Shown one piece after another: positions 1-64,000 of a stretch of DNA of 64,000 nt (position 1 is its first letter; every line of letters begins with the position of its first letter). The DNA is from an uncultured Pelagibacteraceae bacterium (GTDB taxonomy: Bacteria > Pseudomonadota > Alphaproteobacteria > Pelagibacterales > Pelagibacteraceae): contig CACJMW010000004.1 in NCBI GenBank assembly GCA_902594655.1, forward strand, positions 1-64,000, read 5' to 3'. Position numbers and translations under genes: made by a program. The notes under the pieces were generated by a model that searched no databases, was not told where the DNA came from, and saw nothing but the letters and a program-made list of their open reading frames with translations.

Positions 1-107
1 AAATTTATATATAAAATAACTGTTCTAACAAGCGTAATTTTAAGTTCTAATAGGTAGAACTGCTTAATTAATCATTTTTTTTTAAAAAATATATCGTAAG
101 ATAATAT

Positions 108-788
108 ATGAAAAAAAATAATGCGGGTGTTGAAGCTGTAGATAAAGCTTTGCAAATTCTTAATGCTTTCAGCGAAAAAAGAGAAGAATTAACTTTAACA
201 GAAATATCTAAACAAATTAATCAATATAAAAGTACAACTTCGAGATTATGCGCCTCATTATTAAAGTTTGGATACATTGAAAGACTACCAAGTAAAAAAT
301 ATAAACTTGGTAATGCAATAAACAGATTAATTAATGTTTATGATGACACATTTCACATTAATAATCTTATACAAAAACAATTAAACTTTATTAAAGATAA
401 AACAAATGAAACTGCAAGTTTTTGGATTAAAAGTGATAATGCAAGGATTTGTATTTTAAAAAGTGAACCAGATAAAGATATGAGACACAATCTTGTCTTG
501 GGTCAACCAAGGTCATTGGAAAGAGGATCTAGTGGACACATTATATCTACTTATCATGATTTAAAAACACAAAATAAAAATAAAGTACTTAAGGATGAGT
601 ATTCAATTTCACATGGTGAGATTGATCCCGAGAAAGCTTCAGTAACAGTTCCTTTGTTGTCAAAACAAAAAACTTTATTAGGAGCAATATCTGTTTCAGG
701 ACACGTCTCAAATTTTAACAAAACAAATACACTCAATTATTTATCAATTCTTAAAAATTCAAGAATTAAATTAGAAAAACAAGTTTAA
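108..788 (+). CDS. IclR-family transcriptional regulator
   Basis: N-terminal wHTH 'AVDKALQILNAFSEKREELTLTEISKQINQYKSTTSRLCASLLKFGYIER' typical of IclR. Confidence 0.85.
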   Translation: MKKNNAGVEAVDKALQILNAFSEKREELTLTEISKQINQYKSTTSRLCASLLKFGYIERLPSKKYKLGNAINRLINVYDDTFHINNLIQKQLNFIKDKTNETASFWIKSDNARICILKSEPDKDMRHNLVLGQPRSLERGSSGHIISTYHDLKTQNKNKVLKDEYSISHGEIDPEKASVTVPLLSKQKTLLGAISVSGHVSNFNKTNTLNYLSILKNSRIKLEKQV

Positions 789-1726
789 TTTATAGTTTCT
801 AAAAGTTTTTCGAATACTTTTTCAGGTGTTAATTTTTTTAAATCAGCTACTTGAATCGCTTTAAAGTTATCTCTTTCAATACTTACTTTGTAAGCTGTTG
901 TATGTGAACCAAATAGAGTTATTCCTTTAGCGCCTAAATGAGCAGCCATGTGAGCTGGACCGGTATCATTAGCAATAACATAGCAGCTTTGTTTTATTAA
1001 TGCTGCAAGCTCAGAAATAGTTAAAGCATTTTCATTATTTAAAATAGAAATCGCGTTAATATCTTTTGCCATTGGAATTTCTAAAGGACCTGGAGCTACA
1101 ACAATTTTATATTCATCGTTAAATTTTTTTTTTACCATATCTATAAATTTATTATAGTGAGGCCATTTTTTTAATATCAAGTGTGGAGAGCAAAAAGGAA
1201 ATAAAACAATATACTTATTTAAGTTATATTCATTTTTTATTTTATCTATATTTGCACAGGCCCAATCAAAATTTGGAAACATTGTGTGATTAGTTTTTAC
1301 TCCTGAAATTTCTAGTTGGTGTTTAAATCTATCTAATACAGGATTTTTATCAAATTCTTCCTTTGACTTATCATTAGGTAATGTTGTTCCTGAAGAAGAC
1401 CAAATATTATGATTGGCGCTAGGAAACAAAATTCTTTTATAAAAGTTTGTTCTTGATGAATTTTGTAGATCAAAAACTTTTACAAAGTTATATTTTTTTA
1501 TAACACGCATAAGAGTGAATAAATAAATAAGATTAAACCTAGACAGTCTTTTATCTAATATAACTGCTTTTAAATGAGGATTATTTTTGAATAATTCAAA
1601 ATAAGGTTTGGTTGTTAATAAATATATATCATCATCTTTATGGAATTCAGAAATATCTTGAATAGCACCTGAGGCTTGGGCTATATCTCCTAATGATCCA
1701 TGTTTAATTATTAAAATATTAGACAT
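785..1726 (-). CDS. Glycosyltransferase family 9 (heptosyltransferase-like)
   Basis: 'ILIIKHGSLGDIAQASGAI' start and 'VIANDTGPAHMAAHLGAKGITLFG' C-terminal motif. Confidence 0.85.
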   Translation of the reverse strand: MSNILIIKHGSLGDIAQASGAIQDISEFHKDDDIYLLTTKPYFELFKNNPHLKAVILDKRLSRFNLIYLFTLMRVIKKYNFVKVFDLQNSSRTNFYKRILFPSANHNIWSSSGTTLPNDKSKEEFDKNPVLDRFKHQLEISGVKTNHTMFPNFDWACANIDKIKNEYNLNKYIVLFPFCSPHLILKKWPHYNKFIDMVKKKFNDEYKIVVAPGPLEIPMAKDINAISILNNENALTISELAALIKQSCYVIANDTGPAHMAAHLGAKGITLFGSHTTAYKVSIERDNFKAIQVADLKKLTPEKVFEKLLETIN

Positions 1727-1762
1727 ATTTTAAACAATTTAACATACTATAAAATTATTTAT

Positions 1763-2152
1763 ATGAATAAAATATTAGTTGAAGTATCAGTTGGAGAGCT
1801 TCTAGATAAACTTTCTATATTAGAAATAAAACAGGAAAAAATTAAAGATAGTGAAAAACTTAAATACATCAATGATGAATACAAAATTTTAAAAGATCAA
1901 CTTTCTAAAAATGTTAAATCTGATGAAAAATTAAGTAAGTTATTTATTTCTTTAAAGGAAATAAATTCAAAACTTTGGGTTATTGAAGATGATAAAAGAA
2001 TGTGTGAAAAAAATTCTAATTTTAATGAAAAATTTATTAAACTATCAAGAGAAGTTCACTTTCTAAATGATGATAGGGCAAAAATTAAACTCGAAATAAA
2101 TAATCATACTGGTTCAAAAATTAAAGAGATAAAAGAATATACGAAATATTAA
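1763..2152 (+). CDS. DUF6165-like small protein
   Basis: 'VEVSVGELLDKLSILEIKQEKI...LWVIEDDKRMCE' pattern. Confidence 0.6.
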   Translation: MNKILVEVSVGELLDKLSILEIKQEKIKDSEKLKYINDEYKILKDQLSKNVKSDEKLSKLFISLKEINSKLWVIEDDKRMCEKNSNFNEKFIKLSREVHFLNDDRAKIKLEINNHTGSKIKEIKEYTKY

Positions 2153-2934
2153 TTCAAGCTTGGAATTACTTTTCTTAATTTAAAAGATAGACTTGGATCA
2201 ATATCTGCATAAATTATTCCTATACCTCTTTTTTTAATTTTTAAAATCTTTCCATCAGGAGAAATTATTACACTATGGCCAAAGGTTTCTCTTTTTTTTG
2301 TATTTTTGCCAACTTGATTAGGAGCAAAAATATAACAAAAATTTTCAATAGCTCTTGCTTTTAGCAAAGATAACCAATGTTTTTGGCCTGTAATTTTAGT
2401 AAATGCTGACGGAACACTTATAAAATTTAAATTCTTTTTCGATAAATTTCTATAAATTTCAGGAAATCTTAAATCGAAACATATCGTAAGACCCAATCTT
2501 CCCCACGGTAATTTAACTGATACAAGCTTATTGCCTGGTTTATAAGTTTTGCTTTCTTTATGTTGTTCTTTATTAGTAAGTTTCACATCAAACATTTTAA
2601 TCTTATCATAAAAGGCAGATATTTTTCCTTTAGGATTAATCATTATTGATCTATTTCGATATTTGCTCTTTTCTTTTATTGGTAATGAGCCTATTAAAAT
2701 CCACCTTTTGTTAATTTTGGATATTTCTTTTACTTTTTTTATCAAAGGATCATTATTCATTTTATAAGTATTTTTAAATAGAATTTTCTTATCACTAGTA
2801 ATGATTGATGACGTTTCTGGGGTAATAATCAAGTCTGCTTTATTTTTAATTGATTGATTGATTAAACTTACTATTTGTTTGAAATTCTTTTTATAATTTT
2901 CCCCAGAGGATAGCTGAATACACGCAACTTTCAT
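2149..2934 (-). CDS. Carbon-nitrogen hydrolase (nitrilase superfamily)
   Basis: Glu 'TPETSS', Lys 'DKIKMFDV', Cys 'GLTICFDLRFPE' catalytic triad motifs. Confidence 0.85.
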   Translation of the reverse strand: MKVACIQLSSGENYKKNFKQIVSLINQSIKNKADLIITPETSSIITSDKKILFKNTYKMNNDPLIKKVKEISKINKRWILIGSLPIKEKSKYRNRSIMINPKGKISAFYDKIKMFDVKLTNKEQHKESKTYKPGNKLVSVKLPWGRLGLTICFDLRFPEIYRNLSKKNLNFISVPSAFTKITGQKHWLSLLKARAIENFCYIFAPNQVGKNTKKRETFGHSVIISPDGKILKIKKRGIGIIYADIDPSLSFKLRKVIPSLN

Positions 2935-3605
2935 TAATAATTATATCTTCTTTCTAAAAACTTTATGAAGTTGTGAATTAAAAATGTCATAAATAAATAA
3001 ATACTTCCAGCTACTATAAATACCTCTATTGGTTTAAAAGTTGTTGAAATAATATACTTTGCTACGCCAGTCAAATCCATTAGTGTAACTGTGCTAGCCA
3101 GCGAAGTTCCCTTTAACATTAATATTATTTCATTGCCGTACGCTGGAAGAGATTGTCTAATAGCAATTGGGATTTGAATTTTATAAAATATAATTTTACT
3201 TGATATACCAAGACTTTTTCCAGCTTCTATATAACCTTTTTTAATAGTTTGAAACGCTGATCTAAGTATTTCTGATGTATAAGCGCCAGTATTTAAAGCA
3301 AAGGCAATTATTGCGCACCAATAAGGTTCTTTTAATATTATCCATAAAAAGCTGTTTCTTATGAATTCTATTTGCCCAAAACCGAAGTAAATTATAAAAA
3401 TTTGAACAAGTAACGGTGTTCCTCTGAATAAGTATGAGTAACCATATGCAAATCTATTAAGTATAACATTTTTGCTCATTCTCATTATTGCAAAAAGTAG
3501 CCCAATAAATAGCCCAAAGAATAATGATAAAGATAATAATTTAAGTGTAATTACCGAAGCATTTAACAACTTGGGAAAACTATTAATCATTAATTCTAAA
3601 TCCAT
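2934..3605 (-). CDS. Polar amino-acid ABC transporter permease
   Basis: HisM/ArtM-type 'RGTPLLVQIFIIYFG' and 'EAGKSLGISSKIIFYKIQIPIAIRQSLPAYGNE'. Confidence 0.88.
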   Translation of the reverse strand: MDLELMINSFPKLLNASVITLKLLSLSLFFGLFIGLLFAIMRMSKNVILNRFAYGYSYLFRGTPLLVQIFIIYFGFGQIEFIRNSFLWIILKEPYWCAIIAFALNTGAYTSEILRSAFQTIKKGYIEAGKSLGISSKIIFYKIQIPIAIRQSLPAYGNEIILMLKGTSLASTVTLMDLTGVAKYIISTTFKPIEVFIVAGSIYLFMTFLIHNFIKFLERRYNY

Positions 3606-4297
3606 TAAAAACCTCTACTGTATTTAATTTCTAATCTATTGATTAATTTCATACTCAGAAAAGTAAGTAACAAATACAAAACTGCTGCAAAAGAATAAAA
3701 AAATAGTGGATCTCTTGTTGATCCAGCTGCAATATAAGATTGCCGCATAATTTCAACTAATCCAGTTACAGAAATTAATGATGTATCTTTTAATGTGATT
3801 TGCCAGACATTGCTTAAATTTGGTATTGCTAGCCTTAACATTTGAGGCAGAATAATTTTATAAAATTGAATATATTTTTTTATTCCTAAAACCTTTGAAG
3901 CCTCAAACTGTCCTTTATCTATAGATTGAATTGCACCTCTAAATACCTCTGTTGAATAGGCGCCTGAGATAATTCCAATTGCAAACGAACCAGTAATAAA
4001 TGCATTTATTTCTATATACTCATAATAACCAAATATAGAGGCAACATACATAATTGCACCACTGCCTCCGAAAAAAAATAAATAAATGACTAATAACTCA
4101 GGGACACCTCTAATAACTGTAGTATAAAAATTTCCTATCAAGTTAAGAGATTTATATTTAGATAATTTTAAAGGAGTGAATATTAAAGCAAATAAAAAAC
4201 CAATTAACATAGCTGTTATTGAAACAGCAATAGTCATCAGGGTAGCGTAAAATAACTCATCTCCCCAACCAGTATCTCCAAATGCTAGAAGTTCCAT
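3605..4297 (-). CDS. Polar amino-acid ABC transporter permease
   Basis: 'VIRGVPELLVIYLFFFG' and 'EASKVLGIKKYIQFYKIILPQMLRLAIPNLSN'. Confidence 0.88.
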   Translation of the reverse strand: MELLAFGDTGWGDELFYATLMTIAVSITAMLIGFLFALIFTPLKLSKYKSLNLIGNFYTTVIRGVPELLVIYLFFFGGSGAIMYVASIFGYYEYIEINAFITGSFAIGIISGAYSTEVFRGAIQSIDKGQFEASKVLGIKKYIQFYKIILPQMLRLAIPNLSNVWQITLKDTSLISVTGLVEIMRQSYIAAGSTRDPLFFYSFAAVLYLLLTFLSMKLINRLEIKYSRGF

Positions 4298-4302
4298 AAA
4301 GA

Positions 4303-4329
4303 TTGGCGACTATATAATATAGTCGCCAA
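4303..4329 (-). promoter_or_regulatory. Perfect 13-bp-arm palindrome between binding-protein and permease genes
   Basis: TTGGCGACTATAT-A-ATATAGTCGCCAA; only ~5 nt before the permease ATG; no U-tract. Confidence 0.75.
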
Positions 4330-4341
4330 ATCTGAAATTAA

Positions 4342-5193
4342 TTACATAGATGCGTCAAAACCGAACCACTTTGTTGCAATCCTGCTTATGTCGCCATTTT
4401 TTCTTGCTTTATTGATTGCCATATTGAAATCTTTTAAAAGTTGCGCATCTCTCTCTCCAATTGCACCACTTCCACCTTTTCTAATTCCAACACCTACTCC
4501 GTTTCCAAAAGCTCCACCTGAAAATGTTGGTCCAACTAAAACAACAGGTTTTCCAGATTTTTCAGCGTAGTCAGTAAATGCAACTGCTGCAGCTAAAGCC
4601 ACATCGCATCTTCCAGAAGCTAAATCTAAATTTACTTCGTCCTGAGTTTTATAAGTTCTAACATTTACACTTCCTACGTCACCAGAGTCTAAAAAGTTTT
4701 GGTGAATAGTCGCTGTTTGAACACAAACTGTTTTACCAGCTAAAGCACCTTCAATTGTTTTAAGTGCTTTTTTGACAGCACCTCCACCTATTGAAAGATT
4801 TATTCCTGATGGAGTATCCATACCTTCAAGGTCTGAACCTTTCATCACAGCCAGTTGAGCAACTTCATCTGCATAACCTTGAGAAAAATTAATTGTTTTT
4901 AATCTTTCATCTGTAATTGACATTCCAGCCATGATCGCATCAAATTTTCTCATGAGCAAAGCTGGTATCATCCCATCCCAATCTTGTTCAACAATCTCAC
5001 ATTGTTTTCCAATATATCTACAAAGTGTCCATGCCAATTCAACCTCAAATCCAATTAACTTTCCAGAAGCATCTTTTGAGTTCCATGGAGGGTAAGCACC
5101 TTCAGTTCCAATTTTAATTGTATCAGAATATACGTTTGTCATGATAAACAATGAAGCTAGAACTGAAATTATAGTTTTCTTGAATATATTCAT
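4342..5193 (-). CDS. Amino-acid ABC transporter substrate-binding protein (Lys/Arg/Orn/opine type)
   Basis: Signal peptide plus 'IKIGTEGAYPPWNSKDASGKLIGFEVELAWTLC...DWDGMIPALLMRKFDAIMAGMSIT'. Confidence 0.88.
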   Translation of the reverse strand: MNIFKKTIISVLASLFIMTNVYSDTIKIGTEGAYPPWNSKDASGKLIGFEVELAWTLCRYIGKQCEIVEQDWDGMIPALLMRKFDAIMAGMSITDERLKTINFSQGYADEVAQLAVMKGSDLEGMDTPSGINLSIGGGAVKKALKTIEGALAGKTVCVQTATIHQNFLDSGDVGSVNVRTYKTQDEVNLDLASGRCDVALAAAVAFTDYAEKSGKPVVLVGPTFSGGAFGNGVGVGIRKGGSGAIGERDAQLLKDFNMAINKARKNGDISRIATKWFGFDASM

Positions 5194-5254
5194 TATTTTC
5201 TCCTTTAATAAAAAAATAAGTATTTCACAAAATTAAGAAATTAAAAAGAATAAA

Positions 5255-5674
5255 TTAGTGATTTACAGATGTATAAAAATTCCAAGAACTATCAAAGCTT
5301 GGGATATAAACTCTATCAAGGGTAGCATTTCCAAAGTTCTTATTGAATACATCTTTCCAATTTTCGACCTGTTTTGGTCTTTTATCCTGGCTACCAACTT
5401 GAGCAGTAACTACTCCATTAGGTTTAAGAACTCTGATAATTTGATCCATATTTTTGGCAGCCAAATCTATACAAAATTGGTCATCATTTAGATCTATATA
5501 AATCTTGTCATAGGTGTCCGTTTCAACACTTTTTATGCTTTCAAAAGCATCGCCCCAAACACATTTAACTGAATTTTTTTCAGTTGCTTTTTGACCAATC
5601 GTTCCTAGATGTTTATCACATACTTCAACAACTTCTGGGTCTAATTCATACCAATCTATAAAACCAAAATTTTT
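5255..5674 (-). CDS. speE: Spermidine synthase C-terminal part of a SpeD-SpeE fusion, in a frame shifted relative to the upstream ORF
   Basis: Manual translation gives GFIDWYELDPEVVEVCDKHLGTIGQKATEKNSVKCVWGDAFESIKSVETDTYDKIYIDLNDDQFCIDLAAKNM... continuous with the 5255..5464 ORF. Confidence 0.75.
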   Translation of the reverse strand, partial: KNFGFIDWYELDPEVVEVCDKHLGTIGQKATEKNSVKCVWGDAFESIKSVETDTYDKIYIDLNDDQFCIDLAAKNMDQIIRVLKPNGVVTAQVGSQDKRPKQVENWKDVFNKNFGNATLDRVYIPSFDSSWNFYTSVNH

Positions 5675-6296
5675 TTGATATACATTCCCGAGCTACACCC
5701 CCATCTCCTCCACCAATTATTGCCGCTCTATCTTTTGTTGGATTTAATTTCAATCCAGAATTTACAAACGTTGAACTATATAAGTGCTCATCGCATGAAG
5801 CTACTTGTAGATCCTTATCTATAAATAAGGATTTGCCAAATTCTTCCAAATCTAAAATTTGAACATGTTGTCCGACTTTAGACATAAAATCCTCTAGCAC
5901 ATCTTTAACAACATAAGATTTTTGCATTCCAGATGTACTAGAAGTGTCAAAATAGTTTTCTACTGTGTGACGATCAAAAGATTTTTTAACTATTCTTTTG
6001 CATTTAATTTCACTCTTAATTACATCCAAAGCTACATTTGGAGACACCTTTCCACATGTAAAAAAATCAAAACTGATTATCCCATGTTCAGGAAATGTAT
6101 GAAAACTAATATGACTTTCTGCAAGTAGAGCAACTAAAGTAAAACCTTGAGGCTCAAATTTATATTTAGATATGTTTAGTACTGTAACTTTAGCTTTCTC
6201 AGCTATCTTATGAACTAAACCTTCAAAAAAAGCTGGCTCGTATTCGCCATTTGTGCCAATTATATCGAGAGTAATATGCTCCCCAACTTTAACCAT
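5646..6296 (-). CDS. speD: S-adenosylmethionine decarboxylase fused to the N-terminus of spermidine synthase (ORF frameshifted near the end)
   Basis: 'AESHISFHTFPEHGIISFDFFTCG' pyruvoyl cleavage region, then 'AAIIGGGDGGVARECI' of spermidine synthase. Confidence 0.85.
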   Translation of the reverse strand: MVKVGEHITLDIIGTNGEYEPAFFEGLVHKIAEKAKVTVLNISKYKFEPQGFTLVALLAESHISFHTFPEHGIISFDFFTCGKVSPNVALDVIKSEIKCKRIVKKSFDRHTVENYFDTSSTSGMQKSYVVKDVLEDFMSKVGQHVQILDLEEFGKSLFIDKDLQVASCDEHLYSSTFVNSGLKLNPTKDRAAIIGGGDGGVARECISKKFWFYRLV

Positions 6297-6302
6297 AAAA
6301 AA

Positions 6303-6965
6303 TTATCCCCTCTTATAACCTTTTACTTTTTCCAAAATTTTTTGCATTTCTGCAAAAGTCAGATTCTTTGGTTCTCCTAGCTTTATCGCAAGAAAGTATT
6401 GGTGGCAAATGTTTTCTACTTCTTGTGCAAGTTCAAATGCCTTGCTTAAACTTTCTTCAAATGCAATCTGTCCGTGATTTGCCATCAGGCATGCCTTTCT
6501 TTTTTCTAAGGCCTTCAAAATATTTTGGGATAATTCTTTAGTCCCGAAGGTTGCATACTCTGCACATTTAATGTCGTCTCCTCCCATTAGTGCAATCATA
6601 TAGTGAAATGGTGGAATAGATTTACGGTGAGTAGATATTGCTGTTGCATGAGCAGAATGCGTATGAACAATAGCTTTTGCTTCAGGTTTTTTTCTATAAA
6701 TATCTTGATGAAAGCGCCATTCTGATGACGGATTTAAACCTGAATTTGCAATTTTTAAATAATCATATTCAGTTTTTAAAGACATAAAAACTATATCTGT
6801 TAATTTGAGATTTTCATATTTAATACCAGAGGGTGTTATGTAAAATCCCTCATCATCATCTATTTTGGCTCTAACAGACAAATTACCTGATCTAAGCGGA
6901 GATAAATTAGTCGAATTTAGTTTTAACGAATAATCTATTACTTGTTGTTTTAAATCTTCGTTCAT
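6303..6965 (-). CDS. Class II aldolase/adducin family (Ald2- or MtnB-like)
   Basis: 'LSPLRSGNLSVRA', 'AIVHTHSAHATAIS', 'MANHGQIA'; adjacent to mtnA. Confidence 0.8.
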   Translation of the reverse strand: MNEDLKQQVIDYSLKLNSTNLSPLRSGNLSVRAKIDDDEGFYITPSGIKYENLKLTDIVFMSLKTEYDYLKIANSGLNPSSEWRFHQDIYRKKPEAKAIVHTHSAHATAISTHRKSIPPFHYMIALMGGDDIKCAEYATFGTKELSQNILKALEKRKACLMANHGQIAFEESLSKAFELAQEVENICHQYFLAIKLGEPKNLTFAEMQKILEKVKGYKRG

Positions 6966-6966
6966 C

Positions 6967-8040
6967 TTACTTATTAAATAATTTCTTAAGTCCTGAAGAA
7001 GATGCGTCGCATACTCCTTTTTCTGTAATTAAAGCTGTAACATATTTTGCAGGGGTTACATCAAAAGCAAGATTCATTGCCTTACTTTTTTGTGGATAAA
7101 CTTGAATTTTTTTTAAGTTACCATTTTCATCTAAACCTTCCATATGTGATAATTCTTCAGAATTTCTTTCTTCAATTGGAATTTCTTTGTAATCTTTTAT
7201 ATTCCAGTCAATTGTTGAGCTTGGTAGAGCAACATAAAAAGGAACCTTGTTATCATGAGCTGCTAATGCCTTAAGATAAGTCCCAATTTTATTACAAACG
7301 TCTCCATTAGACAAAGTTCTATCTGTTCCAACAATGCACAAATCTACTTCGCCCCTTTGCATCAAAATTCCTCCCGTATTATCAGCAATAATAGTATTTT
7401 TAATCCCTTCTTCATTTAACTCATATGAGGTTAAATTAGCACCTTGGTTTCTAGGCCTTGTTTCATCAACCCAAATATGAACTGGAATTCCTTTTTTGTT
7501 AGCATGATAAATTGGAGACGTAGCTGTTCCCCAATTTATTGTTGCAAGCCAGCCTGCATTACAATGAGTTAAAATGTTGACTGCATCTTTCTTTTTATTA
7601 TAAATTTTTTCGATTATTTTTAATCCGTTTAAACCTATATTTTCACAAAAATTAATATCTTCTTCACATATTTCATTAGCTTCATTAATTGCGATATCCA
7701 AATTTTTATCACTACTTACGCCAGATAATTTTTTCAACATTCTATCTACAGCCCATTTAAGATTAATTGCTGTAGGTCTTGAATTAATTAAATCTTTTGC
7801 GGATTGTTTTAAAAATGATTGATCATTATTTTCTATTATTGCCAAAACTATTCCATAAGCAGCTGTAGCTCCTATTAATGGTGCGCCTCTAACTTCCATA
7901 GTTTTAATTGCATTAATTGTATCTTTAATGGTTTTAAGATTTTTAATTATAAATTGATGAGGTAGTTTTGTTTGGTCTATTATTTTTACTACGTTGTTTT
8001 CAAACCAAATGGTACGGTATTCTTTTCCGTCTATTTTCAT
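6967..8040 (-). CDS. mtnA: S-methyl-5-thioribose-1-phosphate isomerase
   Basis: 'TMEVRGAPLIGATAAYG', 'ILTHCNAGWLAT', 'DNTGGILMQRGEVDLCIVGTDR'. Confidence 0.92.
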   Translation of the reverse strand: MKIDGKEYRTIWFENNVVKIIDQTKLPHQFIIKNLKTIKDTINAIKTMEVRGAPLIGATAAYGIVLAIIENNDQSFLKQSAKDLINSRPTAINLKWAVDRMLKKLSGVSSDKNLDIAINEANEICEEDINFCENIGLNGLKIIEKIYNKKKDAVNILTHCNAGWLATINWGTATSPIYHANKKGIPVHIWVDETRPRNQGANLTSYELNEEGIKNTIIADNTGGILMQRGEVDLCIVGTDRTLSNGDVCNKIGTYLKALAAHDNKVPFYVALPSSTIDWNIKDYKEIPIEERNSEELSHMEGLDENGNLKKIQVYPQKSKAMNLAFDVTPAKYVTALITEKGVCDASSSGLKKLFNK

Positions 8041-8049
8041 TTTTTGTTC

Positions 8050-8841
8050 TTAATTACTCCATACAATAGGAAACCAATCATTTCTCATTTTATCCCCATT
8101 TTTTAAATTTATATTTTTAAAAGGTGGTGATGTTTCGCCTTCTCTATCAATAAATCTTACATCGTCACCTATAAATCTTGCAGAGAAAGCTTTACGTGTT
8201 TTCTTGTCGTTATTTCCTGTGGTTGAATGCAAAACTTTAAAATTAAATAAAATAGCATCTCCTAAGTTCAACTCAGTATTAAAAATATTATTTTCATCAA
8301 TATTTGGCATATCTATATATTTTTCATTATTTTCATACCATGATTTATCATTAGACCATTTTGTTGGCTTCACTAGCTTGGGTAAATTATGAGATCCTTT
8401 TAAAACTTTTAAAGAATTTTCTTTTGAAACACTATCTAATGGTATCCAAAAACTACCTGTATCATTTCCATCTATACAATAATAAGGAAGGTCTTGATGC
8501 CAAGGTGTTTCCTTTTTTGTTCCAGGATCTTTTAAAAAAATATGCTCATGAAAAACTTGAACACTATTTGAACCAGTTGCCTGTGCTACAATTTGTGCGG
8601 CAGGAGAATTTAAAATGAAATCTTTAAATTCATCTATTCTTTCCCAATTACAATAATCCTCAAAAAATCTTCCCTCATGATTATTTAAAACGTTCTCTCT
8701 TGCATGTGGACCTGGATTGTTAATTACTTTTTCAAATCCTTTATTTAATTTTTCTATCCAGGGCAAAAAAATTCCTTTGATTAAAATAACTCCATCTCTT
8801 TTATAATTAAAAACTAATTGATCAGATATTTTTGTTGTCAC
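8050..8841 (-). CDS. Phytanoyl-CoA dioxygenase (PhyH) family Fe(II)/2OG oxygenase
   Basis: 'TPWHQDLPYY' HxD motif, distal 'VLHSTTGNN', 'RKAFSARF'. Confidence 0.85.
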   Translation of the reverse strand: MTTKISDQLVFNYKRDGVILIKGIFLPWIEKLNKGFEKVINNPGPHARENVLNNHEGRFFEDYCNWERIDEFKDFILNSPAAQIVAQATGSNSVQVFHEHIFLKDPGTKKETPWHQDLPYYCIDGNDTGSFWIPLDSVSKENSLKVLKGSHNLPKLVKPTKWSNDKSWYENNEKYIDMPNIDENNIFNTELNLGDAILFNFKVLHSTTGNNDKKTRKAFSARFIGDDVRFIDREGETSPPFKNINLKNGDKMRNDWFPIVWSN

Positions 8842-9710
8842 TTTTTTAAAACTCTTCCAGCTATAGCGCTTAACTTTTCAATTGTATTTTTAGTTCTTTT
8901 CTCTGGTGATGTAATAATTGCAACATCTAAACAATTATTGGTTGGATCCTTAGGATCAATGTGATTTTCAAAATTATCAATTAAATTTTTAATCATATTT
9001 TTAGCTTTAGCTGCATTGCCTAAAAGAACCTTTATAACTTGCTGAACATCAACATTTTCATGGTCTGGATGCCAACAATCATAATCAGTAACCATCGAAA
9101 CTGAAGCATATCTTATTTCAGCTTCTCTTGCTAATTTTGCCTCAGGCATGTTTGTCATTCCTATTACATCAGCATTCCAAGATCTATATAAATTAGATTC
9201 TGCTAATGTAGAAAACTGAGGACCCTCCATTACAACATAAGTCCCACCCCTTTGATATTCTATTTTTTCTTTTTTAATTGCTTCTTCGCATGCGTTCATC
9301 AATCCATTGGAGGTTGGATGAGCCATTGAAACATGAGCTACTATTTCATCATCAAAAAAAGTTTTATTCCTTGCAAAGGTTCTGTCTATAAACTGATCAA
9401 CAATAACAAATTTACCAGGAGGTAATTCTTCTTTTAATGATCCAACGGCAGATACAGATACTATATCTGTAACACCAAGTTGCTTAAGTGCATCGATATT
9501 TGCTCTGAAGTTAATATTTGAAGGATTAATAAAATGTCCCCTCCCATGTCGAGGAAGAAAAAATATTTCATGACTATTAAAGCTTGTTTTTAAAATTTTA
9601 TCTGAAGGTTTTCCCCATGGAGTATCTAAATCTAACAACTCCCTATTTTTAAATTCCTCTACATCATAAAGTCCGCTACCTCCAATGATTGCTAATTTGT
9701 TTGTTGTCAT
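8838..9710 (-). CDS. mtnP: S-methyl-5'-thioadenosine phosphorylase
   Basis: 'LAIIGGSGLYDVEEF', 'FLPRHGRGHFINPSNINFRANIDALK', 'VVMEGPQFSTLAESNLYRSWNADVIGMTNMPEAKLAREAEI'. Confidence 0.93.
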   Translation of the reverse strand: MTTNKLAIIGGSGLYDVEEFKNRELLDLDTPWGKPSDKILKTSFNSHEIFFLPRHGRGHFINPSNINFRANIDALKQLGVTDIVSVSAVGSLKEELPPGKFVIVDQFIDRTFARNKTFFDDEIVAHVSMAHPTSNGLMNACEEAIKKEKIEYQRGGTYVVMEGPQFSTLAESNLYRSWNADVIGMTNMPEAKLAREAEIRYASVSMVTDYDCWHPDHENVDVQQVIKVLLGNAAKAKNMIKNLIDNFENHIDPKDPTNNCLDVAIITSPEKRTKNTIEKLSAIAGRVLKK

Positions 9711-9751
9711 ATAATAAGATTTAAACTATTTAGTATTTATAAATTACTATT

Positions 9752-10276
9752 ATGAATTTAAAAGAATTTATTAGATCTATCCCTGATTATCCAAAAAAAG
9801 GTATTTTATTTAGAGATATTACTACTTTAATAAAAAATGAGAAAGCATTCGGAGAAACTATAGATCAAATTATAACTAAATCTAAATCTTACAATTTTGA
9901 TAAAGTTGCTGCAGTCGAATCTAGAGGTTTTGTATTTGCATCGGCAGTTTCTTATATATTAAAAAAACCATTTATTATGTTAAGGAAAAAAAATAAACTT
10001 CCTGCAGACGTACATTCAATAGATTTTGAATTAGAGTATGGAACTGCAACAATAGAAGTTCATAAAGATTCTATTAATAAAAATGAAAAAATTTTGATTA
10101 TTGATGATCTTATAGCAACTGGTGGAACCGCTAAAGCTGCTGCGAAGTTAGTAGAAATGTCTGATGGTAATGTTGCGGGCTTTATTTTTGTTATTAATCT
10201 ATTTGATCTAGGTGGAAGTGACTTATTACAAAAAAACTATAAAGTGGATAGTTTAATTTCCTTTCCAGGCCATTAA
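9752..10276 (+). CDS. apt: Adenine phosphoribosyltransferase
   Basis: 'IRSIPDYPKKGILFRDITTLIKN', 'KVAAVESRGFVFASAV', 'ILIIDDLIATGGTAKAA'. Confidence 0.93.
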   Translation: MNLKEFIRSIPDYPKKGILFRDITTLIKNEKAFGETIDQIITKSKSYNFDKVAAVESRGFVFASAVSYILKKPFIMLRKKNKLPADVHSIDFELEYGTATIEVHKDSINKNEKILIIDDLIATGGTAKAAAKLVEMSDGNVAGFIFVINLFDLGGSDLLQKNYKVDSLISFPGH

Positions 10277-11133
10277 TCAGTAGGTCTAAGATAAGATTTT
10301 TTTCCAATAATAGAATTAATTAATCCCAAAAAACGCATTTTATAAATTTTTTTTTTATGGGAATTAAAAAATAATGAGTAAAATAAAAACTTTACAAATG
10401 ATGAAATAAAATTTCCTACAATTTTTAATAATGCATTTAAAAATCCATAATGTTTTTTATTAAAATAAAATTTAGACCACATCCAGTGCCAGTTTCTAAT
10501 ATACTCAAGAGTATTTGATTGATCTAATTTAGTTGAATATGAACCAATGTGTTTGATTTTAGAATTTTTGACAATAAATATTTTTTCATTTTTAATCTTT
10601 TGTCTTAAACATAAATCAGTATTTTCAAGATAAAGAAAAAAATTTTCATCAAAATAGTCATTATTTTTAAATTTGGTTTTATTTATTAACATTGAGAAAC
10701 CATCAACATTATCAACTTCAATTACATTTTCACTTAATTGTTTATAGTTATTTTTTATTTCGTAGTTTGGAAAATCTTTGTTTTCATTAATTGGAGAAAT
10801 AATTGAAAAATCATTAATCTCTTTCATTGATTCAATTAAATTTATGAATGTAGTTTCATTAAAAATTACATCTGGATTGAGCACATAGGCAAAATTTGTA
10901 TTAGATGTCTTTAAGCCGATATTATTAGATGCCCCCATTCCAATATTTTTATTTAAAATAACCTCAATATTGTCATATTTCATCTCTAAATCATTCTTCA
11001 ATTCATTATCGGATGAATTTTCAATAACAATAATTTTTGATGATTGTGGTAATGAATTGATACAATTATAAATAACTTTATTAGATTTATAACTAACTAT
11101 GATAAATGTTATATCGTTTAAATCTATATTCAT
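10273..11133 (-). CDS. Glycosyltransferase family 2
   Basis: 'FIIVSYKSNKVIYNCINSLP', 'NIGMGASNNIGLKTSNTNFAYVLNPDV', 'FFLYLENTDLCLR'. Confidence 0.85.
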   Translation of the reverse strand: MNIDLNDITFIIVSYKSNKVIYNCINSLPQSSKIIVIENSSDNELKNDLEMKYDNIEVILNKNIGMGASNNIGLKTSNTNFAYVLNPDVIFNETTFINLIESMKEINDFSIISPINENKDFPNYEIKNNYKQLSENVIEVDNVDGFSMLINKTKFKNNDYFDENFFLYLENTDLCLRQKIKNEKIFIVKNSKIKHIGSYSTKLDQSNTLEYIRNWHWMWSKFYFNKKHYGFLNALLKIVGNFISSFVKFLFYSLFFNSHKKKIYKMRFLGLINSIIGKKSYLRPTD

Positions 11134-11180
11134 AGAATTTAAGAAGTATACTTAATTAGTTTATTGATGTAAAAAAAATA

Positions 11181-12194
11181 ATGCACAAAATTATTGTTAC
11201 TGGCGGACTAGGTTTTATAGGAAGTAATTTAATTAACCTTTTATTAAAGAAAAATTTTAAAGTTTTAAATATTGACAAAATAACCTATGCATCTAACTTT
11301 TATAATACAAATGAATTCAGCAAAAATAAAAACTATAAATTTATAAAATGTGATCTTTGCAATAAAAACAAATTAAAAAGATTAATTGATAAATATAAAC
11401 CTAATGGAATTTTTAATCTTGCTGCAGAAACACATGTTGATAGATCAATAGATGGTCCAAAGAATTTTATTTATTCAAATATTATTGGAACTTTTAATTT
11501 ATTGGAAATAATTAGAAATAATAAAAAAAAAATAAAACTCGTTCATATTTCAACGGATGAAGTATATGGAGATATTATCAAAGGTAGATCTAAAGAAGAT
11601 GATGCTTATAAACCTAGTTCACCTTATTCTGCTACAAAAGCATCATCTGATCACTTGGTAAGCTCATATATAAGAACTTATAAAATCCATGGAATAGTTA
11701 CTAATTGTTCAAATAATTATGGACCAAGACAACATCCTGAAAAACTAATACCAAAACTCATTTACAATATAATCAATAATAAAAAATTGCCAATATATGG
11801 AAAAGGAAAAAATTCTAGAGAATGGATATTTGTTGATGATCATTGTGAAGCTCTTATCAAAGTTTACCAAACTGGTAAAATAGGTGAATTTTATAATATT
11901 GGATCTAATTACAATCTAGATAATCTAGCAGTGGTTAAGAAATTAATAAATATTTCAAAGAAGAAAATCAAAATAGGAAATAATGTTAAAATTTATTTTG
12001 TAAAAGATAGACCTGGTCACGATAAGAGATATGCTATAGATAGTAACAAAATTAAGAAAAAAATAAATTGGAAACCTAGAATTAAATTTATGGATGGGTT
12101 AGAAAAAACATTTAATTGGTATCTAAATAATCAAAATTATTTTTTAAAATTGAAGAAAAATGATATTTTAAAAAGACTAGGAACAAAAAATTGA
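11181..12194 (+). CDS. rfbB: dTDP-glucose 4,6-dehydratase
   Basis: 'IIVTGGLGFIGSNLINLLL', 'LAAETHVDRSIDGP', 'SPYSATKASSDHLV', 'NNYGPRQHPEKLIP'. Confidence 0.92.
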   Translation: MHKIIVTGGLGFIGSNLINLLLKKNFKVLNIDKITYASNFYNTNEFSKNKNYKFIKCDLCNKNKLKRLIDKYKPNGIFNLAAETHVDRSIDGPKNFIYSNIIGTFNLLEIIRNNKKKIKLVHISTDEVYGDIIKGRSKEDDAYKPSSPYSATKASSDHLVSSYIRTYKIHGIVTNCSNNYGPRQHPEKLIPKLIYNIINNKKLPIYGKGKNSREWIFVDDHCEALIKVYQTGKIGEFYNIGSNYNLDNLAVVKKLINISKKKIKIGNNVKIYFVKDRPGHDKRYAIDSNKIKKKINWKPRIKFMDGLEKTFNWYLNNQNYFLKLKKNDILKRLGTKN

Positions 12195-13063
12195 TTAAAA
12201 AGGGAATTATTTTATCTGGAGGCATGGGTACTCGTATGAGCCCATTAACTAAAGCTGTCAACAAGCAACTTCTTCCAATATACGATAAGCCACTTATATT
12301 TTACCCACTCTCAATACTAATGTTGGCAAAAATTAAAGATATTTTGATTATTGTAAACAAAGGCCAATTAAATCAATATAAAAAAATATTACCAGATGGA
12401 AAAAGGCTTGGAATAAATATTGCTTTCAAAGAACAGGAAAGTCCAAAAGGTTTACCGGATGCTTTTATACTTGGAGAAAAATTTATAAAAAATCAAAATG
12501 TAGCTCTTATACTTGGAGATAATTTTTTCTATGGACAATATCTTACACAAAAATTAATTGACTGTACAAAAATGAAAAAAGGAGCAACAGTTTTATTACA
12601 TAAAGTTTCTAAACCTGAGCTATATGGTGTAGCAAAGATTAATAAAAAAAATAAAATTACTTTAATAAAAGAAAAGCCAAAGAAGAAATTTTCAGATCTA
12701 GCCATTACTGGACTTTATTTTTTTGATAGTAAAGTTGTTGAATATTCAAAAAAACTAAAACCATCTAAAAGAAACGAGCTTGAAATCACAGATTTATTAA
12801 AAATTTATATGAAAAAAAAAGCTTTGAAAGCAGACTTTATTGGTAGAGGTGGGGCTTGGCTAGATACAGGTTCTATTGAAGATTTTTATAAAACTAGCGC
12901 TTTTGTTTCAGCAATTGAAAATAGACAAGGATTTAAAATTGCTTGCCTAGAAGAAATTTCATTATTAAATGGATGGATTTCTAAAAAAAATATATTAGAA
13001 GCAATCAGCTTTTATGGGAAATGTGAATACTCACAATATTTAAACAAATTAATAAATACATGA
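12191..13063 (+). CDS. rfbA: Glucose-1-phosphate thymidylyltransferase (TTG start)
   Basis: 'GIILSGGMGTRMSPLTKAVNKQLLPIYDKPLIFYPLS', 'LILGDNFFYG'. Confidence 0.92.
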   Translation: MIKKGIILSGGMGTRMSPLTKAVNKQLLPIYDKPLIFYPLSILMLAKIKDILIIVNKGQLNQYKKILPDGKRLGINIAFKEQESPKGLPDAFILGEKFIKNQNVALILGDNFFYGQYLTQKLIDCTKMKKGATVLLHKVSKPELYGVAKINKKNKITLIKEKPKKKFSDLAITGLYFFDSKVVEYSKKLKPSKRNELEITDLLKIYMKKKALKADFIGRGGAWLDTGSIEDFYKTSAFVSAIENRQGFKIACLEEISLLNGWISKKNILEAISFYGKCEYSQYLNKLINT

Positions 13064-13587
13064 AAATTTATAAAACTGGATTTGATGAACTTTATGTTCT
13101 TCAAGGAGAAAGGTTTTCCGATAGTAGAGGTTTTTTAAGGGAGATTTTTAAAAAAAATTTGGTCAAAGAAAAAATGGTTTTTTCAGTAGTATCATCATCA
13201 AAAAGAAATGTAATAAGAGGATTGCATATACAAAAAAAAAATTCTCAAGCAAAATTCGTAACTGTTATTAAAGGAGAAATTTTAGACGTTGCGGTAGATT
13301 TAAGAAAAAATTCAAAAACTTTTGGAAAACATTTCAAAATTATTCTAAATGATAGAAACTCTAAATTTCTTTTCATACCCAAAGGCTTTGCGCACGGATT
13401 TCTAGCCAAAAAAAAAGAAAATCTTGTTTTGTATAGTTGTTCAAAATATAGAGAACCCCATCAAGAAAGATCAATACTATGGAATGATCCAAAGCTTTCA
13501 ATTAATTGGGGAATTAAAAAACCAATTATATCAAAAAAAGATAAAACTGCTTCTAGTTTTGATAAATTTTTAAAAGAAAAAAAATGA
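13060..13587 (+). CDS. rfbC: dTDP-4-dehydrorhamnose 3,5-epimerase family
   Basis: 'DSRGFLREIFKK', 'VIRGLHIQKK', 'IPKGFAHGFLA'. Confidence 0.88.
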   Translation: MKIYKTGFDELYVLQGERFSDSRGFLREIFKKNLVKEKMVFSVVSSSKRNVIRGLHIQKKNSQAKFVTVIKGEILDVAVDLRKNSKTFGKHFKIILNDRNSKFLFIPKGFAHGFLAKKKENLVLYSCSKYREPHQERSILWNDPKLSINWGIKKPIISKKDKTASSFDKFLKEKK

Positions 13588-14759
13588 TTTTTTTAGATCT
13601 TGGATATCAACCTTTGGCAAATGAGTATTTAAAAAATACTAATTCAAAAGAAAAAAAATATAGACTTTTGGTTGATTTCAACAAGAAAAGCAAAATTGTT
13701 TCAATTAAAAAAAAATTCTCTAGCAAAAAAATGTTTAAAAATAATTACCCTTATAGATCATCAATGTCAAAAACAATGACTCAAAGTTTCAAAACTTTTG
13801 CAAAAGATTTAAAAAAAAAATTTAAAAAAAAAAAAATTTTAGAAATTGGCTGTAACGATGGTGTATTTCTTGAAAATTTTAATAAATCTTTTTCATTAGG
13901 TATTGAACCTTGTTCTAATATCGCTCAATTATCAAAAAAAAAAGGTCTTAATGTTATTATTAAATACTGGAATCAAAGAACAGCTTTAAAAATAAGAAAA
14001 AAATTCGGTCATTTTGATCTTATATATTCTGCTAATACAATTACTCATATAAAAAATTTAAATGATGTTTTTAAATCAATAAATTTAGTTCTCAGTGATA
14101 CTGGAACTCTAATAATCCAAGATCCATCCATGTTGGAATTGTTAAAAAAAAATGCATATGATCAATTTTATAATGAACATATCTATGTTTTTTCATATGT
14201 ATCTTTATCTAAATTACTAGATAAACATAAGTTGTATATTTATAAAATTAAAAATATTTCTGAACATGGAGGTTCAATTAGATATTTTATTAAGAAAAAA
14301 ATTTCAAAAAATGTTATTGATAAATCTGTTAAAATCCAACTTCAAAAAGAAATAAAATTTGGTTTAAAAAAATTTACTACATATAAAAAATTTGGATTTG
14401 ATGTTAATAAATCTAAAAATAAACTTAAAAATATATTAGCGAAATTAAAAAATCTAAATAAAAAAGTAATTGGATATGGTGCAACTGCGAAGGCAGTTAC
14501 AGTTTTAAATTATTGTAATATTGGTAATGATATCATTAAATTTTTTTATGACACAACCCCTGAAAAGCATAATAAGTTTATACCCGGTGTAAAAATACCT
14601 GTCAAAAAGTATAGAATTTTAAATACTAAAGAAGTAGATTATGCTTTTCTTGGCGCTTGGAATTTTAAAAAAGAAATATATCAAAAAGAAAAAAAATTCT
14701 TAAAGTCTGGCGGCAAGTTTATAACTCACATACCCAAACCAAAGATTTTAAGCTATTAA
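13584..14759 (+). CDS. NDP-sugar C-methyltransferase-like SAM-dependent methyltransferase
   Basis: 'ILEIGCNDGVFLENF', 'DQFYNEHIYVFSYVSL', 'EHGGSIRYFI', 'GYGATAKAVTVLNYCNI'. Confidence 0.83.
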   Translation: MIFLDLGYQPLANEYLKNTNSKEKKYRLLVDFNKKSKIVSIKKKFSSKKMFKNNYPYRSSMSKTMTQSFKTFAKDLKKKFKKKKILEIGCNDGVFLENFNKSFSLGIEPCSNIAQLSKKKGLNVIIKYWNQRTALKIRKKFGHFDLIYSANTITHIKNLNDVFKSINLVLSDTGTLIIQDPSMLELLKKNAYDQFYNEHIYVFSYVSLSKLLDKHKLYIYKIKNISEHGGSIRYFIKKKISKNVIDKSVKIQLQKEIKFGLKKFTTYKKFGFDVNKSKNKLKNILAKLKNLNKKVIGYGATAKAVTVLNYCNIGNDIIKFFYDTTPEKHNKFIPGVKIPVKKYRILNTKEVDYAFLGAWNFKKEIYQKEKKFLKSGGKFITHIPKPKILSY

Positions 14760-14760
14760 A

Positions 14761-16893
14761 ATGTTTTCTGAAGAAAAAAAGTTTAAAAGTTTTATATTAA
14801 TTTCAATTTTAATCTGGCCTTTTATTTTTCTTTTTCCATTAAGTTTAGGAATTATTGTAATGGGTAATGATTTCGATCTGATTTATTTTTCTTACAAAAG
14901 ATATATAGCTGAAATGCTATCAGTTGGTGTGGTACCTCTTTGGTCTCCGTCTGAAGGTTCTGGAATGAGTTTAATCTTTAATCCTTTTGCGCAATACTTT
15001 TATATCCCAGGATGGATCAACTATCTAATATATTTTATTACCGAAAGTTTAACTCTTCATACATTTCTAAATTACACAATTTTTGGTTTATCAATTTTTT
15101 CTTTAGGAATTTACAAGTGGTTGAGAAGTTTAAAAATTAATCTCTATATTTGCGCTATTGTAGCAATATTAATTGTTTGCAATCTGAAATTAACTGAATT
15201 ACTCAGATTTCCAAACGCCGTCCACTCAGCAGCTTGGTTCCCATGGATACTATATGGAATAAATTCTATTACACACAATGGTAAATTTTGGAGAGGTTTT
15301 ATAGTTATTTTTTTTTCAAACTCATTTTTAATTACAGCTGGTTACCCTTATTTTATTGTTTATTCCCTTTTTCTTTTTGGTTTTTATATTGCCATTGTTT
15401 GTCCTATATTTTTAGTATCAGATAAAAATAATTTTAAAATTGTAAGCATTTTTAGCTTGTATATAAAAAATATAATTCCATTTGCGCTTTCTTATTTATT
15501 AGCACTTCCATGGTTATTAAATGTAAAATTTTTTTTAAAAAATTTAGTTGATAGGACAGAAAATAATTGGGAATTTTCAACAGAGCATAATTTTAACTGG
15601 ATAGATACTTTAGGCTCATGGATATATCCGCCTGCTTCAACTACTGAGGGATGGTACTATTCAGGAATATTGATTTCTATTTTAATTATTTTTTTAATAA
15701 CTTTACTTTTTAGAAAAGACTTTATTAGTAATATCGATCGAAAATTAATTTTATTTTCATTTTTTTTTATTATTTTTATTACTTACTTTTCATGGGTTCA
15801 AAGCTCATTTTTGTTTAAATGGTCATGGGAAAATTTACCATTAATAGGTTCACTAAGAACTTGGCCAAGGTTAAATATTACTCTATTGCCATTTATTGCT
15901 TTGTTATTGGCTTATTCAATTAAATATATTGAATTAATTTTAAGAGAAAATCAAAAAATTAAATCAAGCGTAGTAACTTTCATATTAATCTCATTTTCAT
16001 TAATATTCTTACAAGTGTGTCTTAATATTTTTGATATTAAAGATGCTGAATATTGGGGTTATTGGCAAAAATTACGTTTTGAATATGCAATCGAGTCGAC
16101 ACCAAATATAATTGGTTACTTTATTAGTTTATATAATGGAGAAATTTATATTATATTTAATATCATTTCATTGATATTAATTTCCATACTTTTCCTTAAA
16201 AGAAAAAAAATTAATTTACGCAAGTTTAAATTATTATTTATTTTTTTGTTAATCTTTACTGTTTCTGCAGAGTTATTTATTATTTCGAATTTGCAATGGG
16301 GACTTGATAAATGGAAAACAAATTATATTCAAACTTCTAATCCATTATATGAATTAAGAATGGCATTTAACAAAAAAAAAATAATTGATACAGTAAAAGG
16401 TAACGAATATTTTAGAGATAACAAAAGATTTAACGTAAACTATCCAGACAACTATGGTTATAATTCTCATGCAAAAAACTTTACAAAATACTTTGAAAGA
16501 TATGGTGGAAAAATTAAAGAAGGAGTGGATGAGGCGGACATTTATTATGTAAAGAAATTTTATGGAAATTCTGAACCGTACAAAAAAATATTTTTTTCAG
16601 AAAATATAAAATACGAAAATATTGTAAACTTCATGAAAGATAGTGACTTATATGAAATAAACTCTAATTTTAATCATAGAATTTTGCTTGAAAAATATGA
16701 CGGTAATAATGTTGAAATAAATATTACAACAGACCAAATGGGATGGGTTAGTTACATTGATAATTGGGATAGAGACTGGGAGGCATATGTTAATAATGAT
16801 AAAGTAGAAATATATAAATTGCTTGGATCTTACAAAAGTATTAAAGTTAAAAAAGGTTTTTCAAATATTAAATTTCAGTATAAACCTTGGTAA
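14761..16893 (+). CDS. Large multi-pass membrane protein, YfhO/GT-C-like
   Basis: Many TM segments, 'LWSPSEGSGMSLIFNPFAQYFYIPGW'; C-terminal soluble beta-rich tail 'WDRDWEAYVNNDKVEIYK' as in YfhO proteins. Confidence 0.6.
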   Translation: MFSEEKKFKSFILISILIWPFIFLFPLSLGIIVMGNDFDLIYFSYKRYIAEMLSVGVVPLWSPSEGSGMSLIFNPFAQYFYIPGWINYLIYFITESLTLHTFLNYTIFGLSIFSLGIYKWLRSLKINLYICAIVAILIVCNLKLTELLRFPNAVHSAAWFPWILYGINSITHNGKFWRGFIVIFFSNSFLITAGYPYFIVYSLFLFGFYIAIVCPIFLVSDKNNFKIVSIFSLYIKNIIPFALSYLLALPWLLNVKFFLKNLVDRTENNWEFSTEHNFNWIDTLGSWIYPPASTTEGWYYSGILISILIIFLITLLFRKDFISNIDRKLILFSFFFIIFITYFSWVQSSFLFKWSWENLPLIGSLRTWPRLNITLLPFIALLLAYSIKYIELILRENQKIKSSVVTFILISFSLIFLQVCLNIFDIKDAEYWGYWQKLRFEYAIESTPNIIGYFISLYNGEIYIIFNIISLILISILFLKRKKINLRKFKLLFIFLLIFTVSAELFIISNLQWGLDKWKTNYIQTSNPLYELRMAFNKKKIIDTVKGNEYFRDNKRFNVNYPDNYGYNSHAKNFTKYFERYGGKIKEGVDEADIYYVKKFYGNSEPYKKIFFSENIKYENIVNFMKDSDLYEINSNFNHRILLEKYDGNNVEINITTDQMGWVSYIDNWDRDWEAYVNNDKVEIYKLLGSYKSIKVKKGFSNIKFQYKPW

Positions 16894-16899
16894 AATAGT

Positions 16900-17646
16900 A
16901 TGAGCAAAAATATTTCATCAAAAAAAGTTTATGCAATGGTAATTTCATACAATAGTGCTCCTGTTTTAGGTGATTTATATGAAAGAATAGATAAAGATAA
17001 CTTTGATAAAGTTTATTTTTTTGACGATAACTCAAAAGATAACTCAGCAGACATTGCTAAAAATTATGATTGGATAGTTATTAAAAACGAAAAAAATTTA
17101 GGTCATGGTGGTAATTTAAAACAAGCGCTAAAGACTATATTTAATGATGGTGCTGATTATGCGGTTGAAATACATGCTGACAATCAATATTCACCAAATG
17201 AAGTATCTAAAGCTAAAGAGATGATAGAAAATGATTATGATTTAATTATTGGATCTAGATTTAAAAACAAAAATCCTTTTTTGAAAGATGGCATGCCTTT
17301 TTTAAGATATTTTACTAATAAAATGATGAGTTTATTTACTAGCAAATTATTTGGTATCAAGCTTACTGAATTTCATACAGGTTGCAAAATATATAGTAAA
17401 AATTTTTGTGAGAATGTGCCTGTTTATAAAAACTCCGACAATTATCTTTTTTCTTTTCAAATTATTTTACAAGCAAGTTTCTATAAAAAAAAATATGGAG
17501 AGATCAGCATATCTTCTAGTTATCAAGGATATAAAACTTCGTGCAATTATTCTAATGGATTAATATATTTATTAGGTAACTTCAAATATATGTTAATCTA
17601 CATTCTTGTTAAATTAAAATTGATGAAATCAGAAATTTTTTCATAA
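16900..17646 (+). CDS. Glycosyltransferase family 2 (dolichol-phosphate-mannose synthase-like)
   Basis: 'AMVISYNSAPVLGDLYERI', 'VYFFDDNSKDNSADIAKNY', 'DLIIGSRFKNKNPF'. Confidence 0.85.
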   Translation: MSKNISSKKVYAMVISYNSAPVLGDLYERIDKDNFDKVYFFDDNSKDNSADIAKNYDWIVIKNEKNLGHGGNLKQALKTIFNDGADYAVEIHADNQYSPNEVSKAKEMIENDYDLIIGSRFKNKNPFLKDGMPFLRYFTNKMMSLFTSKLFGIKLTEFHTGCKIYSKNFCENVPVYKNSDNYLFSFQIILQASFYKKKYGEISISSSYQGYKTSCNYSNGLIYLLGNFKYMLIYILVKLKLMKSEIFS

Positions 17647-18182
17647 TGTTTAAAAAAAAAACTAAATTTTCAAATTTATTTGTTTTTGAAAGTAAAAGAT
17701 TTAATGATAAAAGGGGCTTTTTAAGGGAACTTTATATAGAAAAAAAAATAGGTAAAAATCTTAAGTTTGCAATTGTATCCTCATCTAAAAAAAATGTAGT
17801 TAGAGGAATGCATTTCCAAACTAAATATGCGCAAGAAAAATTAATCACTGTTATAAAAGGGAAAATTTTAGACGTAGTAGTAGATATTAGAAGAAATTCA
17901 AAAACATTTGGCAAGCATTTTAAAGTTGTGCTTAGTGAAAATAACTCAAAGTTTTTGTATGTACCTGAAGGTTTTGCTCATGGTTTTTTAGCATTAGGAA
18001 AAGAAAATATTGTTGTTTATTATTGTTCTAATTATAGAAATGCAAAATATGAAAAATCTATAAATTGGAATGATAAAAAATTGAAAATCAATTGGGGTAT
18101 AAAAAAACCAATTATTTCAGCTAAAGATAAAAACGCACTATCCTTAATGGATTACATTAGTCAATTCGATAAAACGACTTAA
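17646..18182 (+). CDS. dTDP-4-dehydrorhamnose 3,5-epimerase paralog
   Basis: Closely similar along its length to the 13060..13587 product ('VIKGKILDVVVDIRRNSKTFGKHFKVVLSENNSKFLYVPEGFAHGFLA'). Confidence 0.85.
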   Translation: MFKKKTKFSNLFVFESKRFNDKRGFLRELYIEKKIGKNLKFAIVSSSKKNVVRGMHFQTKYAQEKLITVIKGKILDVVVDIRRNSKTFGKHFKVVLSENNSKFLYVPEGFAHGFLALGKENIVVYYCSNYRNAKYEKSINWNDKKLKINWGIKKPIISAKDKNALSLMDYISQFDKTT

Positions 18183-19005
18183 GTTTGAAGTAAGCAGCCA
18201 ATATTCCAAGAAGTTCGGCTTTATGACATCTAAATTCAAACATTTTAAGTTTAATTATACTAATAAAAATTCCTTTTAATGATTTAATTAGATTTGGAAA
18301 TGTTTTACTAAAACCAACAAAATAACTTTTGTGTTTGTTGTAATAATAGAATTTTGACCAGCAATAATGCCAATTTCTTAGAATTTCATATTTATTTTTA
18401 TGCGTAACATCAATTGATCCTTTTCCTTCGTGTTCTATATTTATATTTTCAAGTAAATAAATTTTTCTACCAGTATTTTTACATCTTTGATAAAAATCAG
18501 CTTCTTCAAAATATAAAAAGAAATTTTCATCAAAACCACCAACTTTATTAAAGACATATCTATCAAACATCATTACACAACCTGTATTAAATTTTACAAA
18601 TCTCAAACCAGTGATTTTATCCCTACCAATTATCAAATCTTTATAATTTTGTCCTTTAATCTTTGCAGTTAAGACTCCAAAATTTTTTGTTTTTTTTGCC
18701 TGATTATATAATTTATTAATTTGTGAATTTGTTATTTTAGTATCTATATCTAAATACAAAACAAATTTGGTTTTAGCTTTTTTTACTCCAAAATTTAATC
18801 CCGCACCAAAACCTTTATTTTTATTAGGAAAATAAACTTTTATTTTACGATTCTTTAAGAATTTATTTTTTATAAATTTATCATTTGAGTTTTCTACAAT
18901 TATAATATTTAAATTTTTGTTAATTTTAGAAATAATTTTAGTAATACTTTTCCTTGATTTAAATGATACAAGAATAATTGTAAGTTCGTCTTTTTTAATA
19001 CTCAT
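18157..19005 (-). CDS. Glycosyltransferase family 2, paralog of 10273..11133
   Basis: 'NKGFGAGLNFGVKKAKTKFVLYLDIDT', 'FFLYFEEADFYQRC', 'RNWHYCWSKFYYYNKH'. Confidence 0.83.
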   Translation of the reverse strand: MSIKKDELTIILVSFKSRKSITKIISKINKNLNIIIVENSNDKFIKNKFLKNRKIKVYFPNKNKGFGAGLNFGVKKAKTKFVLYLDIDTKITNSQINKLYNQAKKTKNFGVLTAKIKGQNYKDLIIGRDKITGLRFVKFNTGCVMMFDRYVFNKVGGFDENFFLYFEEADFYQRCKNTGRKIYLLENINIEHEGKGSIDVTHKNKYEILRNWHYCWSKFYYYNKHKSYFVGFSKTFPNLIKSLKGIFISIIKLKMFEFRCHKAELLGILAAYFKLKSFYRID

Positions 19006-19652
19006 TTTAGAAATAATAAATTCATAGAAAAAGTTTTACATTTAGTTTTTGCAGAAATATATTTATTTTCATTTCTAGATTTAAATTCTAAGTTCAGTTT
19101 TTGATTTTTAAAATATTTTACTACTTTTTGAAAGGAGTGAATATTTTGATTTAAATTTTTACTATTTTTTTGCTTTGCAATATATGTTTTGGAAAGTGAT
19201 AAGGGTGTATGTGTAATTAAAATTGCTAATGTATTTTTAAAATTTATGTCATTAAGAATATTTAGGTCATCTAAATATTGTATCGAAGATCCAAAATTAA
19301 TTATGTCCCATTTTTTTTTAAGAATTTTTTTATCACTGAAAATTTCAATATTATTATACCTTGATATTTTTTTTTTATTAAATGGATCAAAAATTGATAT
19401 CTTGTAGTTATTTAGATCAATTTTATTTTCCAAATTTGAATATGGAGTCAAATTACTTCCGTAATCAAGTATTTTCACTTTTTTTTTATTTTTTTTAAAA
19501 TATGTAAGAATAATAGAAACACAAAACAAATCTCTTACATGATTATAGAGGCCACTTTCAACATAGTTGAATTTATTTTTTTTGTTAAATTTAACTATTT
19601 TTTTTATCAAAGATAAATTGCTATTGTATTTATGCCAATTAAATATATTCAT
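19002..19652 (-). CDS. Putative methyltransferase-like protein in the sugar cluster
   Basis: 'KILDYGSNLTPYS' resembles a SAM-binding motif I; low-complexity, remote. Confidence 0.4.
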   Translation of the reverse strand: MNIFNWHKYNSNLSLIKKIVKFNKKNKFNYVESGLYNHVRDLFCVSIILTYFKKNKKKVKILDYGSNLTPYSNLENKIDLNNYKISIFDPFNKKKISRYNNIEIFSDKKILKKKWDIINFGSSIQYLDDLNILNDINFKNTLAILITHTPLSLSKTYIAKQKNSKNLNQNIHSFQKVVKYFKNQKLNLEFKSRNENKYISAKTKCKTFSMNLLFLK

Positions 19653-19681
19653 GTATCTAATATTAAAAAATAAACAAATTA

Positions 19682-20086
19682 ATGTCTTTGTTATACAAAA
19701 AAAACTTTAAAATATATAAAAAAAAAAGTGGCAACCTTATTCCTTTCTCTTTTAAAAAAGATATTCCTTTTAATGCTAAACGTGTTTTTTTAGTTTATGG
19801 GAATAAAGGATATGTTAGAGCAAAACATGCTCACTACAAATGTCAACAATATATAGTAGCTCTATCTGGAAGTATTCAGATTAATTATCAAACAAATAAA
19901 ATTAAATCTAAAATAATTTTAAACAATCGGTTAAAAAAAGGTTTTTTTTCAAAACCATTAACCTGGTTGGAAATCAAATTTTTGACAAAGAATTGTATAA
20001 TTATGATTTTTTGTGATATGGAGTATAAATATAGCGATTATATAGTAAACTATAAAAAATTTCTAAAATTAATTAAATCAAAATGA
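19682..20086 (+). CDS. FdtA/WxcM-like cupin (dTDP-sugar ketoisomerase family)
   Basis: 'AKRVFLVYGNKGYVRAKHAHYKCQQYIVALSGSIQI' and 'LTWLEIKFLTKNCIIMIFCDMEYKYSDYI'. Confidence 0.75.
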   Translation: MSLLYKKNFKIYKKKSGNLIPFSFKKDIPFNAKRVFLVYGNKGYVRAKHAHYKCQQYIVALSGSIQINYQTNKIKSKIILNNRLKKGFFSKPLTWLEIKFLTKNCIIMIFCDMEYKYSDYIVNYKKFLKLIKSK

Positions 20087-21006
20087 ATATTTTAATTACC
20101 GGTGCTTGCGGACATATTGGTTCATATATAGCTGAAAATATTTTTAAAATTAATAAAGTTAAAAAAGTATATCTTGTTGACGATCTTAAACATGGAAAAA
20201 TTAATACATTATTTAATTCAAAAAAGAAAAATAAATTAAAATTTTTTATTTGCGATGTAAGTAAAAAAAATAGTCTGAATTTTTTAAAAAATATAAAAGT
20301 TGTAATTCATTTAGCATCATTAACTAATGCGGCAGGAAGTTTTAGAATAAAAAAACAAATGTACAAAAATAATTTAGAATGCTTCAGAAATGTTATTAAT
20401 TTTTGTAAAAAAAATAAATCTAAATTAATTCATATTTCATCAACAAGTGTTTATGGAAAACAGGCCGATATTGTTGATGAAGACTCGGGACAAAAATTTT
20501 TAAACCCTCAATCACCTTATGCTGACATAAAATTAATAGAAGAAAAAATATTAGAAAAAGAAAAGAAAAAATTAAAGTTTGTGACTTTTAGGTTTGGCAC
20601 TATTGCGGGTATATCTAAAGGCATGAGATTTCACACGGCTGTAAATAAATTTTGCTTAAATGCTGTTTTAAATTTACCCATACAGGTTTACTCAACCGCT
20701 TTAAATCAGTATAGACCATATTTATCACTAACAGATGCATTTAAGATTTTCAAATTTTGTATAGAAAAAAATCTATTTAATAATCAAGTTTATAACGCTT
20801 TATCAGGAAATTTTACAGTAAATCAAATAATAAATAAAATAAGAAAACATAAAAAAAAACTAAAAATAAAATTTATAAAATCGGAAATCATGAACCAGTT
20901 ATCTTATCACGTTAGTAACTCCAAACTTAAAGAGGCTGGATTAAATTTAAATAATAATTTAGAAAAAGATATACGAAACACATTATCATTACTAAGGAAT
21001 ATATAA
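20083..21006 (+). CDS. NAD-dependent epimerase/dehydratase
   Basis: 'ILITGACGHIGSYIAENI', 'VIHLASLTNA', 'SPYADIKLIEEKIL'. Confidence 0.85.
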   Translation: MNILITGACGHIGSYIAENIFKINKVKKVYLVDDLKHGKINTLFNSKKKNKLKFFICDVSKKNSLNFLKNIKVVIHLASLTNAAGSFRIKKQMYKNNLECFRNVINFCKKNKSKLIHISSTSVYGKQADIVDEDSGQKFLNPQSPYADIKLIEEKILEKEKKKLKFVTFRFGTIAGISKGMRFHTAVNKFCLNAVLNLPIQVYSTALNQYRPYLSLTDAFKIFKFCIEKNLFNNQVYNALSGNFTVNQIINKIRKHKKKLKIKFIKSEIMNQLSYHVSNSKLKEAGLNLNNNLEKDIRNTLSLLRNI

Positions 21007-22203
21007 ATGAATTGCAAGATTACTGGATCAAAAGTTACTCCATTTATGTCATTTGGAAAAATGCCAATTGCTAATGGTTTTTTAAAAAAAAAAAGTTTTA
21101 AAACCGAATTTTTTTATGAAATGAAAGTGGGATTTTCAAAAAAGATTTCTTTATTTCAGCTTTTAAACCATCCAAAACCTAAACAAATGTTTAATAGAAA
21201 TTATCCATTTTTTACCGGTAGTTCAAAAGGAATGGTAATGCATTTTGAAAAGTACGCATCATGGATTAAAAAAAAATTTGGAAAAAATTTAAATAATTTG
21301 GTTGAAATTGGATCTAATGATGGAACTTTTTTATCTAATTTTAAAAATACTAAAATAAACTTAACAGGTGTTGAGCCATCGTCAAATGTAGCCAAAATTT
21401 CGAAAAAAAAAGGAATTAAAACAATTAATAAGTTTTTTAATTATGCAAATGTTAAAAAATTAAACCATTTAAAACAAAAAGTTGATGTTATATGTGCAGC
21501 GAATGTTATTTGTCACATACCTGATCTTAAAAGTCTAATTAAAGGTATAGATTTTTTGTTAAACAAAAAGGGTGTTTTTATATTTGAAGAACCATATTTA
21601 GGATCGATGTATAAAAAAACCTCATATGATCAAATATATGATGAGCATATATATATATTTTCTGTCCATTCTATAAAAAAAATTTTTAATTTATTTGGAT
21701 TTGATCTGATCGATACTTTGCCCCAGCAAACTCATGGTGGATCAATGAGATATGTAATTGCAAGAAAAAAAGAGTACAAAATATCAAAAAAAGTATTTCA
21801 ATATTTAAAAAAAGAAAAAAATAATAATATCGATACTATTAAAGGGTGTTTGAAATTTAAAATTAATTGTGAAAGATCAAAAAGAAAATTAATTAAAAAA
21901 ATTAAATTATTAAAATCTCAAAATAAAAAAATTGCTGGTTATGCTGCTACCTCAAAAAGTACTACTGTTTTAAATTACTGTAATATTGGAAATACGCAAA
22001 TTGACTTCATTTGTGATACTACTAAAGAAAAGATTGGCAAATATTCACCTGGAATGCATATACCTATAAAAACAATGAATTTTTTTTACAATAACGTTCC
22101 AGATGTTGCGTATTTGTTTGCATGGAATCATAAAAAAGAGATTTTTAAAAAAGAAAATAAAATTAAAAAAAAAATTAAATGGATTTCACATGTTGAAATA
22201 TAA
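21007..22203 (+). CDS. C-methyltransferase-like SAM-dependent methyltransferase, paralog of 13584..14759
   Basis: 'LVEIGSNDGTFLSNF', 'DQIYDEHIYIFSVHSIKKIF', 'THGGSMRYVIA', 'GYAATSKSTTVLNYC'. Confidence 0.83.
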   Translation: MNCKITGSKVTPFMSFGKMPIANGFLKKKSFKTEFFYEMKVGFSKKISLFQLLNHPKPKQMFNRNYPFFTGSSKGMVMHFEKYASWIKKKFGKNLNNLVEIGSNDGTFLSNFKNTKINLTGVEPSSNVAKISKKKGIKTINKFFNYANVKKLNHLKQKVDVICAANVICHIPDLKSLIKGIDFLLNKKGVFIFEEPYLGSMYKKTSYDQIYDEHIYIFSVHSIKKIFNLFGFDLIDTLPQQTHGGSMRYVIARKKEYKISKKVFQYLKKEKNNNIDTIKGCLKFKINCERSKRKLIKKIKLLKSQNKKIAGYAATSKSTTVLNYCNIGNTQIDFICDTTKEKIGKYSPGMHIPIKTMNFFYNNVPDVAYLFAWNHKKEIFKKENKIKKKIKWISHVEI

Positions 22204-22921
22204 AAAAATATTATTTACTGGCTCTAGTGGAAGATTTGGATCTGTTTTTAAAAAAATAAATAAAGAATCGAATTATTTATATCCTTCTAAAAAACAATTA
22301 AATATTACTAATAAAAAATCTGTAGAAAATTATTTCAATAAAAAAAAAATTAATTTAGTAGTCCATGCGGCTGCTCTATCTAGACCTATGGATTTACATG
22401 AAAATAATATCAGTAAGAGTATTTCTACAAATATAATTGGAACATCCAATTTAGTAAATGAATGTTATAAAAAGAAAATTAAAATTATATATATCTCTAC
22501 AAATTATGTTTACCCCGGTGTTAAAGGTAATTACAAAGAAACTTCAAATTTAAATCCAATTAATAATTACGCTTGGTCGAAACTTGGTGGGGAATGTGCG
22601 GTAATGATGTATAAAAATTCTTTAATTTTAAGAGTGTGTATGACAGAAAGGCCATTTATTCATAAATCTGCCTTTTCAAATCTTAAAACAAATTTTATTT
22701 ACCACGATCAAGTTGCAAAATTTTTACCTAAATTGTTTAAATATAAAGGAATACTCAATGTAGGTGGAAAAATAAGAACAGTATATAAATTTGCAAGACG
22801 GAGTAATCCTAAAATTAAAGCAAAAAAATTTATAAAAAAGTCAAAATTGCTAAAGATTAATACATCAATGAATATAAATAAATTAAGAAGAATTTTAACT
22901 AATAAGCGTTTTGTTTTATAA
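22190..22921 (+). CDS. RmlD-like dTDP-4-dehydrorhamnose reductase / SDR (start refined from 22103)
   Basis: 'KILFTGSSGRFGSVF', 'VVHAAALSRP', 'ISTNYVYPGVKGNYKETSNLNPINNYAWSKLGGE'; internal ATG overlaps the end of the upstream gene. Confidence 0.75.
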   Translation: MLKYKKILFTGSSGRFGSVFKKINKESNYLYPSKKQLNITNKKSVENYFNKKKINLVVHAAALSRPMDLHENNISKSISTNIIGTSNLVNECYKKKIKIIYISTNYVYPGVKGNYKETSNLNPINNYAWSKLGGECAVMMYKNSLILRVCMTERPFIHKSAFSNLKTNFIYHDQVAKFLPKLFKYKGILNVGGKIRTVYKFARRSNPKIKAKKFIKKSKLLKINTSMNINKLRRILTNKRFVL

Positions 22922-22931
22922 AAAAATTTTT

Positions 22932-23008
22932 TGGTAGCGGGAAGTGGGATCGAACCACTGACCTCGGGCTTATGAGTCCCGCGCTCTAACCAACTGAGCT
23001 ACCCCGCC
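22932..23008 (-). tRNA. tRNA-Met (CAT anticodon, elongator-type)
   Basis: Reverse complement GGCGGGGTAGCTCAGTTGGTTAGAGCGCGGGACTCATAAGCCCGAGGTCAGTGGTTCGATCCCACTTCCCGCTACCA folds as a cloverleaf. Confidence 0.93.
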
Positions 23009-23103
23009 ATTAAATTATTGTTGATATATATCACTTTTTTTTTTATTTCAAATAAGAATTTATAAAATTGTGTAAATATTGAAATTAAATTATAAGAAAG
23101 CCA

Positions 23104-23739
23104 ATGGTAGAATTTTTAATAACAAATAAATTTATTGTAAAAATATTGGCTAGTGGTTTTTTTGGATTCCTAATAAAATTATTTTTAGAAAAAACTAACC
23201 AAAAGTGGCTATCAACATATCATCATACGTTAACGTTTATTCTGCTACCAATGATAACTTGTGGAATTACTGACTCTATAAAATCAAATATTGCTTTATC
23301 TTTAGGTTTGGTGGGCGCTCTATCAATTGTTAGATTTAGAAATCCTGTAAAAAATACATTTGAATTAGTAATTTATTTTGCTTTAATTTCACTCGGAATA
23401 ATTGCTACAGTAAATATTTTTTATGCAGCGTATTTCGAAATTATAATTTTATCAACAATTGTGTTCGTATATTTAATAGATCAATTTTATGAAAAAAAAG
23501 GAAAAAAAATTCACCATCTGTCTTTCTCAGAAGGAACCCACTTATACGCACTTGAAATTGAGTCAAATCAAAAAATATCAATTTTGGAAAATAATGAATT
23601 TTTGATTCAAAAGATTTACATTAAAGAAAATAACAAATTTTATTACAAACTTTCTGCATCTAAAAAGTCAGATATAAACAATATTGAAAATATGATTAAA
23701 AATGATCAAAGCATTACAAGGATTGAAAGCGTTTTTTAA
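23104..23739 (+). CDS. DUF4956-family membrane protein
   Basis: 'LSLGLVGALSIVRFRNPVKNTFELVIYFALISLGIIATVN' typical of DUF4956; next to CotH and VTC genes. Confidence 0.75.
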   Translation: MVEFLITNKFIVKILASGFFGFLIKLFLEKTNQKWLSTYHHTLTFILLPMITCGITDSIKSNIALSLGLVGALSIVRFRNPVKNTFELVIYFALISLGIIATVNIFYAAYFEIIILSTIVFVYLIDQFYEKKGKKIHHLSFSEGTHLYALEIESNQKISILENNEFLIQKIYIKENNKFYYKLSASKKSDINNIENMIKNDQSITRIESVF

Positions 23740-25984
23740 AATTAACATTATCAAAAATTGTTACATTATACTATTTTTATTTTTTTTATCTAACTACTCT
23801 TTTGCAAAAATTGAGAATAAGTATTTTCCTGAAATTATAGACAATAAAAGTGACTTTTGTAAAAAACATAACAAAAATTTTACAAATCATAAAATTTTAC
23901 TTGAACATTTAAATTTTATAAGAATTGAGGTAAACGATCAAAATAAATGGTATAAGAACTTATTTAGAGCAATCACATGGCATGGAATAAATACTCCTGA
24001 AAGATTTAAAAATAATTATAAATCAAAAATTATAATTAATTTTAAGGAAGACATGGAGTGTAAATTTAATGCAAGAATAAGAATTCATGGAGATGGTAAA
24101 GATCACCAAAAGTTTTCTATCAATGGAGATCCTTATACAAGTTTACATGTAAGACTAACTGACGAAAATATTGACTCTATAACTAGATTCATCTTATTTA
24201 TACCCGAAACTAGAAATGGTGATAATGAGATTTTTACAAGCGAATTATTTAATCAATTAGGTTTTTTGGCTCCGCGCACAAAGTATGTAAAAGCCATAGT
24301 AAATGGAAAAGAAAATAAATATATTTTTCAGGAAAAAGTAAGTAAAGAGATGTTAGAATTTAACAATCTTACTGAAGGCCCTATTATAGAGGCTAGTCAT
24401 AGGTTTTTGTGGCCTAATGATAAAACAAATTATATCGATACAACATTAATTCAAGGAAGAATTAGTAATCAAAATTGGGCGATTAAAAATTTATTTAATA
24501 TAAAAAAAACCACTATGGCTTTAACAAAGTTTAATGAAACAATATTGGAAGAATCCTCAACACATTTTAATATTAATAATTTAGTAGACCAAGATGAAAA
24601 ATCTAAAAAAGAGTTCAATGAATATCAAGCTCTATTGATTTCTCTTGGAGGCTTCCATGGTATTTGGCCTACAAATGCAAAATACTATTTTGATCCAATA
24701 GATTTAACATTTAGACCGATATATTATGATGGAAATACTGAAATATTAAATAAAGATAGCGATAAAAACTTTTATTCTCGAGACATAGAATATTTTACAA
24801 TTTATTCAAAAGAAGGGTCTAAATCATCAATTAGAAAAGTTGAAAATTTGAATATTGCTGATTTTCAAAAAAAATTAAAAGAAAATGGTTTAAACATAAG
24901 TTTAGAACTACTATCAAATGTTAAAGAAAAAATAATTGAACGTTTAAAAGAAATCAACAAAATGCCAATCAGTCAAAGACAATTTGTGGCTAAAAAATCA
25001 TATTATTCAACTTATAAAAATGGGAATGAAAATAAAAAAATAGTATTTTTAGATGATGATCCAAGTAACATTAAAATTTGTAATTTTGACTTAATAGAAT
25101 GTAAAAATGAAAGATTAAGCCTAGATGAGATCAGTAAATTATTTAGTGATGAGCTTTCAAAAGAAGATGTACATTATATTTTTGTATCAAATGATTTAGA
25201 AAATTATAGAAATGGCTTTATATTTAATAGTAGAGATATTTTAAATAAATTCTTTGAGAAAATTTTTATTGATGACACGGAAATTTTATATTCTAGTGGT
25301 ATTAAAATCAATCTTGATGAAAATTTAAAAAAGATACATTTTATTCAAACTAATAATGAACAAGTAGTCCTTTTTAAAGGAGGAAATATAAAAAATTGGA
25401 CTATAAAATTTGAAGGGAAAGAAAATTTTTATGAAACAGATAATTTTTATTCTGGCTGTATAAATTTCTCAAATATTAAAATAACTAATATCAATTTAAT
25501 TATTGATAATGCATCATGTAATGATGCTGTTAATTTTATCAATTCTTACGGTGATATAAAAAAATTAAATATTAATTTTTCAAAAGTTGATGCCATTGAC
25601 TTAGATTTTTCTATATTAGAAATTAAAGATATCAATGTGTCTGATGCATTAAATGATTGCTTAGATATGTCATATGGTAATTATGTAGTAAATATTTTAA
25701 AATTAGCAAATTGTGGAGACAAAGCAATTTCAGTAGGAGAAAACTCTTTATTCGTAGGTAAAGATATATCAATAGAAAATGCTTTAGTAGGGGTAGCAAC
25801 AAAAGATAGTTCTATATCAAATATAGATACAATTTATATTGATAATTCCAAACTCTGTGCTGCTGCCTATAGGAAGAAGCAAGAATTTTATGGTGCAAGT
25901 ATTAACATAAATAATTTAAATTGTGATACTAAAACAATATATTTTCAAGATGGTTCGGATATTAATATAGCAAATGAGCTTTAG
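23702..25984 (+). CDS. CotH kinase-like secreted protein with long C-terminal beta-rich domain
   Basis: Signal peptide; 'CKFNARIRIHGDG', 'YIFQEKVSKEML', 'KYYFDPIDLTFRPIYYDGN'. Confidence 0.72.
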   Translation: MIKALQGLKAFFKINIIKNCYIILFLFFLSNYSFAKIENKYFPEIIDNKSDFCKKHNKNFTNHKILLEHLNFIRIEVNDQNKWYKNLFRAITWHGINTPERFKNNYKSKIIINFKEDMECKFNARIRIHGDGKDHQKFSINGDPYTSLHVRLTDENIDSITRFILFIPETRNGDNEIFTSELFNQLGFLAPRTKYVKAIVNGKENKYIFQEKVSKEMLEFNNLTEGPIIEASHRFLWPNDKTNYIDTTLIQGRISNQNWAIKNLFNIKKTTMALTKFNETILEESSTHFNINNLVDQDEKSKKEFNEYQALLISLGGFHGIWPTNAKYYFDPIDLTFRPIYYDGNTEILNKDSDKNFYSRDIEYFTIYSKEGSKSSIRKVENLNIADFQKKLKENGLNISLELLSNVKEKIIERLKEINKMPISQRQFVAKKSYYSTYKNGNENKKIVFLDDDPSNIKICNFDLIECKNERLSLDEISKLFSDELSKEDVHYIFVSNDLENYRNGFIFNSRDILNKFFEKIFIDDTEILYSSGIKINLDENLKKIHFIQTNNEQVVLFKGGNIKNWTIKFEGKENFYETDNFYSGCINFSNIKITNINLIIDNASCNDAVNFINSYGDIKKLNINFSKVDAIDLDFSILEIKDINVSDALNDCLDMSYGNYVVNILKLANCGDKAISVGENSLFVGKDISIENALVGVATKDSSISNIDTIYIDNSKLCAAAYRKKQEFYGASININNLNCDTKTIYFQDGSDINIANEL

Positions 25985-26585
25985 AAAAGAAATTAAATTT
26001 ATACTACATAAATCTAAGGAAGATAATTTTCTAAAGTGGATTCAAAATAATGGTGCTAAATTACTATATAAGCAAAGAAATATTACATCGATATACTTTG
26101 ATAATGAAATGTCTATGATGTATCATGATTCTGTTGAAGGTATTGTTCCCAGAAAAAAAATTAGACTAAGAAAATATAATCAAAATAATAATTTTTTATT
26201 TGAGATGAAAATTTCATCTACAGATGGAAGATTTAAGAAAAGTGAAAAATGTGAAAATTTTAAAAGTTTATTAGATAGAGGTATTGTCGATTATCAGTAT
26301 GGTTTATGTAAACCGCAAATTATAATTAACTATAATAGAAATTATTTTAGCTACAAAAATTTTAGAATTACTCTTGATAAAGATATAAATTATTTGAAAT
26401 ACTATAAAGACAATAAATTTTCACCAGCCTTTAATGATGATGAAATTGTTGCTGAAGTTAAAGGTATTAAAGTGGATCAAGATTTTCTGGACCAGAATTT
26501 CCCTTTTACTTCTGCTAGGTTCTCAAAATATTGCAGAGGGGTAGATTTAATTAATCAAGAAAAATCAAGTTCAATCAATTTATAA
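25974..26585 (+). CDS. VTC-domain (polyphosphate polymerase-like) protein
   Basis: 'RKEIKFIL', 'TSIYFDNEMSMMYHDSVEGIVPRKKIRLRKYN', 'FLFEMKI'. Confidence 0.75.
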   Translation: MSFRKEIKFILHKSKEDNFLKWIQNNGAKLLYKQRNITSIYFDNEMSMMYHDSVEGIVPRKKIRLRKYNQNNNFLFEMKISSTDGRFKKSEKCENFKSLLDRGIVDYQYGLCKPQIIINYNRNYFSYKNFRITLDKDINYLKYYKDNKFSPAFNDDEIVAEVKGIKVDQDFLDQNFPFTSARFSKYCRGVDLINQEKSSSINL

Positions 26586-26643
26586 GTTTCGGACTCTAAT
26601 CAATTGATTTAGGCTGCTATTAATTCATATTAATATTTACTAT

Positions 26644-27198
26644 TTAATTTTTATCTATTGATCCTATAATATTATAATTTTTATTGGCAATTACTATTTC
26701 ACCTGAGGAAACTCCTATATTTAACATTTCTAATATAACAACGTAATGTGTTACAAATATTAAGTTTTTTTTTCCATCCCAATCTTTTATGAATTTTTTC
26801 AAGTCTTTGATTTGTTTTTCTTTGAATTTATAGAACTTCTCATCATAAAAGGAATTTAATGCATTGAAAGTTATAAAATTTTTAAAAGCATACCTTGCTG
26901 TATCTTTACATCTGCACCATTCACTAGATAAAACTTTATTAATTGGAATATTATTTCTTCTAAAAAAATCTCCTATCTTTTTTGATTGATTTATACCTTG
27001 ATCATTAAGATTCCTTTGGGTACTACAATCTTTTAAATCAAAGTTATCCGGATCGCCATTTCCTGGGGCAAGTGCATGTCTTATAAAGACTATATTTCCT
27101 CCAGATTGTAATCTCAGGATTAATTGTTCATTTGAAAAAGTAGATGTTGGAAAATTTATAGATATAATTAAATATATTATTAAAATAAAATATTTCAC
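26644..27198 (-). CDS. Histidine phosphatase family protein, secreted
   Basis: 'GGNIVFIRHALAPG' RHG-like motif, 'SSEWCRCKDTA', 'IFVTHYVV'. Confidence 0.8.
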   Translation of the reverse strand: MKYFILIIYLIISINFPTSTFSNEQLILRLQSGGNIVFIRHALAPGNGDPDNFDLKDCSTQRNLNDQGINQSKKIGDFFRRNNIPINKVLSSEWCRCKDTARYAFKNFITFNALNSFYDEKFYKFKEKQIKDLKKFIKDWDGKKNLIFVTHYVVILEMLNIGVSSGEIVIANKNYNIIGSIDKN

Positions 27199-27200
27199 AG

Positions 27201-27875
27201 ATGAATCTTAATCTAAATTCTTTAAATAACAAAATTATAAAATGTAGAGCGTGTCCTAGGTTGATCAAATTCAGAGATAAAATCGTAAAAAATAAACGAA
27301 AACAATTTAAAAATGAAGTTTATTGGGGAAAGCCTATAACAGGATTTGGAGATCCAAAAGGAAAAATACTTTTTGTTGGTTTAGCTCCAGCCGCTCATGG
27401 AGGCACAAGAACTGGAAGAGTATTCACCGGAGATAAATCTTCAGATTTTCTTTATAAATGTTTATTTAATGCAAAGATTTCAAATCAGAGTACATCAAAT
27501 CATATAAATGATGGTTTAAAACTTAAAAATGCATTTATTACTCCTGCCCTTAAATGTGTACCTCCTGAAGATAAACCTTTAAAAGTTGAATTAGATAATT
27601 GTTCCAAATTCTTTAATAATGAACTTAAAATTTTAAAAAATTTGAAAGTAGTTGTAGCATTAGGAAAAATAGCGTTTGATACATGTAAAATTTTTTACAG
27701 TGACAAATTTGAAATTCCTAAACATGTTCAATTTGGACATGGTAAAACATTTAAGTTGAAAAATGGAATTAATTTAGTTGGTTGTTATCATCCTAGCCCT
27801 AGAAATGTAAATACTGGTCGTATTAATGAAAAGATGATGACACAACTATTTCAGAAAGTAAAAAAACTAGATTAA
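27201..27875 (+). CDS. Uracil-DNA glycosylase, family 5-like (UdgB)
   Basis: 'CRACPRL', 'ILFVGLAPAAHGGTRTGRVFTGDKSSDFL', 'CYHPSPRNVNTGR'. Confidence 0.82.
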   Translation: MNLNLNSLNNKIIKCRACPRLIKFRDKIVKNKRKQFKNEVYWGKPITGFGDPKGKILFVGLAPAAHGGTRTGRVFTGDKSSDFLYKCLFNAKISNQSTSNHINDGLKLKNAFITPALKCVPPEDKPLKVELDNCSKFFNNELKILKNLKVVVALGKIAFDTCKIFYSDKFEIPKHVQFGHGKTFKLKNGINLVGCYHPSPRNVNTGRINEKMMTQLFQKVKKLD

Positions 27876-28270
27876 TTTTCTAATTTTATCTTAAGATCGT
27901 CTGGTATTTTTGAAGGTTTTCCATTTTTATCAACTGACACTAAATGAACCTCTGCATCTGATATAATTTCATTATCTCTTGATATAGTTTGTTTCATTAA
28001 AAAAGATGTTTTAGTAAACGATTTGATTTCTGAAGTAATTTCAAGTATTTCTTCTAATTTAGCTGGTTTCTTATACTCAATATTGCATGATTTAACAATT
28101 AACAGGACTCCAAATTTTTCAAGTATAGATGAGTTAGTAAAACCACATGTATAAATAGCTTCTGATCTCGCACGCTCAAGATATTTTAAGTAATTAGCAT
28201 AATACACAACGCCACCTGAATCTGTATCTTCATAATATACTTTAACTGTGAAACTAAATTTTTTTGCCAT
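27872..28270 (-). CDS. ybgC: YbgC-family acyl-CoA thioesterase
   Basis: 'VYYEDTDSGGVVYYANYLKYLERARSEAI'. Confidence 0.9.
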   Translation of the reverse strand: MAKKFSFTVKVYYEDTDSGGVVYYANYLKYLERARSEAIYTCGFTNSSILEKFGVLLIVKSCNIEYKKPAKLEEILEITSEIKSFTKTSFLMKQTISRDNEIISDAEVHLVSVDKNGKPSKIPDDLKIKLEN

Positions 28271-28307
28271 AATTAATATTATTAATTATATTGAAAATAA
28301 TTTTTAT

Positions 28308-28448
28308 ATGAAAGTTTTTATTATTTGGTTATTTGGAGTGATTATGTGGAATTTTGGCTACCCTTCCGCCTCTCCTTTAGAAGATGTTTTCGCTGCTGTA
28401 ATATTATCCTTTTTTAGCATGTATCTTAAAAAGTATATTAAAAATTAA
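28308..28448 (+). CDS. Small membrane protein, unknown (start refined from 28248)
   Basis: 'MKVFIIWLFGVIMWNFGYPSASPLEDVFAAVILSFFSMYLKKYIKN'. Confidence 0.55.
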   Translation: MKVFIIWLFGVIMWNFGYPSASPLEDVFAAVILSFFSMYLKKYIKN

Positions 28449-29147
28449 TTAATTTGATGAAAAATAAATATTTTGATAATACGCAATTGAGCTTAATTTT
28501 GAATTATCTGTATCGGCCATTATGGCCACTCCATTAATCTCATTTAAATCTAGATCATGAAATTGTTTAAAATGTTCTTTTACGTTTACTTTAACTGTTA
28601 TCCACTCGTTAAAACTTTCTTTTGTAGTAGCTAAAACAAAATCTATTGATTTCTTTGTATAAGGGCTTGGGTGTGAAACATTTACCTCTTCATTGCTTGA
28701 AAAAACATAATTCATTGCTCTATTAGATAATGGGGTAGCACCTGTTTTTTTAACAACGAACACTCTAGCTGCATAATCATGTCCTTTTTTGCTCCTTTCA
28801 TCTATTCCTCTCAGATCTTTCTCAACTTTCCAAGTTATATTCAAATAAGGAGTTATATTAAGATCTATTTGAATTTCTTTTCCTAGTCCAGATGCTGAAT
28901 TGTCAGCAACTGCTTTTAAAAAATTTCCATTTTCGTTTGAACCTAAAATATACTGTGTTTTTGCGTCTGCCCCTCTTACTTTTCTTAATTCCAGAGTACC
29001 AAATTCTTCCTTCGTAAACTCGAAAACTTTAACCTCTTTAGCTGACAATGGACAAGCTATAAGAAAAAAAGAAATCAATAATTTTAAAAATTTTTTCATA
29101 ATTTTAAAAAAAATTCTTAATACATTATTTTGACAAAATTTAAACAT
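28449..29147 (-). CDS. DUF3047-like secreted protein
   Basis: 'LNITWKVEKDLRGIDERSKKGHDYAARVFVV', 'VNGVAIMADTDNS' pattern. Confidence 0.7.
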   Translation of the reverse strand: MFKFCQNNVLRIFFKIMKKFLKLLISFFLIACPLSAKEVKVFEFTKEEFGTLELRKVRGADAKTQYILGSNENGNFLKAVADNSASGLGKEIQIDLNITPYLNITWKVEKDLRGIDERSKKGHDYAARVFVVKKTGATPLSNRAMNYVFSSNEEVNVSHPSPYTKKSIDFVLATTKESFNEWITVKVNVKEHFKQFHDLDLNEINGVAIMADTDNSKLSSIAYYQNIYFSSN

Positions 29148-29180
29148 TCAAAAATCAACTTTGGTCAGTATTTAATAAAT

Positions 29181-29318
29181 ATGAAGACAATTTCGATTTT
29201 TATACTACTTATATATTGGTCAATAATGATTTTGGCACCTCTTATGTCTAAAGATGTAAAATTTAGTAGAGCGAAAATGAACCAAATTAAGGTAGTTGAA
29301 CAAAAACCACGTAGTTAA
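29181..29318 (+). CDS. Small membrane protein, unknown (start refined from 29130)
   Basis: Single TM 'MKTISIFILLIYWSIMILAPLMSKDVKFSR'. Confidence 0.4.
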   Translation: MKTISIFILLIYWSIMILAPLMSKDVKFSRAKMNQIKVVEQKPRS

Positions 29319-30067
29319 TAGGTAGATCGACCACCACTTATATCAAAAACAGCAGCCGTAGAGAAAGTATTTTCCTCTGAGGAAAGCCAACATACTAGAG
29401 ATGTAAATTCCTCAACCTCCAAAAATCTACCCCTTGGGACTTTTGATAACATTCTTTGAACATGTTCTTTGGTCATTTGATCTAAAATACGAGTTTTTGC
29501 ACCTGCTGGCGTAACTGCATTTACAGCAATATTTTTATCAGCTAATTCTTTACCTAATGATTTAGTTAATCCTATTGCTCCTGCTTTTCCGACACTGTAA
29601 GCACTGGCATTTGCATTACCATCTTTTCCAGCAACTGAAGCAACGTTCACAATTCTTCCATAGTTATTTTTAATCATATTGGGCACTATTGCTCGACAAC
29701 AATTAAATGTACCCATTAAATTTATATCTACTACTTTTTTCCATAAATCAATATCATATTCCCAAAGGGTTGCTGTTGGACCAGTAATTCCAGCATTATT
29801 AATCAATATATCAATGTTAGAGTTTTTAGTTATTTCTTTAACACAATTTTCTACCTCTTTATAATTAGATACATCAATAATATTTGAACGTAAATTTGGA
29901 TTATTTAAATCCTTTACTGATTTTTCAACCATCTTTGGATCTATGTCCCAAATTATAACTTTAGCTCCAGATTTTAAAAATCTTTTTGTAATATCTAAAC
30001 CAAATCCTTGTGCACCTCCTGTGATCACTGCTGTCTTATTTTTAAAATTGAATAAAATATTATCCAT
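29315..30067 (-). CDS. Short-chain dehydrogenase/reductase
   Basis: 'AVITGGAQGFGLDITKRF', 'NNAGITGP', 'ASAYSVGKAGAIGLTKSLGKEL'. Confidence 0.9.
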   Translation of the reverse strand: MDNILFNFKNKTAVITGGAQGFGLDITKRFLKSGAKVIIWDIDPKMVEKSVKDLNNPNLRSNIIDVSNYKEVENCVKEITKNSNIDILINNAGITGPTATLWEYDIDLWKKVVDINLMGTFNCCRAIVPNMIKNNYGRIVNVASVAGKDGNANASAYSVGKAGAIGLTKSLGKELADKNIAVNAVTPAGAKTRILDQMTKEHVQRMLSKVPRGRFLEVEEFTSLVCWLSSEENTFSTAAVFDISGGRSTY

Positions 30068-31525
30068 TTAATCACTCGCTAATAAATAATATGTAAGATA
30101 AGACACTAAAGCACCAATCAACCACGCAAAACTTTGTAAAAATCTTAGATCCGCATTCCAAATAGTTGATGCAGCAAATATAAAACCTATAATCATTGAA
30201 TATAAGCCTTTTATGTGCCAACCACTGCTGTAAAAATAAGTACCACTTTTTAAATCAGAAAATATATCTTTTGAAATATATTCTTTATTTTTAATTAGAT
30301 AATAGTCAGCAATAATTATTCCAGCTATGGGTCCAAAAAATGATCCGAATGTATCGATAATTGATAAGGCTCCTGATTGACTTAAAATTGGCAGCCATAA
30401 TCCACCAAAAAATAAACCAAGTATAATAATTAATAAACCTGCGCTTGACTTATTAAAACTTTTTGGAAAAAAATTTAATAATGTATTTTGAGCTGGAATA
30501 TAATTTGCTATTAGATTTGATGATCCCGAAGCAATCAGTATAAACATAATTGCAATAACAGTTAAATAACTATTATCTATCTTTCCAATAATATCTGTTG
30601 GATTGGTAAGTAGCTGTTCAACTTCCAAAAGTTGTTTGGCCATCACTATATCCGCTCCTAATACTATAAAAACAGATGCAAATGAGAATATTAATAAATT
30701 TATTATAATAGAAAAGTTGCCTCTAAAATTTTCTGAGCTATTTTTTACATATCTAGAAAAATCCCCAATATTTAAAATTACAATTGAAAAAAATGCAAAT
30801 AATGTTCCTGTAATACTAATTAAAGCTAAAAAGTTTTCTTTAGAAATAAAATTTTCAATTGTAATGCTGAGTTTAAAAGCACTTATTATTTCCTTAGAAT
30901 TTTCACCTGCAAGTATAATTATAAAAATAGCTAAACCTGTATACACAAACCAAGCTGAGAAATTTAAAATATACTTTATAAAATTTTGGCCTTGTTTAAA
31001 TAAATAAAATTGCAATATCAAAGCAAAAATAAAACTTATCCAATCAATTAAATCCATGCCCATTAAAAATATAAGAAAAATCTCTTCTTCTAAAATAGTA
31101 TCATCAATATTAAAAATAAATATTCTAATTAAATATCCAATTGATTTAGAAATAAAAAATGTTTGTACACCAAACATGCAAAGACCTACAATACCTCTTA
31201 GCATAGCAATATATCTAGCTCCATTTATGCCAAATGCGCTTCTTAAAATTACTGGAAATGGTAATCCATATTTCTGTGATGGCTGACCAATTAGATGAGA
31301 AAAAATTGCAACCGAAAAACCAGCTATGATACATGCTGTTAATACAATAATGATATTTAAATCATAAACCAAATAAAGTGATGCTATTAATGAAAAACCT
31401 ATCAGACTTTGAATATTGTTTGCCCAAAAACAAAATATATCTCCACTAGTCCAATTTTTATCATTTGGATTTACGCCAACAATATCCCAATTAGTTAGAT
31501 TTATATTTGCTTTTTCTTGACTCAC
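30068..31525 (-). CDS. NCS1-family nucleobase/hydantoin:cation symporter
   Basis: 'NINLTNWDIVGVNPNDKNWTSGDIFCFWANNIQSLIGFSL', 'LIGQPSQKYGLPFPVILRSAFGINGAR'. Confidence 0.85.
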   Translation of the reverse strand: MSQEKANINLTNWDIVGVNPNDKNWTSGDIFCFWANNIQSLIGFSLIASLYLVYDLNIIIVLTACIIAGFSVAIFSHLIGQPSQKYGLPFPVILRSAFGINGARYIAMLRGIVGLCMFGVQTFFISKSIGYLIRIFIFNIDDTILEEEIFLIFLMGMDLIDWISFIFALILQFYLFKQGQNFIKYILNFSAWFVYTGLAIFIIILAGENSKEIISAFKLSITIENFISKENFLALISITGTLFAFFSIVILNIGDFSRYVKNSSENFRGNFSIIINLLIFSFASVFIVLGADIVMAKQLLEVEQLLTNPTDIIGKIDNSYLTVIAIMFILIASGSSNLIANYIPAQNTLLNFFPKSFNKSSAGLLIIILGLFFGGLWLPILSQSGALSIIDTFGSFFGPIAGIIIADYYLIKNKEYISKDIFSDLKSGTYFYSSGWHIKGLYSMIIGFIFAASTIWNADLRFLQSFAWLIGALVSYLTYYLLASD

Positions 31526-31550
31526 TTATAAGATAATAAACAATTATTTA

Positions 31551-32885
31551 CTACTGTCCATACAACAGTGTTGGTAACCATAATACAATTTTAGGAAATG
31601 CTATTATTATAATTAGTCCAATCACCTGAAGAACCATAAATTGCATCATACCAAGGTAAATATCTTTTAAATCCCAACTAGGTACAACGCCTTTTAAAAA
31701 ATAGGCCGAAAGAGCGACTGGCGGTGAAAGCCAGGCGGTTTGCAGGTTAACAGCAACTAGAATTGCAAACCATGTTAAATTAAATCCTAATGCTTCAATT
31801 AAAGGTAAAATTATAGGAACAATTATCATTACTATTGGTACCCACTCTAGAGGCCAGCCTAATAAAAATATCACCACCATTACAATTGCTAAAATTAAGT
31901 ATCTGTTCATTTCTAATGAAAGAAGAAAATCAGTTAAAACCATTGGGGTACCAAGTCTTGCAAATACAGCACCAAAAAAATTAGAAGCTGCAACTAAAAC
32001 CATTATTAAAGCTGTAATTTCTAAAGTTTTTACTAACGCCTCTTGAAGTTTTTTAAAACTAAGTTTTTTATATGCTAAAGATAATAATAAGGCTCCCATT
32101 GCACCACATCCAGCTGCTTCAGTTGGTGTGGCAAATCCGAATAATATACTTCCTAGCGCAGCAAACACTAAAGCTGCTGGAGGTACTAAACCTAAAAAGA
32201 ACTCTACCCAAACTTTTCCCATACTTTCAGCTCTCATTTCAACGGGCAGTGGAGGTCCAAGTTTAGGATTCATCATGCATCTTACTGTTGTATAGGCCGC
32301 ATATAAACTTGCTAACAATATTCCTGGAAGAATTGCAGCTGCAAATAGATCAATTACAGGTATCTCCATAATTGGTCCCATGACTACAAGCATAATACTT
32401 GGTGGTATTAAAATTCCTAGGGTGCCTCCTGCAGTAATTGTTCCGGCTGCCAATCTTACATCATAGCCAGATCTATTCATTGATTTGGCGGCCATTATTC
32501 CTAAAATTGTTACTGAAGCTCCAACAATTCCAGTTGCAGCAGCAAAAATAACAGAAACAAATAATACAGCATAATATAAAGAGCCTTTAACCCTAGCTAA
32601 CATTAGCTGAAACGCAGAAAACAATCTTTCCATTAACCCTGCTTGTTCCATCATTATCCCCATAAAGACAAAGAGAGGAACGGCGGCGAGTGTTTGTTCG
32701 GTCATGACCATCGAGAATTGCAAAGTCATTAAATAAAAAACTAATTTACCAAATCCAAGGTAACCAAAAACAAATCCTAAGAAAATTAATGTAAATGATA
32801 TTGGGAAACCAATAAATATTGAAAATAACATTACGCCTATAAGAATAAAACCTAACATAGCTGGATCAATTAAATGTGAAATCAT
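31551..32885 (-). CDS. TRAP transporter large permease (DctM)
   Basis: 'AAVPLFVFMGIMMEQAGLMERLF', 'GTLGILIPPSIMLVVMGPIMEIPVIDLFAAAILPGILLA'. Confidence 0.93.
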   Translation of the reverse strand: MISHLIDPAMLGFILIGVMLFSIFIGFPISFTLIFLGFVFGYLGFGKLVFYLMTLQFSMVMTEQTLAAVPLFVFMGIMMEQAGLMERLFSAFQLMLARVKGSLYYAVLFVSVIFAAATGIVGASVTILGIMAAKSMNRSGYDVRLAAGTITAGGTLGILIPPSIMLVVMGPIMEIPVIDLFAAAILPGILLASLYAAYTTVRCMMNPKLGPPLPVEMRAESMGKVWVEFFLGLVPPAALVFAALGSILFGFATPTEAAGCGAMGALLLSLAYKKLSFKKLQEALVKTLEITALIMVLVAASNFFGAVFARLGTPMVLTDFLLSLEMNRYLILAIVMVVIFLLGWPLEWVPIVMIIVPIILPLIEALGFNLTWFAILVAVNLQTAWLSPPVALSAYFLKGVVPSWDLKDIYLGMMQFMVLQVIGLIIIIAFPKIVLWLPTLLYGQ

Positions 32886-33493
32886 TCTTTACCTGGCCAT
32901 TTTCCTTTGCTCATAGCATAGTAACTTTTTAATAATTCAGAAATACCTTGAATTAATAAAAATATTATTCCAAACCACAAACAAGATTTTATTGGCCACA
33001 TATATGGCATCCAGGTAGTATCCATTCCTCTTTCACCTCTCATAATTGATTCTTGAACAAAACCTGTTGTCATATAGAGAAATACTAATAAACCAGGAAA
33101 GTAAAAAAGAATGTATAAAATAAAATCAATTAAACCCTGATTTTTAATCTTAAAGTTTCTGTATAAAAAATCTGCTCTTATGTGGATTCCTTTTGAAAGA
33201 GCGTATCCTGCGCCAAGCATAAATAATGCTCCATAAAAAAATCTACTAATATCATATGCCCAAATAGTTGGAGCTAAAAATAATTTTCTTGCAAGAACCT
33301 CATATGTCATTGCTAAAATTAATGGGAATGTAATCCAACAAACTATATTACCAGTCCATTTGCTAAACTTATCTATATTTACTATTAATGATGCCATCCA
33401 TCTTGGCATATCATCTGGCATTTTAGAGGAGTCACCTCGCCTTTCGGCGATCATTTCATCTGAAATATCTAATTTAGTAGGTTCCTCTGACAT
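32882..33493 (-). CDS. TRAP transporter small permease (DctQ)
   Basis: 4 TM, 'YEVLARKLFLAPTIWAYDISRFFYGALFMLGAGYALSKGIHIRADFLYRNF'. Confidence 0.9.
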   Translation of the reverse strand: MSEEPTKLDISDEMIAERRGDSSKMPDDMPRWMASLIVNIDKFSKWTGNIVCWITFPLILAMTYEVLARKLFLAPTIWAYDISRFFYGALFMLGAGYALSKGIHIRADFLYRNFKIKNQGLIDFILYILFYFPGLLVFLYMTTGFVQESIMRGERGMDTTWMPYMWPIKSCLWFGIIFLLIQGISELLKSYYAMSKGKWPGKE

Positions 33494-33500
33494 ATGATCT

Positions 33501-33536
33501 AAAAAAATAAAGCGGACTATTAAAGTCCGCTTTATT
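33501..33536 (-). terminator. Intrinsic terminator / attenuator between dctP and dctQ
   Basis: On - strand AATAAAGCGGACT-TTAAT-AGTCCGCTTTATT followed by a 7-nt T tract. Confidence 0.85.
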
Positions 33537-33565
33537 ATAACTTTTTTTATAACTTATGACTATAT

Positions 33566-34660
33566 TTACTTCAATGTCGCTGCGTGAGCCATTCCTAGCT
33601 TGGCATTTGACATTTGAGCACCACTCCAGAAAGGAACTGCTATATCAGCAAATTCTTTCATTGAAGTATAAACTTTATTAAAGAATGCGTTTTCTTTTGC
33701 ATTTTTATTTAAAGTTGCTTTTGCAGCAGCCATATATTCTGTGAAATAATCAGAAGGTGTATCCTCTAAAATTACTCCATGCTTTGTAGTTAATTCTCTT
33801 AGAGCTTTACCATTTTCATAGATTCTGTAGCTTAAAGATTTAGCTAACGAAGCATTTGCTGCAACTTCTAAAGATTTTTTCTCATGATCAGTTAAAGAAT
33901 TATATAATTTACCTGTCATATAGAAGTCAGCATTTACGACTACTTGGTGAAGACCTTGTAAATAGTAGTGTTTCAAAACTTTTTGGAAACCAAATACTAA
34001 GTCAGGTTTTGGACAACACCATTCAGCTGCATCAATAGTTCCTGCTTGTAATGCTGGAAGAATGTCTCCACCACCCATAGCAACAGATGCAATACCTATG
34101 TCTTTATATGTTTGTCCTGGAATTCCTGGAGGAGTTCTGAATTTATATTTTCTAAAGTCAGCCATATCTTTAATTGGTTTTGGAAACCAACCTAAAGCTT
34201 CTGGTCCAACTGGTTGAAGCATAAATCCTTTTATGTCTCTTCCCATTTCTTTCCATAATTGATCATATAACTCTTTACCACCACCGTATTGGAACCATGA
34301 TAGAAAAGCTAAGTTATCAATACCTACTCCACCACCTGCTACTGGCGAACCAAATAGCATGGCAGCTGGGTGATCTCCTGACCAATAGTGCGTCCAAGCA
34401 AAACCGCAATCGATCAAACCTTTATCTACCGCATCAAGAGTTTCTTTAACTCCAACGACAGTACCCGCAGGCATAATTTCAAATTTTAAAGAACCATCTG
34501 TTAATGCAGTAACAGTATCAGTAAAGTCTTTTAACATTACCACTTCATCTGCTTTTGCACTTATCACAGTTTGGCACTTTAGTGTTTTTGCAGCATTAGC
34601 ATTAGATATAAATCCAAAAACTAATGTAACAGCAAATAACGTTGATAAGATTTTTTTCAT
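33566..34660 (-). CDS. TRAP transporter substrate-binding protein (DctP)
   Basis: Signal peptide; 'LKFEIMPAGTVVGVKETLDAVDKGLIDCGF', 'KFRTPPGIPGQTYKDIGIASVAMGGGDILPALQAGTIDAAEW'. Confidence 0.92.
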   Translation of the reverse strand: MKKILSTLFAVTLVFGFISNANAAKTLKCQTVISAKADEVVMLKDFTDTVTALTDGSLKFEIMPAGTVVGVKETLDAVDKGLIDCGFAWTHYWSGDHPAAMLFGSPVAGGGVGIDNLAFLSWFQYGGGKELYDQLWKEMGRDIKGFMLQPVGPEALGWFPKPIKDMADFRKYKFRTPPGIPGQTYKDIGIASVAMGGGDILPALQAGTIDAAEWCCPKPDLVFGFQKVLKHYYLQGLHQVVVNADFYMTGKLYNSLTDHEKKSLEVAANASLAKSLSYRIYENGKALRELTTKHGVILEDTPSDYFTEYMAAAKATLNKNAKENAFFNKVYTSMKEFADIAVPFWSGAQMSNAKLGMAHAATLK

Positions 34661-34807
34661 TATTATTTCCCTCTTATATTAATTTAAATTAATGAACTCA
34701 TATCCTCTCAAAAAAAGACTTTGATTACAAGCGACAAATCATGCATATGCTAAAGAATAATATTATAATATGTTAATAAATTAAATTTAGATTAGAACAA
34801 TTCTACT

Positions 34808-36418
34808 ATGCAGAACTTTGATTACATAATTATAGGCGCGGGATCAGCAGGATGTGTTCTGGCCAATAGACTTTCTGCAAATCAAAATAACAAAGTTCTT
34901 TTAATTGAGGCAGGTGGAAAAGATACTTACCCTTGGATACATATTCCTGTTGGTTATTTCAAAACAATGCATAACCCAAAAGTAGATTGGTGTTTTAAAA
35001 CTGAACCAGATGAATCAATGAATAATAGATCAATAAGATATCCAAGAGGTAAAACTTTAGGAGGAAGTTCATCTATAAATGGACTTTTGTGGATTAGAGG
35101 TCAGAAAGAAGACTATGATATTTGGAGACAATTAGGTAACAAAGGTTGGGCTTGGGATGATGTTTTACCTTATTTTTTAAAATCGGAAAATAATGAGCTA
35201 GGAAAAAGTGAGTTTCATAATGACAAAGGTCCCATTTCAGTTGCTAACAAAAAAATAAATCTGAAATTATTAGATGAGTTTCAAAATGCAGCAGAAGAAT
35301 TTGGAATACCAAAAACAAATGATTTTAATACTGGAGATAATTTTGGGATAGGTTTTTTTCAATTTACTACAAGTTTTAATAAAATGGGATTAAAATTAAG
35401 ATGTAGTGCTGCAAAAGGTTATTTAAATCCTGTTAAAAAAAGATCAAATTTAAAAATAGAAGTTAACGCACATGTTCAAAAAATAAATTTTGAAGGAAAA
35501 AAAGCTATAGGTATCAATTATTATATAGGAGATAAGTTAAATACAGTAACTGCAAATAAAGAAATAATTTTATCTGCTGGATCAATTGGCTCTCCACAAA
35601 TCTTACAAGTATCTGGAATTGGTAATATTCAAAAACTAAAAAATCTTGGAATAGAAATTGTAAATGAATCAAATGGTGTTGGTCAAAATTTGCAAGACCA
35701 TTTAATGTTTAGGCCAGTTTATAAAGTAAAAAATTTAAAATCATTAAATAGAAAAGTAGAAAGTTTATTTGGAAGATTTTTAATGGGGCTTGAGTATGTG
35801 CTTAATCAAAGTGGACCTGTAACGATGGGTGCTAGCCAAGTTTGTGGATTTGTAAAAAGTGATCCTTCAAGAGCAACTCCCAACTTACAATTTCATGTTT
35901 CGCCAGTAAGCACAGATATATTGGGCGTTACGCCAATGCATGATTTTGAAGGTATAACACCAACCGTTGCTAATATTAGACCTACAAGCAGAGGGGAGAT
36001 TACTATAGTTAGCAATGATAGTAGAGTATATCCAAAAATTAAAATGAATTATCTATCAACTGATGAAGATCGAAAAGTTGCTGCTCAAGGTCTTAAAATA
36101 GTTAGAAAAATAATGTTAGAAACTAAAACATTTAAACAATACGAACCTGAAGAATATAGGCCAGGAGTTCATATCACTGATGATGAAGAATTAGTAAAAG
36201 CAGGATCAGATTATACCCAAACAATATTTCATCCTGTTGGAACATGTAAAATGGGTAATGATGATATGGCTGTTGTTGATGATTCTTTAAAAGTAAAAGG
36301 AGTTCAAAATTTAAGAGTTATTGATGCATCAATAATGCCTAATATTACTTCAGGTAATACTAATGCTCCTACAATTATGATTGCTGAAAAGGGTGCTGAT
36401 ATGATATTGAACGGATAA
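34808..36418 (+). CDS. GMC-family oxidoreductase (choline dehydrogenase-like)
   Basis: 'DYIIIGAGSAGCVLANRLS', 'GKTLGGSSSINGLLWIRG', 'HPVGTCKMG...LRVIDASIMPNITSGNTNAPTIMIAEKGADMI'. Confidence 0.92.
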   Translation: MQNFDYIIIGAGSAGCVLANRLSANQNNKVLLIEAGGKDTYPWIHIPVGYFKTMHNPKVDWCFKTEPDESMNNRSIRYPRGKTLGGSSSINGLLWIRGQKEDYDIWRQLGNKGWAWDDVLPYFLKSENNELGKSEFHNDKGPISVANKKINLKLLDEFQNAAEEFGIPKTNDFNTGDNFGIGFFQFTTSFNKMGLKLRCSAAKGYLNPVKKRSNLKIEVNAHVQKINFEGKKAIGINYYIGDKLNTVTANKEIILSAGSIGSPQILQVSGIGNIQKLKNLGIEIVNESNGVGQNLQDHLMFRPVYKVKNLKSLNRKVESLFGRFLMGLEYVLNQSGPVTMGASQVCGFVKSDPSRATPNLQFHVSPVSTDILGVTPMHDFEGITPTVANIRPTSRGEITIVSNDSRVYPKIKMNYLSTDEDRKVAAQGLKIVRKIMLETKTFKQYEPEEYRPGVHITDDEELVKAGSDYTQTIFHPVGTCKMGNDDMAVVDDSLKVKGVQNLRVIDASIMPNITSGNTNAPTIMIAEKGADMILNG

Positions 36419-36996
36419 TGTTATCCGAGCAAATCATTATATTTATTCAAATAGTTTTAATTGATTTAGTTTTAGCTGGAGATAATGCAATTATAATTGG
36501 TATGGTTGCGTCTCAGTTTCCACCAGAACAAAGAAAAAAAATTATATTTTGGGGAATTAGTGGTGCAGTTGTACTAAGAATAATACTGACTTTATTAACT
36601 GCTTATCTTTTACAAATACAAGGAATAAGACTTATTGGTGGATTGGCGCTACTTTATATTGTTTACAAACTTTATATAGATGTCATCAAAAAACAATCCG
36701 AAGATCATGAAAATATTAAAGTTGATAATTCAAGTTTCTTTAAAGCTATTACAACTGTTTTAATTGCAGATTTTACAATGAGTTTAGATAATGTTTTGGG
36801 TGTAGCGGGAGCTGCTAAAGATCATTATTTCTTATTAATATTCGGATTACTTTTATCAATAGCTATAATGGCTGTCGGAGCTACTTTAATTTCTGGTTGG
36901 ATTAAAAAATACAAATGGATTGCTTGGCTTGGACTAATTGCAATACTGGTTGTTGCTGTTGATTTGATTTATACTGATATAAAACTATTTATATAA
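36418..36996 (+). CDS. TerC/YjbE-family membrane protein
   Basis: 'QIVLIDLVLAGDNAIIIGMVAS', 'ADFTMSLDNVLGVAGAAK'. Confidence 0.88.
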   Translation: MLSEQIIIFIQIVLIDLVLAGDNAIIIGMVASQFPPEQRKKIIFWGISGAVVLRIILTLLTAYLLQIQGIRLIGGLALLYIVYKLYIDVIKKQSEDHENIKVDNSSFFKAITTVLIADFTMSLDNVLGVAGAAKDHYFLLIFGLLLSIAIMAVGATLISGWIKKYKWIAWLGLIAILVVAVDLIYTDIKLFI

Positions 36997-36998
36997 AA

Positions 36999-37766
36999 AT
37001 GTATTTAAAAAAATATAACCTTAAAAATAAAACAGCTATTGTTACAGGAGCTGGCAAAGGGCTAGGAAGAGCGTGCGCCATAGCCTTAGCAGAAGCTGGT
37101 GCAAATCTAGTCATAATTAGTAGAACTAAAAAAGATTTAGATGAAGTCTCGAAAAAAATTAAAAAATTAAAGTCAAAATGCAAATCTTATGTTTGCGATA
37201 TTACAAATTACAATGAAATTAAAAACATTATTAATAGTCAACCAAAAATAGATATTTTAATAAATAATGCTGGAAATAATATTCCTGAACATTTTACTCA
37301 AGTTAAAACCAAAAATATGGAATATCTTGTAAAAATTAATACGATAGCAACTTTCAATCTTGCTCAGTTATGCGCAATAAAAATGATCAAAGCAAAAAAT
37401 AGAAAGAAAATTGGAGGAGCAATAGTAAATATGTCTTCTCAAATGGGTCATGTAGGAGGTCCAATTAGAAGTGTCTATAATATGAACAAGTGGGGTTTAG
37501 AGGGTTTAACTAAAGGTATGTCCATAGATTTAGCTAAATATAATATTAGAGTTAATACTATTTGCCCAACTTTCGTTGTCACTCCAATGACAAAAAAATT
37601 TTTAAAAAATAAAAAATTCAAAAAAGAAACATTAAATAACATTCCGCTAGGAAGGTTCGCAGAATTATCAGAAGTTGCTTCAGCTACTGTTTTTCTTGCC
37701 TCTGATGCTGCATCAATGATTACAGGCACTTCCTTATTGGTAGATGGTGGATGGACAGCTAAATAA
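36999..37766 (+). CDS. Short-chain dehydrogenase/reductase
   Basis: 'AIVTGAGKGLGRACAIALAEAG', 'NNAGNN', 'YNMNKWGLEGLTKGMSIDLA'. Confidence 0.9.
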   Translation: MYLKKYNLKNKTAIVTGAGKGLGRACAIALAEAGANLVIISRTKKDLDEVSKKIKKLKSKCKSYVCDITNYNEIKNIINSQPKIDILINNAGNNIPEHFTQVKTKNMEYLVKINTIATFNLAQLCAIKMIKAKNRKKIGGAIVNMSSQMGHVGGPIRSVYNMNKWGLEGLTKGMSIDLAKYNIRVNTICPTFVVTPMTKKFLKNKKFKKETLNNIPLGRFAELSEVASATVFLASDAASMITGTSLLVDGGWTAK

Positions 37767-38560
37767 TGAAAAAATTATTGCTTTTTGTAGCAATTTTATT
37801 CTCAACAAATGCGTTTGCAGTTGAATTTAAAGGTAAGTTTTTACAAGGTCATTTTATTATTGGAATAACAGAGCCAGGGTCAAAAATAATTGTAGGTAAA
37901 AAAGAAGTAAAAGTCTCTGAAGATGGTTATTTTGTTTTTGGAATTGATCGAGATAGAAAATTTGATGTAACCATTACAAAAATTATAAATGGCAAAAAAG
38001 AAAAAATAATCAAGAAAGTTCTTAAAAGAAAATATAATATTCAAAGAATAGATGGTTTAGAGGAAAGCAAGGTAACTCCTCCAGAAGAAGTTTATCAAAG
38101 AATAAAGGCAGAAAATAATAGAATTGGTGAAGCAAGAGCTATTAATTCTGATTTACCTTTTTTTAAAGATCAATTTATTATGCCAGTTGAAGGTATCATT
38201 AGTGGTGTTTATGGAAGTCAAAGAATTCTAAATGGTAAACCCAGATGGCCACATTATGGAATTGATATAGCTGCAAAGCAAGGAACTAAAATTAAATCTT
38301 CAGGAACAGGTGTTGTTACAATGGCAGAAGATGACCTTTATTACACAGGTGGCACTGTGATCATGGATCATGGCCATGGTATTTCAACAATATATTCACA
38401 TCTTGAAACAGTAATAGTTTCAGTAGGAGATAAAATTAATCAAGGAGATATTATTGGTACTGTTGGTTCAACTGGAAGATCAACGGGTCCTCATTTAGAT
38501 TTTAGAATTAATTGGTTTCAAACAAGATTAGATCCAATGTCAGTACTGACTGATTTGTAA
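37766..38560 (+). CDS. M23-family peptidase; stop codon lies inside the tRNA-Thr-derived repeat
   Basis: 'HYGIDIAAKQGTKIKSSGTGVVTMAEDDLYYTGGTVIMDHGHGISTIYSHL', 'GSTGRSTGPHLDFRI'. Confidence 0.9.
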   Translation: MKKLLLFVAILFSTNAFAVEFKGKFLQGHFIIGITEPGSKIIVGKKEVKVSEDGYFVFGIDRDRKFDVTITKIINGKKEKIIKKVLKRKYNIQRIDGLEESKVTPPEEVYQRIKAENNRIGEARAINSDLPFFKDQFIMPVEGIISGVYGSQRILNGKPRWPHYGIDIAAKQGTKIKSSGTGVVTMAEDDLYYTGGTVIMDHGHGISTIYSHLETVIVSVGDKINQGDIIGTVGSTGRSTGPHLDFRINWFQTRLDPMSVLTDL

Positions 38561-38598
38561 TCAATAGGTCCGCGGTTCGAATCCGTGCGGGAGCACCA
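38549..38598 (+). pseudogene. 3'-half fragment of tRNA-Thr(TGT), lacking the acceptor 5' strand and D-arm
   Basis: ACTGATTTGTAATCAATAGGTCCGCGGTTCGAATCCGTGCGGGAGCACCA: anticodon arm with TGT, T-arm GGTTCGAATCC and CCA end; no matching GCTCCCG 5' half upstream. Confidence 0.8.
38551..38573 (+). repeat. Left outer direct repeat of putative island (attL-like)
   Basis: TGATTTGTAATCAATAGGTCCGC, identical to 45513..45535. Confidence 0.85.
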
Positions 38599-38697
38599 CT
38601 AAAATCTCATTTATTTTCAACAATAACAAATTTTACTTAAATTTTTTTTAAAATAAAAATCGTTTGATAAGACTATAGAAAGGAAGGTAATAGAACT

Positions 38698-38721
38698 AAG
38701 TGAAGTCTTTTTGAAGTCTTT
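38698..38721 (+). repeat. Left inner direct repeat of putative island
   Basis: AAGTGAAGTCTTTTTGAAGTCTTT, identical to 45412..45435; internally two tandem TGAAGTCTTT units. Confidence 0.85.
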
Positions 38722-38769
38722 AAGAAATTTTAAAAATATATCTTTTTACCAAATAGAACATTTAATTAT

Positions 38770-39324
38770 TTAAATAATCGTTTTTTTTAAATACTCTCTA
38801 AAAAGGTTAACTGCTTCATCTTTTAGTTGAACAGGAAATATTTTAACTTCTCGGTCTTTTTCAAAATCTTTTCCAACTCTTCTATAGTCTACATCCAAAT
38901 AAGGATCATCTTCTGCCGTTTTTTGTCGATAGTGTAATCCAGTAGAATATCCATTATCATTTTTGTAAGAAATGTACCAACATACAAATTCTTTACCACT
39001 AATCATACTTCCACCAACCTTAACTTTATTTCCAACATTGTTATTTGACCAATCAAACTCTTGAGTTAAAGTTTTATATACCTCATCTAATAATTCTTGT
39101 GCTTTTGCACTTTTCCCACCTAAAATTTTTTTTGCTTTATTTGGAAATTTAACTCTTATCTTTTTTTCAACCACATCTACTAAATATTCTCTTTCATATT
39201 CAGATATACCAGCATAATTTTTTATGTTATCAAACCAACTTTGAAGTACTTTAATTTTATCTTCTTTTTCAATTGATTTTTCTACTTTTAAAACTTTTTG
39301 TGAAATTTTAGATTTGTCATTCAT
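38770..39324 (-). CDS. Hypothetical protein downstream of hsdR (184 aa)
   Basis: Same strand, 3-nt gap after hsdR; no recognised family. Confidence 0.75.
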   Translation of the reverse strand: MNDKSKISQKVLKVEKSIEKEDKIKVLQSWFDNIKNYAGISEYEREYLVDVVEKKIRVKFPNKAKKILGGKSAKAQELLDEVYKTLTQEFDWSNNNVGNKVKVGGSMISGKEFVCWYISYKNDNGYSTGLHYRQKTAEDDPYLDVDYRRVGKDFEKDREVKIFPVQLKDEAVNLFREYLKKTII

Positions 39325-39327
39325 AAT

Positions 39328-42300
39328 CTATGCGGCCCATTTTTCAGAAAACGCTTCTGCTTGTTGTAGCACTGTTTGAATAGCCTCTAATTCAAGATCA
39401 GGTGGATATCCATATCTTTTTAATATTCTTTTAACTGCTACACGAATTTTAGCACGCGCCATATCGCTATGATGCCAGTCAATTGTTGCATTAGAATGAA
39501 TAGATTTAAAAAGTTCTTTTGCAATAAGTTTGAGTTTTTCATTACCCATCACTTCAACTGCACTCTCGTTTTCTGATAACGCCTCATAAAAAGCTACTTC
39601 GTCATCTGTTAGGCCGCTCTTTCCTCGTTCTTCGATTTCAGTTCGAATTTGTTTTGCAAGTGCAATTAACTCTTCAATAACCTGTGCTGTTGTTAGAGCA
39701 TTGTTATGATAACGATTAATTGCTTCAGCTAATCTTTTTGAGAAAGCTTTTGTTTTAACAACACGTGAGCTTAGCTTAGATTTAATTTCACCATTGATAA
39801 GTTTTTTTAAGGCCTCGAGAGCTAGATTTTTTTTCTCAATACCTTTCATTTCGTTAAGGAAATCATCAGATAAAATAGATATATCTTGAGACTCTACCCC
39901 TGCTGCTTTTAAAATATCAACAATATCAGTTGAAATTACAGCATTGCTAATAAGTTGTTGAACAGCAAATTCATCTTCTCTAGTCTTTTTCTTTTTACCA
40001 TCGCTTTTTGCTAAAGCAGATCTTATTGCTTGAAAAAAACCAACTTCATCACGTATTTTTTTAGCATCATCACTTGATGCTGCAAGTGCGAATGCTTGAC
40101 TTAGGTTTAATACAGCATCTGAATATCGTCTGTGAATTTGTTTTTTTTCCTCCTCAGACTCAGTTTTTTCTGAAGCTTTTCTCTGTGCCTCCAATATCCA
40201 TTCCATGGCACCAGCAATTACAAATAAACGATCTTTTGCTTCACCTTTTAAACCAGCAACATAATCAAAACCAAAGAACATATCTTTAACAATTTGATAT
40301 TTCTCTAACATTACAGCTACAGCCTCTTCTTGGCTGATACCTGTTTCTTTTTTATCTCTATCAGAATAATCACCCAAAGCATTTTTAAGATTTTGAGCTA
40401 TACCAATATAATCAACTATCAATCCACCTGGTTTATCTTTGAATACTCTATTTACTCTAGCTATTGCTTGCATCAAGCCATGACCTTTCATGGGTTTATC
40501 TATATACATTGTATGCATAGATGGAGCATCAAAACCTGTAAGCCACATATCTCTTACAAGAACTATTTTTAATTCATCATTAGCTTTCTTAGCTCGTTTA
40601 GCTAAAAGATCACGTCGTGCCTTATTACCAATGTGTTGTTGCCAATCTTTAGGGTCTGAAGCAGAACCTGTCATTACAACTTTTATTTTACCTTTATCAT
40701 CATCATCACTATGCCAATCAGGTCGTATAGCAATAATAGCATCATAAAGTGCAATACAGATACGGCGGCTCATGCAGACAACCATTGCCTTACCATCCAT
40801 AGCTTCAACACGAGATTCAAAATGTTTAATTAAATCATCTGCAACTTTTTTTAATCTATCTTCTGCACCAACCAATGCCTCAACACGAGACCATCTTCCC
40901 TTTTTCTTTTCAGCTTCATCAGTATCGCTATCTTCAACAAGTTCTTCGATCTCTGCATCTACTTTAGCAATTTCTTTTTCATCTAATTCAATTCGAGCAA
41001 GTCTACTTTCATAATAAATAGGAACTGTTGCTCCATCTTCGACGCCTCTCTGAATATCATAAACATCAATGTAATCTCCAAATACCGCAGGTGTGTTAAC
41101 ATCTGTCTTTTCAATCGGTGTACCAGTAAATCCAATGAAAGAAGCATTTGGAATAGCATCACGAAGATGTTTTGCAAAACCATAAGAAACTTCACCACTA
41201 TCACTTGCTACTTTTGCTTTAAAACCATATTGGCTTCGATGTGCTTCATCAGCTATAACAACAACGTTTCGTCTGTCTGTAAGTTTTGGGTATTCGCTCT
41301 CACCTTGTTCAGGAGAAAACTTTTGAATTGTAGTAAAAATCACACCTCCTGATGGAACAGAAAGTAGTTTTTTTAAATGTTCTCTATCATTAGCCTGAAC
41401 AGGAGTTTGTCTTATAAGATCTTTACAGCCAGCAAATGTTGAAAATAATTGATCATCTAAATCATTTCGATCTGTTAAAACAACTAGAGTTGGATTAGCC
41501 ATTTTTGGATGAGAAATTACTTCACCTGCATAAAACGCCATTAATAAACTTTTACCTGAACCTTGGGTATGCCAAATAACTCCAACACGATTATCACCAC
41601 TTTCATCTGTTGCTTTAATTGTACATTGAACAGCTTTATGAACGGCGTGGAATTGATGATAGCCAGCTAATTTTTTAATAATACCACTTCCAGTATTCTC
41701 AAATACAATAAAGCCACGTAACAATGATAATAATCGTGACTTATCAAACACACCGTTAATCAAAGTTTCTAATTCAGGAACACCTTTTGATACAATATTC
41801 TCACCATCAACAGTTCGCCATGCCATAAAACGTTCTTCATTTGCAGTAAGTGATCCTATACGTGCCTGCAAACCATCTGATGTAACTAAAAATCCATTTG
41901 TTCTGAACAATCCTTCAATTTCATCTTTATAAGTTTGAAGCTGGTTATAAGCATCTTCTATAGTAGCGTTTTCATCAGCTGGATTTTTAAGTTCAATAAC
42001 AGAAATAGGTAGACCATTAATAAATATTACCACATCAGGTCTTCGGTTTTGCCCACCTTCAATAACGGTGTATTGATTGACTGCCAACCAATCATTGTTT
42101 TCAAAGTTTTCAAAATCAATTAGTTTAGCTTTATCTGTACCGGTACTACCATCTTCACGTTTAATATCGACATCAATACCATCAATAATTAATTGATGAA
42201 TCCTTCTGTTTTCCTCAACAAGAGTTGGTAATTCTGATTGTTGCAGTTTTCTTAAAGCATACTCACATGCATCATTACCGAGATGTGAATTGATTTTTTT

Positions 42301-42468
42301 AAAAGAATTTTTGAAACGGTCAATAAGAATTGATACATCGTATGCTGCACGTTCTGGATTATCACCATCAGGTGATATATCAGGCCCATGTAAAATAGAA
42401 TAACCAAGTTCCTCTAACCATTTTAAGCAAGCTTGCTCAACATGGTCTTCTGTAAATCTTCCATTCAT
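39328..42468 (-). CDS. hsdR: Type I restriction enzyme R subunit
   Basis: '[39 protein letters not shown]' nuclease motif; '[20 protein letters not shown]' Walker A; '[10 protein letters not shown]' DEAH; 'GFTGTPIE'. Confidence 0.95.
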
Positions 42469-43808
42469 ATAGATGCCTCCACTTCACGCTCAGCATCTTT
42501 CACACGGATTTCACCAGACATAAGTTTTGGGAGTAGGAAGTCGCGTAATTCAGCTAGCCTTTGGTTCTCTTTTAAAGAGCTAAATATTCTTTCAAATATA
42601 GGATAAGACAATGAACCAAATTTAGCCATTAAACTTAACGGTGGCATAATTGTTGGAGTTGTCTTTATTCCATCCGTCGATAGATTTACCTGCACACCAC
42701 TATTTGCTCGTTTCCTTATTTCATTAAGAAATGTTTTATTGTTGGTAAGACAATAAATATATGGATAATTTGTAATTTCTTTTTTAGCTTTAATGAGACC
42801 AACACGTTGATTTACCAAAAAATTGACATTTTGTTCATAGAATAAAGCAGTATGACCCAATAGCCTTACATTGTCTTTCATATCAGTCATACTCATTAGA
42901 ACATCGCCTGTTTCTAAAATATATTTCTTCATTTTTTGGGAAGCGTCAGAAATTAAATAATCTGTCTTGTAGCTATCATTAAATCCTCCGCCGACTTTAA
43001 TGTGACCCATTTTGAAGATAGCAAAATTCGTTTTAAAATCTTTTGATATTTCTTTGCTTTTAAATGCATAGCCATTTTTGAATTCTATTAAATCTTCAAA
43101 CTTTGATGCTTTCCATCCTGCCGGCAAACCATTATCACCAAATGAACTTGGAAAAAGTGTGGCAGTCTCAGCATTCATATGGGCAGGTGCATTACCAGCG
43201 GCCTTAGCATGAACAGGGTCAAAATCCACAAACCAGCTTTTGAAGATCGTCCGTGCCATCTCCTCTAACGTTTCATTCATTCGGCGGTTGTTATCAATCT
43301 TGTCGTCGAGTGCACCTAAGACTGATGAAATGGCCTTTTGCTCTGTGAAAGATGGAAGTGCAACCTTAACATTTCCTAAGACTGATTGGCTTAAGTTAAA
43401 AATAGCCGTTCCAGTGGCAATTCTAACGAATTCTTCTTTATACTTTGGTGAGCGCAGCAAGTAGTTCATATAATGGCAATCCACAACTGAATGGTCTTTT
43501 ATGCGATATCTAATAATGAAACCGCTAAAAATCATTTTGTTCTTTAAATCCCAAACCATTGCCACTTGACCAGCACCTGCGGCTTTCACAGAAGATCTTG
43601 CGAACATTATATCTCCGTCGAGTAGGAATAACTTTTCGGGCGACCTCAGTACGTTTTTCTTCAAGCTTTCTAAATTGGAGAGCGAAACGTAACGACCTGA
43701 ATACAATTGTTTATTATTGATAATTGGATAACCATCGCCATAATCTTTAAGTGAAAAATTTGCACCGTTTTTAAATTCACCAATTTCGCTTAACGTAACT
43801 TCAGTCAT
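42465..43808 (-). CDS. hsdS: Type I restriction-modification specificity subunit (start refined to 43808)
   Basis: Two TRD/conserved-region repeats '[49 protein letters not shown]'; ATG overlaps the hsdM stop. Confidence 0.92.
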
Positions 43809-45381
43809 GATCAAAACCAGAGATATGCTTAAGAATTTTGTTTTTGATTTCTTCACCTTCTTCAAATTGATCAGTCAGTTTTGCTCTCAACGCATCAAAC
43901 TTCTCTTCAAAAGGTACGCCATCATCTAGCTCATCTTCAGCACCAACAAAACGGCCAGGTGTCAAAACAAAGCCATGTGTTTTAATGTCTTCCAAACTGG
44001 CGGAATAACAGAAGCCAGAATCGTTTTCATATTCGCCGCAGCGAGCCACTGCGTGTTCTTCACCGCGCCATGCGTGATAGGTGTCGGATATTTTTAATAT
44101 ATCTTCAGCACTAAAATCTCGTAATACGCGATCAGTCATCGTCCCTAGTTTTCGAGCATCAATAAACAGCACTTCGCCTTTACGGTTTCTAAAACCTTCC
44201 ATGTTTTTATTTTTTGCAAAAAACCAAAGGCAACATGGAATGGTTACGCCGTAAAATAAGTTTCCTGGTAGAGAAACCATGCAATCAACCAAATCATTTT
44301 CAATAAGACTTTTACGAACATCACCTTCACCTTTTGAGTTTGAAGACATTGAACCATTAGCAAGAACTACACCTGCAGTACCATTTGGTGCTAAGTGATG
44401 AACAATATGCTGAAGCCAAGCATAATTAGCATTGCCAACAGGAGGTACTCCATATTTCCAACGTACGTCTTCACGTAATCTGTCACCACCCCAATCACTA
44501 ATATTAAAAGGTGGGTTTGCTAAGATAAAGTCTGCTTTTAAATCAGGTAACTCATCTTTATGAAAACTACCTTCATTATTCCATTTAATATCTGCATCAA
44601 TACCACGAACTGCCATATTCATTTTAGCTAGTCGCCATGTAGTATTATTCATCTCTTGTCCGTAGACACGAATATCACCAATTCTTCCACCATGTTCTCT
44701 TACAAATTTTTCAGATTGAACAAACATTCCACCTGAACCACAGCAAGGATCATAAACTCGACCTTTATAGGGTTCTAACATTTCAGTTAAAACTCTTACA
44801 ATTGAACGAGGGGTAAAATATTCACCTCCACGTTTTCCTTCAGCACCAGCAAAACCACCTAAAAAATATTCATAAACACGGCCTAATATATCTTTTGATT
44901 TATCATCCTCTTCATTCATACCGATGGTACTAATAAGATCTATCAGTTCACCTAACATGGTTTTGTTTAGAGCTTCACGAGCGTAGTTTATTGGCAGCAC
45001 ACCTTTTAGACTTGCGTTTGATCTTTCAATTGCAAGCATAGCATCATCTACCAATTTACCTATTGTTGGTTTTTTTGCATTATCCTTTAGATGAGACCAA
45101 CGTGCTTCTTTAGGTACCCAAAAAGTTCGTTCTGCTAAATATTCATCAGCATCTTCCTCATCTGCATCTTTATCTGCTTTTAATTTTTCATAAACTGAAG
45201 TGAAAGCATCAGAAATATACTTTAAAAAAATAAGTCCAAGTGCAACGTGTTTATACTCACTGGCATCCATGCTACCACGTAGCTTATCAGCAGCTAAAAA
45301 TAGTTTTGCCTCAAATCCTAAACTAGCACCTTGTTGATTATTACTCTCTTTAGTTTTTTTCTTTTTTTTCTTTCTTGGCAT
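43801..45381 (-). CDS. hsdM: Type I restriction-modification methyltransferase subunit
   Basis: '[41 protein letters not shown]', 'FILANPPFN' N6-MTase motif IV. Confidence 0.96.
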
Positions 45382-45411
45382 TGAGTTTCAAGATTAACAA
45401 ATTTAAATAAC

Positions 45412-45435
45412 AAGTGAAGTCTTTTTGAAGTCTTT
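45412..45435 (+). repeat. Right inner direct repeat of putative island
   Basis: AAGTGAAGTCTTTTTGAAGTCTTT, 30 bp upstream of the hsdM start. Confidence 0.85.
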
Positions 45436-45478
45436 TTAAATTAAGTTTATAGACGGGAGTCAATTCGTTAAGTAATAT

Positions 45479-45511
45479 CAAAGTTAATGAAAGGAAAAAA
45501 CATTAACTTTG
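45479..45511. terminator. 11-bp stem inverted repeat abutting the right outer repeat
   Basis: CAAAGTTAATG-AAAGGAAAAAA-CATTAACTTTG. Confidence 0.55.
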
Positions 45512-45512
45512 T

Positions 45513-45535
45513 TGATTTGTAATCAATAGGTCCGC
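45513..45535 (+). repeat. Right outer direct repeat of putative island (attR-like)
   Basis: TGATTTGTAATCAATAGGTCCGC, identical to 38551..38573. Confidence 0.85.
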
Positions 45536-45541
45536 TATCCA

Positions 45542-46138
45542 TCAATAAAATAACAACCAAAGACCTACAAAAAATAGTAAAGTTCCGCCTAATTTATTAA
45601 GAGTGTTTATATACTTATTAATTATTATTTCTCTAAATTTGCCAAATATAACTGCATACATTCCATCAAATATTGCACCTACTATCATAAATAAAATTCC
45701 AAAATAAATTATCTGACTTCCAATTGGTTGATTAATATCAATGAACTGAGGAATGAATGCCCCAAGAAATAAAAAAGCTTTAGGATTAGACAAGATAACT
45801 ATTAATCCTTGTAGTATAAATTTTTTATCAAATTTATTTAACTTTTCTGAATTATCTGACAGAGTTTTTGAAGTAAAACTTAAATATCCTAATGTCATTA
45901 AGTAAACTGCACCAATTATTCTAAAAACTTTTATTACATCCTCTAAAAAGGGAGATATTACTTTAAATCCTAAAGCTAAAAGAAAAATTAATATAATTAA
46001 ACCTATTTGAGTTCCAACTACATTTAAAATTCCAGCTCTCATTCCAGATTTTAATGAGTTTGCAATTATTAAACTTACAGTTGGACCTGGTACTATAACA
46101 ACTAAGAAACTTGCAATTAAAAAATATATTATTTCCAT
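45542..46138 (-). CDS. LysE-family transporter
   Basis: 'VVIVPGPTVSLIIANSLKSGMRAGILNVVGTQIG', 'NPKAFLFLGAFIPQF'. Confidence 0.88.
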   Translation of the reverse strand: MEIIYFLIASFLVVIVPGPTVSLIIANSLKSGMRAGILNVVGTQIGLIILIFLLALGFKVISPFLEDVIKVFRIIGAVYLMTLGYLSFTSKTLSDNSEKLNKFDKKFILQGLIVILSNPKAFLFLGAFIPQFIDINQPIGSQIIYFGILFMIVGAIFDGMYAVIFGKFREIIINKYINTLNKLGGTLLFFVGLWLLFY

Positions 46139-46175
46139 TGAATGTGTTTTTGATTGAAATTATAGTATTTACATC

Positions 46176-47327
46176 ATGGGTCTTCACTTTTCACAAGAAG
46201 AATTTAAATCAAGAAAATCTAAAGTTTTAAATTCAATGAAAGAGCAAAATATAGATGCTCTTTTAATGTTTAGACAAGAATCTATGTATTGGCTAACTGG
46301 TTATGACACTTTTGGTTATGTGTTTTTTCAAACTTTAATTTTGGATCAAAAAGGAAATACAATTCTATTAACTAGAGCGCCAGATCTAAGACAAGCACAA
46401 AATACTTCTAATATTGAAGATATTAGAATTTGGGTTGATAAAGATGGCTCTAATCCAACTCATGATCTTAAAGTTATTTTAGATGAACTTAATCTTAAAG
46501 GAAAAAAATTAGGAGTTGAGTATGAAGCTTACGGTTTAACTGGAAGAAATGCCTTAAGACTCAATAAATCTTTAGATAATTATTGTTCTATTGAAGATAA
46601 ATCAGATCTCATTACAAAATTAAGAGTTGTTAAGTCAAAAGAAGAAATTGTTTATGTAAAAAAGGCTGCCGAACTTGCTGACAAAGCTTTAGATGAAGTT
46701 TGGAGGCATGCAAAAGTAGGTGTAAGTGAGTCAAAAATATTAGCTGAAATGAATAGAGTAATATTTGAAGGTGGCGGAGATTATCCTGCTAATGAATTTA
46801 TTATTGGTTCAGGAAAGAACGCCCTACTCTGTCGTTATCAAGCAGAAAAACAAATTTTAAAAAATCCAGATCAATTAACTATTGAGTGGGCTGGCACCTA
46901 TAGACACTATCATTCTGCAATGTTTAGAACAATTCCGATTGGTAAAGCTGATCCTGAGCATTATAAAATGCACGAAGCTTGTATTGAAGCATTAAAAAAT
47001 TGTGAAAGTAAATTAAAGCCTGGAAATAAAATTGGTGAAGTGTTTGATATTCACGCAAAAACATTTGATGACCTTGGTTACAATAAAGCAAGAATGAATG
47101 CTTGTGGTTATTCTTTAGGAACTACTTTTTCCCCAAATTGGATGGACGTCCCAATGTTATACACAGGTAATCCGTATGTTATAGAACCGGGCAATGTTTA
47201 TTTTTTGCACATGATATTGATGGATTCAGAAAATCAGCTCGCAATGAACCTCGGTGAAACTTACCTTGTAACAAAACAAGGTAATGAAAGATTAGGTAAA
47301 CAAAAATTAGATTTAGTTGTTCTTTAG
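46176..47327 (+). CDS. M24-fold hydrolase, creatinase / ectoine-hydrolase-like
   Basis: Creatinase N-terminal domain 'EQNIDALLMFRQESMYWLTGYDTFGYVFFQTLIL' plus pita-bread domain 'KSKEEIVYVKKAAELADKALDEVWRHAKVGVSES'. Confidence 0.82.
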   Translation: MGLHFSQEEFKSRKSKVLNSMKEQNIDALLMFRQESMYWLTGYDTFGYVFFQTLILDQKGNTILLTRAPDLRQAQNTSNIEDIRIWVDKDGSNPTHDLKVILDELNLKGKKLGVEYEAYGLTGRNALRLNKSLDNYCSIEDKSDLITKLRVVKSKEEIVYVKKAAELADKALDEVWRHAKVGVSESKILAEMNRVIFEGGGDYPANEFIIGSGKNALLCRYQAEKQILKNPDQLTIEWAGTYRHYHSAMFRTIPIGKADPEHYKMHEACIEALKNCESKLKPGNKIGEVFDIHAKTFDDLGYNKARMNACGYSLGTTFSPNWMDVPMLYTGNPYVIEPGNVYFLHMILMDSENQLAMNLGETYLVTKQGNERLGKQKLDLVVL

Positions 47328-47510
47328 CTACTTATTTTGAACTGCACAAATATCTTTTATTACTGGAACATTTGCACAATCTCCACATTTAGTAACCTGT
47401 ACTAAACAACCATCATCCATAACTTTTACATCAACAACTCGATCACACTTAGAGCAAGTTGATGCAATTGTTAAACCACATTTTTTACAATTATACGTTT
47501 GTGTATCCAT
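47328..47510 (-). CDS. Small Cys-rich (zinc-ribbon/rubredoxin-like) protein, 60 aa
   Basis: Eight Cys including CKKC, CSKC and CGDC motifs. Confidence 0.7.
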   Translation of the reverse strand: MDTQTYNCKKCGLTIASTCSKCDRVVDVKVMDDGCLVQVTKCGDCANVPVIKDICAVQNK

Positions 47511-47555
47511 AGGAAATAAATAATAATTTGATAATTTAATTCAAGAATTTTTAGT

Positions 47556-47574
47556 TTGAATGATAATCATTCTC
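47556..47574. promoter_or_regulatory. Fur-box-like palindrome 1
   Basis: TTGAATGATAATCATTCTC; perfect 7-1-7 palindrome GAATGAT-A-ATCATTC. Confidence 0.65.
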
Positions 47575-47605
47575 AAAAAAAAAAATTTTTTATTGGAAAA
47601 AAAAT

Positions 47606-47624
47606 AATAATGATAATCATTATC
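47606..47624. promoter_or_regulatory. Fur-box-like palindrome 2
   Basis: AATAATGATAATCATTATC, one mismatch from the classic 19-bp Fur box GATAATGATAATCATTATC. Confidence 0.8.
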
Positions 47625-47632
47625 AAAATTTT

Positions 47633-48091
47633 TTATCTCATATCACAAGTAAAAAAGGAAATTTCTTTACCTTGATTCGGTGTATCAATATTTGTTGTAA
47701 TTTCATGAAGCATCTCACCTGTGGATTTATTAATAAAAACAGATTCAGAATACTTTTCATCATTTGTTAAAACTCGAAGTAAAATTGTATTATCTTTTAA
47801 AATTTGAGTATCATAAATTGCACCATTTGGAGCATTAGTGAAAAATTCAGATAGACCACTTATATTTAGCTCTTGAGATTTGATTGCTTTAATATTTATT
47901 TTTCTTTCTTTATTGTCATTAATTTGGTCTGCAGTAAATTCTTTGTAATCATAAATCTCATTTTTTAAAATCTGTTTATCAAGTTTACAATTTGAGCTTT
48001 TGCTATAGTCGATTGTAACATTTAAGAATGCTGCATTAGCGTTTAAATTTAAAAATAAGAAAATTAAAATTATAAAAAATATATTTTTCAT
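47633..48091 (-). CDS. Secreted hypothetical protein
   Basis: Signal peptide 'MKNIFFIILIFLFLNLNANAAF'; no family recognised. Confidence 0.65.
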   Translation of the reverse strand: MKNIFFIILIFLFLNLNANAAFLNVTIDYSKSSNCKLDKQILKNEIYDYKEFTADQINDNKERKINIKAIKSQELNISGLSEFFTNAPNGAIYDTQILKDNTILLRVLTNDEKYSESVFINKSTGEMLHEITTNIDTPNQGKEISFFTCDMR

Positions 48092-48154
48092 TTATAGACA
48101 TTATTTAACAAATTCATTTTTAAATCAATGTGTTACTATGTATAACTACAAAGT

Positions 48155-48556
48155 ATGATAAAAAAGGGAAAAGATTATAAAGCAATGGTTCTATCTTGTA
48201 TTGATCCAAGGTTTCAGCCAAAAGTCTTTAACTATCTAAAAAAGAAAAAACTTACTGGAAAGTATAGTTCATTTACTATTGCTGGAGCTGCTATTGGAGT
48301 TACTTCAGGCAAGTTTAAAAAGTGGCATTTAACATTTTGGCAAAACCTAGAAACTTCTATCAGATTACATAAAATTAAAAAGTTAATTGTACTTAATCAT
48401 CAAGACTGTGGTGCCGCAAAAATTATTATGGGAAAAAAACCATTTAATTTAAATATAGAGAAAAAAGTCCATGAAAAATCTTTTAAGTTGCTCAAACAAC
48501 AACTTAAGAAAAGATTTCCGAAAATCAAAATTGAAACAAAAATAATGTCTTTATAA
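48155..48556 (+). CDS. Divergent beta-carbonic-anhydrase-like protein
   Basis: CxDxR 'SCIDPRFQ', 'IAGAAIGV', HxxC 'NHQDCGAAK'. Confidence 0.65.
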   Translation: MIKKGKDYKAMVLSCIDPRFQPKVFNYLKKKKLTGKYSSFTIAGAAIGVTSGKFKKWHLTFWQNLETSIRLHKIKKLIVLNHQDCGAAKIIMGKKPFNLNIEKKVHEKSFKLLKQQLKKRFPKIKIETKIMSL

Positions 48557-48561
48557 TATTA

Positions 48562-48762
48562 TTATTTATTTACTTGTTCATTTACGTAGTCTACACAAAT
48601 TTTTTCAGCTTCTTCTCTAGATAAATCAGGATTTAATTTTTTTTGACCCATTAAACAAGCTTGAATACTTTTGCTGAGATTAAATGAACTATATTTATCC
48701 TTAGCTATATATAAAAGTGCAAGCGCAACTATTATAAAAATTATAGATTTATATTTTTTCAT
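48562..48762 (-). CDS. Small membrane-anchored hypothetical protein
   Basis: N-terminal TM, adjacent to the next gene on the same strand. Confidence 0.5.
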   Translation of the reverse strand: MKKYKSIIFIIVALALLYIAKDKYSSFNLSKSIQACLMGQKKLNPDLSREEAEKICVDYVNEQVNK

Positions 48763-50066
48763 TAAATTTCTGTTCTAGCTCTTAATCTCTCATAAAATAA
48801 GCGAGTGTAAACCCCTATATTTAATAATATGTCAGTTGGTAGCTTTGTTGGTTTTGCTCTATCTTCAATTATACCAATTTTATCAGAATCTTGATTTGAT
48901 GCCATTAAAGCTATTTGCTCTCCAAAAAAGGTTCCTGTTCCAATTCCAGATCCATTGTAGCATCCAGCCACAAAAACATTGTCATTAATTTTTTCAAAAA
49001 TTTGAGATCCATTTCTACTTCTACAAACTACACCCGACCAAGTGTTTTCAATTATATTGTTTGGTAAACCTGGAAATCTTTTATTTATACCCTTTAGGTG
49101 AATCTTTTTTCTAGTTTCTAGATGTGCACTAGAAAAATTATTTGGATTACTTAAATCAGCAGTATTTCTTATTAATATTCTTCTATCTTTTGTCATTCTT
49201 ATTGTGGCTCCCATTGGTCTAATTGGTAATACACCCCACTCCTTTGGGCTTCCTATGCTTTCATATTCATTATTACTTAGTGGTCTTGTTAGACTTGCCG
49301 TCAGTGTTAAAGGAAAACTATAATTTTTTTTGACATTTAGAGATTTTAAAAAACCATTTGTACAAAATATTATTTTTTTCGTCGAGATTGTGTAATTTTT
49401 AAAAATACAATTAATTTTATCAGAATTTATTTCCCATTTTTCTAAGTGAGTATTTTCAAATAATTCAACATTCTCGGGCAATGTATCAACCATCGCCCTA
49501 ACTAATTTTCCAGGATTCAATAATATTCCTCCAGACGTGTAAACGCCCACATTATAAAATGAAGTTCCTAATTTTTCCTGAAGATTATTTTTGTATAAAA
49601 TTTTATTATCGAAGTTAAGAGATGATAATAGATTGCTAAATTTTATAGCTAATTTTTCATCAGATATTTGGGATGAGGCAAAGTATTTTCCACACGAATT
49701 CCATTCGCAGTTAACTTGATATTCTTTAACAAATCTTTCGACTGAATTTATGCCTTCTTGGTAAATTTTAATTTTTTTTTTATAATTTTCAATATCACTA
49801 CTAGATGTAAATCCATCGTTTAATGTTGTATCAACTAAATAACCAGAATTTCTCGCGCTTGAACCCTCTCCTGCTAACTGTGAGTCAATTAAAACTACTT
49901 TTGATGATTTTAAATTATTTGCCAGTTGTCTTGCGGCTGATAACCCTGTGTATCCTGCTCCAACAATTAAATAATCACATATTAAATTTTTATTTAATTG
50001 TTTAATATTAGTTCGTTTAGGTAAACTATTGATCCATCCACAATTTGGATCATTTAAAACAGACAT
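48762..50066 (-). CDS. FAD-dependent amino-acid/amine oxidoreductase (DAO family, PuuB-like)
   Basis: 'CDYLIVGAGYTGLSAARQLA', 'GEGSSARNSGYL', 'GVVCRSRNGSQIFEKINDNVFVAGCYNGSGIGTGTFFGEQIA'. Confidence 0.85.
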   Translation of the reverse strand: MSVLNDPNCGWINSLPKRTNIKQLNKNLICDYLIVGAGYTGLSAARQLANNLKSSKVVLIDSQLAGEGSSARNSGYLVDTTLNDGFTSSSDIENYKKKIKIYQEGINSVERFVKEYQVNCEWNSCGKYFASSQISDEKLAIKFSNLLSSLNFDNKILYKNNLQEKLGTSFYNVGVYTSGGILLNPGKLVRAMVDTLPENVELFENTHLEKWEINSDKINCIFKNYTISTKKIIFCTNGFLKSLNVKKNYSFPLTLTASLTRPLSNNEYESIGSPKEWGVLPIRPMGATIRMTKDRRILIRNTADLSNPNNFSSAHLETRKKIHLKGINKRFPGLPNNIIENTWSGVVCRSRNGSQIFEKINDNVFVAGCYNGSGIGTGTFFGEQIALMASNQDSDKIGIIEDRAKPTKLPTDILLNIGVYTRLFYERLRARTEI

Positions 50067-50071
50067 TAAAT

Positions 50072-51184
50072 TTAAATTACTTGAGATGCAGAGGTAAAAT
50101 TATAACCAAAAGTATCTGCAACAGCTTTGTATGTTACTTCGCCTTTACAAACATTTAAACCTGCTAAAAAGTTTTTATCTTCACTTAAGGCTTTTTGATA
50201 ACCATTATTCGCTAATTTTATTAAATAAGGAAGTGTTGCTTTATTTAATGCAAAAGTTGAAGTTCTTGGAACACCACCTGGCATATTTGCTACACAATAA
50301 TGTACTACATCATCTACTATATAAGTAGGATCTCCATGTGTAGTTGGTTTACTTGTTTCAACACAACCACCTTGATCAATAGCAACATCAACTATTACAG
50401 AACCTCTTTTCATTAATTTTAACATTTCTTTCGTAATTAATTTAGGTGCCTCAGCTCCTGGAATTAAAACCCCTCCAACTATTAAATCTGCTTCAGCAGC
50501 TAATTTATTTAAATCTATTTTGTCACTTTGCTCTGGAATAATTTTATCTCCAAATATTTGAACTAATTGTTTTAGTCTTGCCTCAGATTTATCAACAATA
50601 TGAACTTTAGCTTTCATTCCAGTGGCTATTGTAGCGGCGTTTTCTCCTACAACTCCCCCACCAAGAATTAAAACATTTGCCGGTTCACCGCCTGGAGCTC
50701 CTCCTAACAATATTCCTCTACCTTTTTGATTTTTCTCCAAACAATGAGCGCCTGCCTGAACTGACATTCTGCCAGCAACAGCACTCATTGGTGCTAACAA
50801 TGGAAGTCTACCGTTATTGTCTGTTACTGTTTCGTAAGCTATACAAACTGATTTACTCTTTACTAATCCTGCAGTTAGTTCTTTTGCAGCTGCTAAATGT
50901 AAATAAGTAAACACTATCTGATTTTCTCTAATCATTTTAACTTCATTTGACAAAGGTTCTTTTACTTTAACAATGATTTCTGCATCGTTAAAAATATCTT
51001 CCGCTTTATCTACAATTTTCGCACCGGCATTAATATAATGTTCATTTTCAAAACCGGCTTCAAAACCTCCATTATTTTCAACTAATACCTCGTGACCGTT
51101 TGAAGTTAGTTGTTTTACACTATCAGGGGTAAGGCCAATTCTATTTTCTTGAGGTTTTATTTCCTTCGGAAGGCCAATTTTCAT
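50072..51184 (-). CDS. ald: Alanine dehydrogenase
   Basis: 'MKIGLPKEIKPQENRIGLTPDSVKQL', 'ILGGGVVGENAATIATGMKAKVHIVD', 'HYCVANMPGGVPRTSTFALNKATLPY'. Confidence 0.95.
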   Translation of the reverse strand: MKIGLPKEIKPQENRIGLTPDSVKQLTSNGHEVLVENNGGFEAGFENEHYINAGAKIVDKAEDIFNDAEIIVKVKEPLSNEVKMIRENQIVFTYLHLAAAKELTAGLVKSKSVCIAYETVTDNNGRLPLLAPMSAVAGRMSVQAGAHCLEKNQKGRGILLGGAPGGEPANVLILGGGVVGENAATIATGMKAKVHIVDKSEARLKQLVQIFGDKIIPEQSDKIDLNKLAAEADLIVGGVLIPGAEAPKLITKEMLKLMKRGSVIVDVAIDQGGCVETSKPTTHGDPTYIVDDVVHYCVANMPGGVPRTSTFALNKATLPYLIKLANNGYQKALSEDKNFLAGLNVCKGEVTYKAVADTFGYNFTSASQVI

Positions 51185-51190
51185 TAAGAA

Positions 51191-52531
51191 CTAATTTTTT
51201 TTTGATTTTGAATAATTTGTAATTCCTGTTCTTAGTTTCTCAATAATTTCATCAATATGTTTTTTCTCGCAAATAAACATTGGTGCAATTATTAAACAGT
51301 CTCCAGTTGCTTTAAAATTAACTCCTGCTTCATAACAATGTTTGAAACATGTAAAACCTGCTGCACCAGGTTTTTTGTCCATTTTAATATCAATACCACC
51401 CATCATTCCATATCCTCTGATATTATCTACTACATCAATATCTTTTAATGAGAATAAACCTTCTTGGAAATATGGAGCTAAATTTTTTGCTCTATTAAAA
51501 ATATCATCTTTTTCAAAAATATCTTGAACGGCTAATGCAGCTGCAACTGATATTGGAATTCCTGAATAAGTATATCCATGAAATAATTCGATTGAACCTT
51601 TGGGTGCATTGTCAACAATTGCATCATAGATTTCTTCTTTACAAGCAACTACTCCCATTGGGCTAATGCCGTTAGTTGTTGCTTTGGCCATAGTCATTAA
51701 GTCAGGAGTAACTCCGTACTCTTGAGATGCAAATGGAGAACCTGTTCTACCCCAGCCTGTAATTACTTCATCAAAAATTAAAAGTATCCCATGTTTATCA
51801 CATATTTCTCTTAATCTTTGTAAATAACCTTTTGGTGGAACTAATGTTCCTGTCGATCCTGCAATTGGTTCAACAATACATGCGGCTATATTTTCTGCAC
51901 CAAAATTTGTACAAATTCTTTCTAGATCTTCAGCTAGTTCAACTCCTGTTTCAGGTTGACCAGAAATAAATTTGTGTTCAGGTAGATGTGTATGTCTCAT
52001 ATGAACTACACCTGGCATCAAAACACTTGCAAATGTTTTTACGTTATTAACCATTCCGCCAACTGATGTCGCTCCAATATTCATACCATGATATCCTCTT
52101 TCACGTCCAACAAACCTAAATCTTTGACTATCCCCTCTTGCTCTATGATAAGCAATTGCAATTTTAATTGCTGTTTCAACTGCTGTTGATCCACAGATTG
52201 TATAAAACATTCTATTTAAATTTCCTGGGGTATGTTTTGAAATTCTAGTTGCTAATTCAAATGATCCACCGAACCCTTGTTGGAATGGTTGAGCATAATC
52301 TAATGTTTTTAATTGATTTGTAATAGCATTTATAATTTCTTCTCTTCCATGACCTAAAGGATTACAAAACAATCCTGAACTAGCATCTATTTGAGTTTGC
52401 CCTTGATGATTTTTTAAGTAAACTCCTTTTGCCTCAACAATCAATCTTGGGTTTGCTTTAAAATCTCTATTGGAGCTAAATGGCATCCAATGTTCATTTA
52501 AAGAATTAGGTACAGATGGTTTTGAGCTCAT
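51191..52531 (-). CDS. Class III aminotransferase (omega-amino acid / taurine-pyruvate type)
   Basis: 'LNEHWMPFSSNRDFKANPRLIVEAKGVYLKN', 'LLIFDEVITGWGRTG', 'MTMAKATTNG' PLP lysine region. Confidence 0.88.
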   Translation of the reverse strand: MSSKPSVPNSLNEHWMPFSSNRDFKANPRLIVEAKGVYLKNHQGQTQIDASSGLFCNPLGHGREEIINAITNQLKTLDYAQPFQQGFGGSFELATRISKHTPGNLNRMFYTICGSTAVETAIKIAIAYHRARGDSQRFRFVGRERGYHGMNIGATSVGGMVNNVKTFASVLMPGVVHMRHTHLPEHKFISGQPETGVELAEDLERICTNFGAENIAACIVEPIAGSTGTLVPPKGYLQRLREICDKHGILLIFDEVITGWGRTGSPFASQEYGVTPDLMTMAKATTNGISPMGVVACKEEIYDAIVDNAPKGSIELFHGYTYSGIPISVAAALAVQDIFEKDDIFNRAKNLAPYFQEGLFSLKDIDVVDNIRGYGMMGGIDIKMDKKPGAAGFTCFKHCYEAGVNFKATGDCLIIAPMFICEKKHIDEIIEKLRTGITNYSKSKKN

Positions 52532-52580
52532 AATTTTAATTTATAAATAATCTATATAAGATTTCTTTAGACTATATAGG

Positions 52581-52630
52581 AATAATTGACTACCAAAATA
52601 ATTGACGCAACTTAAGGTTGCATTAAATTT
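52581..52630 (+). promoter_or_regulatory. Candidate promoter/operator for the tauABC-like operon
   Basis: Two AATAATTGAC copies 16 bp apart and inverted repeat GCAAC-TTAAG-GTTGC just 3' of the second TTGAC. Confidence 0.4.
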
Positions 52631-52702
52631 AGCACTTTTTGTTTTACATCTTCTCCAATTTAATTTTAACTTACGGAATTATAAACTAACAAAGAGGAAC
52701 AA

Positions 52703-53644
52703 ATGAAAAAAATAATTAGTTTACTTTTAGGATGTTTTGTAGCTCTAAGCTTAAATATTTCAGTAGCAAATTCTGCTGCAAATGAAGTTAGAGTTGCCTA
52801 CTTTCTAGAATGGCCAAGTCCAAACTTGGAAGATATGCAGAAGAAAAATTTTGCTAAAGCTCTTGGTGTACCAGTAAAATGGACTAACTTCACTAATGGT
52901 GGCGCAATGACTGATGCTATGTTAGCAGGAGATATTGATATTTCTTATTCACAAGGATTAGTTCCATTTATTAATGCTGTTAAATCTAAAGCACCAATCA
53001 AATTAGTAGATATTGCAATGGAATATGGAATGGGAGGAACAACTTGTGTTACTTCTAATGCTTCTGGAATTACAAAAGCAAATGCTACTGAATTAGAAGG
53101 TAAAAAAGTTGCTGTTCCACTTGGAACAATGGCTGAGTATGTTTTCGATGAAAGTATGAAAGTTGTCGGTGCTGACAGAAGTAAGATGGATGTAATTCAA
53201 ATGGATCCTGAAGAAGGAGCTGCTGCTTTAGTTAGTGGTGATGTAGTAATGGCATGTTTATTTGGTGGTAATTCAATCAAAGCTGCTACAGCTATTGGAT
53301 CTAGATTACTCTCAGTTCAAGAAGCTAGAGATGCTGGTATCTTGGGTATAGATATCACTTCAGTAACTACAAAGTTTATGAAAGAAAACCCTGGAATGCT
53401 TAGAACTTTTATAGAAGTAACTCATGAAGCTAATGCTAGATATAAAGCTGGTAAAGCTGACATGAATGCTATGGCTAAAGCTTCAGAAATGAAAGTTGCT
53501 GATATGAAAGAAACTTTAAGTGGCTTTAAATTTCTTACACCAGAGGAAACTAAACAGTCTATGGAAAGTGGAAATCTTAAAGGATTCCTAGATGGTATGG
53601 GAACACCAAAAGGAAATGTAGATACTAGTTTCTTACCTTTATAA
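52703..53644 (+). CDS. tauA: TauA-like ABC transporter substrate-binding protein
   Basis: Signal peptide; 'RVAYFLEWPSPNLEDMQKKNFAKALGVPVKWTNFTNGGAMTDAMLAGDIDISYSQGLVPFI'. Confidence 0.8.
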   Translation: MKKIISLLLGCFVALSLNISVANSAANEVRVAYFLEWPSPNLEDMQKKNFAKALGVPVKWTNFTNGGAMTDAMLAGDIDISYSQGLVPFINAVKSKAPIKLVDIAMEYGMGGTTCVTSNASGITKANATELEGKKVAVPLGTMAEYVFDESMKVVGADRSKMDVIQMDPEEGAAALVSGDVVMACLFGGNSIKAATAIGSRLLSVQEARDAGILGIDITSVTTKFMKENPGMLRTFIEVTHEANARYKAGKADMNAMAKASEMKVADMKETLSGFKFLTPEETKQSMESGNLKGFLDGMGTPKGNVDTSFLPL

Positions 53645-53664
53645 TTTGAAGGTAAATTAGAATT

Positions 53665-53703
53665 AAATAGGCGCCAATTTTTTAATTGGTGCCTATTTTT
53701 TTT
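53665..53703 (+). terminator. Intrinsic terminator / attenuator between tauA-like and tauB-like genes
   Basis: AAATAGGCGCCAATT-TTTT-AATTGGTGCCTATTT running into a T tract. Confidence 0.85.
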
Positions 53704-53730
53704 ATTTAAAAATTAATGTAAAGTTATTTT

Positions 53731-54528
53731 ATGAGCGATCTTGTTTCTCAAAATTTAAATATGATTTTTAAGTCTCCAAAAGGAGAAACAGTACACGCAT
53801 TAAAAGATTTAAATTTTACCATTAAGAAAGGTGAACTTTTAACTGTTTTAGGCCCATCAGGTTGTGGAAAAACTACATTATTAAATATTGCGGCAGGATT
53901 TATAAGACCCACATCTGGAACCATTAAGTTAGGTAATAATGAAATTAATGGTCCTGGAGTTGATAGAGGTATGGTTTTTCAACAAGGTGCTTTATTTGAA
54001 TGGTTAACAGTTTCTGAAAATGTCAACTTTGGATTAAGAATGAAAAAAGATGATCCAATTAAAACTGCAAAAAAGGTTGATGAATGGTTAGAAATAGTTG
54101 GTCTTAAAGGATTTGGTAACACTCCTACTTATCAATTATCTGGCGGTATGCAACAAAGAGTAGCTCTTGCCAGATGTTTGATTAATGATCCAGATTTAAT
54201 TTTAATGGATGAGCCTTTGGGGGCACTTGATGCACTAACTAGAGAAAAAATGCAGTCACTAGTTTTGAAAATTTGGAAAGAAACAGGAAAGACAATTATT
54301 TTAATCACTCACTCTGTAGAAGAAGCTCTGCTACTTGGAGAAAGATTATATGTAATGGCTCCTAGACCTGGTAGAATTCATAAGGAATATAATCTTCCTT
54401 TTGCTGAAATGGGACTTAAAGAGGATCTTAGAGAAATAAAAAAAGATAAAGAATTTTCTTCTAAAAGAGAGGAAATATTGTCCATGATTTGGAACATGGA
54501 AGAAGAAATTATGGGGAAAGATAATTAA
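53731..54528 (+). CDS. tauB: TauB-like ABC transporter ATP-binding protein
   Basis: 'LGPSGCGKTTLLNIAAGFI' Walker A, 'LSGGMQQRVALARCLINDPDLILMDEPLGALDALTR'. Confidence 0.92.
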   Translation: MSDLVSQNLNMIFKSPKGETVHALKDLNFTIKKGELLTVLGPSGCGKTTLLNIAAGFIRPTSGTIKLGNNEINGPGVDRGMVFQQGALFEWLTVSENVNFGLRMKKDDPIKTAKKVDEWLEIVGLKGFGNTPTYQLSGGMQQRVALARCLINDPDLILMDEPLGALDALTREKMQSLVLKIWKETGKTIILITHSVEEALLLGERLYVMAPRPGRIHKEYNLPFAEMGLKEDLREIKKDKEFSSKREEILSMIWNMEEEIMGKDN

Positions 54529-56454
54529 ATGTTAACCCAAATAATCACGATATTAATTCTTGTATCAATTGTTGGATGTATTCTTTATGGCAGAAAATTA
54601 ATAAGAACAGAAAAAGTTGATGCTGTATTTGGTAACCCCGAAAGAGCAAAAGGTGGAACACACTGGGTAATCGTTGGAAGTAGTGCCATTTTATTAATTT
54701 GGCTATATTATTCTTGGGATATAGCAAAAGGTTTTTATCCTAAGTCAGCGAATGAATTATGTCAGGTAGCTAAAATTAATGAATCTCTTTTGGGATTAAA
54801 ATATCAATTTCCAATAGAGGAAAGAGAATTTAAAAGTACCTCAATAATTAAAATTGAAAATAAAAATCTTCAAAAAATTTCCAATGAAATTAAAAATTCA
54901 AAAGATTTAAATAGCCAACAAAAAACAGTTTTAATTGGCTTTATAAATAAAACTAGTCAATTAATTCCTCTACTTACAAAAGACAATTTAATGGAAATGG
55001 AAACAAAACAAAAAATAGAGGGAATAACTGAAAAAATAAATCTTTTGATAGAAAATTTCAAAAAACCAGATTATCCATTTGAAACAGAGGAAGAATTAAA
55101 TATTAGACTTCAAGCTGTTAAAGAACAAGGTGAATGGGGCATCACAACTGTAAGTGCAGGCACTGGTTCTATTGAAAATACCTTTGAGGTTCCATTAGTT
55201 CCTGCAACAGATAGAGGTTTAAAATTTAATGCTGCCGCAGAAGAACTTAAAGGTATTGATGAAGAATTTTTTAAGTTGAGAAACCATAATCCACAATTTA
55301 AAAATTCAGTAAAACAAATCAAAGATGAAATAAAAGCATATAGAGCTGGTTTAGATGACTCGGAGGAAGTGGCATCAACATATGCTAAAAATATTGTAAA
55401 AATTACAAGAAGAATTGAATTTGCAAGTATCTACCCTCCTAACGCTTTAAATAATATGCAAAAAGCAATTATGGAATTTGATAATCTTCAAAAATCAGAG
55501 CAAGGAGGACTAAGAATAGTAGATATCCTTTTATTCCCGGCAGGGACAATAGTTTCAAGTGGCACTAGTTGCTCAGAACAAGGTTCTGGAAGATGGCTAC
55601 CGAAACCATCTGATACACTCAACAAATTTATTTTAATGTCAAAACCAAGCGTAGGTTACAAAAATATTCCATTGCTTTGGATTGATATGATGGATGTTAG
55701 TAAAATAATTGGATTTATTTTACCTGATTGGATTGCTGATGTTCTTCCAGGAGAATACCCAATTCATACTAATGATGGAGTTGTTAAACAAAATTTTAAA
55801 GGTAAGGTTCTTAAAATTGTAACTGGAGATTTTAAATTATTTAAAATACCTGTTCCCTATGGTCATATTTGGGATTCTTTTTTAAGGGTATTTCTTGGAT
55901 TGATATTTGGGATAATTATAGGTGTGCCACTTGGTTTATTTATGGGTTTGAATAGATTTGCAAAGGGTTTCTTTGATCCTTTAATAGAACTTTATAGACC
56001 GGTACCACCTCTTGCATGGGCTCCGTTAATAATTTCAGTTTTAGGTATAGATAATACTGGAAAGGTATTTTTATTATTTATGGTTTCACTATCAATTATG
56101 ATTATTTCGGCTAGGGCTGGTGCTTCTGGAACTCAACTGTCTAAAATACATGCAGCACACTCATTAGGTGCTTCAAAAAAACAGATACTTAGATATGTAA
56201 TTTTTCCAAATTCTTTACCAGAAATACTGACTGGTATAAGAGTAGCGGTTGGAATGTGCTGGGGAACATTAGTTGCAGCTGAGTTCTTGGCTGGAACAAC
56301 TGGAATAGGATTTGTAGAAAATGTTGCAAAAAAATATTTTCAATATGAAGTAATTTGGATAACTATTTTTATAATGGGCATGCTAGGTCTTTTGTTTGAT
56401 GTAACTTTGAGAAAAATAATAGATAAAACAATTCCATGGAGAGGAAAAGGCTAA
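54529..56454 (+). CDS. TauC-like ABC permease with ~400-aa additional N-terminal region
   Basis: C-terminal 'DSFLRVFLGLIFGIIIGVPLGLFMG...LYRPVPPLAWAPLIISVLGID...HAAHSLGASKKQILRYVIFPNSLPEILTGIRVAVG'; N-terminal TMs and long charged helical region. Confidence 0.88.
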   Translation: MLTQIITILILVSIVGCILYGRKLIRTEKVDAVFGNPERAKGGTHWVIVGSSAILLIWLYYSWDIAKGFYPKSANELCQVAKINESLLGLKYQFPIEEREFKSTSIIKIENKNLQKISNEIKNSKDLNSQQKTVLIGFINKTSQLIPLLTKDNLMEMETKQKIEGITEKINLLIENFKKPDYPFETEEELNIRLQAVKEQGEWGITTVSAGTGSIENTFEVPLVPATDRGLKFNAAAEELKGIDEEFFKLRNHNPQFKNSVKQIKDEIKAYRAGLDDSEEVASTYAKNIVKITRRIEFASIYPPNALNNMQKAIMEFDNLQKSEQGGLRIVDILLFPAGTIVSSGTSCSEQGSGRWLPKPSDTLNKFILMSKPSVGYKNIPLLWIDMMDVSKIIGFILPDWIADVLPGEYPIHTNDGVVKQNFKGKVLKIVTGDFKLFKIPVPYGHIWDSFLRVFLGLIFGIIIGVPLGLFMGLNRFAKGFFDPLIELYRPVPPLAWAPLIISVLGIDNTGKVFLLFMVSLSIMIISARAGASGTQLSKIHAAHSLGASKKQILRYVIFPNSLPEILTGIRVAVGMCWGTLVAAEFLAGTTGIGFVENVAKKYFQYEVIWITIFIMGMLGLLFDVTLRKIIDKTIPWRGKG

Positions 56455-56489
56455 TAAAAACTTTATATTAATATTAATTCTTTTAAAAA

Positions 56490-57368
56490 ATGAAAATTTT
56501 TGATTGTACAACATTTTATTCGGAAGATTTAATGTTAGATGTTAGATTGAATATACTGGATCCTTTCGTTCATAAATTTATAATTGTTGAGTCAGTCTAT
56601 TCACATAGTGGAAGAAAGAAAACTCTTAATTTTGATATAAACAATTTTAAAAAATTTAAAAATAAAATTATTTACATTGTTATAGAAGAGGAGCCTGAGG
56701 GAATTATTAAAAAAGAGCATCTTTCAAGTGGAGAGAAAAGAATAAACAGCATCAAAAGAGTTGAACAATCTTACAACTATATGTTTAAAGGAATTAATGA
56801 AGCAAATGATGATGATTTAATTTGTATAAGTGACAATGATGAAATACCCAATTTTGAATCAAAAAATTTTAAAAATTCAAGAAATAATATTTTTATCTTT
56901 GAACAATTATTCTTTTATTACAAATTTAATTTATACTACGATTTAATACCTTGGTATGGAACAAAAGGATGTAAAAAAAAGTTTTTGAAATCTTTTGCTT
57001 GGTTGAGAAACCTGAAAAATAAAAAATATCCAATATGGAGATTAGACAGCTACTTTTCTCCATTAAAACAAAGAAATCTTCAAATTGTTAAGGAGGGTGG
57101 TTGGCATTTTACAAACGTAAAGACACCTCAAGAAATATTTGAGAAACTATCTAATTTTGGACATCATAATGAATTTGAAGAGTCTGGTATTACTATAAAT
57201 GACATTAAAGAAAGTATTGAAAATAGAATAGTTCATTATGATCATTCTGCAGATTTAAGAAAAAGCAATAAATATGATGGAAAATATAAACTTAAAACTA
57301 TCGAGGATAAGTTTTTACCAAATTATTTAATTTCAAATAAACAAAATTTCAAAAATTGGTTTGATTAA
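56490..57368 (+). CDS. Glycosyltransferase family 17-like
   Basis: 'KIFDCTTFYSEDLMLDVRLNILDPFVHKFIIVESVYSHSG', 'CISDNDEIP', 'GGWHFTNV'. Confidence 0.83.
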   Translation: MKIFDCTTFYSEDLMLDVRLNILDPFVHKFIIVESVYSHSGRKKTLNFDINNFKKFKNKIIYIVIEEEPEGIIKKEHLSSGEKRINSIKRVEQSYNYMFKGINEANDDDLICISDNDEIPNFESKNFKNSRNNIFIFEQLFFYYKFNLYYDLIPWYGTKGCKKKFLKSFAWLRNLKNKKYPIWRLDSYFSPLKQRNLQIVKEGGWHFTNVKTPQEIFEKLSNFGHHNEFEESGITINDIKESIENRIVHYDHSADLRKSNKYDGKYKLKTIEDKFLPNYLISNKQNFKNWFD

Positions 57369-57373
57369 AAGTA

Positions 57374-58303
57374 ATGGCTAAGTGGGGTATTTTAGGTTTT
57401 GGAAGAATGGGCTTAAGTTTTGCCGAAGCTTTAAAAGAAGTACCTAATTCACAATTGATATCTGTGGGAAGTGAGTCTGGGAAAAATTTTAAGGAATTTA
57501 AATGTAATACCTACGATGAAGTAATAAATAATGAGTCCATAGATTCAATATATATTTCAACATTGAATAACACTCACGTGAGCTTAATAAATAAAGTATG
57601 TAAACAAAAAAAAAATATCCTTTGTGAAAAACCGGTTGCAATGAAATCAACTGAACTTATTGAAATTAACGAGACAATTAGTAAAATTAAAAATAACTTT
57701 TATGAAGCTATAGCCTATTATTCTCATCCTCAAACTATAGAAGTTTTAAAATTAGTTCAAAACAATGAAATAGGTAATATAGTTAAAATAGAGTGCAGCT
57801 TTGGTTTTGAGGCAAAATTTAATCCTAATTCACGGCTATTTAGTAAAGAACTTGGAGGAGGTGCGATATATGACTTGGGTTGTTATCCTATAAGTTTTGC
57901 AATGCTATTTGCACAGGATATACGAATAAAAAAAAAAGATATTCAATTTTCACTATCTGGTGTTGATGATGATGCTAAAGCTACAATGATTTGTGACGAT
58001 AAATTTGAATGTGAAATACATGTAAGTTTGAAGAAGAATTTAAAAAATTTTTGTAACATAATAGGTTCAAATGGAAGTATTAAGATAAATAGTCCTTGGC
58101 TTCCTGGTAAAAATAGTCAGTTAGAGATTTCAAATAATAAACATTTTTATATTAAAAATGTAAAAACAAACTTATCTGTTTACGCTAACCAAATAAAGAA
58201 TGTTTCATCTGCATTCTCTGGTAACAATGAAAAATTAAATTTATTCGATATTAATAAATCTCTGATCAATATAAAACTAATTGAGAATTGGCTAAAAGAT
58301 TAG
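57374..58303 (+). CDS. Gfo/Idh/MocA-family oxidoreductase
   Basis: 'WGILGFGRMGLSFAEAL', 'NILCEKPVAMKSTEL', 'GGGAIYDLGCYPISFA'. Confidence 0.9.
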   Translation: MAKWGILGFGRMGLSFAEALKEVPNSQLISVGSESGKNFKEFKCNTYDEVINNESIDSIYISTLNNTHVSLINKVCKQKKNILCEKPVAMKSTELIEINETISKIKNNFYEAIAYYSHPQTIEVLKLVQNNEIGNIVKIECSFGFEAKFNPNSRLFSKELGGGAIYDLGCYPISFAMLFAQDIRIKKKDIQFSLSGVDDDAKATMICDDKFECEIHVSLKKNLKNFCNIIGSNGSIKINSPWLPGKNSQLEISNNKHFYIKNVKTNLSVYANQIKNVSSAFSGNNEKLNLFDINKSLINIKLIENWLKD

Positions 58304-59311
58304 ATGAGAGTAAAAGACTTAAAAAATTTAATTGTGAAAATTTTTTTAAATTTTAAATTATCTAAAGAGCATTCTATTGTTTGTGCTGATGCTTTAATAA
58401 ATGCTGAATTAGTTGGGGCTCCTTCACACGGTTTAGCTAGACTTTTCTCTTATTGTAATAGAATAAAAAAAAAAGTAATTAATCCTAAACCAAAAATAAA
58501 AATTAAAAAAATTTCTCAATCAATAACTAGTATAGATGCTGATAATGCTGTTGGTTTTATTGGGGCTGACTTAGGGATTAAACATGCAATTAAAAATGCT
58601 AAAAAAACAGGAATTGGTTTCGTTGCTGTAAAAAATAGTGGTCACTACGGTTTATCTGGGTATTATGGTGAACGTGCTGCTCAACAAGGATTTGTAGCTT
58701 TATGTTTTACAAATGCACCACCAGCAATAGCTCCTCATGGCGCAAAAAAAACTTTATTTGGTACAAATCCAATTTGTTTTGCGGCTCCTTCTGGTAATAA
58801 AGCTCCATTTGTTTTAGATACATCAATTTCAGTTATTAACAGAGGAAAAATTAGAAGAGCTGCAAAACTTGGAGAAAAAATTCCTCAAGGAGTTGCTTTA
58901 GATAAAAATGGAAATCCGACAACCAATCCAAGAAAAGCTTTGGATGGATTACAACTTCCGATAGCTGGATTTAGAGGCTCGGGTTTAGCTTGGATGGTTG
59001 ATATTTTATCAGGTGTTATAACTGGTGCGAATCATGGAGGTAAAGTAAAAGATCCTTTTGATGATTTTACTGGTCCACAGAATATAGGTCACCTGTTTAT
59101 AGTTTTTAAACCCAACTTGTTTGTGAATAATTATATAAAAAGAATTCAAGAAAATATAAAAAGAATTAAAAAATTGCCAAAAATTAAAGGTGTAAAAGAA
59201 ATTTTATACCCAGGAGAAAATAAAGCTTTAAGATTTAAGATTAATTCAAAAAAAAAGATCTTTATACCGAAAAATATATTAGCTGAAATTAATGAATTAA
59301 ATAAAGGCTGA
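58304..59311 (+). CDS. Ldh-family malate/L-lactate/sulfolactate dehydrogenase
   Basis: 'GAPSHGLARLFSYC', 'VKNSGHYGLSGYYGERAAQQGFVALCFTNAPPAIAPHGAKKTLFGTNPI'. Confidence 0.9.
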   Translation: MRVKDLKNLIVKIFLNFKLSKEHSIVCADALINAELVGAPSHGLARLFSYCNRIKKKVINPKPKIKIKKISQSITSIDADNAVGFIGADLGIKHAIKNAKKTGIGFVAVKNSGHYGLSGYYGERAAQQGFVALCFTNAPPAIAPHGAKKTLFGTNPICFAAPSGNKAPFVLDTSISVINRGKIRRAAKLGEKIPQGVALDKNGNPTTNPRKALDGLQLPIAGFRGSGLAWMVDILSGVITGANHGGKVKDPFDDFTGPQNIGHLFIVFKPNLFVNNYIKRIQENIKRIKKLPKIKGVKEILYPGENKALRFKINSKKKIFIPKNILAEINELNKG

Positions 59312-59381
59312 ACCTAACCAAACTAGCGTTACCAAAGATAGCGATAAAAAAAGTATATTTAAAGGTTTATAATGTTTCTTA

Positions 59382-59594
59382 TTAAACAACGATATATCCT
59401 AATATTGCAAGTGAGATACAGAACATTCCCATCAATACTCTATTTTGAAATCTCTCTCTTTTTTTTTCTTCGAATACTCTCTTCTTAAGAACATCTATAT
59501 TTACTTTGTTTGGGGACAAGTCTTTTTTCTCAGAAATTTTATGAGGGTAAACTTCAGCAACCACAGATGTTCTATTTAATGTTTCAGTACTCAT
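59382..59594 (-). CDS. Small single-TM hypothetical protein
   Basis: Charged N-terminus, C-terminal TM 'RVLMGMFCISLAILGYIVV'. Confidence 0.5.
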   Translation of the reverse strand: MSTETLNRTSVVAEVYPHKISEKKDLSPNKVNIDVLKKRVFEEKKRERFQNRVLMGMFCISLAILGYIVV

Positions 59595-59658
59595 TTTTAT
59601 AAATCAAATTTAATCATCAATTTGATCTATTGTTAAGAATTCCAATGTTCAAAATGGG

Positions 59659-60675
59659 TTGACAAAATTATACTATCGACCAGAATGGGTTATGTTAAAA
59701 ATGAATGAAATTCCAAGTATTAATAAAGGTATAGATAAAGCTGGCTTAAAACAAATTATAACTGAGAATTATGTTAATTTCGCTCCCGAATATATGTCCT
59801 TTCTTAGTGAGTGGATTACGGGAACATACAGAGCATTTAATGACGCCGATAAATATACCATTTTGTCCTATCTTTTTAGAAAAAATGTAACTTTTTATTA
59901 TGAGAACTTCATAAAAGTTTCATACGATGAATTTTATGCTGTTAATCATATTGAAATTGATAAAATTAATATTGTTGAAATAGCAAAAGCACTTGGAATT
60001 CCAAAAGAAACTACTAGAAGAAAAGTATCAGAACTTGAAAGATCAGGTGTTATCAAAAAAAAAGGTAAACATTTAATAATTGATAAATCGGCATTTAAAA
60101 TAGTTGAGCCAATTAATACTATGAAAAACCTAACAAACGTTTTTTATTTGATTTACAAAATTTGTAACAAAAAAGGTATTATTAATCAAAATATTGAAAA
60201 AGAAGCTATTATTAATTCAATGAGATCAAATTTAACTTATACATGGTATCATTATTATAAGTTTATTTTTGCATGGTTATTTAATTGGAAAAAATTTTTT
60301 AACAGCGATACAGAAAAATTTATTATATGGTGTATTCCAATGCTTCATCGAGCTAATAAAATGAGAGTAGATGTAAATAATCCTAATATTAATATTTCTA
60401 CTTGGAGAGCAGAAATAGAAAAAATAGAAACACAAGGAATAAATACAATGTCGCTATCAGATATAACTGGAATACCTAGGCCAACTGTAACTAGAAAGTT
60501 AAAATCTTTATTTTCTAATAAACATTTATATATGGATAAAAACAAATTAATTCATCCTGGTGATCAAGGTAAATATAAAGATGAAATGATTAATATTCAA
60601 AATATATGTTTAAATGAATTTAGTGATTTTACTTCAAAAATATTTAATCAAATAATTCTTAGGAAGATTTCCTAA
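59659..60675 (+). CDS. Putative transcriptional regulator with two wHTH-like segments (TTG start as called)
   Basis: 'IVEIAKALGIPKETTRRKVSELERSGVIKKKGKHLII' and 'TMSLSDITGIPRPTVTRKLKSLFSNKHLYMDKNKLI'. Confidence 0.7.
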   Translation: MTKLYYRPEWVMLKMNEIPSINKGIDKAGLKQIITENYVNFAPEYMSFLSEWITGTYRAFNDADKYTILSYLFRKNVTFYYENFIKVSYDEFYAVNHIEIDKINIVEIAKALGIPKETTRRKVSELERSGVIKKKGKHLIIDKSAFKIVEPINTMKNLTNVFYLIYKICNKKGIINQNIEKEAIINSMRSNLTYTWYHYYKFIFAWLFNWKKFFNSDTEKFIIWCIPMLHRANKMRVDVNNPNINISTWRAEIEKIETQGINTMSLSDITGIPRPTVTRKLKSLFSNKHLYMDKNKLIHPGDQGKYKDEMINIQNICLNEFSDFTSKIFNQIILRKIS

Positions 60676-61507
60676 GTAACCAGATAAATATAAATCCAGT
60701 CAAATACATAGTTAAAGCATAAGCTGCTGTAGGAATAATATAAATTATTTCACTTGAAATTTCTGTTGCCACAAAAACTGCAAGTGTTCCGTTTTGTAGG
60801 CCACATTCTAGAGATATACACTTAACTTGTTTAATTCCTGTGGCAAATTTTTTTGCAAGAAAATATGCTATTGCCATCATCACTATATTTAAGTTTAAAA
60901 CTATTAATCCAGCTTGAGCTAAATAATTAAAAATATTTTCTCTTTCTTCAACCCAAATAGCTACAAACACTACTAAAAATAATAAACCTGTAATTTTATT
61001 AATTAAAGATGTTCTCGAAGAAATAAAATTATCTGCAAACCTTCTAATTACCATTCCAACAATAACAGGTACAGCAACTACCAATGCCATTTTTAATGCG
61101 GTTGAAGTAATATTTATACTCTCAGATGCAAAACTAATCCCCAAAAGATCTGCTGATGTAAATACAATTAATGGCACAGTTACAATACTGATAATGCTTA
61201 TTACTGCTGTTAGAGAAATAGATAAAGCTACATCACCATTTGCAAATTTAGTTAAAATATTAGAAGTTATTCCACCTGGTGCTGCAGCAATAATCATTAC
61301 TCCAAGTGCAATCTCAGGTGTTGTACCCAGAAATTTTATTAATATAAATGCTACTATTGGTAAAATTATTAATTGAGATATTAAACCTACCAAAAAGTCT
61401 TTTGGTGTTTTTAAAATTCTTGTGAAATCTTGCAAGGTAAGCCCTAATCCTAAACCCAGCATAATCAATGCAAGTGCTAATGGAGCTATTTTTGTAACAA
61501 TTTCCAT
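60659..61507 (-). CDS. Bile acid:sodium symporter family transporter
   Basis: 'MIIAAAPGGITSNILTKFANGDVALSISLTAV', 'CISLECGLQNGTLAVFVA'. Confidence 0.9.
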   Translation of the reverse strand: MEIVTKIAPLALALIMLGLGLGLTLQDFTRILKTPKDFLVGLISQLIILPIVAFILIKFLGTTPEIALGVMIIAAAPGGITSNILTKFANGDVALSISLTAVISIISIVTVPLIVFTSADLLGISFASESINITSTALKMALVVAVPVIVGMVIRRFADNFISSRTSLINKITGLLFLVVFVAIWVEERENIFNYLAQAGLIVLNLNIVMMAIAYFLAKKFATGIKQVKCISLECGLQNGTLAVFVATEISSEIIYIIPTAAYALTMYLTGFIFIWLLRKSS

Positions 61508-61576
61508 ATGATTTAAATATCACAAAATTGTTAAAATTTCTTTATAGAAATATGAAAACCAAATATAAGAAAACCC

Positions 61577-62488
61577 ATGTTATCTGATAAAAAAGTAGTA
61601 TGTCCAAATAATTTACTAGATAAAGCAGGTAGTAATAAAGGCGTAAAGGCTGCTATCGTAAATGCTGGAAAACCGCTTCCAATGCTTGCTGTATTAGATG
61701 CTGTTAATGAAAAATTAATAGAACCAATTTTCATTGGAGACAAAAATCAAATTCAAAATTGTGCTGAAGATTTAAAATGGGATATTTCTAGTTATGAGAT
61801 TATTCATGAGCCTGTAGAAAACAATACTGCAGGAATCGCAGCTAAGTTAGCCTCTGAAGATAAAGTTAAAATTATCGTAAAAGGACATATTCATACAGAT
61901 ATTTTAATGAAAGAAATTCTGAAAAGACAACATAAGTTAATAAATAAAAATAGATTAAGCCATGTTTGGCATATGACTTTAGAAAAAGATGATAAACCAA
62001 TTATAATTACGGATGGTGCACTAAATGTAGCTCCCAACGCTAAAACTAAAATGCATATATTAAAAAATGTAGTTAATTTTGCCAAAAGAATTGGAATTAA
62101 TAGACCTAAAGTTGCAATTTTATCAGCGACAGAAGAGGTGATAGAAAGTGTACCAACAACTATAGATGCAAAAGAATTAACAGAACTTGCAAATTCAGAA
62201 AATATAGACGCGGATGTTTTTGGACCATTGGCATTTGATAATGCGATTTCAAAAAAATCAGCTGCAATTAAAGGAATCAAAAATAATGTTGCTGGGCAGG
62301 CTGATATATTATTAGTTCCAAATGTTGAAACTGGCAATTCTCTGGTCAAAATGATGATATATTTTATGGGTGCATGTGCAGCAGGTGTTGTAGTTGGTGG
62401 AAAAGTTCCAGTAGTCATAACAAGTAGATCAGACGATGCTCCTGCAAGGCTTGCATCTATCGCTGCGGCAGTTGTTGCATTAGATTAG
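61577..62488 (+). CDS. pta: Phosphate acetyl/butyryltransferase family
   Basis: 'IVKGHIHTDILMKEIL', 'RLSHVWHM', 'DVFGPLAFDNAIS', 'ADILLVPNVETGNSLVKMMIYFMGACAAGVVVGGKVPVVITSRSDD'. Confidence 0.85.
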   Translation: MLSDKKVVCPNNLLDKAGSNKGVKAAIVNAGKPLPMLAVLDAVNEKLIEPIFIGDKNQIQNCAEDLKWDISSYEIIHEPVENNTAGIAAKLASEDKVKIIVKGHIHTDILMKEILKRQHKLINKNRLSHVWHMTLEKDDKPIIITDGALNVAPNAKTKMHILKNVVNFAKRIGINRPKVAILSATEEVIESVPTTIDAKELTELANSENIDADVFGPLAFDNAISKKSAAIKGIKNNVAGQADILLVPNVETGNSLVKMMIYFMGACAAGVVVGGKVPVVITSRSDDAPARLASIAAAVVALD

Positions 62489-62531
62489 TTGTTTAATTAA
62501 AGTTTATAATATAAAAAACCTTCTTAAAATT

Positions 62532-63818
62532 ATGGCAATAGAATATTTAAAAAAATCACCAAAAACCTCATCCACAGATGATAACAAAACAAATTTAATT
62601 GTTCAGAATTTATTAAAAGAATTGGAAACTACAAAAGAAAAAGGCTGTATAGATCTAACAAAAAAATTTGATAAATACGATGGAGAAATAATTGTTTCTA
62701 AAGAGACAATAGAAAAAATTAATAAAAACATAGAACAAAAAACTAAGGATGATATTCAATTTTCTTACGACAGAGTAAGAAAATTTGCAGAAGCTCAACT
62801 TAAAAATTATGGACAAGATTTTGAAGTGGAATTATCTAAAGGTTTATTTGCAGGTCAAAAACTCATTCCTGTAAATACTGCTGGATGTTACATACCAGGA
62901 GGACGTTACGCACATATTGCATCAGCAGTAATGAGTGTAACAACAGCTAAGGTTGCAGGTGTAAAAAATATAATTGCTTGTAGTCCACCTAAAGAAGGTA
63001 TTGGCGCACATCCAACAATTGTTTATACAGCAAATTTATGTGGGGCAGACGTAATTTTAAACTTAGGTGGTGTTCCTGCAATCGCAGCAATGACAAATGG
63101 TTTATTTAAAAACCCACCTGCAGATATAATTGTAGGTCCTGGTAATCAATTTGTTGCTGAAGCAAAGAGAATTTTATTTGGTAAAGTTGGAATAGACTTG
63201 TTTGCGGGGCCTACAGAGATTGCAGTCATTGCTGACAAAAATGCTGATCCAGAAATAGTTGCGGTTGATTTAGTTGGACAAGCAGAACATGGATATAATT
63301 CACCTGCTTGGTTGTTTACAACTAGTAAAAATTTAGCTGAGAAGGTTATGAAAAGAGTTCCTGAATTAATTGCAAAACTACCAGAAATACCAAGAACTAG
63401 TGCGGAAGCAGCATGGAGAGATTATGGAGAAGTAATTCTTTGTGATACTGATGAAGAAATTGTTAAAGTTAGTGATGAATATGCACCAGAGCATTTAGAG
63501 GTTCAAACAGAAAATTTAAAATGGTTTCATGAAAAACTTACTAACTATGGATCTTTATTTGTTGGTGAAGAAACGACTGTTGCTTATGGTGACAAATGCT
63601 CAGGTACAAATCATATTCTACCAACTAAAGGAGCGGGAAAATACACAGGTGGATTGTTTGTTGGTAAATTTATAAAAACTTTAAGTTTCCAAAGAATGAC
63701 AAAAGAATCTACTAAAGAGGTTGGTGCTGCTGCTGCAAGGATTTCCCGATATGAGGGTATGGAGGCGCATGCAAGGACTGGTGATGTTAGATTAAGAAAA
63801 TATGGTTTTTCAAATTAA
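62532..63818 (+). CDS. Histidinol dehydrogenase superfamily; possibly HpsN-like sulfopropanediol dehydrogenase rather than HisD
   Basis: 'AGCYIPGGRYAHIASAVMSVTTAKVAGVKNIIACSPP', 'VGPGNQFVAEAKRILFGKVGIDLFAGPTEIAVIAD', 'SGTNHILPTKGAGKYTGGL'. Confidence 0.85.
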   Translation: MAIEYLKKSPKTSSTDDNKTNLIVQNLLKELETTKEKGCIDLTKKFDKYDGEIIVSKETIEKINKNIEQKTKDDIQFSYDRVRKFAEAQLKNYGQDFEVELSKGLFAGQKLIPVNTAGCYIPGGRYAHIASAVMSVTTAKVAGVKNIIACSPPKEGIGAHPTIVYTANLCGADVILNLGGVPAIAAMTNGLFKNPPADIIVGPGNQFVAEAKRILFGKVGIDLFAGPTEIAVIADKNADPEIVAVDLVGQAEHGYNSPAWLFTTSKNLAEKVMKRVPELIAKLPEIPRTSAEAAWRDYGEVILCDTDEEIVKVSDEYAPEHLEVQTENLKWFHEKLTNYGSLFVGEETTVAYGDKCSGTNHILPTKGAGKYTGGLFVGKFIKTLSFQRMTKESTKEVGAAAARISRYEGMEAHARTGDVRLRKYGFSN

Positions 63819-63829
63819 ATAGCTGTCCA

Positions 63830-64000
63830 TCATAAAATTTCCATTAAAACATAAAATGCAATCAGTGACATAATAAATATTATTATCCAATTTATTATTT
63901 TCCAAGACATTTTGTTATTTAGAAAATTAGAAAAATAATTTGAAGCATAACCTAGCAAGTAAAAAAAGATAAATGATGCTGTGGACGCACCAATTCCAAA
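63830..64000 (-). CDS. Partial LysE/ArgO-family transporter C-terminus (runs off window)
   Basis: Manual reverse-strand translation FGIGASTASFIFFYLLGYASNYFSNFLNNKMSWKIINWIIIFIMSLIAFYVLMEIL*. Confidence 0.6.
   Translation of the reverse strand, partial: FGIGASTASFIFFYLLGYASNYFSNFLNNKMSWKIINWIIIFIMSLIAFYVLMEIL

Follow-up and report, generated by a model that had tools for sequence, protein, structure and literature searches.

What could a DUF4956 membrane protein, a secreted CotH-like protein and a VTC-type polymerase domain do together in a marine bacterium? In the window (the whole stretch of 64,000 nucleotides analysed here), these proteins of 211, 760 and 203 aa are encoded, in the order DUF4956-CotH-VTC, by three intact ORFs on the plus strand (23104-23739, 23702-25984 and 25974-26585). 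The ORF coordinates give overlaps of 38 nt between DUF4956 and CotH (23702-23739, +) and of 11 nt between CotH and VTC (25974-25984, +), so that the end-to-start arrangement of the original prediction stands, and in most relatives the junctions are likewise short or overlapping. Results showed that, of 80 public loci, 72 have VTC close to DUF4956 and always on its strand, while CotH was recognised by profile or Pfam in at least 57 of the 80. In a set of 399 genomes of Pseudomonadota, 8 carry DUF4956 and 7 have VTC above cut-off, all 7 being among the 8 DUF4956 carriers (hypergeometric p about 3e-14); in the control genomes the two families occur in the same 3 of 14, and CotH accompanies them in 2 of those. 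This co-occurrence and adjacency support the view that the three genes form one functional unit, as had been proposed. The trio is a widely conserved unit across phyla and not a chance cluster: the idea of chance neighbours without common function, already refuted by the locus adjacency and the 399-genome co-occurrence, keeps next to no probability. Among 101 relatives, 16 genomes carry the trio. Ocean SAR11 and Prochlorococcus are among its hosts.

The third gene (25974-26585, +) encodes a protein matching PF09359 with 82.2 bits (cut-off 23; E 5e-23), and the profile of its family matches yeast Vtc4 (3g3q, E 1.7e-13). Residues R64, R66, E160, K162 and K185 correspond to Vtc4 R264, R266, E426, K428 and K458, and R64, R66, E160 and K185 are invariant or nearly so among 15 homologues; in yeast, joint substitution of Vtc4 R264/R266/E426 inactivates VTC (PMC9911596). 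Polymerases and triphosphatases among TTM proteins are told apart by four acidic-patch positions (PMC4641920); at these, the window protein is basic as in Vtc4 at two (R4, K162), acidic at one (E6, a triphosphatase-like state at that single position) and unmapped at the fourth. Neither the window protein nor any of 89 homologues has a TM helix or a signal peptide. Judged by profile and Vtc4 homology, this is a cytosolic, VTC-type triphosphate-tunnel polyphosphate polymerase domain of the TTM superfamily, which probably has polymerase activity, making polyphosphate from ATP. The polyphosphate link originally suggested is thus supported by the Vtc4 residues that the window protein has kept. Our literature search found no characterised VTC protein from bacteria, and no experiment shows a bacterial VTC/DUF4956 pair making or exporting polyphosphate. 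The absence of PPK was rejected as the reason for having VTC, as PPK is present in some trio genomes and missing in others.

The first gene (23104-23739, +) encodes a member of DUF4956 (PF16316, 44.5 bits, cut-off 30.6, E 1.8e-11), a family for which we know of no function. Its predicted build is a set of hydrophobic helices followed by a C-terminal ACT-like domain (AF2 pLDDT 88.8), with the near-invariant motif S-x-G-x-x-G-A-L-S-I-V-R-F-R; S66, G68, G71-I75 and R77-R79 do not vary among 36 sequences drawn from several phyla, and K83 is common. In a structure search with the model, ACT-domain matches were weak (E > 0.01) and neither the VTC channel nor any known transporter gave a significant match. 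No test in our analysis indicates homology with the Vtc TM domains.

The central gene (23702-25984, +) starts with a signal peptide or N-terminal hydrophobic stretch (...CYIILFLFFLSNYSFA/K..., 23702-23809, +), read from the sequence and a hydrophobicity scan, which supports the envelope location proposed for its product. The predicted compartments of the trio are cytosol for VTC, membrane for DUF4956 and secretion for the CotH-like protein. Ordinary annotation gave the latter no Pfam CotH or NCBIfam match, and its PF08757 score (18.1 bits) is below the cut-off of 23.8, which homologues in seven relatives do pass. Foldseek with the AF2 model (mean pLDDT 79.6, pTM 0.79) returned Bacillus cereus CotH first (5jda/5jd9; E = 3.9e-10, prob 1.00 for 5jda) and, together with those seven relatives, bears out a CotH-type, protein-kinase-fold identity. 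Residue comparison of the kinase-fold half (residues about 66-420; 23897-24961, +) showed that E211, K215 and D343 are kept, D343 being equivalent to D251 of B. subtilis CotH, and that the D228 equivalent is absent (...LGGFHGIWPTN...); both D228Q and D251A yield a dead B. subtilis CotH (PMC7821199). The original prediction was right about the fold, but ordinary protein kinase activity is not to be assumed for a protein missing this catalytic Asp. In 22 marine sequences, Asp occupies the D228 position in 3 and H319 is found in 20, while D343 and E211 stay; H135 is also conserved in this marine subfamily, whereas canonical trio CotHs keep the Asp and have no pyrophosphatase. From these alignments, the CotH-like protein belongs to a divergent subfamily in which the usual catalytic Asp is mostly lost and two conserved His are gained. 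With the Bacillus spore-coat kinase (5jda) it shares the fold, E211 and D343, and it differs by the missing D228 equivalent, the two new His, its beta-helix tail and its marine Gram-negative host.

The long beta-rich tail noticed earlier proved, by AF2 and Foldseek, to be a predicted right-handed parallel beta-helix (residues about 515-760; 25244-25981, +), whose strands mostly exceed pLDDT 90 and which is more conserved than the kinase half. It contains an invariant Asp/Lys/Glu set (D608, D630, D633, D635, D652, D655, D673-K674, E680, K701-D702 and K725-K726). Nearest to it are family-3 pectate lyases (Foldseek E about 1e-2, prob 0.99-1.00), with which (PF03211; 3t9g, 4z06) it shares the predicted fold and invariant Asp-Lys, while its sequence is too divergent to class as a lyase. 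PF03211 was matched by 2 of 12 relatives (best 5.7e-4) and not by the window protein, and a proven lyase was rejected for want of a PDB sequence match; the likeness appears to lie at the level of the fold and is weak in sequence. In Trichococcus and others, Cthe_2159 beta-helix carbohydrate-binding proteins adjoin the DUF4956-VTC pair, and homology of our tail to these was likewise rejected (hhalign probability 0.1%), nothing being common beyond the fold class.

We also looked at the neighbourhood of the trio. In the window, a surface-glycan cluster (11181-22921) comprises rmlB, rmlA, two rmlC, C-methyltransferases, glycosyltransferases, FdtA, an epimerase and an RmlD-like gene; at least five relatives (L042, L043, L056, L059, L061) have pieces of it close to the trio, and in six Pelagibacter loci the trio adjoins a dTDP-sugar cluster. 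Because the beta-helix is pectate-lyase-like and the dTDP-sugar cluster adjoins the trio, a surface polysaccharide is a more likely target of the CotH-like protein than the envelope protein first suggested, and we would give a glycan, not a protein, an even chance. Pel clusters elsewhere and the carbohydrate-binding Cthe_2159 proteins beside the pair are further pointers to glycans. A convergent gene for a secreted histidine phosphatase (26644-27198) was rejected as a fourth member, no homologue being found in the relatives' trio loci examined.

The combination as such is already in the literature: the same three families are published as a Pel accessory set, with cotH, PPP and DUF4956 in clusters of Streptococcus, Clostridium and Bifidobacterium (PMC7112168). 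In S. intermedius, deletion of the trio genes SIR_1592-1594 gave mild phenotypes and no mechanism was given; DUF4956 and CotH deletions had an aggregation phenotype and the VTC deletion had none, Pel output was up in the DUF4956 mutant and down in the CotH mutant, and synteny of the trio was sought outside the Pel locus without being found (PMC12345266). The literature gives no molecular function for the trio, in agreement with the original prediction. What is new is that the trio stands free of Pel in Pelagibacter, Prochlorococcus and others. Of 47 long public loci, 5 have PelG (PF16933), the trio usually having no Pel system nearby, and PelG was found neither in G000 (71% complete) nor in 100 relatives; on these 101 related genomes, a Pel locus was rejected for the genus. 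Like the Pel accessory genes, the window set unites the three families in one operon, with a CotH that is secreted and a DUF4956 that has both TM helices and an ACT domain, but it has no contiguous pelDEADAFG, its CotH is of the Asp-less, beta-helix-bearing subfamily, its order is DUF4956-CotH-VTC, and some relatives add an exported pyrophosphatase.

This pyrophosphatase is a strong new clue to how the unit works. A family-I enzyme occurs in just 4 of 101 relatives, all four Pelagibacter, each time inside the trio locus and thus in 4 of 16 trio genomes (p = 4.5e-4 counting genomes alone, and far less with adjacency), and on the CotH tree these loci occupy four distinct positions; none was found beside the window trio or in the other 80 loci. 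Three copies carry a signal peptide (PF00719, 100.8-115.7 bits; cut-off 23.5) and one is fused to a CotH-like C-terminus (105.8 bits); all four have the GDGDPxD signature, in L046 in the form GDGDALD. Their homologues include the acidocalcisomal PPase 5c5v, and acidocalcisomes pair VTC with a soluble PPase (PMC4263762). The membrane H+-pyrophosphatase HppA is present in 78 of 101 relatives, and a link between its loss and the trio was rejected, the difference (9/16 against 69/85, p 0.047) being confounded by incomplete genomes.

We propose, with a probability of about 0.4, that the module makes polyphosphate inside the cell, exports it through DUF4956 and has the CotH-like protein use it outside, where the substrate is probably a surface glycan. 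Cytosolic VTC would polymerise polyphosphate from ATP, and DUF4956, as its membrane partner, would carry the polymer chain, or else short polyphosphate, through the inner membrane, on the model of the Vtc1/3/4 TM channel of yeast. Outside, the CotH-like protein would draw phosphate from the exported polyphosphate and phosphorylate or otherwise modify a surface polymer, held on the polysaccharide by its beta-helix, while in some Pelagibacter a periplasmic pyrophosphatase would remove leftover PPi. Taken together, the closely linked pair, the compartments predicted for the proteins and a pyrophosphatase that is exported point towards polyphosphate beyond the membrane. Taken separately, export by DUF4956 seems to us slightly short of an even bet, and polyphosphate as the donor of the CotH-like protein is rather doubtful. 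The S. intermedius VTC deletion, having no aggregation phenotype, fits poorly with a strict supply chain, and the D228 loss in the window, the missing channel match of DUF4956, the Glu at one acidic-patch position of VTC, the weak sequence likeness of the beta-helix to pectate lyases and a pyrophosphatase in only a quarter of trio genomes also weigh against the proposal.

The S. intermedius mutants, with opposite effects of DUF4956 and CotH on Pel, would suit a regulatory module, in which DUF4956 (MgtC/ACT-like) senses a cytosolic ligand by its ACT-like domain, polyphosphate made by VTC is an internal signal controlling polysaccharide secretion or synthesis, and CotH, alone crossing the membrane, phosphorylates a protein of the polysaccharide machine. 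The Pel authors themselves suggested regulation by phosphorylation (PMC7112168). Such a module is unlikely in our view, as it explains neither the exported pyrophosphatase tied to the locus nor the ATP source of a secreted kinase, and the Pel system is usually missing near the trio.

Kinase folds such as SelO and SidJ have left phosphotransfer. The Asp-less CotH-like protein might similarly be a nucleotidyl- or other transferase releasing PPi, with the pyrophosphatase pulling the reaction forward; the residue pattern of the marine sequences and a pyrophosphatase adjoining, and once fused to, the CotH-like protein speak for this, but a periplasmic nucleotide donor would be needed, and since canonical trio CotHs keep the Asp and have no pyrophosphatase, this chemistry is conceivable for the marine branch alone and on the whole improbable. 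We rate just as low a system of phosphate scavenging or storage, where polyphosphate at the cell surface yields Pi through phosphatases and the CotH-like beta-helix protein is a non-catalytic scaffold. The oceanic SAR11 and Prochlorococcus hosts, the exported PPase, the divergent kinase motif beside a better conserved beta-helix and a PHO4 phosphate transporter adjoining DUF4956-VTC in 2 alphaproteobacterial genomes favour it, while the conservation of CotH across phyla and the glycan neighbours are left unexplained; PHO4, at just 2 of about 12 DUF4956-VTC pairs, was rejected as a regular partner.

Returning to exported polyphosphate, the trio resembles the eukaryotic VTC complex (PMC9911596, PMC4263762) in that its TTM polymerase domain is cytosolic and has identical active-site residues and in having an adjoining membrane protein with conserved Arg, and the acidocalcisome in having, in some relatives, a soluble pyrophosphatase on the far side; it differs by the lack of an SPX domain, the extra CotH protein and a translocation that is here only predicted. 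In its most general form, VTC and DUF4956 would be a bacterial polyphosphate synthase-translocase feeding extracytoplasmic CotH-type phosphotransferases, with the pyrophosphatase clearing the spent end, which we consider unlikely as a whole. If true, the exported-polyphosphate reading would provide a phosphate donor for secreted bacterial kinases working where ATP is absent, a counterpart in bacteria of the VTC/acidocalcisome system and an explanation for the puzzling Pel accessory genes found in oral and gut species, and with three small genes it is directly testable in E. coli.

The genome carrying the window belongs to a Pelagibacter-type SAR11 bacterium (0.9 Mb, AT-rich, 71% complete) and, judged by the trio genes, its closest named relatives are Candidatus Pelagibacter and uncultured Pelagibacteraceae. 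The three reading frames of the original prediction, all on the forward strand and encoding DUF4956 (23104-23739), a CotH-like protein (23702-25984) and VTC (25974-26585), were confirmed together with both overlaps. DUF4956 and VTC have clear Pfam assignments (PF16316 and PF09359, respectively), and no sequence-based database family was found for the middle protein, PF08757 (CotH) reaching just 18.1 bits in the genome search. An AlphaFold2 model of this protein, built from 16 sequences (the window and fetched loci), had the Bacillus cereus CotH kinase as its top structural match (E 3.9e-10), and its C-terminal half matched family-3 pectate lyases (E ~0.01). These matches show that the predicted CotH identity was right and that the tail is, as modelled, a right-handed beta-helix.

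We scanned a DUF4956 alignment against one genome per species (84,980 species) and used the best 80 of at least 575 loci, which came from Pelagibacter, Prochlorococcus, Actinobacteria, Clostridia, Paenibacillus, Trichococcus, Caldisericia, Elusimicrobia and Thiodiazotropha. VTC was present in 72 of these 80, on the same strand every time and adjacent or about one gene apart, and CotH was detected in 48 with our own profile and in at least 9 more with Pfam; such partner counts are undercounts where contigs are cut, and the genomes are mostly incomplete. Since this ranking favours loci that resemble the window, we also considered 399 Pseudomonadota genomes drawn evenly. Of these, 8 carried DUF4956 and 7 carried VTC above cut-off; all 7 were shared and had the two genes near each other (p ~3e-14). 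Among the 101 relatives (the window's own genome and 100 others), 15 of the 16 genomes concerned carry both families. The trio is one unit, as had been proposed from its gene overlaps. Regarding its distribution, two Prochlorococcus single-cell loci (L062, L063) hold the full trio, and their branching with a Pelagibacter sequence suggests that the locus moved between ocean lineages; in a third (L064), the sequence ends after DUF4956. At loci L168 and L169, a PHO4 phosphate transporter gene comes after a short DUF4956 (~190 aa) and VTC.

Pel polysaccharide clusters of Streptococcus, Clostridium and Bifidobacterium have been described with the same trio as an accessory gene set (PMC7112168), and the genes listed for the NELoc-2 locus of Clostridium perfringens likewise include both VTC and CotH (PMC2879425). 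The authors of the S. intermedius study failed to find trio synteny beyond the Pel locus. Here it does occur outside: PelG is absent from all 101 related genomes and present in just 5 of 47 long public loci. In Paenibacillus, one ORF fuses the PelG exporter with CotH (L073, 6080-9190).

The VTC family profile matches yeast Vtc4, whose R264, R266 and E426 (PMC9911596) fixed the chain offset of 185 for the alignment. R64, R66, E160, K162 and K185 of the window correspond to Vtc4 R264, R266, E426, K428 and K458. An acidic patch marks triphosphatases (PMC4641920), and a polymerase is favoured here but not proven, the patch positions being basic at R4 and K162 and acidic at E6. In B. subtilis CotH, D228Q or D251A abolishes activity (PMC7821199), and the B. 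cereus motif FDGFVHNY...PWD likewise spaces its two Asp 23 residues apart. The motif is preserved in canonical trio CotHs (NxDSYxG..HNYY...PWDYN); the window protein reads LGGFHGIWPTN...IYYD, with the second Asp at D343 and the first gone. Of 22 marine CotH-like sequences, 3 have Asp at the first position, 20 have His at H319 and 21 have Asp at D343; H135 is likewise conserved. Catalytic residues are thus retained in VTC, and in part in the CotH-like protein, which may be a dead kinase or a kinase with different chemistry.

Relatives also place a pyrophosphatase at the trio. A separate family-I inorganic pyrophosphatase gene with a signal peptide lies inside or next to it in three loci (L042, 9352-10023; L046, 8012-8635; L050, 5183-5863), and in L041 (6049-8994) a single 981-aa ORF fuses the CotH-like kinase fold, the beta-helix and a C-terminal family-I pyrophosphatase. 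The PF00719 search gave no match in the 101 relatives beyond these four, and none in the window genome (71% complete); a membrane H+-pyrophosphatase is present in 78 of the 101. The four cases share 34-46% identity and occupy four separate places on the CotH-like tree, which has long branches. These cases argue strongly that PPi, or a polymer ending as PPi, is important beyond the inner membrane, on the side where the CotH-like protein acts.

By a simple hydrophobicity scan, the polymerase is predicted to be cytosolic, DUF4956, with its invariant R-F-R, to be a membrane protein, the acceptor protein to be secreted and the pyrophosphatase to be exported. The arrangement mirrors acidocalcisomes and vacuoles, in which polyphosphate is both synthesised and translocated by VTC (PMC9911596), and a soluble pyrophosphatase lies inside the acidocalcisome (PMC4263762). 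By this analogy we favour, with a probability of roughly 0.4, a mechanism in which the cell would make polyphosphate internally, DUF4956 would export it and the CotH-like protein would use it on a surface glycan. In S. intermedius, deleting the DUF4956 gene gave more Pel and deleting the CotH gene less, each cutting aggregation by >50% in one medium; the main fact against the mechanism is that no change was reported for the polymerase-gene deletion (PMC12345266).

A dTDP-sugar/glycosyltransferase cluster (11181-22921) borders the trio in the window, and L042, L043, L056, L059 and L061 have homologues of its genes at most about 10 kb from the trio. A Cthe_2159 beta-helix carbohydrate-binding protein is encoded next to the DUF4956-VTC pair in Trichococcus and two others. 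The glycan link is not universal, since a second Pelagibacter branch has the trio among apparent housekeeping genes, judged from raw translations only. Within the cluster, rmlC-type epimerase genes occur twice (13060-13587 and 17646-18182), which suggests two dTDP-sugar branches, and no Pfam or NCBIfam family was found for a 710-aa protein (14761-16893). A tRNA-Met (22932-23008, reverse strand), possibly an insertion boundary, separates the cluster from the trio. On the other side, 58 bp past the trio, a convergent gene (26644-27198, reverse strand), not found at the trio loci of the relatives compared, encodes a secreted histidine-phosphatase-superfamily protein (PRK06193-like), so that a phosphatase and a kinase-fold protein, both secreted, are encoded close together.
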